46,605 nt of DNA from Methanosarcinales archaeon (lineage in GTDB: Archaea; Halobacteriota; Syntropharchaeia; Alkanophagales; Methanospirareceae). Numbering within the stretch: the stretch's first letter is position 1; the number at the start of each line of letters is the position of its first letter. Made by a program: the position numbers and the translations under genes. The notes below the pieces were generated by a model. That model was not told the DNA's origin, ran no database searches, and was given only the letters and a program-made list of their open reading frames with translations. The DNA is taken from NCBI GenBank assembly GCA_030611045.1, contig JAUWQN010000005.1:1-46605 (forward strand), written 5' to 3'. This document shows positions 1 to 46,605 of the stretch, in pieces.

Positions 1-87
1 ACTTTTTTCAGTATCTCTTTCATAACAACAGTTTTTCTTTTTTTAGAAAAAAGAAAACGTGTACGAAAAGAAATAATAATAATAGTG

Positions 88-1101
88 ATGAAAATAGAAG
101 AACTCGGCGAGAGAGGATTAATAGAAATAATAACAAAAAAAATTCGGGTGGACAAAGAGCTCGTAACCGTGGGCGCTGGTGAGGACGATTGCGCCGTTAT
201 TGATATAGAGAAGGGAAAAGGAGCTTATCGGTATCTCATCGTGACTACAGACACGTTACAGCAATCTACTCACTTTCCACCGGGTATCACTCCTTTCCAA
301 ATGGGTTGGAGCGCAGTTGCCGTTAATCTGAGTGATATCGCCGCGATGGGCGCACACCCTTTTGCGTTCACTATCGCGATGGGCATCCCTGCACAGACCG
401 AGGCATCATTTGCGGACGAACTCGCGGCGGGAATAGAAGAATGCGCCTCTTCCTACAATACCGCTGTCGTTGGCGGAGACATTACGAAGAGCAGAGAGCT
501 GATCTTAACCGGAACGTGCCTTGGATTTGCAAACAATCCAATAAGGAGGGCAGGGGCAAACGTGGGGGACTTACTATGCGTGACCGGTTCGCTGGGAAAC
601 GCAGCGCTCGCTTTAAAAGTGATAAACAACGAGCTGAAAGTGCCAAAGCGCATTGAAGAGATAGCGAAAAAGGCGCTGTTTCAGCCACAGCCACGAGTCA
701 AAGAAGGCATTGTCATTGCAAACTCCGGCGTGGCAACCTCAATGATTGACATAAGTGACGGGCTCGCTATTTCAGTAGCTGAAATCGCACGAAGCAGTAA
801 CGTCGGTGCTGAATTGTACGAGGCTAACGTGCCGGTACTAAGCGAGAAGATAAGAGATGACGAGGCCCCGAACATATCAAAAAGAGAACGGAGAGAGCTT
901 GCGCTTTATTACGGTGGCGATTACGAATTGCTCTTTACGATTGATTCACAAGCGTTAGAAAATGAAACATTGATGAACAAGCTGAAGCGAGAAGTGAAAA
1001 TGAGCATTATCGGTAAAATAGTGCCGCCGGAGGAAAGCATCTATTGTAAAAAAGGCGACGAGAAGGAAATGATTGAAATGAAGGGATATCAGCATTTCTA
1101 A
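88..1101 (+). CDS. thiL: thiamine-monophosphate kinase
   Basis: ThiL phosphorylates thiamine monophosphate to the pyrophosphate cofactor in the cytosol. The protein (337 aa from the ATG) shows the family layout. An N-terminal GAGEDDCAVI segment and a following TTDTL segment provide Mg/ATP-binding acidic residues. A long NLSDIAAMGAHP motif, a VVGGDITKS loop and an ISDGLA motif in the C-terminal half follow. Length is normal for the family. A GTG lies immediately before the ATG (85-87), giving a one-residue longer alternative; no Shine-Dalgarno sequence is visible. It has no co-directional partner; the next gene is on the opposite strand. Identification is firm from motifs; the start is slightly uncertain. 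Confidence 0.93.
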   Translation: MKIEELGERGLIEIITKKIRVDKELVTVGAGEDDCAVIDIEKGKGAYRYLIVTTDTLQQSTHFPPGITPFQMGWSAVAVNLSDIAAMGAHPFAFTIAMGIPAQTEASFADELAAGIEECASSYNTAVVGGDITKSRELILTGTCLGFANNPIRRAGANVGDLLCVTGSLGNAALALKVINNELKVPKRIEEIAKKALFQPQPRVKEGIVIANSGVATSMIDISDGLAISVAEIARSSNVGAELYEANVPVLSEKIRDDEAPNISKRERRELALYYGGDYELLFTIDSQALENETLMNKLKREVKMSIIGKIVPPEESIYCKKGDEKEMIEMKGYQHF

Positions 1102-1224
1102 ACCTTTCTGAAGCCGTTTGCTTCACTTACTACAAAGATTTAAAAGGTCTAATTATAGTTCCCATGGCTAAATTCACAGTTTCGTTATAGGAATTTGTCA
1201 AAATCTTTCTCCTAATCATGATCC
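1102..1224. other. intergenic stretch with possible promoter and 8-codon vestige
   Basis: Between thiL and a converging membrane-protein gene there is an archaeal TATA-like string (GATTTAAAAGG near 1137). It is followed by an ATG at 1164 that opens only eight codons before a stop. This may be the remains of a gene head or chance. No RNA gene was recognised. Confidence 0.25.
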
Positions 1225-1797
1225 CTATGTTTTTCTCCCCATAAATGCTGCGGCTATTCCTATAAAGCACAATGCTATAACACACAATAATGAAATCAAA
1301 TAGCAGTCATCCGACGTAAGATACACGGGATCTCCTCTATAGTACTGACCAACCCGGTGTGCAAGTGTATAACCACCGCATTCTGTAACCACTTTTACAT
1401 GTGCTCTTGATCCATTGAAGTATGTGTGAATTGTAGAGTTCACTGTTTGAATTTCATAAAAATTAGAAAATGTTGCGTCTGTCGTACTCTCGCCCGCTCC
1501 AAAACTCGGATCATCAATTCTACCTGCCGGACAACATATTATTGTATCGTTCTGCCAATCCCACTTGTCAGGTGATCTGTATGTAATCGCAGAATCTTCA
1601 ATTTGAATACACGTTTTGAAAGTATCATTGTCTGTGTCGTGGATTAAATAAGCACTGTAAGTCCACTGGCACACCTTTTCTTTGTGGTAGTAGACAATCC
1701 ATTTTTTGTATGGCTTCAGTTCACACCCTTGCACAAAGAAGCTCACTGCAAGTCCAGCTAATATTATTGCGATAATTAATATTGCAATCTTTCTCAT
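1225..1797 (-). CDS. hypothetical secreted or membrane-anchored protein
   Basis: I do not recognise this 190-residue protein. It starts with a basic residue pair and a hydrophobic stretch (about residues 4-22) ending at a cysteine (VQGCEL), which fits a signal anchor or lipoprotein-like signal. A polar extracellular-looking domain rich in Thr, Asp and Tyr follows, with several cysteines (Cys37, a CC pair and others). It ends in a second hydrophobic helix (about residues 164-186) followed by GRKT. A good Shine-Dalgarno sequence (GGTGAT) precedes the ATG. The region is more AT-rich than the flanking housekeeping genes and lies beside the odd 3' extension of coaBC, so both may belong to acquired DNA. 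Function unknown. Confidence 0.7.
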   Translation of the reverse strand: MRKIAILIIAIILAGLAVSFFVQGCELKPYKKWIVYYHKEKVCQWTYSAYLIHDTDNDTFKTCIQIEDSAITYRSPDKWDWQNDTIICCPAGRIDDPSFGAGESTTDATFSNFYEIQTVNSTIHTYFNGSRAHVKVVTECGGYTLAHRVGQYYRGDPVYLTSDDCYLISLLCVIALCFIGIAAAFMGRKT

Positions 1798-1845
1798 TTC
1801 TATATCACCTTTCCCTTCACTATAATAAATGGGTTTATAAAGCTA

Positions 1846-3333
1846 TTATGGGGGATTACAAATAGGACAAGGATCAGCTTTCCATTGTTCTTTAGCAAAT
1901 CTAACATTATTAACCCAGTAGTAATGACCATTTTTGCACCTGTTTCTAATAACCTTTTCCTCAAAATATTCTTCTTTAACAAAACTGCATGAAGGCTCAT
2001 GTATTTTGTTAGTGAATGCACTATCGGTTATAACTATATATCCTTCTTCATTCCTTTGTATTTTTCTAAATTCCTCCAATGTTTTAATTTCTTTCCAATT
2101 CACTTGCAGAAGGCTTGCCAATTCGTTCACGATCTCCTCGGCAATGATTCTTTTCTTATCGTTCACGTGCTTTACCTCCTCAGAGCCTTTTCTTAATATG
2201 TAAACGTCGTTCTCTTCCGTTCCCATTCCCCCCTTGCCTATGTCGTTGGCAACGACCATCTCAAGGTTATACTGCTCCATCTTCGCCCGTGCGCGTCTTA
2301 TCAGTTCATCCTCGGAAACGTTCGTCTCCGCTTTGAAGCCCACGATAACAAGCTCCGGGAATTCGTTCCTTGCTGCTTCTATTAATTTTCTGGTAGGCGT
2401 GAAATGCAGATGTAAATCCCCGCCAGAGGAGATTTTCACGTCTGCTGGATCAACCGTGAAATCCGCGATAGCGGCTGATGAAATAAGTACGTCATAGCCG
2501 TTTCGAAGCTCATTCATGCATGTATCAACCATTTCACGTGCAGTCTCCACCTTAAGCTCGTTTATTCCCATCATATTCAGCTCTTTGCTGTGCACGAGTG
2601 TGACCTCAGCACCCTGTTTATACGCTTCCTTTGCTATCTCAATCCCTGTTCGACCTGAGCTTCTGTTGGTTAATATCCGTATAGGATCTATCGGCTCGGC
2701 GGTGGGACCGCCTGTTACGAGAATGCGTTTCCCTGCAAGGTTCTTGGGTGAAAGTATATGTTCAGTTGTGAGAACGATCTCATCAATCGAAACGATTTTC
2801 GCAAGCCCTTCTTGGATTTTCGGCCCTAAGACTGTGACACCAAGCCGTCGTAACTTCTCAAGGTTCTCCACGATAACCGGACTATTATACATAGACTCGT
2901 GCATTGCGGGCACGATCATAATGGGAATGCCAGAGCCGAACGCAGTGGTTGTAAAAATCGTCACGGGTGTATCCGACACGCCCGTAGCTATTTTGTTGAG
3001 CGTATTTGCCGTGCACGGTGCGATGATAAAGATGTCTGCCGAGCCCTCCATACCGAGAAACTCTACATGCTCTATATCCCCCATCAATTTCGTTATCACT
3101 TCGTGCCCCGTGGCGTAATGAAGAGTATAAGGATGAATTATCTCGGTCGCCGCTTTGCTCATCACGCTATAGACATCTGCACCATGACGTATCAATTCGC
3201 GTGCGAGTTCAAACGCTCTTACTGCCGCGACAGAGCCCGTAACACCTAAAACGATCTTCCTACCCACTAACGAATGACTCTTTGTCCCTTTAATCCTCAG
3301 GGTTGGATGTGGCCCTCTTTCTCTTTCTGCCAT
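1846..3333 (-). CDS. coaBC: bifunctional phosphopantothenoylcysteine decarboxylase / phosphopantothenate-cysteine ligase with C-terminal extension
   Basis: The enzyme makes 4'-phosphopantetheine for coenzyme A. The N-terminal flavoprotein half (CoaC) shows VLGVTGSVAAV, the APCTANTLNK segment and the PAMHESMY motif. The C-terminal half (CoaB) shows GGPTAEPIDPIR, NRSSGRTG and the SSAAIADF segment. The start is set at 3333 because the HPT...KGTKS leader matches other archaeal Dfp proteins, whereas upstream codons run into the tRNA-Ala gene. The normal enzyme would end near residue 410. Here 85 more residues follow (coordinates about 1849-2103), with His445, Cys449, Cys466, His470 and a final CPIC (489-492) that look metal-binding. 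That tail is more AT-rich than the enzyme body. Core assignment is firm; the tail's role is unknown. Confidence 0.93.
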   Translation of the reverse strand: MAERERGPHPTLRIKGTKSHSLVGRKIVLGVTGSVAAVRAFELARELIRHGADVYSVMSKAATEIIHPYTLHYATGHEVITKLMGDIEHVEFLGMEGSADIFIIAPCTANTLNKIATGVSDTPVTIFTTTAFGSGIPIMIVPAMHESMYNSPVIVENLEKLRRLGVTVLGPKIQEGLAKIVSIDEIVLTTEHILSPKNLAGKRILVTGGPTAEPIDPIRILTNRSSGRTGIEIAKEAYKQGAEVTLVHSKELNMMGINELKVETAREMVDTCMNELRNGYDVLISSAAIADFTVDPADVKISSGGDLHLHFTPTRKLIEAARNEFPELVIVGFKAETNVSEDELIRRARAKMEQYNLEMVVANDIGKGGMGTEENDVYILRKGSEEVKHVNDKKRIIAEEIVNELASLLQVNWKEIKTLEEFRKIQRNEEGYIVITDSAFTNKIHEPSCSFVKEEYFEEKVIRNRCKNGHYYWVNNVRFAKEQWKADPCPICNPP

Positions 3334-3339
3334 TTTAGA

Positions 3340-3412
3340 TGGACCGGTCGGGATTTGAACCCGAGGCCTCTCGCACGCCAAGCGAGTGATCTTCCAACTG
3401 ATCTACCGGCCC
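3340..3412 (-). tRNA. tRNA-Ala (GGC)
   Basis: The reverse strand folds into a full cloverleaf: acceptor GGGCCGG with CCGGTCC, D arm, anticodon stem CTCGC/GCGAG around loop TTGGCGT (anticodon GGC), and a T arm with TTCAAAT. The acceptor contains the G3:U70 pair that identifies alanine tRNAs. No CCA is encoded. The 3' end lies six bases before the coaBC start codon, and pyrI ends just upstream, so the three could share transcripts. Confidence 0.97.
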
Positions 3413-3416
3413 TTAC

Positions 3417-3875
3417 TTACAGATACCTTGAGACATCCTCTATCATCCGCTCACAATAAAAGCACCTGAACCGAAGGGGGTTTTCGCTCACCGTGATGAA
3501 CTTGGATATAACGGGCTCTCGTTCCACATTGGATATGCAATTGGGATTCGCACAGCGTATAATGCCCTCTATTAACTCTGGAAGGTAAACCTTATGCTTT
3601 GCTATTACTTCCGAGTTCCGTATTATGTTTATCGTTGCATGTGGTGCAATCAGCGCGATTTTATCAACTTCTTCAGGCTTAAGCTCCCGGTCTTCCACTT
3701 TTACTATGTCCTTCCTGCCCCTCTGCTTGCTTCGCACGTTCAGCACCACGCTTAACGCTGCCTCCGTCCTCGCATGTATCCCCAGGATCTTCAGCACATT
3801 CAGCGCCTGCCCCGCTGCAATGTGGTCAATCACCGTTCCGTTCTTGATTGGCACTACTTTTAGCTCTTTCTTCAT
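3417..3875 (-). CDS. pyrI: aspartate carbamoyltransferase regulatory subunit
   Basis: PyrI binds nucleotide effectors and tunes the PyrB catalytic trimers in pyrimidine synthesis. The 152-residue protein has the N-terminal allosteric domain beginning [13 protein letters not shown]. The C-terminal zinc domain has all four ligands (Cys108, Cys113, Cys138, Cys141). Length is typical. A TATA-like sequence (TTTAAATTTATAG, reverse strand, near 3921-3935) lies about 50 bases upstream. The pyrB gene that usually precedes pyrI is not here: upstream lies a tRNA gene. Identification is firm. Confidence 0.96.
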
Positions 3876-4067
3876 TCTCCAGTCCCATCCTCAATAAATA
3901 CATTAAAGATAACACAAGCTATAAATTTAAATTTCTATCATATTCGGTTTTTTAGAACGTGGCAGTGGCTGGTTTAGACTTTCAAATCCATCAAATATGA
4001 CCTTTATTTGCCACTGTGAATGTGTGAATGAGTCGAGTTGCCTTCAAAAGGAAGTCAGTAGATGGAG
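3876..4067. promoter_or_regulatory. intergenic region with pyrI promoter
   Basis: This gap between pyrI and tRNA-Phe holds a reverse-strand TATA-like box (TTTAAATTTATAG, about 3921-3935), well placed to transcribe pyrI and possibly the tRNA-Ala and coaBC genes beyond it. No coding signal was seen in the remainder. Confidence 0.5.
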
Positions 4068-4141
4068 TGGGACCGCCGAGATTTGAACTCGGGACAACTC
4101 GGTCTTCAGCCGAGCGCTCTCCCAGTCTGAGCTACGGTCCC
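4068..4141 (-). tRNA. tRNA-Phe (GAA)
   Basis: The reverse strand gives a complete cloverleaf: acceptor GGGACCG with CGGTCCC, anticodon stem CTCGG/CCGAG around loop CTGAAGA (anticodon GAA), T arm CCGAG-TTCAAAT-CTCGG, and discriminator A without encoded CCA. A reverse-strand TATA-like CTATTTATAACTT (about 4175-4187) lies 34-46 bases upstream, a normal archaeal distance. The same AT string can serve tldD on the other strand. Confidence 0.97.
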
Positions 4142-4172
4142 TTCTCTTTTAGTATATTCTATTTCTCTTTCA

Positions 4173-4203
4173 CAAGTTATAAATAGTTCCCTTTTTATAT
4201 CCC
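4173..4203. promoter_or_regulatory. divergent promoter between tRNA-Phe and tldD
   Basis: An AAGTTATAAATAG string reads as a TATA box on both strands. On the plus strand it is about 30 bases before the tldD ATG, predicting a leaderless transcript. On the minus strand it is 34-46 bases before the tRNA-Phe 5' end. A further CTTTTTATATCCC lies at about 4189-4201. Position and sequence only; no start site is proven. Confidence 0.5.
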
Positions 4204-4209
4204 TCATTA

Positions 4210-5622
4210 ATGGAAGAAGAGATTGAAAAGGCGATTGATTTTGTGCTATCGAACCACGCGAAATACGCCGATGTCCGGCTGGAAAGGGGTTACGCAACGG
4301 TGATAGACCTCAGAGATGATGTCTTCAGAGAGATGAGTTATGGTATAGATCAAGGCATGGGTGTACGCGTTCTTTATGAGAACTCGTGGGGATTCGCTTC
4401 CTCTAATAACCTCGCACGAGCTGCACTAAAAGATACGTTTGAAGACGCTTTGAACCTCGGGAGAGCACTCTCTCTCTCGAAATCGAATAAAGATGCGGCA
4501 ACCATAACCATAGCAGATACAGCGTCAAGGAACGATCATTTTAAGCTCAAGCCGAAGATAAATCCCGAAGATGTGAGTATTGAAGATAAGAAGCGCATGG
4601 TTAAAGAGGCGTATGACGCGGCAAAGGAACACTCAGACCTCATAAAAAGCGTTTCTATCTTATATCTCGACGGTTACGAAGAGCAGATTTATGCGAATTC
4701 TGATGGGAGTTATATTGTAATGGAAACACCCGCCGTTTTTATGCGTGCCGGAGTGGTTGCGAAAAAGGGGGACGTTTTACAAGAAGGCAGAGAGAGCGTA
4801 GGGGCTGTGGGCGGTTTCGAATTCATAAAAGGAGAAAATCCAACGACTGTAGCTGTAAAGGCTGCAGATAAAGCGGTTCGGCTTCTTGATGCTGAACTGC
4901 CGCCTGCGGGTAAGCTGCCAGTGATTATGGACAACAGGCTCACCGGGGTTTTTATGCACGAAGCACTGGGGCATGCTGCTGAAGCGGACCACGTGCTATA
5001 CGGCGAATCAATACTGAAAGGTAAATTAGGCGCGGAGATAGCATACGAAGGATTGACCGTTGCGGACGACCCGACTATTGAACATTCTCATGGCTATTAC
5101 CGGTACGATGACGAAGGCATGAGGTCGAACCGAACGGAGATGATAAAAGATGGCGTGTTGGTCTCTTATCTGCATAGCAGAGAAACCGCAGGCAGGTTAG
5201 ATGCAATGCCAACTGCGAATGCGAGAGCCGCAGATTATTCGGATATTCCGATAGTCAGAATGAGCAACACGATCATTGAGGAAGGTGACTGGAATTTTGA
5301 TGATATGCGTGCAGATATACAGTTTGGCATCTATGCAAAGGGTATGCGTGGCGGGCAGGTGGATACTGTAAAGGGCGAATTCCAATTTAGCGCGGAAGAG
5401 GCCTTCCTGATAGAAAACGGCACGCTTTCAAAGAGATTGAAAAACGTTTCCCTCTCCGGCAGTACCTTAGACGTATTGAAGAACATAGACGCCGTGGGTA
5501 ATGATAAAAAGCGAGGGACAATAGGATTCTGCGGTAAAGACGGTCAGGAGGTCCCGGTTTCGGAATACGCCCCACACGTGAGGGTGACGAAGATATTGGT
5601 CGGCGGAGCTTCTTCTGCATGA
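4210..5622 (+). CDS. tldD: TldD family metalloprotease
   Basis: TldD works with TldE/PmbA as a zinc protease that unfolds and cleaves peptides in the cytosol. This 470-residue protein carries the family's HExxxH motif as HEALGH at residues 250-255. It is preceded by the VIMDNRLTGVFMHE segment and followed by the conserved glycine-rich C-terminal part (GMRGGQVDTVKGEF). Length matches full-length TldD. The start at 4210 follows a TATA box at leaderless distance. The tldE partner is not beside it, as tiaS converges from the other side, so the partner must be elsewhere if present. Confidence 0.93.
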   Translation: MEEEIEKAIDFVLSNHAKYADVRLERGYATVIDLRDDVFREMSYGIDQGMGVRVLYENSWGFASSNNLARAALKDTFEDALNLGRALSLSKSNKDAATITIADTASRNDHFKLKPKINPEDVSIEDKKRMVKEAYDAAKEHSDLIKSVSILYLDGYEEQIYANSDGSYIVMETPAVFMRAGVVAKKGDVLQEGRESVGAVGGFEFIKGENPTTVAVKAADKAVRLLDAELPPAGKLPVIMDNRLTGVFMHEALGHAAEADHVLYGESILKGKLGAEIAYEGLTVADDPTIEHSHGYYRYDDEGMRSNRTEMIKDGVLVSYLHSRETAGRLDAMPTANARAADYSDIPIVRMSNTIIEEGDWNFDDMRADIQFGIYAKGMRGGQVDTVKGEFQFSAEEAFLIENGTLSKRLKNVSLSGSTLDVLKNIDAVGNDKKRGTIGFCGKDGQEVPVSEYAPHVRVTKILVGGASSA

Positions 5623-5650
5623 TTCACGAGTAAAAGATAAGTTCCTTCCT

Positions 5651-7003
5651 CTATCTGCTTGGATGAATATTATTGATCCCTCCATTCACATACGTACGGA
5701 TCAAAGGTTTCGATATATGTCTTCGCGCAACAGGTGGAACTTCATATAGCCCCTCATCTATCTCCCGGTCCACAATTTGAACCTCCTTTTCACTGCTATA
5801 CGTCTTACACCGCTTGCATCTATATCCCTGCGCTCTCCCTGCTGATTCCATACGCTTGCCACATTTAGCGCATTTCGGATTGCTTTTTACCTCCACGTTC
5901 AATTTCCGCAGCTTTATCTTCTCGAGATTTATTGTCCGGTTCTTGAACGACCCGTAGACCGTAACTTCATCACCAATCCGTAACTGCCGGATAATATCTC
6001 GAAAGCCCTTCGTCGGCTCGTATGCCATGCACTCGATACGACCTTCTGTGTTTTCTGCGAGTGCGAGAGTAAGAGCAAATAAAACATGCCCTCCTTCTAT
6101 AGTTTGCGGATTGGACTTGATCACGCCGTCTAAAATGTAAGAGTGGTGGTCGTGCAACGTTCCCTTAGCTTCTTCATAAGTAATCAAGTGAGAATCCGTA
6201 CCTTGATTCGTTACGAACAGCATTTCACGCTCCGCAGGCTCAGCCTGTATGAGTTTGTAAGCTTTGTTTATCGCATCTACACTGTCCCCTCGTATCCCAA
6301 AGAGGACTGGGCAGGGTGAGTGAGGTGCAAGAACAAGTTTCTTATTCGCGAGATCTACTGTATCCCAGATTAAAGGATACGTAGCTTCATCAGCGTTCCA
6401 CACGCTCTTTTCCTCTATAACGCGTGACGTTCCCCATCGTTCTTTTCTTCGGTATGCTATCAACTCGTACGTATAATCGTAATACGCAGGCTCGCGTTTT
6501 TGCACTAATAGAAACGAAGCAGCAGCTAACGCGCCTATCAACCCTCTCTTCTTCTTTAAACCAAAGTAATCGAAGTGCAACTCCGACAGGAGTGTATATG
6601 CATGCTCTATCTTCAGCACGTCTCTCACCGCCGTTTCGTAAAAGTTCTTTAACTTTGATATGTGCTCATTCCTCTTGTCGCTACCTCCTCTACTCATCGC
6701 ACGTAAAGCGGTATCACCAATAAAGACAACGCCCGGATTTGTTTCCTCATCCTGTAACTCCGAGAGTTCACTCACTCTGGATTTTACCAGTTCCTTCACC
6801 TTTCCCTCTTTCTCTGGGATTACTTTTATCTCAAAGGATACTGCGCCGTTGCCTCTTGTCTTAAACGGAATGCAAGGATTCAGTCGTACCAATCTTGGTA
6901 TAGATACTTCCCCATATTCTCTGAGCTTGTCAACTAAAACTGCGCAGAGATAGGTGGTGCACATACCGTTCTTCGAATCCGTATCGTCTATTCCGATGAT
7001 CAT
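5651..7003 (-). CDS. tiaS: tRNA(Ile2) 2-agmatinylcytidine synthetase
   Basis: TiaS attaches agmatine to C34 of the CAU-anticodon isoleucine tRNA so that it reads AUA, an archaea-specific step. The 450-residue protein opens with GIDDTDS, the ATP-dependent kinase-like motif of the family. It has the central segments typical of TiaS, an OB-fold-like region (DEVTVYGSF), and a C-terminal zinc ribbon (CAKC...CKRC). Length is as expected. A long AT-rich perfect hairpin begins directly before the start codon (7004-7032), which could affect initiation. Assignment is firm. Confidence 0.95.
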   Translation of the reverse strand: MIIGIDDTDSKNGMCTTYLCAVLVDKLREYGEVSIPRLVRLNPCIPFKTRGNGAVSFEIKVIPEKEGKVKELVKSRVSELSELQDEETNPGVVFIGDTALRAMSRGGSDKRNEHISKLKNFYETAVRDVLKIEHAYTLLSELHFDYFGLKKKRGLIGALAAASFLLVQKREPAYYDYTYELIAYRRKERWGTSRVIEEKSVWNADEATYPLIWDTVDLANKKLVLAPHSPCPVLFGIRGDSVDAINKAYKLIQAEPAEREMLFVTNQGTDSHLITYEEAKGTLHDHHSYILDGVIKSNPQTIEGGHVLFALTLALAENTEGRIECMAYEPTKGFRDIIRQLRIGDEVTVYGSFKNRTINLEKIKLRKLNVEVKSNPKCAKCGKRMESAGRAQGYRCKRCKTYSSEKEVQIVDREIDEGLYEVPPVARRHISKPLIRTYVNGGINNIHPSR

Positions 7004-7065
7004 TCAAACTTTCTTTTTAAAAGAAAGTTTGATCAAAGAAATAAAAGAGAAAGAAAAAGTGTAAA
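7004..7065. repeat. AT-rich hairpin abutting the tiaS start codon
   Basis: Positions 7005-7031 form a near-continuous inverted repeat: CAAACTTTCTTTT then AAAAGAAAGTTTG around a minimal loop, 13 pairs. It is followed on the plus strand by GAGAAAGAAAAAGTGT. The same hairpin-plus-GAAAAAGTG design occurs near 30-60, 16373-16466 and 20629-20760. On the minus strand the stem ends one base before the tiaS ATG. Confidence 0.6.
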
Positions 7066-7127
7066 GAAAGCTTGCTGGACACCTGCGATAAGATTAGAGT
7101 ACGAAGAGAAAAAAAGAATTTTACAAT

Positions 7128-7145
7128 TATGAAATTATATATGCC
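7128..7145 (+). promoter_or_regulatory. TATA box of the site-2 protease gene
   Basis: AAATTATATATGC sits about 40-50 bases before the ATG at 7183, a normal place for an archaeal TATA element giving a short leader. Confidence 0.45.
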
Positions 7146-7182
7146 TCCAAGCTCATTCTAAATCACGTTAAGGAACCCAAAA

Positions 7183-8844
7183 ATGAACCCGTATTATCTG
7201 ACGTTGACGCTGTATCTATTCTTGATTTACTGGCTTATTGTCTTAGTGCTTGATAGAAAGGGCATTTTGGAGCGTTATAATATCTCCGCGGTTGGACCCA
7301 TCTTGATGATAAAGACAAAGCGAGGTGGGGGGTTGCTGGAGCGCTTGGCAAACGGTGCGAGAAGAGAACGTTTTTGGAGAGCTTATGCCAATATCGGTAC
7401 GATTTTAGTGCTTGTAGCCATGGCATTTATGTTCATTCTTGTAATATATGGCACGTATGCAACGTTTATGATGCCGCCAGAGCCATCGAAGGTGCATGAA
7501 CCGCGGAATTGGCTGCTCATACCAGGATTAAATGAGTTTATACCGATGTGCGCGTGGATTGGCTTTGTGATTGCGTTAGTGGTGCACGAGTTCTCGCACG
7601 CAGTATTGAGCATCGTAGAGAGGATAAAAGTGAAGTCAATGGGACTTCTGGTTGCGTTAGTACCAATAGGGGCATTTGCTGAGTTAGACAGTGAGCAACT
7701 CTTTGGTGAAAAAGAGAAGAAAAGCGGTGAAAATAGGATAGAAGCGACTGAAGCGGGAGAACCGGAAAAGATTAGGAAGAAAGTAGCAACGTCACGTGAA
7801 CGAACTCGCATACTCTCTGCGGGTGTGACCAGCAACTTCTGCGTGGCGTTCATTGCGTTTCTCTTCTTCTTCGCTATTCTATTCTCCGTACAGCCGGTTG
7901 GTGATAACGTACTGTATGTTTATGACGTTGCCGGAGGGAGCCCAGCGGAGAGCTTAGGAATAGAAACTGGAATGTTTATCACAGCGGTTGACGGTTCACC
8001 GGTTCTGCGTGTAGAAGAACTGAATACCGCGTTGGGAGAAAAAGATGAGACTGTGGTCAGTGTACTGGATAAAAGAGGAACAGAAAGTGCATTCGTAGTG
8101 CATAGCAGTTCTGAAAGCACGGGCGCGACAATAGTAGGGGTTGAAAAAGGCTTGCCCGCAGATAAAGCAGGTTTAACAGAAGGCATGCGCATAACGAGGA
8201 TGGATACCATGAGCATAACCTGTTATGAAGATTTTCGTGCGTTCTTAGCTAATACTACGCCTACGCAGGTAATAGAAGTGCAAACGAATGAGAAGACAGT
8301 TAGTATAGAGTTGGCGGACTCGCCTTTCGATGAGAAGATAGGTTTCTTAGGCGTTCTCGTTGCAAATAACCCTTTAGGAATAGTAGTAGTGGATTTCTCC
8401 GCACAGGGATACCTCGAGGGGTTGAGAAGTATACCTTATTCTTTCATGTCCTTTTCACCAGGTCAGTGGTTAAATAGCTGGTTGTGGTTGACCATCATGC
8501 CAATTGCGCCTCTTCCTGTGGGGTTCGGTGGTTTTAGCCCTCAACTTTCTCATTTATACGAACCGGTGGGTCTTGCATCATTATTTGGTGGCGGTATTTT
8601 TTGGACTGCGGATGTGCTGTTCTGGATAGCGTGGATTAATTTCTACCTCGGGCTGTTCAACTGCCTACCTGCTATTCCTCTTGATGGCGGCCATGTATTT
8701 CGAGAGATGCTGAATCCCGTACTGAGGATAGGGATAAAGGATGAGGGGAAGAAAGAAAAAGTATCAAAGGCAATTACCGCCACTATCGCACTTTTTATTG
8801 CCGCTTCCATCGTTTTCATGTTGGCAGGTCCTTATCTCCTTTAA
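7183..8844 (+). CDS. site-2-type intramembrane zinc metalloprotease (M50) with PDZ domains
   Basis: This 553-residue multi-pass membrane protein is a site-2 protease homologue, which cleaves transmembrane segments inside the bilayer. It has an N-terminal helix (residues 7-23) and a second hydrophobic region (72-92). The zinc motif HEFSH is at 135-139. A charged cytosolic insert follows, then two PDZ-like segments (VAGGSPAESLGI... and GVEKGLPADKAGL...) in the middle. The third zinc ligand motif, PLDGGH (Asp501), lies within further helices near the C-terminus. The gene ends overlapping by four bases the end of a convergent CBS protein. Substrates are unknown. Confidence 0.92.
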   Translation: MNPYYLTLTLYLFLIYWLIVLVLDRKGILERYNISAVGPILMIKTKRGGGLLERLANGARRERFWRAYANIGTILVLVAMAFMFILVIYGTYATFMMPPEPSKVHEPRNWLLIPGLNEFIPMCAWIGFVIALVVHEFSHAVLSIVERIKVKSMGLLVALVPIGAFAELDSEQLFGEKEKKSGENRIEATEAGEPEKIRKKVATSRERTRILSAGVTSNFCVAFIAFLFFFAILFSVQPVGDNVLYVYDVAGGSPAESLGIETGMFITAVDGSPVLRVEELNTALGEKDETVVSVLDKRGTESAFVVHSSSESTGATIVGVEKGLPADKAGLTEGMRITRMDTMSITCYEDFRAFLANTTPTQVIEVQTNEKTVSIELADSPFDEKIGFLGVLVANNPLGIVVVDFSAQGYLEGLRSIPYSFMSFSPGQWLNSWLWLTIMPIAPLPVGFGGFSPQLSHLYEPVGLASLFGGGIFWTADVLFWIAWINFYLGLFNCLPAIPLDGGHVFREMLNPVLRIGIKDEGKKEKVSKAITATIALFIAASIVFMLAGPYLL

Positions 8845-9323
8845 ATTGCAAAAACGCCAATAATATCGTCTCTTGCTATCAACCCGACCAATTTCCCTTC
8901 AGCATCTACCACGGGAATCCGGTTAAAATCGTTCTTATGCATTATCCGAGCAGCATCAGAGATAGAGTCTTCGGGTGAAATAGTCACCGGTTTTTTTGAC
9001 ATCACGTCCTGTACATCTCCTTCGAACAGTGTGTCAATTTCTTCTGGAATTTTCTTTACCCGCTTCATATAAGCAGAGAGCGAGAAGACGGGAAAAGGAT
9101 TAAGTGGGTCTATATCCGGAAAGGGAACCGTTGCCGTCAATTTCATAATGTCTGCTTCACTGATTACGCCAATAACCCTTCTTTGGGCATCAATCACCGG
9201 TGCACCACTAATTCTATTCGCTCTCAACGTCTCCGCTACGTGACGAAGCTTATCTCGGGGCTTGAACGTTATAACGTTAGTTGTCATTAGTTCTTTAACT
9301 TTAACCTTTGTCTTTGTTTGCAT
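8841..9323 (-). CDS. CBS domain pair protein
   Basis: A 160-residue protein consisting of two CBS domains, each with the VKELMT or VQDVMS entry and the GVISEADI or GLIARDDI exit motif. Such pairs usually bind adenosine nucleotides and act as energy-sensing regulators; the partner is unknown here. A Shine-Dalgarno GAGGTGG precedes the ATG. The gene lies 15 bases downstream of a paralogous CBS gene, so the two are probably co-transcribed after tandem duplication. Its last codon overlaps the 3' end of the convergent protease gene. No DNA-binding or catalytic domain is attached. Confidence 0.92.
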   Translation of the reverse strand: MQTKTKVKVKELMTTNVITFKPRDKLRHVAETLRANRISGAPVIDAQRRVIGVISEADIMKLTATVPFPDIDPLNPFPVFSLSAYMKRVKKIPEEIDTLFEGDVQDVMSKKPVTISPEDSISDAARIMHKNDFNRIPVVDAEGKLVGLIARDDIIGVFAI

Positions 9324-9338
9324 TGATCTTTCCCACCT

Positions 9339-9803
9339 CTACAGTTCATAAAGTGATGCGATTATGTCCGCTCTGGCAACTATTCCAACTAAGTTACCTG
9401 TTTCATCCACAACAGGTAATCTATTAAATCCCGTTGAGTGCATAATCTGCGCGACATCATCAATTGACGCATCCGGCGGTATTGTTTTAGGATTCTTTGA
9501 CATTGCATCCTTCACTTTCATCTCGCTCACTCTTTCAATATCCCGCTTTATATCCTGTAATTCTTCGCTATGTAAATGTAAAATGTCCATAGCAGTAAAG
9601 AATGGCGTGTACCAATGGCAATCGTCTAATAGCTTTAAAATATCAGATACACTAACCACTCCTACTACCGCTCCGTGGTCATTGACAACCGGCGCACCTG
9701 CTATTCTATTCCCTTTTAATACATTCGCAACATTTAGCACTGTATCATTCTCCTTCGCCGTAATTACGTCTCTTGTCATAATCTCTTCAACTTTCTCTTT
9801 CAT
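9339..9803 (-). CDS. CBS domain pair protein (tandem paralogue)
   Basis: This 154-residue protein has the same two-CBS layout as the next gene downstream. Its motifs are VEEIMTRDVITA, GVVSVSDILKLL, VKDAMSKNP and GIVARADII. The two share the middle linker (a D-I-L or D-P-L run before the second CBS unit), indicating duplication. A Shine-Dalgarno AAGGTGAG lies before the ATG. It is probably the first gene of a two-gene transcript. Ligand and target are unknown; nucleotide binding is inferred from the family. Confidence 0.92.
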   Translation of the reverse strand: MKEKVEEIMTRDVITAKENDTVLNVANVLKGNRIAGAPVVNDHGAVVGVVSVSDILKLLDDCHWYTPFFTAMDILHLHSEELQDIKRDIERVSEMKVKDAMSKNPKTIPPDASIDDVAQIMHSTGFNRLPVVDETGNLVGIVARADIIASLYEL

Positions 9804-9865
9804 TTATTGCAACTCACCTTTCTACTCCATATATCAGTTTTAATCAGTATTAGACATAGATAACG

Positions 9866-10519
9866 CTACATCGCACTCCTTATGCCAATTGCTTTTCGTA
9901 TCATCTGCGCTATTGGTATCGAGCAGACCATATACCAGAGCACCCAGTAAGGAAGGCCCAATATAAAACCGGCTGTGAACGCCTTTTCACCGATTAACGG
10001 GAAAATCACCGTTCCAACAGAGGCTGCTTCTACATATAACCAGATCCACATGAATATCGGTATAGTGATAATCATAATGTAAGCCATGGGCTTCATCTGC
10101 TGCTTCATCATCTCTCCAGAGAATTGCGTTTGCTTCATCATTATCTCTGCCTTCTTCTTTTCTAACTTCTTCATTCGATGCTTGTTGTCCTCACGCTTTG
10201 CCTCCATCAACTCTTTCTGCAGCTCCCGTATCTGCTTTTGGTACTGCTTTGACTTCTCCATCAGCTCCCAATTCGTCGTGTATTTCTGTACCACCGACGT
10301 GTAGATGCCGGTAATCACCGATAAGATGAGGATGGTGATTAAGAAATTACCAACGGAATCTGCGAAAGGACCAAGAACCACGTTCATGGCAGTACCCACC
10401 TCTTTTTGATATAATACCGAAATAAACATGACGAAAAAACCGAAAAACATAACCACCATTTCCAAACTTTTTTTCGTCTTCTCTTTTTGTTGCTGTAGAA
10501 CTCGCTCTTTCTTCACCAT
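9866..10519 (-). CDS. DUF106 / EMC3-TMCO1 family membrane insertase homologue
   Basis: This 217-residue membrane protein belongs to the archaeal DUF106 group, distant relatives of YidC/Oxa1 that help insert membrane proteins. It has a hydrophobic helix near residues 20-38, a second near 52-75, and a charged coiled coil (about 85-130, rich in K, E and M). A methionine-rich QMKPMAYIMI segment follows with the C-terminal helices. In many archaea this gene sits near secY, adk and cmk; here its neighbours are truA (upstream, same strand) and the CBS pair. A TATA-like ACTTTAAATATTAC (about 10554-10567) precedes it. Confidence 0.88.
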   Translation of the reverse strand: MVKKERVLQQQKEKTKKSLEMVVMFFGFFVMFISVLYQKEVGTAMNVVLGPFADSVGNFLITILILSVITGIYTSVVQKYTTNWELMEKSKQYQKQIRELQKELMEAKREDNKHRMKKLEKKKAEIMMKQTQFSGEMMKQQMKPMAYIMIITIPIFMWIWLYVEAASVGTVIFPLIGEKAFTAGFILGLPYWVLWYMVCSIPIAQMIRKAIGIRSAM

Positions 10520-10601
10520 TTTCCGCGTACCTTTAGAAACTACATGTGGTGGGTAATATTTAAAGTTTTACTGCAATTCGAGATAGAGGATGTTTCTCAT
10601 T

Positions 10602-11453
10602 TTATTGCGCATATTCGCTTACCATATCCGCCAGCACTTCTGCCATCGTGGCGTGATAAGTCAAATCTTCTTTTATTCGTGCTGCTATTCGCCTCTTTGC
10701 ATAGTCATCATCTACAAATGTGATCCCACGATAAGCAACATTCTTGAGAATGAGCCCGAAAGCAGGTGCAGGTTCAATCTGCTCTGTTATCCGTAGTTCC
10801 ACGAGATCTTCTATCCATCTTTTATCTTTCGCGCCGCTACCAACCAGTTTCAGCGCGGAGACTATTTTTCGCACCATTTTACGGAGAAATCCGTCTGCTT
10901 CTATATCAATAACGATGAACGAATTACTTCTTTCTGTCGCTATCTCTATCCGTTTTATCTCTCGTATCGGTGAGTAATACTCAGCTTCATGCTCCTTATG
11001 ACCCGGTGGCTGAGAGAAGTTAGAGAAATCATGAGTGCCGATAAACAGTTCCGATGCTTCTCGCATGTGCGTTATATCAATATCCTCATCTGGTTGCAAC
11101 GGTAAAAAATAGTGGTATTCACGACTGATAGCATCCCTGCGGGCGTTAAAATCGGAAGGTGGTTTTGCGAGCGCGAATGTCCATATATCGTCTGGAAGCA
11201 TACTGTTTATCATCCGGGGTGTCACGTTGGGATTTGCGGTGTCAAAAGAAACCACCTGAGAGAGCGCATGCGCGCCTTTATCAGTCCTACCTGCGGAGAA
11301 ATAATTCGATGCTGCCCGGTCTTCAATGATATTGAGTCTCGTTAATGCCTTGAAGAGTTCACCTTCTATCGTTGGACCCGCAGACTGAGGCTGAATCTGG
11401 AACCCATGATAATACGTACCGAGGTACCCAAGTTTGAGTGCTATCCGCTCCAT
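10602..11453 (-). CDS. truA: tRNA pseudouridine synthase A
   Basis: TruA converts uridines in the anticodon arm (positions 38-40 in bacteria) to pseudouridine. The 283-residue protein has the YHGFQIQP substrate loop near residue 15, the catalytic aspartate in SAGRTDKGAHA (Asp58), and the conserved FLRKMVRKIV segment of the C-terminal half. Length is normal. It lies just upstream of the DUF106 gene on the same strand with an 82-base gap that carries that gene's own TATA box, so separate transcription is possible. Confidence 0.95.
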   Translation of the reverse strand: MERIALKLGYLGTYYHGFQIQPQSAGPTIEGELFKALTRLNIIEDRAASNYFSAGRTDKGAHALSQVVSFDTANPNVTPRMINSMLPDDIWTFALAKPPSDFNARRDAISREYHYFLPLQPDEDIDITHMREASELFIGTHDFSNFSQPPGHKEHEAEYYSPIREIKRIEIATERSNSFIVIDIEADGFLRKMVRKIVSALKLVGSGAKDKRWIEDLVELRITEQIEPAPAFGLILKNVAYRGITFVDDDYAKRRIAARIKEDLTYHATMAEVLADMVSEYAQ

Positions 11454-11607
11454 CTCTGTCTTTATGCTTCATTCTACAATACAAAAGGTTAGTAAGTACC
11501 TGTAAGTAATGCGTTTATTATTTTATAGATAGGATAGAGATAAGATAAAAAGAGAAATTAGTCGTGGAAGGTGCGCTTTACGGTTTAAGATAAATACGAA
11601 AGACGAC

Positions 11608-12315
11608 ATGGAAGTCAGGGTAATTCTTGTGGAACCGAAGAACGAAGAGAATATAGGCGCGGTAGCGCGTGTGACAAAAAACTTCGGCTTCTCAGCCCTT
11701 TATCTCGTTAATCCACCGAATATCGGGAAGAAGGCGTTCTCGGTCGCTTCTCACGCCTCTGATGTGCTAAGCGCATGCAAAATAGTGAACTCAGTAGAAG
11801 AAGCGATTGCGGACTCTGCTATTGTCGCGGGTACCACTTCTAAGCCAGGGATTTCCGTTAATAGACATCTTAGAATGCCTTTCTTCTCACCGCAAGAGCT
11901 GAAAAAGAAGGTAGAAGATAAACGTGGAATCTTATCCCTTTTATTTGGCAGAGAAGATGTTGGGCTCTTGAATGAGGAGCTTATGCGGTGTGATATCGTT
12001 GTCTGCATTCCTACGAATCTCGGTTATCCCGTGATGAACCTCTCGCATGCCGTTGCAGTAGTTCTTTATGAATTACGTGATGTGAGAGCGGATTCTGGAG
12101 AGCTACCATTAGCATGTTTAGAGGATAAAGAACGTTTGTTTGCTCATATAAGTATGTTTCTGGACGAGATTGAGTATAAGGATTATAAAAAGGAGAAGAC
12201 CGCGCTCATGCTCAGAAGAATACTTGGCAGAGCTGAACTCACGGCGAGAGAGGTGCAAACGCTGCGAGGAATCTTAACAAAAGCAGAACGGAAAATGGGC
12301 GAGGATGAACCTTAG
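11608..12315 (+). CDS. trmJ: SPOUT RNA 2'-O-ribose methyltransferase, TrmJ-like
   Basis: This 235-residue SPOUT-fold enzyme resembles TrmJ, which methylates the ribose at tRNA position 32 using S-adenosylmethionine. The N-terminal motif VEPKNEENIGAVARVTKNFG, the GREDVGL segment and the knotted-region motif (NLGYPVMNLSHAVAVVLYEL) are all present. A short helical C-terminal domain follows. Length fits archaeal TrmJ. A TATA-like GTTTAAGATAAATAC is near 11583, so the transcript may be leaderless. The exact target nucleotide cannot be read from sequence. Confidence 0.9.
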   Translation: MEVRVILVEPKNEENIGAVARVTKNFGFSALYLVNPPNIGKKAFSVASHASDVLSACKIVNSVEEAIADSAIVAGTTSKPGISVNRHLRMPFFSPQELKKKVEDKRGILSLLFGREDVGLLNEELMRCDIVVCIPTNLGYPVMNLSHAVAVVLYELRDVRADSGELPLACLEDKERLFAHISMFLDEIEYKDYKKEKTALMLRRILGRAELTAREVQTLRGILTKAERKMGEDEP

Positions 12316-12663
12316 AGGAGATGAAAGAATCGCTTTTATACTCAGTTTCTATCTCTCGTTACATCAATTCAAAAGCTTCTTCTATCGAGATCGTGGCACT
12401 TACTTTTTAGTCAACGGTTGTTTTTAAAAAAAAACCTTCTGCAAACAAAAGCCTTTACAAAACTTTTAAGGAAAGGTTTATCTCGACCCTAATTAATGTT
12501 TTTCCGCCACATACAACCGGAGATAAACTTTAAAATGGCAAATCCGCGAGGATTTAGAGATAAATTGCACCACCCCTAATTATTCTCAAAATCAGAGGGA
12601 GCCCCTTATAAAGGGTTTTTGAAAGGGGTATTTTAACTACACTTGAAGGCATCCATGCGAAAA
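12316..12663. other. non-coding gap with low-complexity AT tracts
   Basis: This gap between two convergent genes has a TTTTTAAAAAAAAA tract (about 12422-12435), then AACCTTCT...GCCTTTACAAAACTTTTAAGG. That is loosely like the AT-rich hairpin family elsewhere in the window. A short CCCTT-ATA-AAGGG hairpin is at about 12603-12615. No tRNA or coding signal was found. It may simply be termination sequence plus decayed repeats. Confidence 0.4.
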
Positions 12664-13446
12664 TTACGACGAGGGCTCAAAATTTTGAGCCTTTTGCCCA
12701 CTCCAAGCTTCTAAAAATTCTCTTGCCAATTCTTTCATTTTGGGCGTTCTTTTGATCATAAGATATATTTCCTCCGGATTACTCACATCTTTCAGACCAT
12801 GTGCGGCATCCTTCCTAATTTCGTAGAGTTCTTCAACCTCGGCTTCTTTTCTATCACCAAAACATTTTTCAAAGCAATCGTAGATTTTATCCTTGATATG
12901 GCTACCTTTACCATATTTGCTAGCGATTATTTCGATAGAATCCCAAAAATCAAGAAATGCATTGGGATTTCCATCAGATTCGGCATTTAGACCATTTCTA
13001 TAGTGACCTAATGCCTTTTTAAAAATGTGCTTCTTATCCTCATCCTGTATGTCTGATAATAGTCTGGCAGCATTATCTAAAGTATTTTGATCGATTTTGT
13101 GATTCACTTCAATTGTAAAGTCTACCCATGCATCGATTATCTCTCCGCCGGTTGTCTCTCCAATTGGTTCACTTATTCTACTGCCTTTTATTCCGCTTTT
13201 TTCAATTCGTATGGGGGCATTTTGTTCAAACGCTATTTTATCTAGAACTCTATTTACGCGTTTTATAGCTTCAATTCTCGCATCGTTCTCAGATTTATCT
13301 TTAACAGTGATTTTAGCAACTACTTTCCCGTTATTCTCATGATATAACACCAAATCATCTATTTTCAATTCATCTTGTTCAAAAGATATATTCCCCTTGA
13401 TAGGTATTGCAACTTCCCAATCACTTACAATCTGATCTCTGTCCAT
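12664..13446 (-). CDS. hypothetical protein with HEPN-like C-terminal domain
   Basis: This 260-residue protein has an N-terminal half I do not recognise: mixed alpha/beta with a GSRISEPIGETTGGE loop. The helical C-terminal half resembles the Apea-like HEPN group. It has NAFLDFWDSIEIIASKYG, then an R-x4-H motif (Arg211-His216 in RKDAAHG), the signature of many HEPN RNases. HEPN proteins often act in RNA cleavage or defence, usually beside a nucleotidyltransferase. No such partner is adjacent here, so the function is open. The gene sits alone between a non-coding gap and a GNAT gene. Confidence 0.75.
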   Translation of the reverse strand: MDRDQIVSDWEVAIPIKGNISFEQDELKIDDLVLYHENNGKVVAKITVKDKSENDARIEAIKRVNRVLDKIAFEQNAPIRIEKSGIKGSRISEPIGETTGGEIIDAWVDFTIEVNHKIDQNTLDNAARLLSDIQDEDKKHIFKKALGHYRNGLNAESDGNPNAFLDFWDSIEIIASKYGKGSHIKDKIYDCFEKCFGDRKEAEVEELYEIRKDAAHGLKDVSNPEEIYLMIKRTPKMKELAREFLEAWSGQKAQNFEPSS

Positions 13447-13546
13447 AATCCTCAGTCAATAATATGTATCTTTCACCTATAATAGCTAAGCTCTCAAAAT
13501 ATCAAAATGAACAGTTAACAAGTCCATAAGAAAAGTTTTACCGAAA

Positions 13547-13990
13547 CTACTTCGCGTCCATATCCGTACCCGTTCTAACCAACACAAGCGCGTCTTCATC
13601 ACCGTAATACCGTGGGATTATCGTTCGCAGTGAGAAGCCTAAGCGCTTATAAAACGTCTTTGCCACTTCATTGCTCGCACGCACTTCAACACTCGCTATA
13701 CCTTCCGTTATTTTTAAGACCCCCGCCACAAGCTCGGTTCCTATTCCTCTTCTTCTGTATGCGGGATGCACTGCGATGGACACGATATGCCCTTGAGGAT
13801 AAAAGATAATATAGCCAGCGATTTCGCTCAGCCCCGTTCCTGTATCGTCACATACGTATACCAAGAAATTATCGGGATATGCCTCTGCATAATACAAGAA
13901 GATAAACCCGTTGTAAGGCGACTTTGGGAATGCTTCCTGCTCTATTCGTAAAATCGCATCCAGGTCCGAATTGGTGAATTTGCGTATCAT
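13547..13990 (-). CDS. rimI: GNAT N-acetyltransferase, RimI-like
   Basis: This 147-residue GNAT-fold enzyme uses acetyl-CoA. The acetyl-CoA pyrophosphate-binding loop reads RRRGIGTELV, preceded by IVSIAVHPAYR and followed by VRASNEVAKTFYKRLGF, which is typical of RimI/ArdA-like archaeal N-terminal acetyltransferases. Length is normal. The upstream neighbour on the same strand is a radical SAM gene, 66 bases away. RimI-type substrate specificity is inferred from similarity only. Confidence 0.88.
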   Translation of the reverse strand: MIRKFTNSDLDAILRIEQEAFPKSPYNGFIFLYYAEAYPDNFLVYVCDDTGTGLSEIAGYIIFYPQGHIVSIAVHPAYRRRGIGTELVAGVLKITEGIASVEVRASNEVAKTFYKRLGFSLRTIIPRYYGDEDALVLVRTGTDMDAK

Positions 13991-14056
13991 TTGTTTGCCG
14001 TATCTAAGACCGATAGTTTGGAAAGGTTATTCTCACAGATGACCAAGTATCTTACA

Positions 14057-14929
14057 TTAAACGACAGTAACACTCCTCTTATTCAGCATTTTATTCTCTG
14101 CCCTGTAATCATCTAACGTCCGCCGCTTTAAGGTTCCATCTGGAAACACGGTTATCCAGCCCCTTTTCACTCCGACTTTCCGTTCTCGCACGCAGCTCTT
14201 GCCTATCACCGAGTTTTTCATATATCCTGCAACAATCGAGTAAGCACGCTCGATCTCCTCTGGAGATGGATTCCTTGATATCTTCTCGTAGCTCAACTCC
14301 GCTCGGAATCGATTTATTCGGTAATCTATCTCCTCTTTATTGTCTATTTCAGATAAAAACCGTGCTATATGCTCTATCTCACGCTCATCCACAATTCCCG
14401 GTATAAAAACCGTGTTTACCACGAGCTTTACCTTGCCATACGCGTTTCTTATATTCTCTAATATCCTTCGGTTTGAATATCCCGTGTACCACTCATGCAG
14501 TTTTTCATCCCACGCCTTCAAGTCAAACATGACTTCAGTTAAACCCGCTTCTATGAGTTCCTGCAAGTAAGCATCGTCTAAAAGATACCCGTTCGTGTCC
14601 AGCACTATCCCACCAACAAATTCCTTCAGTCGTGATATTAGATCTACGAGGTACTGTCGGTCCAGAGTGGGTTCGCCACCCGTTATTACCACTTCTTCCA
14701 GCGGCGTATCCCCATAATATTCTCTTGCTGAGTTCCGCACCAGGTTTATTAACTGCTCAACCGTCATCGGCTCACCCACAGGGTCACGAGCAATGCTAAA
14801 ACAGCCTTTACATCTGAAGTTGCAGCCCGAGAGCGTGATCCAAGCTCGAGGCTTCAGCTCGGACAGCGTGATAAAAGGAACGTATCTGTATCCCTGCCCA
14901 TATCCTGTTCTCTCGTCCATCGCAGGCAT
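14057..14929 (-). CDS. radical SAM protein, activating-enzyme-like
   Basis: This 290-residue protein binds a [4Fe-4S] cluster through Cys36, Cys40 and Cys43 (C-x3-C-x2-C in SGCNFRCKGC). It also has the TGGEPTLD motif used for S-adenosylmethionine binding, as in glycyl-radical activating enzymes (PflA class). VLDTNGYLL and VMFDLKAWDEKLHEWYTG are further family segments. No glycyl-radical enzyme is in the window, so the target is unknown. The first residues (MPAMDERTGYGQGYRYVPF) offer Met1 or Met4 as start. It may be co-transcribed with the downstream acetyltransferase gene. Confidence 0.87.
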   Translation of the reverse strand: MPAMDERTGYGQGYRYVPFITLSELKPRAWITLSGCNFRCKGCFSIARDPVGEPMTVEQLINLVRNSAREYYGDTPLEEVVITGGEPTLDRQYLVDLISRLKEFVGGIVLDTNGYLLDDAYLQELIEAGLTEVMFDLKAWDEKLHEWYTGYSNRRILENIRNAYGKVKLVVNTVFIPGIVDEREIEHIARFLSEIDNKEEIDYRINRFRAELSYEKISRNPSPEEIERAYSIVAGYMKNSVIGKSCVRERKVGVKRGWITVFPDGTLKRRTLDDYRAENKMLNKRSVTVV

Positions 14930-15141
14930 ATATTCACACTACTATAGAAGAACTTACGTTTATCTAAAATCCGAAAAACGTTTTTGAGCCTTGGTATTCT
15001 CATTTCACCGAATTCGCCATTTTTAAAAGTGGTATGTTTACTTCGAGGGTTATTTAAGGTAAAAAAGTCGGATAAAAGAGGGGGGTTTGGAAAGAGATTG
15101 AAGAAGGGTCAAGGAGGTTTTGTGAAAATATCGAAGAAAAA

Positions 15142-15157
15142 CGGTGGCTTTAAAAGT
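15142..15157 (+). promoter_or_regulatory. TATA-like element upstream of the 340-residue unknown
   Basis: GGTGGCTTTAAAAGTAA fits an archaeal BRE/TATA element and stands about 60 bases before the ATG at 15214. The surrounding 284-base gap (14930-15213) otherwise shows only purine-rich sequence and no convincing gene. Confidence 0.35.
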
Positions 15158-15213
15158 AATATCAACAAATGCCATATCTTAATCTTAAAAGCAAGCAATT
15201 GACGAGATGAAAA

Positions 15214-16236
15214 ATGAAACCTGAAAGTGACGCTAACGTAATTGAGTTAGAACAGAAAGTTTTTGACATGGGGAACGAGCCCATGCCTCGCGGAGCGTGG
15301 TGGTGGTGGTTTTGGTTGTTCTTCTTCAACAATCCAAAAAATCCTGCAACCCCGCAGCAATTAATGATACTCTGGTCCACGAAAAACGTGCGAGAGATTG
15401 AGTGCAACAACCTAAAAATTAGATTGAACCACCATCCTATGGACAGGAGCAATCTTGATGGTGCTGTCGCTGCCTGGTATTTCGACGGTGAAAAGATGCA
15501 CCACAACTTTATTCTTGAGCAGTGCAGTATACACGTGTCTGATAGAGGGCTTTCCTCTGATTCTCGTACACCTACTTGTTTTTCTATAAACGAAACTAAG
15601 AACACAGTAAAAATTGGAGATGATTTTACATTTATTGCAAAAGCAGAGAATAACCACGATTTTACAATGCCCAGCTATCATTCACACACGTACCTCGGTA
15701 ATATGGGGTATTCGATGATAAGATTAAATCATCTGGATTTAAGCGGGAGACTCAAGAATGAAACAATTCAGGGGAGTGCCTATTTCCAGCGTGTTTTTGT
15801 GAATGCACCTGCAATACCTTGGTACTGGGGGATATTCCATTTCGAGAATGGGGGTGTTCTGACTTACTTCAAGCCGCATTTGCTTGGGAAATCGATTAAG
15901 AAAGAAATAACGTTTTTTGACGGCAACAAAACGCATGAGTTCACAGACATTGACATAAAATTAAAAGTATCAGGAGAAAATATACCCACTTTTACAGTAT
16001 CTGGAGAGAACAAGCATGAAAAAATAAACTTTATTGTAAATTCTTATTCCCATTCTTCATGGGCATTCAGGAGACGAGTCCTCGGCATCATTTCAAATAA
16101 ACTAACCTACAATGAATATCCAGCAATTATCTCCGATCTAAAACTTACAAACAAGAAAACAGGGGAAAAGATTATCTCAGAAGATCTCGGCAAATCAGTA
16201 GGTAATGCAGAGCATACGACCGGGTTGCTACTCTAA
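15214..16236 (+). CDS. conserved hypothetical protein, possible AttH/CrtC-like lipocalin fold
   Basis: I cannot name this 340-residue protein with certainty. After a polar start it has an extreme aromatic run (four Trp followed by Phe, Trp, Leu and three Phe, residues about 29-38), then NPKNPATPQQLMILWSTKN. The middle has a DGAVAAWYFDGEKMHHNFILEQC block. A later block reads GSAYFQRVFVNAPAIPWYWG, recalling the AttH/carotenoid 1,2-hydratase family, whose members are double lipocalin barrels. There is no signal peptide or transmembrane segment of normal form. It stands alone between a radical SAM gene and a geranylgeranyl reductase on the other strand. A lipid- or isoprenoid-related role would suit that neighbour, but this is inference. 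Confidence 0.75.
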   Translation: MKPESDANVIELEQKVFDMGNEPMPRGAWWWWFWLFFFNNPKNPATPQQLMILWSTKNVREIECNNLKIRLNHHPMDRSNLDGAVAAWYFDGEKMHHNFILEQCSIHVSDRGLSSDSRTPTCFSINETKNTVKIGDDFTFIAKAENNHDFTMPSYHSHTYLGNMGYSMIRLNHLDLSGRLKNETIQGSAYFQRVFVNAPAIPWYWGIFHFENGGVLTYFKPHLLGKSIKKEITFFDGNKTHEFTDIDIKLKVSGENIPTFTVSGENKHEKINFIVNSYSHSSWAFRRRVLGIISNKLTYNEYPAIISDLKLTNKKTGEKIISEDLGKSVGNAEHTTGLLL

Positions 16237-16299
16237 ATTAAACTTTAGGAAGATGCCCGATTGCCATACTCGCGCTATTCTTGCTGATACTTTATTTTT

Positions 16300-16338
16300 G
16301 TAAGGGGCCAGACCAGTAAGGGGCCAAGCCCCCCTTAC
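16300..16338. repeat. GTAAGGGGCCA direct repeat with GC-rich hairpin
   Basis: GTAAGGGGCCA occurs at 16300-16310 and again at 16316-16326. The second copy starts an 8-bp hairpin, GTAAGGGG / CCCCTTAC, around CCAAGCC (16316-16338). It lies between two convergent genes and could act in transcription end or be a remnant of a dispersed repeat. Confidence 0.55.
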
Positions 16339-16372
16339 CAACCCACCTAACCAAATTAGTTCCTTAAAAACC

Positions 16373-16466
16373 AACCTTCTTTTTTTAAAAAAGGACGCTT
16401 TACCGAGAAAACTTTGTTTTTTTTCTTTTGGCACAGGTTTTCTTTTTTCATAAAAAAGAAAAAGTG
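16373..16466. repeat. AT-rich hairpin repeat, copy near the reductase gene
   Basis: It contains AACCTTCTTTTTTTAAAAAAGG, then GCTTTACCGAGAAAAC, then a TTTTCTTTTTT/AAAAAAGAAAA hairpin followed by AGTG. The order and several blocks match the element at 20629-20760, including TTACC and the GAAAAAGTG tail. It directly abuts the stop codon of the geranylgeranyl reductase gene. Confidence 0.5.
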
Positions 16467-16469
16467 TTT

Positions 16470-17651
16470 TTAGAGCAGCATCTTTGCTAATCCCAGCAGC
16501 ATCCTTGGATTCCGCTTTATTAATGCCATCAACAGTGCCCATGGAGTAAGCTCCGTTATTCTTTCATCTGCTAAAGAATGAGCAAGCGTGTTGAGATCTC
16601 CGTCAGATAGATTGAAGCAGAATTCCTTTGCTTTATGGCCCGTATCCAACCGTTTTCCAAACTCTTTTCGCCACCTTCTATCGTATTCCATCAAGTTCTT
16701 CTTCGAAACATCGTTTTCCTGGACTGCTTGTGCGACAACATCGCCTGCTATTTCGCCTGCGTACATTGCATAGGTAATACCACCTCCGGTTATCGGATTA
16801 ACTTGTCTCGCAGCATCTCCTGCTAAAATAAGCCCATCCGCTACGGTTTCGTTTAGCGGTCCACTCAGCGGCACAGCGCCGTATATCTCAGCAATTACCT
16901 TGCCATCGGGAAATCTGCTGTGCGCAAATGCCTTTAGATAATCAATCGCACGGTGCTTTTCTCCAGATGTATCTCCACCTATCCCCACACCCACATTTGC
17001 GTAGTCCCCACCTTTTGTAAATACCCAGGCATAGCCTTTTGGTGCAATTTCACTGCCTACGAAAAATTCCGAATACTCCCTGTTCACTTCTACATTGCAC
17101 ATCAGGAACTCAGCACCCACACAAATATTATGTGGTGGCAGTCTCGTGTCAATACCTGCCCATCTGCCCACTCGCGATTCCACTCCATCCGCACCAACCA
17201 CGACCCGCGCAGAAACGCGTTTATTTTCGCCCATACACCGAACATAAACGCCACTGGCATAGCCATTTTCTTTAATGAGTCCATAAGCTTCTGTTTTAAC
17301 GCTTACCTCTGCACCTGCACGTGCTGCTTCGCTTGCAAGAAACTTATCAAATATCCGCCGTTCGAGTACGTAGCCCACTTCTTCCATACTTTCACCGCCC
17401 ATCACCACCTTCGTGCCATCAGGCGCGTATATATTTGCTCCTTTTACTTCTGCGCATACCCATCTCTCATCAAGCGCAACGAACTTCTTTATCTCTTTAC
17501 TCACTCCCTCTGCGCATCTCACGGGCACGCCTATCTCCTGATTCCGTTCTATTAAAAGCACATCTAAGCCATGTTCAGCGGCTTTTTTCGCCGTTATACT
17601 GCCCGCAGGTCCAGCACCCACTACGACAACATCGTACCTCTCCTCTTTCAT
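16470..17651 (-). CDS. geranylgeranyl reductase family flavoprotein
   Basis: The family saturates the isoprenoid chains of archaeal membrane lipids, or related prenyl groups, using FAD. The protein starts with the FAD-binding VVVGAGPAGS motif and continues with LLIERNQEIGVPVRCAEGV, then GADGVESRVGRW. The conserved C-terminal FAD segment GLILAGDAARQVNPITGGGI is also present. I place the start at the ATG at 17651 (393 aa). A more upstream ATG at 17681 would fall at or before the transcription start predicted from the reverse-strand TATA (near 17692-17703). It diverges from the PAC2 gene. Family is clear; the exact lipid substrate is not. Confidence 0.92.
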   Translation of the reverse strand: MKEERYDVVVVGAGPAGSITAKKAAEHGLDVLLIERNQEIGVPVRCAEGVSKEIKKFVALDERWVCAEVKGANIYAPDGTKVVMGGESMEEVGYVLERRIFDKFLASEAARAGAEVSVKTEAYGLIKENGYASGVYVRCMGENKRVSARVVVGADGVESRVGRWAGIDTRLPPHNICVGAEFLMCNVEVNREYSEFFVGSEIAPKGYAWVFTKGGDYANVGVGIGGDTSGEKHRAIDYLKAFAHSRFPDGKVIAEIYGAVPLSGPLNETVADGLILAGDAARQVNPITGGGITYAMYAGEIAGDVVAQAVQENDVSKKNLMEYDRRWRKEFGKRLDTGHKAKEFCFNLSDGDLNTLAHSLADERITELTPWALLMALIKRNPRMLLGLAKMLL

Positions 17652-17685
17652 CTGTTGATACCTACTTTGAAGCTGAGACAACTTA

Positions 17686-17706
17686 TAATTTGCAAATGAT
17701 ATAAAT
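17686..17706. promoter_or_regulatory. divergent promoter between geranylgeranyl reductase and PAC2 genes
   Basis: GATATAAATAG reads as a TATA box on the plus strand, about 30 bases before the PAC2 ATG at 17732. As CTATTTATATC on the minus strand it lies about 45 bases before the reductase ATG at 17651. One AT core may serve both. Confidence 0.45.
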
Positions 17707-17731
17707 AGCTTCGTGGAGTTATAGATATGTA

Positions 17732-18562
17732 ATGAGCGGTTTAAAATCAGAACGTTTTGAAATCGAAGAGTTCACTTCTTACTGGAACGTAGATCCCGAG
17801 AAGTTTAAAGACAAGATTGCGGATTACGCGAATATCTTAATTGCGGGATTTCCACCCATGGGTAATGTCATACCCTATCGCCTCAAGGAGCATTTAAAGG
17901 ATTCTGAGGAGGTTGTGAGTTTGTATTCGTATAACTTCCCTCCTATGGTAGAAGCACGTGAGGACGAATTTGAAATCCCTCATGACGAGCTCTGGTACAG
18001 TGAAGGGAAGAGACTGTTTTGTTATATCGGCAAATATCCAGAGACCGAATATATCCCTAAATCTGCGTATAAACAGGCTGAGGATGTGGCGCACCTCGCA
18101 CGAGCGCTTTGTGTTAAGGAGTTATATACCGTCGGTGTGATCATGCCATCACAAGAACCTTTTAAAGAACAGAGAGATGAAGTAGAAGCGTATATTGGCT
18201 GTTTTGAAGGCTCGAAGAAGGAAATCCCTGAGGGCATGAAGAAGATGACCAGAAGAAATATTGGTAGATATACCATTATTAGAAAAACGGGGCTTCTCCC
18301 GGGTTTTGCTTCGCAACTCGGCATTGAAAGTTATTCGATTCTTGGCGTCGGCAACTATCCAGAAGACCTGAGAGCTTGTGCACGAGCGCTTAGAGCATTC
18401 AAGAAATTATCCGGGTTAAAGATAGAAGAAACCGCAAAGATAGAAGAGATGTTTGAGAAGAGTGCAGAAGCCGTTGAAGAGAGAATACAAGAACAGATAG
18501 AGAAAGCAGCTTATAAAGGTGAGGGTGTAGGAGCGGAACCATCACAATACATGTACGGGTAA
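17732..18562 (+). CDS. PAC2 family protein (proteasome-assembly-chaperone-like)
   Basis: This 276-residue protein belongs to the archaeal PAC2 family, named for similarity to eukaryotic proteasome assembly chaperone 2; the archaeal function is unsettled. Typical segments are ILIAGFPPMGNVIPYRLKEHL near residue 35, VEAREDEFEIPHDELWYS, VKELYTVGVIMP, and GLLPGFASQLGIESYSILGVG. The C-terminus is a charged helix (about 225-265). Length is normal. It runs convergently toward the A-ATPase genes, with a 162-base gap showing no gene. Confidence 0.85.
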   Translation: MSGLKSERFEIEEFTSYWNVDPEKFKDKIADYANILIAGFPPMGNVIPYRLKEHLKDSEEVVSLYSYNFPPMVEAREDEFEIPHDELWYSEGKRLFCYIGKYPETEYIPKSAYKQAEDVAHLARALCVKELYTVGVIMPSQEPFKEQRDEVEAYIGCFEGSKKEIPEGMKKMTRRNIGRYTIIRKTGLLPGFASQLGIESYSILGVGNYPEDLRACARALRAFKKLSGLKIEETAKIEEMFEKSAEAVEERIQEQIEKAAYKGEGVGAEPSQYMYG

Positions 18563-18724
18563 CTCTTTTTCTTCCTTTATTGTTTTGAATACTTTTTACC
18601 TCTCCTCTAACCCTGTGTTGCATAATTGCTAAGAGAGCGAGAATTGTCAATCTTGAGAAGGCATAGTGTTACTGTGGGGGACTGCTAAGAATAGCGGGTT
18701 ATAGAACGATGAACTTGGATGAGT

Positions 18725-19057
18725 TCACTTAACAGCAACTCCCACTGCACGCCGGATTAACAGACTTATCTCGTCAATCTCCTTTTCCATCGGACCTTTC
18801 TTGCCCGGTATTTCAAGGATAACAGGTGCTACGCCCTTTTTCTTCGCGTTTATCTCCCGTATCTTCTCTCTTGTCCGGGTCTCGGCGGCAAATCTTTCGT
18901 TTATGAGGATGATGGCAACTTCCTCTTTTGCCACCTTATCTAACACGCGGGCAATATCCTCTTCTTCCCCTGAGCTGTACTCATACACGTCCTTTATACC
19001 TGCAAGTCTAAAACCCGCAGCAGTGTCCGAGTCTCCAATTACCGCAACTGCGATCAT
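18725..19057 (-). CDS. atpF: A-type ATP synthase subunit F
   Basis: Subunit F is part of the central stalk of the archaeal membrane ATP synthase. The 110-residue protein begins MIAVAVIGDSDTAAGFRLAGI and has the IILINERFA segment and the ILEIPGKKGPM loop of the family. It overlaps the end of atpE by four bases, which implies translational coupling. In the usual archaeal order subunit C lies between E and F and the catalytic A and B genes follow F. Here F follows E directly and ends the operon. The remaining subunits must be encoded elsewhere. Confidence 0.95.
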   Translation of the reverse strand: MIAVAVIGDSDTAAGFRLAGIKDVYEYSSGEEEDIARVLDKVAKEEVAIILINERFAAETRTREKIREINAKKKGVAPVILEIPGKKGPMEKEIDEISLLIRRAVGVAVK

Positions 19058-19710
19058 GTTCCCGTGAATAGTGTTTTCATTATCTCTTCTCGTAAACTGG
19101 TAGATAATCGTGCCATTCGCTGCTCAAGCGTATTATTTACCTCTATTTCGCCATCTTTTCGCCTTACAATGACTCCTCCTGCAGACTTCATCCTTTCATC
19201 AGATAGTGATAACCGTACATTTACACCGAGATCGTTGCTTATTTCATCGGTTAAGTTTTTTAGCATTGCTTTGTCTATGTAGGGTGCAGCCGCATCTTCC
19301 TCGCTGAGTATTACTTCCACTTCCAAACCTGCGCTACTCCCAGCAGCTATACTAATCGTACTATCCTTTATCAAACCAGCCAAGATGTTCGGATACGAGT
19401 TCCCTTTGAATCCTTCGCTTTTAACGCTCTTTATTCGCTTCAGTGTTGCATCTAACGCCTTTCCTATCATCTCCTCCTCTACCGTCCATCTGAGCTTTCT
19501 CGCTTTTTGCCGTGCTGCTCTCACAATTCGTTCCTTCTCCTCACTACCTTTTCTTTCCTCAGCCTCAACAAACCGCTTCTTTTGTACTTCTATCTCTTTT
19601 ATCGCGTCCTCTAGTTCCTTCTTTGCATTCTCCTTTGCTTCGCGGATTACCTTCTCTTTTTCTTCGTTTGCTTCACTCTTTATCTTCTCCACTATCTCTT
19701 TCGCGCCCAT
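19054..19710 (-). CDS. atpE: A-type ATP synthase subunit E
   Basis: Subunit E forms the peripheral stalk with subunit H. The 218-residue protein has the expected long charged N-terminal helix (residues 1-80, rich in K, E and A) and a folded C-terminal domain with EVILSEEDAAAPYI and GGVIVRRKDGEIEVNNTLEQRM. A Shine-Dalgarno GAGGTGAG overlapping the atpH stop precedes the ATG. It is sandwiched tightly between atpH and atpF in one transcript. Confidence 0.95.
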   Translation of the reverse strand: MGAKEIVEKIKSEANEEKEKVIREAKENAKKELEDAIKEIEVQKKRFVEAEERKGSEEKERIVRAARQKARKLRWTVEEEMIGKALDATLKRIKSVKSEGFKGNSYPNILAGLIKDSTISIAAGSSAGLEVEVILSEEDAAAPYIDKAMLKNLTDEISNDLGVNVRLSLSDERMKSAGGVIVRRKDGEIEVNNTLEQRMARLSTSLREEIMKTLFTGT

Positions 19711-19716
19711 GCACTC

Positions 19717-20034
19717 TCACCTCACGCCTAAAATTTTCTCTAACGCGACGTTCACAGCACCCTCAAGATTCGCTTCCGCGGCTGATTTCAGCTTCTCCAC
19801 TTCAGTATCCGCTGTTTTCATTATCGCTACAGCTTCCTTCTTGCCTTCCTGCACATACTTAGCTGAAATTTCAGAAGCAATGCTCTTCTCATCTTCACGT
19901 GCCTTCTCTTTTAGCCTCTTTACTTCTTGCTCAGCCTCGTTCAGGATGTCCGCAACGCTTGCTTTCGCCTCTTCGAGTAGCTTTCGGCCGTCCTCTTCCC
20001 CCTCTCTTATAATCTTAAGTGCTTCTACTGCCAT
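19717..20034 (-). CDS. atpH: A-type ATP synthase subunit H
   Basis: Subunit H pairs with subunit E in the peripheral stalk. The 105-residue protein is almost entirely a heptad-patterned helix (EEGEEDGRKLLEEAKASVADIL-type composition) and ends LEKILGVR, as in other archaeal AtpH. The start is placed at 20034. A longer reading toward 20313 would cross the divergent mobB promoter and start, and its extra residues do not resemble this family. Genes for the membrane subunits I and K, which normally follow H, are absent between H and E. Confidence 0.92.
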   Translation of the reverse strand: MAVEALKIIREGEEDGRKLLEEAKASVADILNEAEQEVKRLKEKAREDEKSIASEISAKYVQEGKKEAVAIMKTADTEVEKLKSAAEANLEGAVNVALEKILGVR

Positions 20035-20176
20035 TGTGTTACATCTATAATCGGTTACCTTTATTATAGATAGCTTTTTAAAATCTTTCATCGTTAATGT
20101 CAAGACTGATGGCATGAAAAATTCACGGCCATACCGTTGCGCTTTATAACTATTAAGAGAGAAGGAAGAATACCGG

Positions 20177-20626
20177 ATGAAAGTTGTAGCCGTAGTGGGG
20201 AAGAAGAACTCGGGTAAAACAGCTCTTATCGAGCATTTGACTGTGTATCTGAAGGAATACGGTAACGTTGGATGCATAAAACACGCACATGAGTTGGATT
20301 TGGATGTACCCATCGCGAGGGATACAGACCGTTTCTTTACTGCCGGGGCTGAAATTGTTGTGGGGGTTTCGGCGGAAAAGACGATAAAAATTTGCAGATA
20401 TAAAAGTTTGGAGGACTTGATAGCGGAAATGGCGACTTCAGGCGTTGATTTCGCGCTTGTTGAGGGCTTTAAGAGCAGCGACTTACCTAAGATAACCCTG
20501 AACGACTTTTCACATCAAGAAGTCAGTAACATACTAAAGCGCATAGATTTTGGAGGCGATTTTAAAATACCCGAGGAGATGATAAAAGAGTTGGTTCAAC
20601 TCATTCTTTCTTTAGACGATTACTAA
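20177..20626 (+). CDS. mobB: molybdopterin-guanine dinucleotide biosynthesis protein B
   Basis: MobB is a GTP-binding helper for attaching GMP to the molybdenum or tungsten pterin cofactor. The 149-residue protein has a Walker A GKKNSGKT (residues 8-15), then IKHAHELDLDVP, RDTDRFFTAGAEIVV and FALVEGFKSSDLPKI, all family hallmarks. Length is slightly short but complete. No other cofactor genes are adjacent; formate- or formylmethanofuran-dehydrogenase-type enzymes elsewhere would be the clients (inference). It diverges from atpH. Confidence 0.92.
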   Translation: MKVVAVVGKKNSGKTALIEHLTVYLKEYGNVGCIKHAHELDLDVPIARDTDRFFTAGAEIVVGVSAEKTIKICRYKSLEDLIAEMATSGVDFALVEGFKSSDLPKITLNDFSHQEVSNILKRIDFGGDFKIPEEMIKELVQLILSLDDY

Positions 20627-20628
20627 CT

Positions 20629-20760
20629 CTTTCTTTAAAAAAGAAAGCATTACCAACAACTTTTTTATCTTCGATAAAAACCTTGACTGAAAATCAGCTT
20701 CATATACTTTCTTAGCAAAGGTTCTTTTTTAAAAGAACGTATTTTGTAAGAAGAAAAAGT
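20629..20760. repeat. multi-hairpin AT-rich repeat element
   Basis: Three perfect hairpins follow each other. CTTTCTTT/AAAGAAAG is at 20629-20647. TTTTTATC/GATAAAAA, with loop TTC, is at 20662-20680. GTTCTTTT/AAAAGAAC is at 20721-20738. The element ends in GAAGAAAAAGTG just before the next ATG. It shares ordered blocks with 16373-16466. It may be a dispersed non-coding element or may supply terminator and leader functions. Confidence 0.55.
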
Positions 20761-20763
20761 GCC

Positions 20764-21561
20764 ATGAACGCGAAGATAAGCTTTTCCTCGATAGATGCAC
20801 GCAGCGATCCTTTGGACTGGATGTATAGATTGGACGATGCAGGTTTTCAGGGCTGGGAGATAGTAGACGAAGGACTGCAAAAAGTGGAAGGTGAATTTAA
20901 AAAGAGGGTGAGGGAGATACACGAAACAACGAATCTTGTCCTTTCCTTACACGCACCCCTCTCTGATATTAATATAGCGAGTGTAAACGAGCGGATGTGG
21001 GAGGAGAGTATACGGCAGATAAAAGAGAGTATAGAGAACACCTACGAATTCATTGATGATATATGCGTTGTGCATCCAGGCTTTTTCTCGCCCTTGTCCA
21101 TGCAGATGCCAGATACGGCTGTTCAGAAGGCGGTCGCTGGTCTAACTACGCTTTGTGAATTTGCTGCGGACCGCGGATTGCGAATAGCGGTGGAGAATTT
21201 GACGTCCGCGAATATGTTAATGGGTAGGTATCCCGATGAACTTATTCAACTCGTGCGCGGTGTGAACATGGATAATCTTGGGGTGTGCATTGATGTAGCG
21301 CATGCGAATACAACTAAAAAATTGGACGAGTTCTTAGGCATCACGGCGAAGGCCGAGGATGTGGAGATAATACACATGCATGCGAGCGATAACTTTGGAG
21401 CGGACGACCTTCATTTGCCACTGGGCGAAGGTAACCTTGATTGGAAGAAGGTATTAGATGAAATCAATAATAACGGCTATGAGGGAATCATAGTGCTGGA
21501 ACTGTACTCATTAGAAGCGGGGATAGCAAGTTTGGAGTTCATTAAGACAGTATCAGTATAG
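20764..21561 (+). CDS. sugar phosphate isomerase/epimerase-like TIM barrel protein
   Basis: This 265-residue protein is of the xylose-isomerase-like / AP-endonuclease-2 TIM barrel superfamily. It shows ISFSSIDARSDPLDWMYRLDDAGFQGWEI at the start (the first strand and helix), then LSLHAPLSDINIAS, the acidic metal-ligand segments VENLTSANML and CIDVAHAN, and IIHMHASDNFGADDLHLPLGEG near the C-terminus. The metal-binding Glu, Asp and His positions appear conserved, so it is probably an active enzyme. The substrate cannot be inferred from the neighbours. The start follows an AT-rich hairpin element. Confidence 0.87.
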   Translation: MNAKISFSSIDARSDPLDWMYRLDDAGFQGWEIVDEGLQKVEGEFKKRVREIHETTNLVLSLHAPLSDINIASVNERMWEESIRQIKESIENTYEFIDDICVVHPGFFSPLSMQMPDTAVQKAVAGLTTLCEFAADRGLRIAVENLTSANMLMGRYPDELIQLVRGVNMDNLGVCIDVAHANTTKKLDEFLGITAKAEDVEIIHMHASDNFGADDLHLPLGEGNLDWKKVLDEINNNGYEGIIVLELYSLEAGIASLEFIKTVSV

Positions 21562-21586
21562 CGAAATCCCCTAAACGGCCACCAGT

Positions 21587-21670
21587 TATCACTGATACCT
21601 TTATATACTCATTGCCATTTAAAGATACGTATCACTGATACCTTTATATAGTTATCACTATATACTGATA
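21587..21670 (+). promoter_or_regulatory. repeated palindromic operators of the AbiEi-like gene
   Basis: TATCA-C-TGATA, an inverted repeat, is followed by CCTTTATATA at 21587-21607. The same 21-base unit recurs at 21630-21650. A third site with the same arms and a wider spacer (TATCA CTATATAC TGATA) is at 21653-21670. The ATG is at 21677. The palindromes overlap the TATA boxes, so a bound repressor would block transcription. AbiEi-type proteins are known to bind such repeats in their own promoters. Confidence 0.7.
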
Positions 21671-21676
21671 ATTATT

Positions 21677-22678
21677 ATGGATGAGGAAATATTAGAACTA
21701 TTGCGTGCAAAATTGGATTTGAGTAATAGAGCAAATATTGACGGAGGGCAGACTATTACTGATCTCAAGCTACCACATATAACGGACCAGATTATAGAGG
21801 ACGAGGACAAAATATTCTTTGTTGAGATCGTGTCAAAAGTTACAATTGATACTATCGCGGGATTGGTCCTCTTAAAAGATATCTTGCAACAAAAGCAGAG
21901 AGAGAAAAAGTTTGTATCGAAGCCTTTTTTTGTTATCGCAGGTAAGGTGATTCCACCCCGTGAAGAAGCAATTGCCAAAGAAGTCGATATAACCTTAGTC
22001 CAACTACCTCATTCTATCAAGCTCTCGACATCTGAATATAGCCCACAGAAAAGGATTAAAATAACGTCTAAAAAATCTTGGAAAATTGTCACCCGACTCC
22101 TGAAAGAGAAAGCGACGTCTATTAGACAGTTAGCCCTTCTGGAGGATGTATCTTATGGATGGGCACACGCAACGATTCAGAGCCTTATCAACCAGGGGAT
22201 TGTAACAAAAAAAGGAAATTATGTGAGCATATCGGATGTAAATAAAATGTTGAACGGTGTTGCCTGGGAGAGGCCTTTCGAAAATTTGCGAGCAACTGAG
22301 ATAACCGTCGAGTATGACAGTGCCATTCCTGCCGCAAAGGAAATTTCCCTCGCATTAAAGATACAGGAATCTAAGTTCGCGTTTACCAGCTATACTGCCG
22401 GGGGGTTGTATACGGGTTACGCGGTCAGGCATGATGCGATTTATCTTTATTTAGAAAAAAAAGAGTTCGAATTTTTTAAAGAGGTGTTTGAAACTAGAAA
22501 AAATACAGGCATAAAGGCACGTATATACACTCCAGATAGAGATGTGTTCAGCGATACAAAGAAGATCGAATCTATAATAGTCACCTCTCCAGCTCAGACA
22601 TTACTGGATCTGGCAGGATTAGGATATAGCGGGCTGGATATTACAAAAGTCATGGTGGATAGCTATGCCCGAATATAG
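21677..22678 (+). CDS. AbiEi-like antitoxin/transcriptional regulator
   Basis: This 333-residue protein has an N-terminal region of unclear fold (1-120). A winged-helix segment follows (about 125-180: SIRQLALLEDVSYGWAHATIQ then SLINQGIVTKKGNYVSI). The C-terminal domain ends with IVTSPAQTLLDLAGLGYSGLD, the pattern of AbiEi-family regulators. In AbiE-type modules this protein represses its own operon and counters a nucleotidyltransferase toxin. The downstream gene overlaps its 3' end by 14 bases and is indeed a nucleotidyltransferase, but broken. The regulator itself is full length and intact. Confidence 0.8.
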   Translation: MDEEILELLRAKLDLSNRANIDGGQTITDLKLPHITDQIIEDEDKIFFVEIVSKVTIDTIAGLVLLKDILQQKQREKKFVSKPFFVIAGKVIPPREEAIAKEVDITLVQLPHSIKLSTSEYSPQKRIKITSKKSWKIVTRLLKEKATSIRQLALLEDVSYGWAHATIQSLINQGIVTKKGNYVSISDVNKMLNGVAWERPFENLRATEITVEYDSAIPAAKEISLALKIQESKFAFTSYTAGGLYTGYAVRHDAIYLYLEKKEFEFFKEVFETRKNTGIKARIYTPDRDVFSDTKKIESIIVTSPAQTLLDLAGLGYSGLDITKVMVDSYARI

Positions 22679-23110
22679 TCCCAGCCAGAGGATCATTGAT
22701 CTATCTCTTGAAGAATTGAAGTATATTTTGCAGTGGGTGAGAGCACGAGAAGGAAATGATAAAAATATAGTAACAGTCCTTAAGGTGGTTGGGCCGTGGA
22801 TGTATATAATCCCTGGTACGGTTCTGTCGATATTGATCTGGTAACAAATCACACAACGAAAAGCAGCCTGATGTGGCATTTGCTGAATAACCGCGGGTAT
22901 GAGCATTATCGTGCGCATGGCTCTCGCAGTGTAGCGAAAAATACATCCGATGGGCCGATAATTATTGATTTTCTCTCCAAAGATTTTGATTTTCTCAAAG
23001 AATGTCTGAAACGTATTCCTGACAATTATGATGCACTGGCAAAATACGAAAAAATGGATCGCGAAACAGCACGGGAAACCTGCGAGAAATTGTTGTTGCT
23101 ATTACAATAG
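22665..23110 (+). pseudogene. AbiEii-like nucleotidyltransferase, frameshifted and shortened
   Basis: The first frame (ATG at 22665, inside the antitoxin gene) encodes MPEYSPSQRIIDLSLEEL... and would stop at 22844. The family motif GGWAVDVYNPWYGSVDIDLV is read in another frame, from about 22784. The break is at about 22779-22786 and looks like the loss of one base. After the motif, the text jumps quickly from DGPIIIDF to KDFDFLKECLKRIPDNYDAL, suggesting an internal deletion. Total length (about 148 codons) is well below the family's usual 250 or more. A sequencing error could explain the frameshift but not the shortness. A toxin function is probably lost. Confidence 0.75.
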
Positions 23111-23202
23111 TGGAAAAATCAAATGGTATTAAAAGGCAAAAGTATTATAATTCCAATCCCCTATCTTGGTATTGCAGCTATTGCTGGCAACCGTAACGAA
23201 AA

Positions 23203-24831
23203 ATGAAGATCCCTATTGAGAAGTCGGTCTTGGTAACTTCTGCATTGCCTTATGTTAACGGCGAGTGTCATATAGGGCACCTCAGGACGTACGTCCCCGC
23301 TGATATATACGTGCGAATGTTCCGGAAGATGGGCTACGATGTCACATTTGTAAGCGGTTCTGATACTCACGGAACGCCGATTGTGCTGAGTGCAGAAGCG
23401 CAAGGCGTTACGCCTGGAGAGGTCATTGCGAAGTATCATACGCATTTCAAGCAGGTTTTCAAAGAGCTCCATGTGGATTTCGACTATTACGGGCAGACAG
23501 ATTCAGAAACCAATCATAGAAGGACAGAAGACATAGTAACGAAGTTGATAGAAAAAGGGCTTGTTTATAAGGGGGAAATAAAACAGGCGTTTTGCACGAC
23601 CTGCGGGCGATTTTTACCCGATCGCTATGTGGAGGGCACATGCCCGTACTGCGGTGAAAGTGCACGAGGCGATGAATGTGACCAGGGCTGTGGTAAGCAT
23701 CTTGAGCCAGGGGAGATAATAGAACCGAGATGCAAGATATGTGGAAATGAAGCGGAGTTCAAGGATCAGGAGCATTTCTTCTTCAAACTGTCGTCCTTTG
23801 CCGATTTTCTCCTTACCTATTTAGATACACTGGGCGGCACGCTGAATGCAAGGAACTATGCGAAGGAATGGGTGAAAAAGGAGCTCCGGGATTGGTGTAT
23901 AACGAGGAATCTGGAATGGGGTGTGAAATTTCCGGGAAGAGAAGATCTGGTTGTTTATGTCTGGGTTGACGCCCCTATTGGCTACATAGCATTCACAGAA
24001 GAGTTACTCGCAGCAAGGAGCGGAGATGATAATGCGTGGAGAAGGTTTTGGAAAGATGATAAAGCCACCGTTGTGCATTTCATCGGCACGGACATTATCT
24101 ATCATCACTGCATATTTTGGCCTGCAATGCTCAAAGGCGCGGGTTATTCGCTGCCTGCTGCTGTTGTTGCTTCTGGTATGCTAAAAATAGATGGAAAGAC
24201 GTTCTCAAAGAGCCGGGGGGACGTGGTATGGGTAACCGAGTTTTTAGAACGATTCCATCCTGATACGTTACGGTATTATTTAGTGACACAATCAAGTCAC
24301 ACGAAGGAGTTGGATTTCTCCTGGGAGTCCTTCGCCATGCGTGTGAACAAAGAGTTGGTGTCGATTTTTGGAAACCTCGTCTACCGTGTTCTATCATTTG
24401 CATCTAAAAATTTCGGCGTTGTTCCCGACGGCGATATAGAAGAAGAGGTATTTGAAGCGATAAAGAAGACGAAGGAGGAAGCGATAAGCGCGGTGGAAGA
24501 TTATGAATTCAAGAAGTTCGTTGATGCGGTGATGAAGCTTGCGGACTTTGGGAACAGCTATTTTCAACGAGAAGAGCCGTGGCACTTGATAAAACAGGGC
24601 GATCAAGGTAGAGAACGGTGTGGGACGATAATAAAGAACGTGCTCCAACTGATAAAAGCGATTTGTATCTTGCTGGAGGCAGTGATGCCGGCTAAGATGG
24701 AAGAGGCGTGGCAGCAGCTTGGCATGGAAAATGATGTGCATACTGTGAAGCTTGATGAGTTACTGGTGCAAATAAAGAGTGGCGTAGCGTTAAAAAAGCC
24801 GGGTAGATTGTTCGAGAAGGTGGAATTGTGA
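23203..24831 (+). CDS. metG: methionyl-tRNA synthetase
   Basis: The enzyme charges tRNA-Met with methionine. The 542-residue protein carries HIGH at 23-26 and KTFSKS (332-337) in the place of KMSKS. Two zinc knuckles use Cys131/134/147/150 and Cys159/163/177/180. An anticodon-binding helical domain follows ([15 protein letters not shown]... and [15 protein letters not shown]...). It ends right after the helical domain, without the C-terminal EMAP-like tRNA-binding module fused in many homologues, so that part may be a separate gene. A TATA-like AAAGTATTATAATTCC is near 23141. Confidence 0.95.
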
Positions 24832-24883
24832 TATTTTATATTCTCCTTTTCTTATCATTACCATAGACAGAGGTGGCATCGTC

Positions 24884-25375
24884 ATGAAAATATCCATGGA
24901 CATCGAACTACAAGATGTTCCGGGCCAGTTAGTGCTTGCATTGAAGCCGGTATCAGATTATGGAGGGAATATTCTCAGCGTTTTGCATCAGAGGGATAAA
25001 AAGACGCCTGCGGGGCGAATACCAGTTCAACTGGTAGTTGATATAGCGGAAAGGAGATTGGATAGATTAATAGAACAGTTAAAGGAGCGAGGAGTGAGCG
25101 TGGTAAGAATAGGGAAGGAGCGTCTGAAGGAGTCCATGGTTGTTTTGCTCATAGGGCATATTGTGCATTCTGATATAAGGGAAACGATAGATAGTATAGA
25201 CAGCACGGGATTTGCGGAAGTGGTGGAGCTTTCTCTTTCCATGCCCAGCGTGGATGAGGAATCCTCTGCTTCGGTTACGCTCAGTGCAGTAGGTAAAAAA
25301 GAACTGAAAGAAGCGTTGAATATCTTAGAGCGGACGGGTAAGAAAAAGGGCATCCTGGTTATCTCGCCCATTTGA
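24884..25375 (+). CDS. ACT-domain regulatory protein linked to homoserine dehydrogenase
   Basis: This 163-residue protein begins with an ACT fold (MDIELQDVPGQLVLALKPVSDYGGNILSVLHQR pattern), which binds amino acids. A second alpha/beta region resembles a further ACT-like unit. It stands 28 bases before the homoserine dehydrogenase gene and has a good Shine-Dalgarno GAGGTGG. In archaea this pairing is common, and the ACT protein is taken to sense threonine or methionine and control the dehydrogenase. The ligand is not visible in the sequence. Confidence 0.88.
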   Translation: MKISMDIELQDVPGQLVLALKPVSDYGGNILSVLHQRDKKTPAGRIPVQLVVDIAERRLDRLIEQLKERGVSVVRIGKERLKESMVVLLIGHIVHSDIRETIDSIDSTGFAEVVELSLSMPSVDEESSASVTLSAVGKKELKEALNILERTGKKKGILVISPI

Positions 25376-25403
25376 TTTTGGAGGTAGGAATGCGAGGGGT
25401 GAT

Positions 25404-26444
25404 ATGAGAATGAAGATAAACACAAAAACGGTAAGAATTTCGATCATCGGGTTTGGATACGTGGGGGCTGGCGTAGCAGAAGTGATAAGGCGGAAACGAG
25501 AGGAGATAGCGCGAAAATACGGCTTGAATATAAAAATCGTCTGTGTAGCCGACTTGAGCGGTATTTTTATAGATGATGATGGACTGAATGAAGCGGAGAT
25601 ACTGAAGCTCAAGACCGGAGATAAGAACTGGGAAAAGCCGGAAGATATGACGACTTTAGATGCAATAAAAGATGTGGAGCACGAGGTTATGGTGGAGACA
25701 ACGCCAACGAACGTCGAGAACGGCGAGCCTGGATTGACGCATATACTCACTGCATTGGAGTCGGGCAGGCACGTGGTCACGTCGAATAAAGGGCCTCTCG
25801 CGTTAGAGTATTCACGATTGATGAAACTATCGGCGAAGCGGGGTAAGGAACTGAAATTTGAAGCGACGGTCGGCGGTGCTATGCCGATAATATCCCTTTT
25901 GCGGGAGAATCTCGCAGGCAATGGGATTCTATCAATACAGGGCATTTTGAATGGTACATGCAACTATATCCTTACGAGAATGGCAGAAGAAGGGCTGCCA
26001 TACGAGCATGTGCTGAAAGAGGCGCAGGAGCTGGGACTCGCAGAGGCGGAACCTTCTAAAGACGTTGAGGGTATAGATACCGCGGTGAAACTCGTGATCT
26101 TAGCAAATTCCGTTTTTGATATGAATGCAACGTATAAGGACGTAGAGGTGGCGGGCATCGCAGAGATAACGCCCGATGCATTGAAGTTAGCTGCTGATGC
26201 AGGCTACGTGATAAAATTGATAGGAGAGGTAGATAGAGCGGGCTGCTTGAAAGTAAGGCCTCGGTTGGTGCAGAAAGACGACCCGCTTAATGTCAGCGGC
26301 ACTTTGAATGTTGCAACGATAAAAACAGATCTGGCTGGCGACATTACGGTAATTGGAAAAGGTGCGGGGCCCGTAGAAGCAGCAAGTGCTATTCTCGCGG
26401 ATATAATAGGTATTTATAATACCTCCTCTGGAGGGGCTTTATAA
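25404..26444 (+). CDS. hom: homoserine dehydrogenase
   Basis: The enzyme reduces aspartate semialdehyde to homoserine for threonine and methionine synthesis. The 346-residue protein has the NAD(P)-binding GFGYVGAGVAEVI loop and TSNKGPLAL. The catalytic region is GGAMPIISLLRENLAGN, with NGTCNYILTRM and LGLAEAEPSKDVEGIDTAVKL. It lacks a C-terminal ACT domain, consistent with the separate ACT gene just upstream. The Shine-Dalgarno GAGGGGTGAT supports the start. Its last 56 bases overlap the end of a small convergent gene and include paired hairpins. Confidence 0.96.
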   Translation: MRMKINTKTVRISIIGFGYVGAGVAEVIRRKREEIARKYGLNIKIVCVADLSGIFIDDDGLNEAEILKLKTGDKNWEKPEDMTTLDAIKDVEHEVMVETTPTNVENGEPGLTHILTALESGRHVVTSNKGPLALEYSRLMKLSAKRGKELKFEATVGGAMPIISLLRENLAGNGILSIQGILNGTCNYILTRMAEEGLPYEHVLKEAQELGLAEAEPSKDVEGIDTAVKLVILANSVFDMNATYKDVEVAGIAEITPDALKLAADAGYVIKLIGEVDRAGCLKVRPRLVQKDDPLNVSGTLNVATIKTDLAGDITVIGKGAGPVEAASAILADIIGIYNTSSGGAL

Positions 26445-26652
26445 CTGGAGGGTATGAAATTATCAGCTTCGGCTTTCTTTCGGGGTTCAGCGTTTTTTCG
26501 GGCTCAAAACATAATCCGTTTTTAGGCTGAACTGTCCTCATGGGACACATCCCTGCATCTCTATCTGCTAAAACTTCACTCCCAGGGTTAGAACAGTTTC
26601 CCGTTTTCTCATCTACTGGTGTATAAAATTTGCAGTCTTTACCTGTCGGCAT
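26389..26652 (-). CDS. small cysteine-rich protein, possible iron-sulfur or zinc protein
   Basis: This 87-residue protein has four cysteines at 7, 20, 36 and 48. They lie in a CKFYTPVDEKTGNC...LADRDAGMCPMRT...GLCFEP pattern that recalls small HiPIP-like [4Fe-4S] subunits of glycyl-radical enzymes. The tail (51-87) is basic and hydrophobic. A reverse-strand TATA-like GGTAATATATAGG is near 26685, close enough for a short leader. The gene converges on hom and overlaps its 3' end. I judge it real because the cysteine motif is structured, but no homologue is certain. Confidence 0.6.
   Translation of the reverse strand: MPTGKDCKFYTPVDEKTGNCSNPGSEVLADRDAGMCPMRTVQPKNGLCFEPEKTLNPERKPKLIISYPPVIKPLQRRYYKYLLYPRE
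26408..26434. terminator. paired hairpins at the convergent hom end
   Basis: AGGTATT-TAT-AATACCT (26408-26424) is a perfect 7-bp hairpin. CCTC-TG-GAGG (26425-26434) follows at once. They lie where two convergent transcripts end and could serve as a two-way terminator. No long T tract follows, so this is tentative. Confidence 0.3.
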
Positions 26653-26874
26653 TTTTATCAGGCTCTAAAACAGGTCTATCGCCCTATATATTACCCTCAT
26701 ACCCTTAGGATCTATAAAGTTTCCCTTTATGCGCAGTGATTGCTATTATTTCATGGTTGCATCACTTTCCAATAAAGGGTAGGTAAAAGGAAAAAGAGAT
26801 ACAGCACCAGTAACGCATGAAAAACATAAAATTAATACTCACGTCAACTTACAGATAATAGGTGCAGTAGAACG

Positions 26875-27681
26875 ATGGCAGAAGAGAAAAAGAAGATTGT
26901 GATAACACTTACGCCTTCGGAATCGAAACGGCTCATTGCGAAGGGCGTAAAGAATTTGGAAGAAGTGCAGCGTGCTTTGAAGCAGGGGACCGTTATAATA
27001 ACGCTGGGGACCACGAACTCGTACGTAGTCGAGGAGATTTTGAATGATGTGCCTGAATCTGGGTCTGGGGAAAAAATAGATAAGAAGCGATACGCAGCCG
27101 GCATCACAACCGCTCGCGGCTTGTGTGTTCTCCCCAAGGAAGATCGGATCGATGAGGTAATCCTGAAGAACGGTAAAATCAGCGACGAGAACACAGAAGA
27201 AGCAATAGAGAACTTATCAGCGGGAGATGCGTTCATAAAGGGTGCAAATGCGTTGGATGCAACCGGAACCGCAGGCATACTCATGGCAAATCGCGCAGGT
27301 GGCACGACCGGTTCTGCACTCGGTACCGTTATGGCACGAGGCGTGCATTTTATAATTCCGGTAGGCATTGAGAAAACCATACCTTATTCCATTACCGAAG
27401 CGGCAAAGCGAGTGGGGATCGAGAAATGCTATAAATCTACCGGTTGGCCAGTGGGACTGATGCCCGTGCATGGCAGGGTGATCACAGAGCTTGATGCGTT
27501 GAAGATCCTGGGTGCTGAAGATGCTTTTCCTATCGGCGCGGGGGGCGTAGAGGGAGGAGAGGGCTCAGTCGTTATATGCATTGAAGGAAGCATTGAGAAG
27601 CTGGACGGATTGATGACACTCATAACACAAATAAAAGGAGAACCACCGGTAAAGGTGGTGAGCGAGGACTGTAAGACTTAA
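26875..27681 (+). CDS. conserved archaeal protein of unknown function
   Basis: This 268-residue, soluble-looking protein is not one I can assign. Notable segments are VITLTPSESKRLIAKGV at the start, VIITLGTTNSYVVEEIL, and AAGITTARGLCVLPKEDRI. A glycine-rich middle stretch reads GANALDATGTAGILMANRAGGTTGS, and the C-terminus has FPIGAGGVEGGEGSVVICIEG. The many glycine loops suggest a nucleotide- or substrate-binding fold. Codon use resembles the housekeeping genes around it. It lies 48 bases before hsp20, which has its own TATA box. Confidence 0.8.
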   Translation: MAEEKKKIVITLTPSESKRLIAKGVKNLEEVQRALKQGTVIITLGTTNSYVVEEILNDVPESGSGEKIDKKRYAAGITTARGLCVLPKEDRIDEVILKNGKISDENTEEAIENLSAGDAFIKGANALDATGTAGILMANRAGGTTGSALGTVMARGVHFIIPVGIEKTIPYSITEAAKRVGIEKCYKSTGWPVGLMPVHGRVITELDALKILGAEDAFPIGAGGVEGGEGSVVICIEGSIEKLDGLMTLITQIKGEPPVKVVSEDCKT

Positions 27682-27690
27682 CGCCAGGAA

Positions 27691-27704
27691 CTTTTTAATA
27701 TCCA
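27691..27704 (+). promoter_or_regulatory. TATA box of the hsp20 gene
   Basis: CTTTTTAATATCC lies about 26-38 bases before the ATG at 27729, a classical archaeal spacing for leaderless or short-leader transcription. Confidence 0.55.
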
Positions 27705-27728
27705 ATTTCAAATTCTAAACGATAAACC

Positions 27729-28340
27729 ATGGAGAAAAGAAAGCGCCCTTCTATATTTGATTTAGTCGAGTGGTACATGGAGCGGGCTTTAGATGAGATG
27801 GGGAAACTGCCAGCGCCAACCGAGGAGGAACAGGAACTTTCGAGAATGCTGAGAAGGGAGCCGCAGGACTTCGACGAGTGGTTACAGGACCCCTTTGAAG
27901 AGATGCTGAGGAAGTTAGAAGAGGAAACGCCTGAGGCTGCCAAAAGATACGGCCCGTTCATCTACGGTTTCTCCTACACAAAGGAGCCTGGGAAGGAGCC
28001 AGAGTTAAAGGAATTTGGTAATATAAAACCTTCACACATGAGATTAGAACCCTCCCCGGGGGGTGAGCGCGAACCGTTGATAGATGTGATTGATCAGAAT
28101 GATGCTTACGAAGTCGTGGCTGAATTGCCCGGTGTAGAGAAGAAGGATTTAAGGTTGCATGCTACTGACGACTCACTGGAAATAAAAACAGAAGGCGGGA
28201 CAAAGTTCTTTAAGGTAGTAACATTCGAAACGCCGGTAAAGCCCGAAACGGCGAAGGCAACGTATAAAAACGGTGTACTCAGCGTGAGGCTAAAGAAGAA
28301 AGAAACCGAGAAGAAGAGAACTGCTATACCGTTAGAATGA
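27729..28340 (+). CDS. hsp20: Hsp20/alpha-crystallin family small heat-shock protein
   Basis: This chaperone of the small heat-shock family binds unfolding proteins. The alpha-crystallin domain spans about residues 115-203: PLIDVIDQNDAYEVVAELPGV, KKDLRLHATDDSLEIKT, and the closing YKNGVLSVRLKKKE. The N-terminal extension of over 100 residues is acidic and longer than in typical small heat-shock proteins (about 145 aa). It includes an amphipathic YMERALDEMGKLPAPTEEE region. No C-terminal IXI motif is clear; the end reads RTAIPLE. The function of the extension is unknown. Confidence 0.92.
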   Translation: MEKRKRPSIFDLVEWYMERALDEMGKLPAPTEEEQELSRMLRREPQDFDEWLQDPFEEMLRKLEEETPEAAKRYGPFIYGFSYTKEPGKEPELKEFGNIKPSHMRLEPSPGGEREPLIDVIDQNDAYEVVAELPGVEKKDLRLHATDDSLEIKTEGGTKFFKVVTFETPVKPETAKATYKNGVLSVRLKKKETEKKRTAIPLE

Positions 28341-28441
28341 GCGAATGTAGCACCTTTAACTCTTTATCAAATCAAAAAACTCCTTCGCGCGAATCTCTCA
28401 TCAGGATTTGCTTCTACCAGCACTAACAGATCTGGCTTTAT

Positions 28442-29200
28442 TTATTTCTGGTGTTTTGAGCCAAGCAGCATAAGAAGCTGTTCTCTAATCTCATTTGCCT
28501 CCATGCTCGTTCGCTTCCGTGGTCTCGGTATACCAATATCCCGGCACGCAATAATGCGACCCGGTCTTGCGGACATCACGACGACTCTATCTGCAAGATA
28601 TACCGCTTCATCAACGCTATGGGTCACGAACAAAATAGTTTTCTTTGTTCTTTTCCAAATCTCCAGCAGCTCTTCCTGAAGCACATTCCGCGTCTGCGCA
28701 TCCACAGAGCCAAACGGCTCATCCATGAGTAAGATTGCAGGGTCGGTTGCGAGTGCTCTTGCAATCGCTACTCTTTGCTTCATGCCTCCGGAAAGCTCAT
28801 AGGGGTAACTATTTCCAAAGCCTTGTAGACCCACAAACTCTAAGTATTTCTCTGCAATCTCTCTCCTTTCTTTATCCTTCATTCCCCGAATTTGCAATCC
28901 AAATTCTATATTCTTCAACACCGTTCTCCACGGGAATAACGAAAATTCCTGGAATACCATTCCTCTATCCGGGGAAGGGCCGCTAACTCTATCTCCATCT
29001 AAGATAATCTCGCCACTGCTTGGATAGTCTAAGCCTGCTATCATTCTCAGCAATGTGGTCTTACCGCACCCCGAGGGACCTATAATACACAAAAATTCGT
29101 TCGGTTTGACTTCTAAATTAATGTCTTCTAACGCCTTTATCTCCACTTCTTCCGATTGGAATTCTTTCGTTACGTTGTGAAGCTTAAGTTTGTGATTCAT
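28442..29200 (-). CDS. ABC transporter ATP-binding protein, nitrate/sulfonate/taurine type
   Basis: This 252-residue ATPase powers import. Walker A GPSGCGKT is at 41-48, the signature LSGGMKQRVAIARAL and Walker B ILLMDEPFGSVD follow, and the H-loop is FVTHSVDEAVYLADRVVVMSARPG. The last is typical of the SsuB/TauB/NrtD group. It is the last of three transporter genes in order: binding protein, permease, ATPase. A permease end is two bases upstream. The substrate group is inferred from family plus the adjacent CoM biosynthesis genes. Confidence 0.93.
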   Translation of the reverse strand: MNHKLKLHNVTKEFQSEEVEIKALEDINLEVKPNEFLCIIGPSGCGKTTLLRMIAGLDYPSSGEIILDGDRVSGPSPDRGMVFQEFSLFPWRTVLKNIEFGLQIRGMKDKERREIAEKYLEFVGLQGFGNSYPYELSGGMKQRVAIARALATDPAILLMDEPFGSVDAQTRNVLQEELLEIWKRTKKTILFVTHSVDEAVYLADRVVVMSARPGRIIACRDIGIPRPRKRTSMEANEIREQLLMLLGSKHQK

Positions 29201-29201
29201 G

Positions 29202-29975
29202 TTATTTCACTATGCCCTTCTTCCATCTAAATAGTTTATCCTCCACGAAATGCCTGAACAAGCGGTCTAAGCATAGCGCTAACAGCCCTAAGATAAGCAT
29301 GTACGCTACAACATAGTCCATCTGATGCAAAAAGTAAAATTTCTGGAATAGCCGATAACCAAGCCCACTATTTCCCACTCCGAACATCTCAGCCGCTACA
29401 ACGCACATCCAGCCAACGCCCATTCCAACACGAGTGCCAGTAGCAATCGAAGGAAGCGCATAAGGCAAAGCAACGTATCTTATCAGCTTTATATTCCCAA
29501 TGCATCCTAATACATTTCCCGTCTCCACCAATACCTTTGGCACATCTCGGAATCCGGTATAGCTGTCAATTAAGATGGGAAAAAATGCCCCTATAAATAT
29601 GATAAATCCTGCTGCATAATGATTAAGACCGATCCATACGATTGCAAGAGGTATCCAGGCAAGAGGAGGTATAGGCCTTATGATTTCAATAATGGGATCC
29701 ACCGCTCTAAATACATTCCTGAACCACCCCATAGCAATTGCAAGAGGAAGTGCTGCGGAGAATGCCAATGTCATCCCGATACCAAAATGAAGGAGGCTGG
29801 TCAGAATATCTATAATTAAAAGTTCCCTGAGCGTATAAATGGAAAAAATAACGGCAGAAAAGCGAGGTACGATCAGGGGATCTCTTATCACGTACCCCGC
29901 TATAATCTCCCATAATAGAAGAACTATGATTAGAGGAACTAACGATAGCCCTTCTTCTTTTGTCGGCAGCCTCAT
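29202..29975 (-). CDS. ABC transporter permease, nitrate/sulfonate/taurine type
   Basis: This 257-residue integral membrane protein has about six helices. It shows the EAA-like loop typical of SsuC/TauC permeases (LGCIGNIKLIRYVALPYALPSIATGTRVGMGVGWMCVVAAEM pattern). Its first helix spans about residues 12-30. It starts overlapping the end of the binding-protein gene by four bases, so translation is probably coupled. It forms the membrane channel with the ATPase encoded next. Confidence 0.93.
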   Translation of the reverse strand: MRLPTKEEGLSLVPLIIVLLLWEIIAGYVIRDPLIVPRFSAVIFSIYTLRELLIIDILTSLLHFGIGMTLAFSAALPLAIAMGWFRNVFRAVDPIIEIIRPIPPLAWIPLAIVWIGLNHYAAGFIIFIGAFFPILIDSYTGFRDVPKVLVETGNVLGCIGNIKLIRYVALPYALPSIATGTRVGMGVGWMCVVAAEMFGVGNSGLGYRLFQKFYFLHQMDYVVAYMLILGLLALCLDRLFRHFVEDKLFRWKKGIVK

Positions 29976-31000
29976 CTTTCTTCCATTACCTCGTCATAAA
30001 AGCTGGTATCAAAGATATCTTCTTCTCCAAGCACTTCAATCCCCTTGTCTTCATATCTCTCTCTGTTCAGTTTGTAGATTACTTCCGCGTACTCGAGACC
30101 TGATTCCACCTCTATACTGGGGTCGTGGATCCAGTGCATATCTGTTACGTTGATAGACTGCTTTATTGTTGATACATCTGCGTCCAGCCACTTTGCATAA
30201 ATCTCCGCCGCTTCTTCAGGATGCGCGATTTCGTATTCCGTGGCACGTATATGCGTTTTTATTATCTGCTTGAGCATCTCCGGGTGGTCTCTCATCATTT
30301 TTTCACTTGCAACCACGCAGCAGCATGCATGGTTTGGCGATATCGAACCCGACCACGCAACAATTACTCCATTGCCTTCCTCTACGATTATCGTGGGTGT
30401 TGGACTGGGGAGGAAGACGGCATCTACGGCTTTAGCTCCGATAGCGGTAGCAGCATCGCTCGGGCCCATTGCTTTTATATCTACATCCTTTTCAGGGTCT
30501 ATACCATTATCTAAAAGCCATTTTGAGAGAACTGTATGCTGAATTGAGCCAGGCGGAAAGGTCGCTATTTTCTTGCCTTTTAAAGACTGCACCCCCACGC
30601 TTTCGTATTCATCAGCGAGTTCAGGGCTGAGAACTAATGCAGATCCCTGGGTCTGGGCGCCTGCAACTATCTTTGCATCCAGGCCTTCATACATCGCCGC
30701 AATAGGTGGTGCAACCCCAACGTAAGCAACGTCAAGGTCTCCGGCAAGCATTGCATGCATCTCCGGCGGTCCAGTAGGGAATTCCTTCATTACAACCTTT
30801 TCTATACCAAATTCCGCAAGGTCCTCTTCCCACCATCCCTTCTCGGATGCTAACATCGCTGCGATCTGATGTGTGCTTGGTTGGTACCCGATGTTGATCG
30901 TGGTCATCTCAGTGGTTTCATCATCTATGCAGCCTACAATCATCACAGTCACTGCAATTGCTCCTATAACTATTAAGCTTACAAAGGTTCTTTTTTCCAT
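29972..31000 (-). CDS. ABC transporter substrate-binding lipoprotein, sulfonate/taurine type
   Basis: This extracellular binding protein of the SsuA/TauA/NMT1 class has a basic start, a hydrophobic signal and a lipobox-like VGC, so it is likely anchored to the membrane. INIGYQPSTHQIAAMLASEKGWW, MHAMLAGDLDVAYVGVAPPIAAMYEG and ATFPPGSIQHTVLSKWLLDNG are typical sulfonate-binding segments. I set the start at the ATG at 31000 (342 aa). A strong Shine-Dalgarno GGAGGTGAT precedes it, and the GTG start at 31009 would lie inside that site. It is the first gene of the transporter. Confidence 0.92.
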   Translation of the reverse strand: MEKRTFVSLIVIGAIAVTVMIVGCIDDETTEMTTINIGYQPSTHQIAAMLASEKGWWEEDLAEFGIEKVVMKEFPTGPPEMHAMLAGDLDVAYVGVAPPIAAMYEGLDAKIVAGAQTQGSALVLSPELADEYESVGVQSLKGKKIATFPPGSIQHTVLSKWLLDNGIDPEKDVDIKAMGPSDAATAIGAKAVDAVFLPSPTPTIIVEEGNGVIVAWSGSISPNHACCCVVASEKMMRDHPEMLKQIIKTHIRATEYEIAHPEEAAEIYAKWLDADVSTIKQSINVTDMHWIHDPSIEVESGLEYAEVIYKLNRERYEDKGIEVLGEEDIFDTSFYDEVMEER

Positions 31001-31090
31001 ATTAATCACCTCCTAAACTTTTATTTGTACTATCCACCATTTTTTATCCTCGATATGTTATCTGTTATTCACTATTTAAATCATTACTAT
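31001..31090 (-). promoter_or_regulatory. promoter and ribosome-binding site of the ABC transporter operon
   Basis: On the minus strand GATTTAAATAGTG (about 31073-31083) is a TATA candidate about 75 bases upstream of the ATG. TAGGAGGTGATTAAT directly before the ATG is a near-perfect Shine-Dalgarno. The transporter can therefore be made separately from the comDE transcript ending at 31161. Confidence 0.5.
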
Positions 31091-31160
31091 TTTGTGCATT
31101 AAATTATCTATTTGTATAATAACACTGGAGCGTAACTGGTATGTGACGGCTAATTTTATA

Positions 31161-32300
31161 CTATTGGGTATGATGATGCAGCATAGCCTTCACAAATCTT
31201 CGCTTTATCTGCGATGCTCTTAGTGGTATGTTCTCCACGGTGGCGTTACCTGGTTTGACGACGACATGTAGAAATCTCGGACCCGCTTCTTCGTACAACT
31301 GCTCTAAGGCTGACCGCAGCTCCTCTTCTGTATCAACCCTCATCGTGTTCTCTATGCCGGCACTTATTGCCATCAATTCCATATCCATGTAGGGCGCGGG
31401 CTGGTCGCCTGTGCTCCCCCAGGTGCCGTTATCCAGGCAGACAACAGAGAGATTTTCGGGATTCTTCTCTGCCACTATCGGCAAAATGTTGCTCATCAAC
31501 AGACTACCATCGCCATCAAGCACTATCGTCTCTCTTTTCCTCTTCAACGAGACGCCGAATCCTATGGGTGAGGCTTGACCCAAGCTGCCGAGCATGTAAA
31601 AATTCAAATCACGGTCTTTAGCGGCATAAAGTTCCTTGCTCGGCACCCCTATGTTTGCGATTACGGCTTCTTCGTTCAAATATTCGGTCATTATTCGTAT
31701 CGCATCGTATCTGCTCATTTCTGGCTTCTTAAGCTCCCGTTCGTACACCAATTTACGAAGTGTTTTTTGGTGTTGGACTGCCGTATCATCTTCAATTGCA
31801 TTATCGGTTCCCCATGCTCTCGGCGAGATAAGTGCAATATGCGGTCTTTCAGTCTCGAAAGCATCTTGAATGACTGTTTCTACTAATCCTATCTGTGATG
31901 CGTCCTCTATTATTGTGTATTTCAGTTCCAACGCATCTAAAAGTTTGGGCAACGACCTACCAAACGGGATCTGCGCCTCTATATTCTCCTCGTAAACACC
32001 GCGCCAGCTCGCTATTATCGGTAACGGCAATCCATAAGCGACTGAAAGCGACATAACAGCATTTATCAAAGTACCTAAACCCGTGCTCTGGATAAGCATC
32101 AGGGGCTTCCCACCTGCGAGGTAAACGCCCGCAGAGATCCCAACGCCATTTTCTTCACGGTTCAAGCCTACGTGACAAAATGCGCGATCTCGCGCGACAA
32201 ACCGCAACAATGCACTTATTTTCTCACAGGGTAGCGTAGAGACAACGTCTATTTTGTTCCTCTTTAATATTTCTATTACTGCGCGTTCGGGTTCGTACAT
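31161..32300 (-). CDS. comDE: sulfopyruvate decarboxylase, fused alpha and beta subunits
   Basis: The enzyme decarboxylates sulfopyruvate to sulfoacetaldehyde with thiamine pyrophosphate, a late step of CoM synthesis. The 379-residue protein joins both subunits. The ComD-like N-half (LPCEKISALLRFVA, GLNREENGVGISAGVYLAGGKPL, IQSTGLGTLINAVMSL) precedes the ComE-like C-half. The latter has a thiamine-binding GDGSLLMSN...N segment and LGSLGQASPIGFGVSLKRKRETIVLD. Fused forms occur in Methanosarcinales-type lineages. It lies six bases after cysteate synthase. Firm identification. Confidence 0.94.
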   Translation of the reverse strand: MYEPERAVIEILKRNKIDVVSTLPCEKISALLRFVARDRAFCHVGLNREENGVGISAGVYLAGGKPLMLIQSTGLGTLINAVMSLSVAYGLPLPIIASWRGVYEENIEAQIPFGRSLPKLLDALELKYTIIEDASQIGLVETVIQDAFETERPHIALISPRAWGTDNAIEDDTAVQHQKTLRKLVYERELKKPEMSRYDAIRIMTEYLNEEAVIANIGVPSKELYAAKDRDLNFYMLGSLGQASPIGFGVSLKRKRETIVLDGDGSLLMSNILPIVAEKNPENLSVVCLDNGTWGSTGDQPAPYMDMELMAISAGIENTMRVDTEEELRSALEQLYEEAGPRFLHVVVKPGNATVENIPLRASQIKRRFVKAMLHHHTQ

Positions 32301-32306
32301 TGGTGT

Positions 32307-33635
32307 TTATAAAGCCCTAACAAACTCCCTCAGTTCCTTCTCAACGTCATCCAACGCCAAATGCTCAGAGGGTTGTAGCTCCATCCGCGCCTCTATCTCG
32401 TACATCTTACAATCCGCCCTCAACCTCTTATAGCCGCCTCCAGTGATATTCAACAAAATCTTATCATCCTTTTTGACTGATCCATCATCAACGGCTTTTA
32501 TTAAAGATGCAACCGCTACGGATGCCGCAGGATCCAAATCTATTCCCTCCTCACCCACAAATAATTTCTCTGCGTCCTTGCACTCTTCGTTAGTTATCCC
32601 GTACATCTTACCACTGTGGGGCTCTGCCCCACGACCCCGCAAGCCCTGTAAGGGCTTAGTGCTCATCAGCATGTCATAGACCCCTCCTTTGATTGAATAA
32701 GGCGGGTTCCTCGTGGAGAGCACGTCTGCGTACATCTTCTTTATCGCATCTTCAGCGTCTTTCATGTCTTTATCTGCGATTATCTCTGCTCTACCCGCCT
32801 GCCATGCACTGACCAGGGGAACAAAAGGAAGATTCTGCGAGATAACTATCCTCGGCATCTTATCGCCAAATCTACCATCTCCAATCAGCCTGCCAAAAGT
32901 TTCCCAGGCGGCAATTGCGCCCGTGCCGCTGCCCACTGCCTGGAAATAATAATCCGGCAATTCATGCATAGAGAACGCGGCTTCAAGCTCAACCACGCCC
33001 ATTCCATCCCGTCTTGCCACATTTCTCACTCCCCCTTCTTCTATTAGCCCGTCCATCTTCGCTATCTCTTTGCCGACCGCAATCGCATCCGAATAATCGC
33101 CGTCCACGGAGATTAAGAAAATGTTATCGTGGTTTTCCGTGGTCGTCCACATCCGATGGAGTGAACTTCTTGGCACTACCGCGACAACTGGCATTCCAGT
33201 CGCGGACGAGACCTCTGCGAACGCTCTTGACGTATTACCGGCAGAAGCCACGACTAAAATCTTCCCACCTGATTTCTCTTTTGCTCGTTGTAAAGTTGGC
33301 AGCGCTTCCAACTCCTTGAACGTGCAGGTCTTCATGAACGCCCCTTTTTCCGGCCAGTAACCGTTAAAGCCGATATACAAATTTTTCAGCCCGAGTTCTT
33401 TACCTAACCTCTCACTGCGGCACGTAATCGGACTTGCGCTTGTAGGTAACGCCTCTTCTACTGGCAACCAGTCTATATAATTGAACATCCCCTGCCCTGA
33501 AAGTTTCCTTAGCCTCTTTGCTTTATACTCTGTTCTTAACAACGAATCGTGACCTTCTGGGCACGCATTTGTATACCCGTCTGCAACTACTTTCCCGCAT
33601 TCAAAACATTCCAAATGATACTTCTCATTTTCCAT
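32307..33635 (-). CDS. cysteate synthase with an in-frame palindromic insertion
   Basis: This PLP enzyme, a threonine synthase relative, forms L-cysteate from phosphoserine and sulfite, the entry to CoM synthesis in some methanogens. The 442-residue protein has an N-terminal cysteine cluster (Cys10, Cys13, Cys25). The lysine segment FMKTCTFKELE (Lys107) is followed by VVASAGNTSRAFAEVSSATG and GSGTGAIAAWE. The threonine-synthase-like C-terminus includes NITGGGYKRL. Residues 327-340 (KPLQGLRGRGAEPH) come from a double-hairpin element exactly 14 codons long and look like an added loop. A cysteate-synthase rather than threonine-synthase role rests on the adjacent comDE and comF genes. Confidence 0.88.
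   Translation of the reverse strand: MENEKYHLECFECGKVVADGYTNACPEGHDSLLRTEYKAKRLRKLSGQGMFNYIDWLPVEEALPTSASPITCRSERLGKELGLKNLYIGFNGYWPEKGAFMKTCTFKELEALPTLQRAKEKSGGKILVVASAGNTSRAFAEVSSATGMPVVAVVPRSSLHRMWTTTENHDNIFLISVDGDYSDAIAVGKEIAKMDGLIEEGGVRNVARRDGMGVVELEAAFSMHELPDYYFQAVGSGTGAIAAWETFGRLIGDGRFGDKMPRIVISQNLPFVPLVSAWQAGRAEIIADKDMKDAEDAIKKMYADVLSTRNPPYSIKGGVYDMLMSTKPLQGLRGRGAEPHSGKMYGITNEECKDAEKLFVGEEGIDLDPAASVAVASLIKAVDDGSVKKDDKILLNITGGGYKRLRADCKMYEIEARMELQPSEHLALDDVEKELREFVRAL
32616..32657 (-). repeat. double-hairpin palindromic element inside cysteate synthase
   Basis: Read on the minus strand: AAGCCCT-TAC-AGGGCTT, linker GCGGGGTC, then GTGGGGC-AGA-GCCCCAC. That is two perfect 7-bp hairpins with 3-base loops. 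CACT/AGTG flanks it as a 4-base inverted repeat. The 42 bases start on the first base of codon 327 and add no stop. A sister copy is at 45009-45048. Confidence 0.85.
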
Positions 33636-33641
33636 TTCTCA

Positions 33642-34913
33642 TCACACTTCGCTTTGAACGTTAAACCGTGCTACCGGCTCAGAAATCGTAAAATCAGCAT
33701 CCAAAATCTTTTTCTTCAGGATTTCTGCTAATTCCGATGCCCTTCTTCTGTCTGACTGCCGCAAGGTCACTGGAATTTCTCTTCCCGCAAGAGTAACAAC
33801 ACCAAGATTACATTTAAAAGCCTCCCCCTCGCATAAATGCACGCATGCACCGCAGTTGCAGCATAAAGCTTCGTTCACTTCCTTAGCCTGAGCATCAAAC
33901 GCATCCGAAGGGCACAAGCTCGCAACCTGACACTCCTCGCATTCGATACAGCTTGATCGGTCGAACTTCACGGGGAAGTCGCGCCAGACATCCGCATAGG
34001 TTATTTCACCTACCGGCAGTCTGTTATGGACGTCCAGGACACCCAGTTTTATCTCCTCATCCAGCTTTTTGACGTTTTCCAACACTCGCTCGTTCAATAT
34101 AGGGATAGGAACGGCCCAGGAAGTCCATATCTCAGGTCCTGCTGAAGTTCGAAATCCGCCGAGATACTCGGGCTGCATCCAGTGCATGTCCGCAATACCC
34201 ATCAGATTCGGTTTCTCCGCAGAACTCCGTGTGCCTTCTCCGATAACAAAACCCACAGCGCCATTCATCAAGATTTTCGTACCTACACCGATTGTATCCA
34301 TAAACGGATCCTTCTCCAACGGGTTCAACTCGCCACAGCCAGAGAAGGTCAGTTCCTTGAACGGCCCTTTAAATTTGCCTACCGAAAATATCGAAGATAC
34401 TTCGTTCTCATGTGCATTTACAAATGCAAAGTAGTTCTTAAAGGCGTTTCTCGTGCTACAGAGCCTCGCAAACGTGATTTCATCGAGGGTCGTTGTAGTC
34501 TTTATCTCCCGACCATCAACGGTTTCAACTGCGACCTCTATCTCTTCATGCGCAACCAGCTCTCTGAAAAGATGCCCGCCACCGTAGCTTTTATCCCTGT
34601 GAGAAGTGCCGTACACAATCACATCAATGATACCCAGCCGTTCATTAGGGCAAGGACCTACGAATGCTGGCACACCGTTCAGTGAAACATTTGATGCACG
34701 CTCAAACTCGTCTCGCTCGGCGACTTGAAATGAAAGAACTGCAAATGTTCCGCTCATCACGCCGCAGGTAGCAGAAGTGACAACATCCACATCTTCAAAT
34801 CCGATCTCCTCTCCACCGCGCACTCTATTACAAAGCTCCTCGGCGGTTATCACCACTGCCTCGCCCCTACCTACTCTTTCCGTTATCTCCGCAATGGTCC
34901 TTCTTTTCCTCAC
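33642..34913 (-). CDS. comF: DUF39 protein with fused ferredoxin domains (methanogenesis marker 16 / ComF type)
   Basis: Proteins of this type are proposed to turn sulfoacetaldehyde into CoM, the last step of the pathway; close relatives make homocysteine from aspartate semialdehyde. The 423-residue protein has the DUF39 core (VDVVTSATCGVMSGTFAVLSF, VNLNGVPAFVGPCPNERLG-like region, YGGGHLFREL, FSGCGELNPLEKDP). Near its C-terminus are two [4Fe-4S] motifs: CIECEECQVASLCP and CCNCGACVHLC. The start is a GTG at 34913 with no other good choice nearby. It is the first gene before cysteate synthase (six-base gap). Assignment as ComF rather than a homocysteine enzyme rests on the context. Confidence 0.87.
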   Translation of the reverse strand: MRKRRTIAEITERVGRGEAVVITAEELCNRVRGGEEIGFEDVDVVTSATCGVMSGTFAVLSFQVAERDEFERASNVSLNGVPAFVGPCPNERLGIIDVIVYGTSHRDKSYGGGHLFRELVAHEEIEVAVETVDGREIKTTTTLDEITFARLCSTRNAFKNYFAFVNAHENEVSSIFSVGKFKGPFKELTFSGCGELNPLEKDPFMDTIGVGTKILMNGAVGFVIGEGTRSSAEKPNLMGIADMHWMQPEYLGGFRTSAGPEIWTSWAVPIPILNERVLENVKKLDEEIKLGVLDVHNRLPVGEITYADVWRDFPVKFDRSSCIECEECQVASLCPSDAFDAQAKEVNEALCCNCGACVHLCEGEAFKCNLGVVTLAGREIPVTLRQSDRRRASELAEILKKKILDADFTISEPVARFNVQSEV

Positions 34914-35088
34914 TTCAGCTCACTTGTATGAGTGCCCCTACATGCTCTATCTTATCCTGCATTTTTTTATACATAAATGTTCTTTCTGTAATCCACGCCC
35001 GGCACTCAATCTTTCTATTAAAATCTCTCGTTGCGTAATATCTACAAAAAGGATATAACTTTACGTGGTGCCTTTTATACTATAAGAC
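34914..35088. promoter_or_regulatory. divergent control region between comF and HTH regulator genes
   Basis: This 175-base gap separates the CoM cluster and a HTH gene. A plus-strand TATA-like GATATAACTTT (about 35052-35062) is about 30 bases before the ATG at 35089, predicting leaderless transcription. CTTTTATACT follows closer in. No clear palindromic operator stood out by eye. Confidence 0.4.
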
Positions 35089-35619
35089 ATGACCATCGCT
35101 GATGATCTCGTGGCTGGAATTTTCGGGCAGGATAAAGCGCTCCCGGGTATATTATCAAAAGCGATTAAACAGAAGCTGGGGATGAGCATAGGAGATTTTA
35201 GTAAAAAATCGGGGATACCTGCAAGCACGCTTTATAAAATTCTTTCTGGTGAGCGAGACCCGAACTTGCGCACCTTTAGACGGATACTAACCACGATAAA
35301 AGAGATAGAAGGCGCAGAAACTAACAAGAAACAGAATTTTATCGCTATTGTTGGCACAAGGGGGGTTTTAGATGAGATAGAACAACCAACAATAATTGCA
35401 GGAAAAGAGGCCGTTGGCATCAAAGAATACGCGGTTACGAGCATTGAAGAAGCGATAATAGCTGCTATAAAAGCGGAACGGGACGGGGCATCCGCACTTG
35501 TGTGTGCGCCAATCGCCAGTCCAACCGTTGAAAAGATAGTTAATATACCGGTTGTAACGATAAGACCAATATCAAGTGTGAGGAGGGCGATTGAATTGGC
35601 GGTGAAGAAGATAAGCTAA
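35089..35619 (+). CDS. XRE-type HTH transcriptional regulator with C-terminal sensor domain
   Basis: This 176-residue protein has a helix-turn-helix at about residues 30-72 (MSIGDFSKKSGIPASTLYKILSGERDPNLRTFRRIL), of the XRE type. The C-terminal alpha/beta domain (about 85-176) has FIAIVGTRGVLDEIEQPTIIAGKE and ASALVCAPIASPTVEKIVNIPVVTIRP, which may sense a small molecule. It diverges from comF, so control of the CoM cluster is a reasonable idea; autoregulation is likely. Its 3' end overlaps the convergent phosphate transporter gene by four bases. Ligand unknown. Confidence 0.85.
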   Translation: MTIADDLVAGIFGQDKALPGILSKAIKQKLGMSIGDFSKKSGIPASTLYKILSGERDPNLRTFRRILTTIKEIEGAETNKKQNFIAIVGTRGVLDEIEQPTIIAGKEAVGIKEYAVTSIEEAIIAAIKAERDGASALVCAPIASPTVEKIVNIPVVTIRPISSVRRAIELAVKKIS

Positions 35620-36647
35620 ACAAACTGCACTACCCAATACGCCGCTCCACCAATTGCCGCTGCCAGCGGAATGGTTATTATCCATGCCGTGACCATTCTT
35701 CCCACTTCTGACCATCGGATTCTGCGAAGGCTTTGAAAAAATGTCCCTCCTATCACTGCTGAACCTATGACGTGCGTGGTGCTTACCGGCATGCCGACTA
35801 CACTTACCGCCATAACGGCGAGGCCTGCACCAGTTTCCGCCGCGAACCCATGTTTTGGCTCCAGCTTTGTTAATCGCCACCCTACCGTCCTTATTACTTT
35901 CCAGCCCATCAGAAGCGTGCCCAGCGCCATCACAGACCCGCAGATTATTTTTACCCACCAGGGCACGGGAAATTGCTCTGGTGCCTGCGTGACAACAAAA
36001 CCGCCAGTTATTAACGCTGCGGTAATCACGCCCATCGCGTTTTGTGTATCATTCATCCCATGACTGAATGCCACAAAAGAAGCGGAAATAATCTGCAGTT
36101 TCCTAAAAATCCGCTCTGTACCGGGTTCAGGCGTATTCTTAAAAAAGAGGTAGAGCAACCAACTGATGAGACTAAAGATTAAAGCTCCAGCTATGAATCC
36201 CACAAAAGGACCGAGCGCAATAGCAAGAAATACTTTGTTGGTTAGGATATTCCACTGTATTACGCCTGTACCCCCAGCAACGAGTCCTGCACCCATAATT
36301 GCACCTACTAATGAATGCGTCACACTTATCGGAATGCCAACAGTAGTGCAAATAAAAGTCCATATTATTGCACCAATCAAACCACAGATAAGAACGACAA
36401 GAAAAATAGTGGCTGTCAGGTTTGTAGCAGAAACAATACCTTTTCCAACAGTTTTTGCTACTTCTGTAAAAACGAAAGCGCCCGCGAGGTTGAACAAACT
36501 CGCTAAACCCAACGCCTTGAGCGGTGTTAACGCTTTGGTGGCGATTACCGTGGCAATCGCATTCGCACTGTCATTCGCGCCATTCAAAAAATCATAGATC
36601 AACGCGAGGATTATTATGATAATAACCAAAACCAATGCAGACTCCAT
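35616..36647 (-). CDS. pit: PiT-family inorganic phosphate transporter
   Basis: This 343-residue membrane protein of the Pit/PHO4 class imports phosphate by a cation gradient. Signature segments are DFLNGANDSANAIATVIATKAL near residue 20 and SVTHSLVGAIMGAG. The second repeat has FVAFSHGMNDTQNAMGVI and MPVSTTHVIGSAVIGG. About ten helices are present. It starts at the stop of the upstream DUF47 gene (one-base overlap), the usual pairing for this transporter. Confidence 0.95.
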   Translation of the reverse strand: MESALVLVIIIIILALIYDFLNGANDSANAIATVIATKALTPLKALGLASLFNLAGAFVFTEVAKTVGKGIVSATNLTATIFLVVLICGLIGAIIWTFICTTVGIPISVTHSLVGAIMGAGLVAGGTGVIQWNILTNKVFLAIALGPFVGFIAGALIFSLISWLLYLFFKNTPEPGTERIFRKLQIISASFVAFSHGMNDTQNAMGVITAALITGGFVVTQAPEQFPVPWWVKIICGSVMALGTLLMGWKVIRTVGWRLTKLEPKHGFAAETGAGLAVMAVSVVGMPVSTTHVIGSAVIGGTFFQSLRRIRWSEVGRMVTAWIITIPLAAAIGGAAYWVVQFV

Positions 36648-37456
36648 TAAATGCCGCCCTTTAATCTAAAGGTCTCCAAAATATTAGCCACGTCCTCACA
36701 CTGGTCCGTGGTATCTTCTAAGATATCCACTATCTCTTTAAGCAGCAGTCTTTCAAGCACTTCATTGGGATCTTCAGTTGGTGTGGTCATCAGTATTTTC
36801 AGCCATTTACGATTTATTATGTCTGCTTCGTTCTCTAATTCGTTTATCCTGATGCAACATTTTTCTAACGTTACTTCTTCGTGTTGTATATTGCGCAAAC
36901 AACCTACTGCTTTTCTTATTTCCAGTGCGGCTTCCAGAATAATCGGAGCAAACTCACTTACTGGTTCAGGAATGGTAGGTCTTTGAGTAAATGCCAATCG
37001 TCCTACTGCTTTTTCCACGCCATCTATTACGTTGTCAAGATTATGAACGAAATAACGTATGTCTCCCTTCTCCTCCGTGACCCGTGTGTGGTCATAAAAC
37101 AGTTCGTGCATGATTTGATGGACAATCGAGTCCCCTTCATCTTCCAGTACTTTAAGTTTTTCTCTGATTTGCGAAAGATTGGAGCTGCGGGAGTCAGGGT
37201 TCAGTGAAAAGGGGACGGAGGGGCGAGAATCGACACCTAAATCCACCAGCAGTTGCGATGCTTCCACCGCTTTATCTGCAAGGTCCTCAAAGAGGTCAAA
37301 GAATTTCCTACCATGGGGCAAAAACATTGACATTCTCTGTAAAACGGCACCGAATAAAATTACTTTTAGAATGGGGGTAAATCCCGGCAATGCTGCTGTT
37401 GCTTCTTCCGCCGTTGTGACAGCGGCAAACCGCTTCCGCGCCTTACCCTTTTTCAT
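36647..37456 (-). CDS. DUF47 family phosphate transport accessory protein
   Basis: This helical 269-residue protein is related to PhoU and normally encoded with a Pit transporter, which it is thought to regulate. Characteristic segments are FFDLFEDLADKAVEASQLLVDL, LKVLEDEGDSIVHQIMHELFYD, VHNLDNVIDGVEKAVGRL, and the C-terminal EIVDILEDTTDQCEDVANIL. The N-terminus is longer than usual by about 40 residues and includes a short hydrophobic LPGFTPILKVILFGAVL stretch. It is directly upstream of pit on the same transcript. Confidence 0.92.
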   Translation of the reverse strand: MKKGKARKRFAAVTTAEEATAALPGFTPILKVILFGAVLQRMSMFLPHGRKFFDLFEDLADKAVEASQLLVDLGVDSRPSVPFSLNPDSRSSNLSQIREKLKVLEDEGDSIVHQIMHELFYDHTRVTEEKGDIRYFVHNLDNVIDGVEKAVGRLAFTQRPTIPEPVSEFAPIILEAALEIRKAVGCLRNIQHEEVTLEKCCIRINELENEADIINRKWLKILMTTPTEDPNEVLERLLLKEIVDILEDTTDQCEDVANILETFRLKGGI

Positions 37457-37548
37457 TCCTTGTACATAGAATGCGAAATGGCTATTTAAACTTTTCTAAA
37501 TTAACGTACATGAGATGGATACTATATAGCTACGCCCCTTTCCGACAT

Positions 37549-38130
37549 CTAAGAGATGTAATCTAACAATTTCCCGAAAGCTCTGCTTCTGTGTGACACG
37601 CGATTCTTTTCCTCAGTGCTCATCTCCGCGAAAGTCTTCTCCGCTCCCTCGAATTCAAATATAGGGTCATAGCCAAAGCCCCCACTCCCTCGAACCTCCT
37701 CTGCTATTCTCCCTTCTGCAATGCCAACAAAAAGAATAGGTGTTTTTTGGGGCGCTTTGCAGAATGCGACCACAGTCTTAAAAGTAGCTTTTCGTGCTTC
37801 GCCCTTTTTATCCGCCATCAATTTCAGGATTCCCTCATTACCTATTGTCCTGAAGACAAAAGCGGAGAAAGGGCCAGGGAAGCCGTTTAGAGCGGGTATA
37901 AATAACCCCGAGTCCTCTATGAAGAAGGAATCTTCAATCTCTGTCTTCTCCCGTATATAATTCGCACTTTCTCTCGCTACCGCTTCTATCTCATCAAGCT
38001 GCAATTCTGGATAGTCATAATCTCTATGCCTGATTGCTATATTTCGCGACTCAGCATCAGCCAACTCATTTATCTCTTTTACTTTATGCGAATTTGTGGT
38101 GATGAATATAAGTTCTCTTTTTGAGCCCAT
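37549..38130 (-). CDS. rdgB: XTP/dITP pyrophosphatase (Ham1/RdgB)
   Basis: The enzyme removes non-canonical purine nucleotides such as XTP and dITP. The 193-residue protein begins ITTNSHKVKEINELA, and has SFFIEDSGLFIPALNGFPGPFSAFV (the catalytic acidic loop). GSGGFGYDPIFEFEG and RVSHRSRAFGKLL complete the family signature. Length is typical. It stands alone, between the phosphate genes and hypE, which is transcribed in the opposite direction. Confidence 0.95.
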   Translation of the reverse strand: MGSKRELIFITTNSHKVKEINELADAESRNIAIRHRDYDYPELQLDEIEAVARESANYIREKTEIEDSFFIEDSGLFIPALNGFPGPFSAFVFRTIGNEGILKLMADKKGEARKATFKTVVAFCKAPQKTPILFVGIAEGRIAEEVRGSGGFGYDPIFEFEGAEKTFAEMSTEEKNRVSHRSRAFGKLLDYIS

Positions 38131-38220
38131 GGTGCATCTACAACTCCTATCATTAGTTTTACACTACTTAATACTGCTCAAAATAATAAATATTAGGGTG
38201 AATAGTTCTTCGTAAGTAGA

Positions 38221-39303
38221 ATGGAGATGAAAGGCAGCATAAAACTGGAGCACGGTGCAGGCGGCGAAGGGATGCACGAGTTGCTTAAGCTCGTATTGAG
38301 TTACTTCAATTTCACGAGTTTTAAGGGTGACGACAGGGTAAAAGCAGAAATAGAAGTGCCCTTGCAAGCATTGGACGACTCTGCGGTCGTTGACAATATT
38401 GTCTTTACTACCGACTCGCATACAGTGAAACCGCTTTTTTTCCCGGGCGGAGATATTGGCACTCTGGCAATCGCCGGTACCGTTAACGATATTGCGGTTA
38501 TGGGTGCAGAACCGCTGTGCTTATCTGTGGCATTTGTAATAGAAGAGGGGTTTCCTTTAGACGATTTTAAACGGGTTTTAGATGGCATGAGGAAGACGTG
38601 CGAAGAGGCTGAGGTTATAGTCGTCACCGGTGATACGAAAGTTGTTGAACGTGGTGCCGTGGAGAAGATCGTGGTGAACACCTCCGCGATAGGAAGGCGA
38701 ACAGCGGCTTTAGATAAGAATATGGATGAAGTGCGGAAGTATCGCGAATTAGGTAGTAACTGGTTAATAGATTCTAATCTCCGAGATGGAGATATAATAA
38801 TCGTTTCGGGTTACGTTGGCGACCACGGTGTCGCATTGCTCTCGTTCAGGGAGGGGTTCGAGTTTGATACAGAGTTGAAATCGGATATAGCGCCGTTAAA
38901 CAAGCCTATTCAGGAGATATTGGGAGTTGGCGGTGTGGTTGCGATGAAAGACCCTACGCGAGGTGGACTCGCAAATTCACTCAACGAATTCAGTGAGAAA
39001 TCGAACGTTGGCATTCTGATAGAAGAGGAGAAGATTCCGGTAAGAGAATCGGTTCGGAGTGCGTGCGAGATGTTAGGGATAGATCCGTTAGAGATAGGGA
39101 ATGAAGGAAAGATGGTTATGGGCGTAGTGAAAGAAAAAGCTGACGATGTGCTTGACGCTCTGAGGAGAACGGAAAAGGGAAAAGATGCAGCGATCATTGG
39201 TTCAGCGACGAACGAGCTAAAGGGCGTGGTGATGAAGACACGGGTTGGTGGCAGGCGGATTGTGGAGACGCCCATTGGCGATCCAGTGCCAAGGATATGT
39301 TGA
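38221..39303 (+). CDS. hypE: hydrogenase maturation protein HypE
   Basis: HypE dehydrates a carbamoyl group on its C-terminal cysteine to make the cyanide ligand of [NiFe]-hydrogenases, with HypF as donor. The 360-residue protein begins IKLEHGAGGEGMHELL and has DDSAVVDNIVFTTDSH, DPTRGGLANSLNEFS and the required C-terminal PRIC with Cys360. A second ATG two codons in is an alternative start. The hypF, hypC and hypD genes are absent from the window; hypA is 6 kb away on the opposite strand. Confidence 0.96.
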   Translation: MEMKGSIKLEHGAGGEGMHELLKLVLSYFNFTSFKGDDRVKAEIEVPLQALDDSAVVDNIVFTTDSHTVKPLFFPGGDIGTLAIAGTVNDIAVMGAEPLCLSVAFVIEEGFPLDDFKRVLDGMRKTCEEAEVIVVTGDTKVVERGAVEKIVVNTSAIGRRTAALDKNMDEVRKYRELGSNWLIDSNLRDGDIIIVSGYVGDHGVALLSFREGFEFDTELKSDIAPLNKPIQEILGVGGVVAMKDPTRGGLANSLNEFSEKSNVGILIEEEKIPVRESVRSACEMLGIDPLEIGNEGKMVMGVVKEKADDVLDALRRTEKGKDAAIIGSATNELKGVVMKTRVGGRRIVETPIGDPVPRIC

Positions 39304-39411
39304 TCTTATCGTCTGCCTCCTCTAATTCCTACGGTCCGTTTCGTTCGTTTGGTTATTGCCGTAGAAGATTTGGAAGAATGCTGATTCCGACGAGTTTATC
39401 TCTGGTTTATC

Positions 39412-40194
39412 TTATAGCTTCAGGTTGAACCCCGAATTGCTCACGACAATCTCTTTCAGACGCACTGCAACATCGCTCTCTATTAACGCATTTGCATTCC
39501 CGATCGAATCCTCAAGGTCCATGTCAAACTCTATTTCGCCTAAGATGGGCACATCGAATTCTTTCAGCGTCTCTTGCACTGACGAGGACTCTTTCATCTT
39601 CATATTCTCGATAACACCGATAATCGGCTTATTCAACTCTTCGAGCATTTTTATTACTTTCTTCACCGTTTCCAACGCCACTTTTGAACCGGTGGTCATC
39701 ACTAAGAATTCTGCCCGCTTCAACCATCTTATGACATCCATAGACACATCTCCAATGCCTGGCGGCATGTCAACAATAAGAAAATCTAAGGAGCCCCACT
39801 GTGTAATGGCGAGCAATTCCAGCATTGCATTCGAAATATCGTCACCGCGCAGTGGCGTGGGCTCGTTACCAGTGAAATAAATAATGCTCATAAACGCTAT
39901 GCCATGAACCTCAGGCGGAACTATCCCTTGCTCTTCCTCCGGATACACATCTTCTATGCCCAGTATCACATGCGTTGAAGGTGCGGACAAATCCAAATCC
40001 AGCAGCCCAACCTTGCACCCCAATCGTGACAAAGTCAATGCGAGCAAAGATGAGGTTAAACTCTTGCCAATACCTCCTTTACCGCCTGTTACTGCGATTA
40101 TTCGCTTTATTCCCGCTAATCGTGTATCAATAATGCTTAACCGCGGATCCATCACCATCTTTCTCGATTTACCTCTTCTCTTCTCCGTAATCAC
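39412..40194 (-). CDS. Mrp/NBP35-type P-loop ATPase
   Basis: This soluble ATPase of the MinD/Mrp class is often involved in iron-sulfur cluster or metal delivery. The 260-residue protein has a deviant Walker A in TGGKGGIGKSL, the LLDLDLSAPSTH segment, LIVDMPPGIGDVSMDV, and GVIENMKM. There is no C-terminal CxxC as in Nbp35 and no separate MIP18 domain, so the cargo is not evident. Hydrogenase or nickel-related work is possible given hypE and hypA nearby, but that is inference. The start at 40194 is a GTG; an ATG at 40158 is an equally plausible start. Confidence 0.85.
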   Translation of the reverse strand: MITEKRRGKSRKMVMDPRLSIIDTRLAGIKRIIAVTGGKGGIGKSLTSSLLALTLSRLGCKVGLLDLDLSAPSTHVILGIEDVYPEEEQGIVPPEVHGIAFMSIIYFTGNEPTPLRGDDISNAMLELLAITQWGSLDFLIVDMPPGIGDVSMDVIRWLKRAEFLVMTTGSKVALETVKKVIKMLEELNKPIIGVIENMKMKESSSVQETLKEFDVPILGEIEFDMDLEDSIGNANALIESDVAVRLKEIVVSNSGFNLKL

Positions 40195-40260
40195 TCGATA
40201 TCCTATCTATGGACCTGTAAATACAAATATCTTTGATGATTCCAATCTAAATAAAAAGTT

Positions 40261-41397
40261 TCATCCGATAATCCTATCAAACGCTTGTGAAAGCAAATTG
40301 GTGTTTGCACTACCGTAACTTATCCTAATGCATCCTCTGCCCTGGGAGCCGAATGCGCTTCCGGGAACCACACCAACGCCCTTCTCCAGCAGCTTATCTG
40401 CCAGTTCGAGGTCATCAGGGCCGTTGAAATACGGAAAGACATAGAAAGCGCCATTAGGCCTGACGCATACCACGTCGTCCATCTCGCGGATGCGCTGCAT
40501 TACGTAGTTTCGGCGGCTCCTGAATTCTTCGCACATTTTATCAGAAGCATTCTTCGCTTCATCCGAGAATGCAGCCAGTGCACCGTATTGTGCGAAGGAC
40601 GTGCAACAGGAGAGTGACTGTTGATGTATGATGTCTATCCTGTCAATGACGTCACGGTTAGCGTAGGCGCAGTATCCAAGCCGCCATCCGGTCATACTGT
40701 AGCTCTTGCTGAACCCATTCACGGTTATCACATTCTCGTATTCGCTGGCTGGACTGTAATGTTTACCTTCGTAGATGAGTTTTTCATATATCTCATCAGA
40801 TATCACGAACATCTCTTTTTCAGCACAGATATCCATTATCTTTTTGATGGTTCTTTCAGGGATAACCGCCCCGGTAGGGTTGCTTGGCGAATTCAGGATG
40901 AGGAGTTTCGCATTTGTCTCTTCCAACTGGGTCATAAAGTCATCTCCAGGGACAAAGCCTTCTTCAGGCTTTAAGGTGAGCCATTCTACCTCTGCGTTAG
41001 CCAACTTGATTTGTGCTTCATAACTCACCCATGAGGGGTTCGGGATTGCGACCGCATCGCCTTTGCCGGCTAAAGCCATGAGAATGCAGTAGATTATCTG
41101 TTTCCCGCCACCAGAAACAAGAATCTTATCCTTGTCCAGGTCTGCGATATTGTTCTCAGCCTCCAGTTTCTCTGCGATTGCTTTCCTGAGTTCCGGTATG
41201 CCCTTAGAGGGCGTATAATGGACTCTACCCTCATCCAACGCTTTTTTGGCTGCTTCCTTGATTACCTGTGGTGTGTCAAAGTCCGGTCTGCCTACGGTTA
41301 AGTTTATCACGCCCGGTTTCTTCGCCGCTGCGTCGTATTTGAAAGTTGCCGAAGGTTGCACTTCCAATACCCTGTCTGCAAATCTGAGATCTATCAT
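40261..41397 (-). CDS. aspC: class I pyridoxal-phosphate aminotransferase, aspartate-type
   Basis: This 378-residue fold-type I aminotransferase has the substrate loop VGRPDFDTP, VHYTPSKGIPELRKAIAEKL, NSPSNPTGAVI, SDEIYEKLIY, and the PLP lysine in NGFSKSYSMTGWRLGY. It overlaps the homocitrate-synthase-family gene by four bases, so both are translated together. An aspartate aminotransferase can also deaminate cysteate to sulfopyruvate in the CoM pathway, a role worth considering here, but the operon partner points to 2-oxoacid chain chemistry instead. Confidence 0.92.
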   Translation of the reverse strand: MIDLRFADRVLEVQPSATFKYDAAAKKPGVINLTVGRPDFDTPQVIKEAAKKALDEGRVHYTPSKGIPELRKAIAEKLEAENNIADLDKDKILVSGGGKQIIYCILMALAGKGDAVAIPNPSWVSYEAQIKLANAEVEWLTLKPEEGFVPGDDFMTQLEETNAKLLILNSPSNPTGAVIPERTIKKIMDICAEKEMFVISDEIYEKLIYEGKHYSPASEYENVITVNGFSKSYSMTGWRLGYCAYANRDVIDRIDIIHQQSLSCCTSFAQYGALAAFSDEAKNASDKMCEEFRSRRNYVMQRIREMDDVVCVRPNGAFYVFPYFNGPDDLELADKLLEKGVGVVPGSAFGSQGRGCIRISYGSANTNLLSQAFDRIIG

Positions 41398-42632
41398 GGT
41401 TGTACCGACATAATCTTCCTTGCAATATCTGGATAGTGTGCAATGAACGTCATCTCGTCCTCCGTCACAGGCTTCTGTGTGAGTACATTTGCATATCGAA
41501 CGAGCTCCAATATCTCTCGGGCTTCTTCTTCATCCCGGAATTTTAGCTTATATTTTCCCGCTACGTTCTTAAACCCTTTTATTCCTGAGTATTCCCCTGT
41601 TGTTATAAGTCTGCCGGTCTCAATCCGCTCGATCTCCCCCCTGCCTACTTCGGTGTAATCATACAACTCATAATTTCTGCTATCCTTCAGTGCGCCGTCA
41701 GCATGTATGCCAGATTCATGTGCAAAGGCATTGTCACCAACTGCAGGCTGGTTGACAGGAATAGGAACGCGGAATGATAGGGAAGCGTAGTTGCATATCT
41801 TCCACGCATGGCTTAAATCAACATGCTCATCCAGGTGGTATTTGTTTTCAAACCCGCTGGATTTCTTTACCGCAAGGATTGTAGAGACAAGGTCAGCATT
41901 TCCGGCTCGCTCGCCCATACCATTCACTGTCGTGATGATGTATGCATCTACTCCTGCATCTATCGCTGCTTTGGCACCCGCTACAGAGCATGCGACTGCC
42001 ATGCCCAAATCATTATGACAGTGCAGTTCGAGGGGGAGATTCACCGCCTCTGCAAGTGCTTTCACTCGCTCATATATGGTGAACGGGTCATCATACCCAA
42101 GCGTGTCGCAGTATCTTATCCGGTCTGCACCATGCTCTTTTGCGGCTTCCGCAAATGTGATGAGCCGGTAGAGTTCTGTCCTTGAAGCGTTTTCTGCATT
42201 TACTCCGATAGTCTCCGCACCCTTTTCCTTTGCTGTGACGACAGCTTCACACATTGTATCAATTATATCCGTCCAACGGTACTCGCCAATGAATTTGACA
42301 TCAATCATTTGCCGTGATGTTGACAAGCTCAAATTAACGTGCTTCAGCATCGGCACCAGTCGAAAGCCCTCTTTGACATCCTCTTTTATCGCTTTCATCC
42401 ACCCGCCAAGCCTTATGCGCTTCAGAGCATCTATTTCTGCCAATTCCAGATTGGCATTCAAATAATTCGTCTCATGTCTCGTGGCAGGAAACCCGAACTC
42501 GCTTTGGAAAGCTCCCGCCTCATCCAGATAAAGGTTCAGCATAGTCTTCTCTAACTTCGCTAATCCCAATCTCGACGTCTGCACCCCGTCACTGTTCGTG
42601 ACGTCAATTATGTATATCGTGTTATTCACCAT
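41394..42632 (-). CDS. homocitrate synthase / isopropylmalate synthase family enzyme
   Basis: This TIM-barrel acyltransferase of the DRE-TIM class condenses acetyl-CoA with a 2-oxoacid. The barrel ends with LHCHNDLGMAVACSVAG (metal-binding HxH) and NGMGERAGNADL. A helical C-terminal domain without the leucine-sensing module follows, as in homocitrate synthases. The N-terminal family motif, normally RDG, reads DVTNSDGVQTSR, with Ser in the place of the catalytic Arg. The start is put at the ATG at 42632 (412 aa), because the GTG at 42656 is only just after the predicted TATA. It may serve coenzyme B or amino-acid chain elongation. Partnered with the overlapping aminotransferase gene. Confidence 0.85.
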   Translation of the reverse strand: MVNNTIYIIDVTNSDGVQTSRLGLAKLEKTMLNLYLDEAGAFQSEFGFPATRHETNYLNANLELAEIDALKRIRLGGWMKAIKEDVKEGFRLVPMLKHVNLSLSTSRQMIDVKFIGEYRWTDIIDTMCEAVVTAKEKGAETIGVNAENASRTELYRLITFAEAAKEHGADRIRYCDTLGYDDPFTIYERVKALAEAVNLPLELHCHNDLGMAVACSVAGAKAAIDAGVDAYIITTVNGMGERAGNADLVSTILAVKKSSGFENKYHLDEHVDLSHAWKICNYASLSFRVPIPVNQPAVGDNAFAHESGIHADGALKDSRNYELYDYTEVGRGEIERIETGRLITTGEYSGIKGFKNVAGKYKLKFRDEEEAREILELVRYANVLTQKPVTEDEMTFIAHYPDIARKIMSVQP

Positions 42633-42711
42633 TTTGATATACTCTCGCTTTTTCACTTCATACTGCTAATTATTTATTAAACGCAGGCTAACTAAAATAT
42701 TAGTGTTTCCG

Positions 42712-43839
42712 ATGATTGCACAAGAAGATATAAAAGAGGTTTTAGGGGAATACAACCTGAATGAGGTGGCTATAGGTGTCTTAGGGTCGCATTCAGCATT
42801 AGATATATGCCGAGGAGCGAAGGACCTGGGTTTCAGAACCCTGGTAGTGTGCCAGAAGGGCAGGGAAAGAACCTATGACCGCTACTATCGGACTGAAAAT
42901 TCCCTCGGAATAGTGGACCAGACCATTATCCTTGATAAATTCTCTGATATAACCGAGGAACGGGTGCAGAAGCAGATGCGTGAAAATAATGTAATCTTTA
43001 TTCCGCACCGCTCCTTTGAGGTATATGTAGGCTTCGACCAGATCGAAGATGAGTTCCTTCTACCAATCTTCGGCTCCAGAAGCATGCTCCGAGCAGAGGA
43101 GCGGGATGCTGAGAGGAACCAGTATTATCTGATGGAAAAGGGAGGAATTCCATATCCGAGAATATATAAAAGCCCGGAGGAAATAGACCGCCTGGTTCTG
43201 GTTAAAGCGCCGGAAGCCCAGCGTAAATACGAGCGTGCGTTCTTCTTTGCCTCTTCTCCTGCTGAATATTACAAGAATTCAGAGCAGATGATCCGTTCGG
43301 GAAAGATAACAGAGGAAGGACTGAAGAAAGCGGTAATCGAAGAGTTTGTTATGGGTGCGCAGTCAAACTTCAACTACTTCTACTCACTCTTAGACCAGAA
43401 GCTGGAACTGTTGGGGACAGACACCAGGCGACAGACCAATCTGGACGGCATTCTTCGCCTTCCCGCAACACAGCAGTTAGAAGCCTTGAAGTATATAGAT
43501 GTCAAAGCAATCGAAGCCGGGCACATCTCATGCACGGTGAAGGAATCTCTTTTAGAGCCGATATTTGAGCTTGGCGAGAAATTTGTGAATGTGGCAAGGG
43601 AGGAATATCCACCGGGGATTATAGGTCCCTTTGCTTTACAGTCCGCTTTTATTCCCGGGCCTCCGAAAGAAACAGCCGTAGTCTTTGACATCTCCATGCG
43701 AGTGCAGGGCTCTCCGGGAACCATGTTCACGCCATATTCTGGATATTACTACGGACAGTCGCTCTCGGTGGGTAAGAGGGTGGCTATGGAGATCGGGAAA
43801 GCTATTCAACAGAATAGATTGGAAGAGACGGTTACCTGA
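42712..43839 (+). CDS. PurP-family protein, divergent paralogue
   Basis: PurP makes FAICAR from AICAR and formate in archaeal purine synthesis. This 375-residue paralogue keeps the fold: GVLGSHSALDICRGAKDLGF, IFIPHRSFEVYVGF, GSRSMLRAEERDAERN, and PPGIIGPFALQSAFIP near the C-terminus. But where true PurP has the glycine-rich ATP-grasp loop (KFPGAKGGKGY, as in the next gene), it has KAPEAQRKYERAF. That suggests a changed nucleotide-binding site or another substrate. The start is taken at the ATG at 42712; a GTG at 42703 is possible. It abuts the second purP by one base. Confidence 0.85.
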   Translation: MIAQEDIKEVLGEYNLNEVAIGVLGSHSALDICRGAKDLGFRTLVVCQKGRERTYDRYYRTENSLGIVDQTIILDKFSDITEERVQKQMRENNVIFIPHRSFEVYVGFDQIEDEFLLPIFGSRSMLRAEERDAERNQYYLMEKGGIPYPRIYKSPEEIDRLVLVKAPEAQRKYERAFFFASSPAEYYKNSEQMIRSGKITEEGLKKAVIEEFVMGAQSNFNYFYSLLDQKLELLGTDTRRQTNLDGILRLPATQQLEALKYIDVKAIEAGHISCTVKESLLEPIFELGEKFVNVAREEYPPGIIGPFALQSAFIPGPPKETAVVFDISMRVQGSPGTMFTPYSGYYYGQSLSVGKRVAMEIGKAIQQNRLEETVT

Positions 43840-43840
43840 A

Positions 43841-44905
43841 ATGATTCCCAGAAAAGAGATCCATCACATTCTGGAAGGCTATGCAAAAGAGGAGATAACC
43901 ATAGCTACGATAGGAAGTCATACCGCACTCCAGATACTTAAAGGGGCACGGGATGAGGGCTTCAAGAATATAGTGATCTGTAAAAAAGGCACCGAAGAGG
44001 TTTACCAGCAGTTCGGGCTGGCGGATGAACTTCTAACAGTCGAGAATTTTAAGCAAGTTCTGGAAAAGGAGTTTCAGGAGCAACTGATAGAAAGAAACGT
44101 CATCTTAATTCCGCATGGCTCCTTTGTGGAGTATATCTCACCCGTCAGGATCGAGAACGAGATGTTTGTCCCTATGTTTGGGAACAGAGCGGTTCTGGAC
44201 TGGGAATCTGACCGTAAGAAGGAGAGGGAATGGCTGGACCGTGCAGAGCTGAGACTGCCCATGGAATTCAAAGACCCTGCGGATATAGATAGATTAGTAA
44301 TGGTAAAATTTCCCGGCGCTAAGGGTGGGAAGGGCTATATCCTTGCAAGCAATCCTGATGAATTTGAAGAAAAACACAAAAAACTGAACCTGAGCGATAA
44401 GGAGGAATTTACCCTCCAGGAGTACGTAATAGGAACCAGGTTCTATCCCCATTATTTCTACTCTCCGCTAACGGATAGGGTGGAACTCCTCAGCATGGAC
44501 ATCCGCTATGAATCCAACGTTGATGGAATCTCAAGGCTATCTTATATTCTTCAGGATAGCCATCCGGAACCCTCGTTTGTAGTTACAGGAAATCTCCCTG
44601 TTGTGGTGAGGGAGTCGCTCTTACCACGAATCCTGGAAATGGGTCAGAACGTAATCAAAACATCCCGGGAACTGTTCAGTCCAGGCTTGATAGGACCTTT
44701 CTGCATAGAAACCATCTGCACCGAGAATCTGGAGTTTATAGCGTTCGAAATTTCTGCCAGGATTGTCGCGGGAACCAATCTCTACATTAATGGTTCCCCT
44801 TATTCACAGCTTCTTTACCAAGAGCCAATGAGCACTGGCAGGAGAATATCAAGAGAGATAAAAGAGGCACTCAGGGAAGATTCGCTTGATAGAGTTATAT
44901 GCTAA
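43841..44905 (+). CDS. purP: 5-formaminoimidazole-4-carboxamide ribonucleotide synthetase
   Basis: This is the canonical PurP, an ATP-grasp enzyme that formylates AICAR with formate. The 354-residue protein has ATIGSHTALQILKGARDEGF, ILIPHGSFVEYI, PMFGNRAVLDWESDRKKEREW, the ATP loop KFPGAKGGKGY, and LVVRESLLPRILEMG-type and SPGLIGPFC segments. The ATG at 43841 directly follows the stop of the upstream paralogue; in-frame upstream codons would overlap that gene and are not PurP-like. It is probably co-transcribed with the paralogue. Confidence 0.95.
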   Translation: MIPRKEIHHILEGYAKEEITIATIGSHTALQILKGARDEGFKNIVICKKGTEEVYQQFGLADELLTVENFKQVLEKEFQEQLIERNVILIPHGSFVEYISPVRIENEMFVPMFGNRAVLDWESDRKKEREWLDRAELRLPMEFKDPADIDRLVMVKFPGAKGGKGYILASNPDEFEEKHKKLNLSDKEEFTLQEYVIGTRFYPHYFYSPLTDRVELLSMDIRYESNVDGISRLSYILQDSHPEPSFVVTGNLPVVVRESLLPRILEMGQNVIKTSRELFSPGLIGPFCIETICTENLEFIAFEISARIVAGTNLYINGSPYSQLLYQEPMSTGRRISREIKEALREDSLDRVIC

Positions 44906-45008
44906 GTGAGTACATACACAGTTTCGACGGCTTACTTCTCGATAGATAAGGAAATTATCAAAAATCAAAACAAACCCCTATTTTCGGATTTTGGTATTGT
45001 TTGGGATT

Positions 45009-45048
45009 AAACCCTTTCAGGGTTTGCGGGGACGTGGGCAGAGCCCAC
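45009..45048 (+). repeat. double-hairpin palindromic element, intergenic copy
   Basis: AAACCCT-TTC-AGGGTTT, linker GCGGGGAC, then GTGGGC-AGA-GCCCAC. It matches the copy in cysteate synthase in layout, linker and AGA loop. Both stems differ, but by paired changes: A-T for G-C in stem one, one pair fewer in stem two. Its length of 40 is not a multiple of three, and it lies between purP and hypA. Confidence 0.8.
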
Positions 45049-45109
45049 GATGCTTAGGATTTAGGATTTCCCGCTTCTTATTGAGCACATACCAGTTAAG
45101 CTAAGCGGG

Positions 45110-45517
45110 TTAGCCCGTGCCTTTAATGGATTGTATCAAAACGCCTCGCCCCTGGATCACCTCAAAGTCCGGGCTCTTACACGAAGGACATCGGACAAAC
45201 GCATGAGCAACCTCGGGTGCAAAATGAACCGCTTCACCCTCCTCCTCGCTCAATCCCGCCTCTTCGAAATCCCATTCGTGTCCGCAAACGCGGCATCTAA
45301 AAATCGCTGGTTCTGTCTCCATCTCAATCTTCACATTCGTCAGCAACTCATCGTGCTCTTTGGCAAGTTCATCTAAGGCAAATTCGAATACCTCGATCTC
45401 CATCTGCTGTAATTCGCCGATTTTAAGTTTTATCTCGGTAATCTCTTTCACCCCTTCTTTTTGCGATTCCTCTATTGCAGTTGCGATCACCGCTTCTGCC
45501 AATGCCCATTCGTGCAT
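45110..45517 (-). CDS. hypA: hydrogenase nickel incorporation protein HypA
   Basis: HypA delivers nickel to [NiFe]-hydrogenases. The 135-residue protein starts MHEWALAEAV, with His2 as nickel ligand. Its zinc pairs are Cys75/Cys78 and Cys110/Cys113. The 31-residue gap between pairs (rich in E) is long, as in some other archaeal HypA proteins. It ends in RGVLIQSIKG. It ends in a GC-rich CGGG/CCCG stem at its stop codon. With hypE it shows the organism matures [NiFe]-hydrogenases, although no hydrogenase subunit is in the window. Confidence 0.94.
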   Translation of the reverse strand: MHEWALAEAVIATAIEESQKEGVKEITEIKLKIGELQQMEIEVFEFALDELAKEHDELLTNVKIEMETEPAIFRCRVCGHEWDFEEAGLSEEEGEAVHFAPEVAHAFVRCPSCKSPDFEVIQGRGVLIQSIKGTG

Positions 45518-45697
45518 ATTTCTTTCTCGCTATTTTTGTTTGCGAGTTTACTTACGGTCAGTAGTCCTCTTAAACGAGGTTAAATAACTTTGTACTTCTT
45601 TTTATAAAAACTCTATCCGCTTTGCCTTCTCATTTCCCTCTCGTTTCACCACGCGTGCATATTCGTTCTCTATCTACCTTCGCATCTCCCGTGTGTA

Positions 45698-46145
45698 TCA
45701 TCCGCATCGCAACAAGCATGTAAACGGCAATGAGCACGTCCAGCAATCACCAAACGTCGCAACCACTTTTCTGCTTCGTGCTAACGCAATCGCTTCTTCT
45801 ATCTCTCCTTCGTGCATCGTTGCCACCGATCCCACATCGTGTATCCACGCTCCACCTCGACCGCCGCCTCGTGCGGACAGCCTGAGATGCTAATCCTCAT
45901 CTTGTGCGGCGTCAGCCTCTGCGCAAACGCCATTGTGAGTTTCCCTGCAAGTTTCTTGGTCTCAGCAAGCCCTTCCGTGCAGTAATCCATTCCAACACAT
46001 GACGCAACATAGCCCATGCCGATTGTTGCAAGTCCGCTGGCATACACCCTGCCATCAGTTCATCCACATTCGTGCCTGGAACACCCTGTATCTCAACGCT
46101 CTGTCTGGTTGTAACTTCAAGCGTGCCCTCGTCGTATTTTTTATT
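45698..46145 (-). pseudogene. broken sulfite/nitrite-reductase-like gene
   Basis: Translation on the minus strand gives pieces of a siroheme sulfite/nitrite reductase-like protein in three frames. The first (near 46142-46052) reads YDEGTLEVTTRQSVEIQGV. The second (about 46045-45870) reads VYASGLATIGMGYVASCVG, then MDYCTEGLAETKKLAGKL and SGCPHEAA. The third (about 45851-45698) reads AWIHDVGSVATMHEGEIEE. The first frame break is near 46050 and looks like one lost base; the second lies between about 45852 and 45875. The N-terminal part seen in whole homologues is missing, so it is probably a remnant, though sequence errors could account for individual shifts. Confidence 0.65.
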
Positions 46146-46365
46146 TTGGATTTGGTATTTTAGACAATGGCAGAGAAAAATCGAAAATCCAAGCACCAAG
46201 CATCATAAATAAATCAGTAAAATCTGCGGTGATTTGTACTCAAACATTAAGAAAGTCGCCAAAAAAACTTCTGAACAAAAACAAAAACAAACAAAAAACA
46301 AACAAACCGAAAAACTTTTAAATGCCTAATAGCATCTTATTCATAACCTAAATAGGAGGAAAGAA
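46146..46365 (+). promoter_or_regulatory. leader of the last gene, with CAAA-rich tract, TATA box and ribosome site
   Basis: A run of A-rich CAAA-type repeats lies at about 46274-46308. CTTTTAAATG (about 46314-46323) is a TATA candidate, and AGGAGGA (46354-46360) is a strong Shine-Dalgarno five bases before the ATG. These features point to a well-expressed gene. Nothing coding was seen from 46146 to 46270. Confidence 0.55.
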
Positions 46366-46605
46366 ATGACGAAGATAAATAAACTTGTTATAATTGGATG
46401 TGCGGGTTTTGGAGGACCCGGGGCAATGATGGCAAAGAAGGTAGACCCCTCGCTGGACGTGACATTGATAAGAGAAGAGGAGAATTTCTTGACGAGATGC
46501 GCGACCCCTTATATCTCCGTAGAGAGAGCAACGGTAGAGGCTTCGGTCAAGGATGATGGAATGTTCCATGCTGTCGGTACCAAGCTGGTGAATGTAAAGG
46601 CGACG
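46366..46605 (+). CDS. FAD-dependent pyridine nucleotide-disulfide oxidoreductase (CoA-disulfide reductase / NADH oxidase type), 5' part
   Basis: Only the first 80 codons are in the window. They start MTKINKLVIIGCAGFGGPGAMMAKKVDP, with a dinucleotide-binding glycine pattern. ENFLTRCATPYISV follows, in which the cysteine lies where CoA-disulfide reductases and NADH oxidases have their redox-active Cys. A strong ribosome-binding site precedes it. The true substrate (CoA disulfide, polysulfide or oxygen) cannot be told from this fragment. The gene continues past the window end. Confidence 0.8.
   Translation, partial: MTKINKLVIIGCAGFGGPGAMMAKKVDPSLDVTLIREEENFLTRCATPYISVERATVEASVKDDGMFHAVGTKLVNVKAT

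Follow-up and report, generated by a model that had tools for sequence, protein, structure and literature searches.

Dispersal of A-type ATP synthase genes in ANME-1 archaea and a putative sodium-coupled membrane module of foreign origin in one branch

The H-E-F locus and the other ATP synthase genes of the genome

The window analysed in this study, a stretch of 46,605 nucleotides, is contig 74 (C74) of the metagenome-assembled genome G000, which comprises 1.54 Mb in 89 contigs and is an estimated 98.96% complete. Three genes of an A-type ATP synthase, atpH, atpE and atpF, lie together on its minus strand at 18725–20034, as a locus of their own without other atp genes (Table 1). The start of atpF overlaps the end of atpE by four bases, the gap between H and E is 6 bases, and none of I, K or C is found between the three genes at 18725–20034. 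The original prediction had described just such a tightly packed trio, and coordinates and Pfam matches agree with it. The family matches of subunits E and F (PF01991 and PF01990) exceed the Pfam cut-off; those of H fall short of the cut-offs of 28 bits for PF16999 and 48.5 bits for NCBIfam AhaH. The assignment of 19717–20034 as a putative atpH is drawn partly from this weak profile match, and partly from its position and from a length of 105 aa that is constant in most relatives.

Table 1. ATP synthase genes of G000 and the features that accompany them (contig 74 is the window)
Feature	Location	Strand	Description
atpH (putative), peripheral stalk subunit	C74, 19717..20034	-	105 aa, ATG at 20034; PF16999 27.5 bits and AhaH 28.8 bits, both below cut-off; length and place as in relatives
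atpE, peripheral stalk subunit	C74, 19054..19710	-	218 aa; PF01991 74 bits, E 1.3e-20
atpF, central stalk subunit	C74, 18725..19057	-	110 aa; PF01990 79 bits, E 3.3e-22
PAC2-family gene	C74, 17732..18562	+	PF09754 39.5 bits; convergent with atpF, 162 bases away
Promoter-like AT-rich stretch 5' of atpH	C74, 20035..20095	-	AAAGATTTTAAAAAGCTATCTATAATAAAG; kept in five genomes of the genus
mobB-like gene	C74, 20177..20626	+	PF03205 76.5 bits; divergent neighbour; adjoins H-E-F in many ANME-1 genomes
Sugar isomerase-like gene	C74, 20764..21561	+	labelled by sequence reading; near mobB/H-E-F in many ANME-1 genomes
A-B, adjacent	C65		after divergent CCA-adding enzyme gene; B runs off the contig end
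D, alone	C32 (L016; 5057–6422 for L6 and atpD)		directly behind ribosomal protein L6 (L6 labelled by sequence)
I-K-C	C3		followed by FrhB-like and FlpD-like genes
Second I-K and first bases of second C	end of C48		after Rnf C-D-G-E-A-B
atpZ-like gene and gene for 58-aa membrane protein	C48 (L015), ~2672–3048	-	PF09527, 27.4 bits (atpZ-like); between rnfB and atpI

Upstream of atpH, the AT-rich block is conserved in the window's genus amid an otherwise diverged intergenic region and is promoter-like; because it is kept in this way, separate expression control of H-E-F is plausible. At the other end, the operon had been predicted to stop against the PAC2 gene. The two genes do converge, but the junction is irrelevant to the split of the operon, and a PAC2 gene was not found beside atpF in the ANME-1 relatives read. 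At 18685–18724, just 3' of atpF, the likeness to the nearest relatives (G003 and G004) breaks off, and a recent rearrangement may therefore have taken place at the PAC2 junction; the G004 contig terminates just downstream of its own atpF. When named genomes were scanned with the E protein, the hits were two close loci (Methanosarcinales MAG) and a distant one from a bacterium.

The genome is that of a methane-cycling archaeon of ANME-1 (Methanophagales), as its McrA finds its best PDB match in the ANME-1 enzyme 3SQG (1016 bits, against 715 for the next). One report describes Rnf as absent from ANME-1 except for the subclade 'Ca. Methanoalium' (PMC9012536). Given the Rnf genes on C48, the genome therefore probably belongs near that subclade, which it resembles in being an ANME-1 genome with Rnf; linkage of Rnf to atpZ-like, I, K and C genes, and dispersal of atp genes, are not reported in the passages of that source consulted. 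The marks of 'Ca. Methanoalium' are an Rnf that lacks a cytochrome c subunit, an Mvh-type hydrogenase and the absence of multihaem cytochromes; the Rnf cluster seen on C48 is C-D-G-E-A-B.

A complete A-type set is encoded in G000, with A, B, C, D, I and K present beside H, E and F; it is not a single operon, and the genes are spread over C74, C65, C32, C3 and C48. The operon is thus split, as predicted, and the remaining subunits are elsewhere in the same genome. The further claim that the stalk subunits had been split off holds for H and E of the peripheral stalk and for F of the central stalk; it fails for D and C, which also belong to the central stalk and lie elsewhere. Head genes are single (one A and one B, together, and one D), I and K occur as cassette copies only, and no further copies of E, A, B, C, D, I or K were found in G000.

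Among 18 further ANME-1 genomes read, all but G014 show the same adjacency of D and L6 (17 of 18); the two sister-family genomes read do not. A hisD-like gene stands divergent to L6-atpD in most ANME-1 genomes, and L6 appears to lie away from its usual ribosomal operon in ANME-1. Inteins with Intein_splicing and LAGLIDADG domains were seen at the nucleotide-binding domain of AtpA in G029 (L197), G014 (L189) and G017 (L061) and, judged by frame length, also in G008, G024, G027 and G035; AtpB has one in G029 and, again by frame length, in G035. The window genome's own A and B contain none.

Distribution of the split among ANME-1 and its outgroups

Genes for E, C, D, I, A/B and K were sought in 59 genomes (that of the window plus 58 relatives), and the surroundings of E were inspected in 28 ANME-1 genomes besides the window's own, which represent 14 genera. 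The split is common to these relatives, a point that the original prediction had left for comparison: H-E-F stands without another adjoining ATPase gene in all 29 of the 29 ANME-1 genomes read, an A gene lying about 12 kb from H-E-F in G017. E, C, D, I, K and A are far apart in the low-contig assemblies G014 (5 contigs), G015 (20) and G032 (40), where with so few contigs the dispersal cannot be contig breakage.

The common archaeal order of A-type genes is H-I-K-E-C-F-A-B-D, and G041 of family f6 retains this canonical arrangement (L143). Within family f5, G042 has an H-E-F-A-B-D cluster, a separate K-C pair and a solitary I (L139), and G040 has E-A-B-D together with K-C elsewhere. The sister family f2 (L078, L079) carries H-E-F-A-B, its D, I and K-C being elsewhere. 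Within ANME-1, H-E-F and A-B are apart, and D, C, K and I are each found elsewhere in most genera. Comparison of the outgroups f6, f5 and f2 with ANME-1 gives a stepwise order as the most economical reading, and suggests that I, K and C came out of the operon before D, and that H-E-F then parted from A-B in ANME-1; this order of events is undated and follows from the distribution pattern. The ancestral archaeal operon would have broken into several transcription units in the ANME-1 lineage, H-E-F being one of them, and the subunits would be made at separate loci and then assembled into one enzyme.

Set against the canonical operon of G041, the window genome has the same subunits and keeps the relative order of H, E and F, but its genes occupy at least four loci, and I and C (and K, by its build) appear to be of other origin than the rest. 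A comparable scatter of A-type ATP synthase genes is known from the Crenarchaeota, among which Thermoproteus tenax has two atpI genes (PMC3189178). Small clusters across the genome and a duplicate atpI are common to both cases; the crenarchaeal one belongs to another phylum, whereas in ANME-1 the break-up is traceable stepwise within one class and the membrane module appears to have been replaced.

The I-K-C cassette: surroundings, ancestry and sodium ligands

Cassette-type I was found in eight genomes, of which six belong to the window's genus (G000, G002, G003, G004, G006 and G007) and two to a second genus (G010 and G031), and cassette K and C accompany it wherever contigs show them. Native K was not found in any cassette genome, and the window genome, for all its estimated completeness, contains no native I, K or C. 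The Rnf genes lie ahead of the cassette on C48 and adjoin it in G002 and G006, a linkage seen in these three genomes only; the gene upstream of the cassette in G003 is geranylgeranyl-reductase-like, not Rnf. In the interval that separates RnfB from I on C48, ARAGORN detected no tRNA gene. The pair formed there by the atpZ-like gene and the 58-aa membrane protein gene lies near the cassette in seven of the eight cassette genomes; atpZ (PF09527) normally accompanies F-type ATPases. In several relatives this pair is convergent toward the cassette, which means that I-K-C is inverted relative to it. An apparently non-coding, repeat-rich insertion of about 300 bp lies just upstream of atpI in G003 (C60; L080, ~3640–3930), and a similar repeat possibly also broke contig C3 of the window genome.

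Because the cassette lies at contig ends in G000, its copy number and exact order there are uncertain. The I-K copies on C3 and C48 share 92% DNA identity, C48 terminates inside the start of the second C gene, and a test for a tandem Rnf-I-K-C-I-K-C locus found no sequence shared between the ends of C48 and C3. The copies may represent two loci or two strain alleles; the presence of two C copies in G003 as well, one of them cut by a contig end, favours two loci. The I-K-C genes of C3 are 96% identical to those of G003, compared with 84–90% for other shared regions, pointing to recent exchange or gene conversion.

The ancestry of the cassette was addressed with quick trees, some with long branches, and the clades tested were specified once first scores were already in view. 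Native ANME-1 copies of I track the species order (f5,(f2,ANME-1)), and the cassette copies group with G048 and G041 (f6) outside that native clade; cassette C likewise falls outside native ANME-1 C. A single ANME-1 clade was rejected both for I (306 log-likelihood units worse, AU p = 1.6e-46, in a run without the sister family) and for C (77 units worse, AU p = 4e-5). In the trees of A, B and concatenated H-E-F, by contrast, the cassette genomes are nested in ANME-1, beside their cassette-free congeners G001 and G005. This conflict argues that the head and stalk genes are inherited vertically and that I and C are replacements. For K, whose sequence is too short to build a tree, a foreign origin is suggested by its travelling with I and C and by a build that differs from its native counterpart. 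The open-access literature yielded no report of atp gene dispersal in ANME-1, nor of an I-K-C replacement or Na+ swap.

The difference in build is pronounced. The native K of ANME-1 consists of one hairpin and carries the motif ALAEA(I/V)AIYG (L in one member); the positions that correspond to Enterococcus hirae T64, Q65 and Q110 are occupied by Ala, an aliphatic residue and others that are not ligands, and the Glu is the sole side-chain Na+ ligand kept. Cassette K has 159 aa and two PF00137 hairpins (four helices), its best solved match, over nearly its full length, is the Na+ ring of E. hirae NtpK (2bl2), and seven cassette K sequences retain every one of L61, T64, Q65, Y68, Q110 and E139. 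From this full ligand motif, and from what is established about it, cassette K is expected to bind Na+, each set of four helices forming one site, which would give fewer ions per ATP than an equal-sized ring of single hairpins. The likeness to the K ring of the E. hirae V-type Na+-ATPase thus takes in the four-helix proteolipid, its one site and the full ligand set; the difference is that NtpK is part of a complete V-type pump, whereas cassette K would be joined with an archaeal A1 head encoded at other loci.

A putative chimeric enzyme

Our model is built on where the genes lie, on how the family shares the arrangement, on the conflict between trees, on the ligand residues and on the single set of head genes, and these observations make it likely, in our judgement, that stepwise operon break-up, a foreign I-K-C and a native A1 with its stalks on a Na+-coupled Ao all belong to one account; to these observations the model adds a single chimeric complex, its Na+ specificity, its direction of turning and the separate expression of its parts. 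The native, scattered I, K and C would have been lost in the window's branch and replaced by the horizontally acquired cassette. As there is only one head gene set, one chimeric enzyme is the simplest working model, and most likely it combines native A1 and stalks with a foreign Na+-coupled Ao. The native A3B3 head, D/F rotor and E/H stalks would sit on foreign I and K, with E and H docking on I and D/F docking on foreign C, which would couple the D/F shaft to the ring. The enzyme would be driven by the Na+ pump Rnf encoded beside it, or be kept in balance with it; the sequence would allow both ATP synthesis powered by the Na+ that Rnf expels and outward Na+ pumping by the enzyme itself.

Alternative accounts concern either the assembly or the history and partners of the cassette. 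In a fragmented metagenome-assembled genome of 89 contigs, H-E-F might be an artefact from which I, K and C were deleted at the junctions; with the same order in the 28 other ANME-1 genomes of 14 genera, often with the mobB and isomerase neighbours, and with the missing subunit genes located elsewhere in the genome, this has a negligible probability. Misassembly of the trio was accordingly rejected, and the assembly deletion at the H/E or E/F junctions that the original prediction had asked to be excluded is ruled out. It is also very unlikely that the cassette contigs were mis-binned from another organism and that the native I, K and C simply went unassembled. The contigs end at the cassette, and the closeness of C3 I-K-C to G003, well above that of other shared regions, would suit such an error, but the cassette recurs in eight separate assemblies of two genera, none with a native K; moreover, the FrhB/FlpD-like genes of C3 show 94% identity to G004, a value typical of comparisons with that species, and C48 has a length of 29.7 kb, its Rnf genes agreeing with those of G002 at 92%.

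Retention of an ancient ANME-1 paralogue in this branch, without horizontal acquisition, could account for the occurrence of the cassette in two genera and for an inner branching that mixes both. It is an unlikely history, since the cassette falls with f6 and G048, apart from the native I clade, and none of the other ANME-1, f2 or f5 genomes searched contains it, so that many independent losses would be needed. Similarly improbable is a cassette that serves a second, separate V-type Na+ pump while the native enzyme retains a membrane part of its own. Such a pump would agree with the likeness of cassette K to the proteolipid NtpK, and some other archaea of the set (G043, G052 and G054) do have two ATPase operons; the window genome, at 98.96% completeness, has one member each of A, B, D and E and lacks native I, K and C.

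The subunits of an ATP synthase have to fit one another, which is why they are usually expected to stay together. The chimeric model, in which break-up of the operon is traceable in steps, would have it followed in one branch by replacement of the motor with a likely change of coupling ion. On balance, we lean towards the view that this ANME-1 branch swapped the whole ion-translocating half of its enzyme (subunits I, K and C) for a sodium-coupled set of foreign origin beside Rnf and kept its own head and stalks, a proton-to-sodium module swap perhaps enabled by the earlier break-up of the operon. Because the energy yields of ANME archaea are very small, which ion is used for coupling, and how many go into each ATP, matter directly for their livelihood and for why the Rnf-bearing branch differs from other ANME-1.
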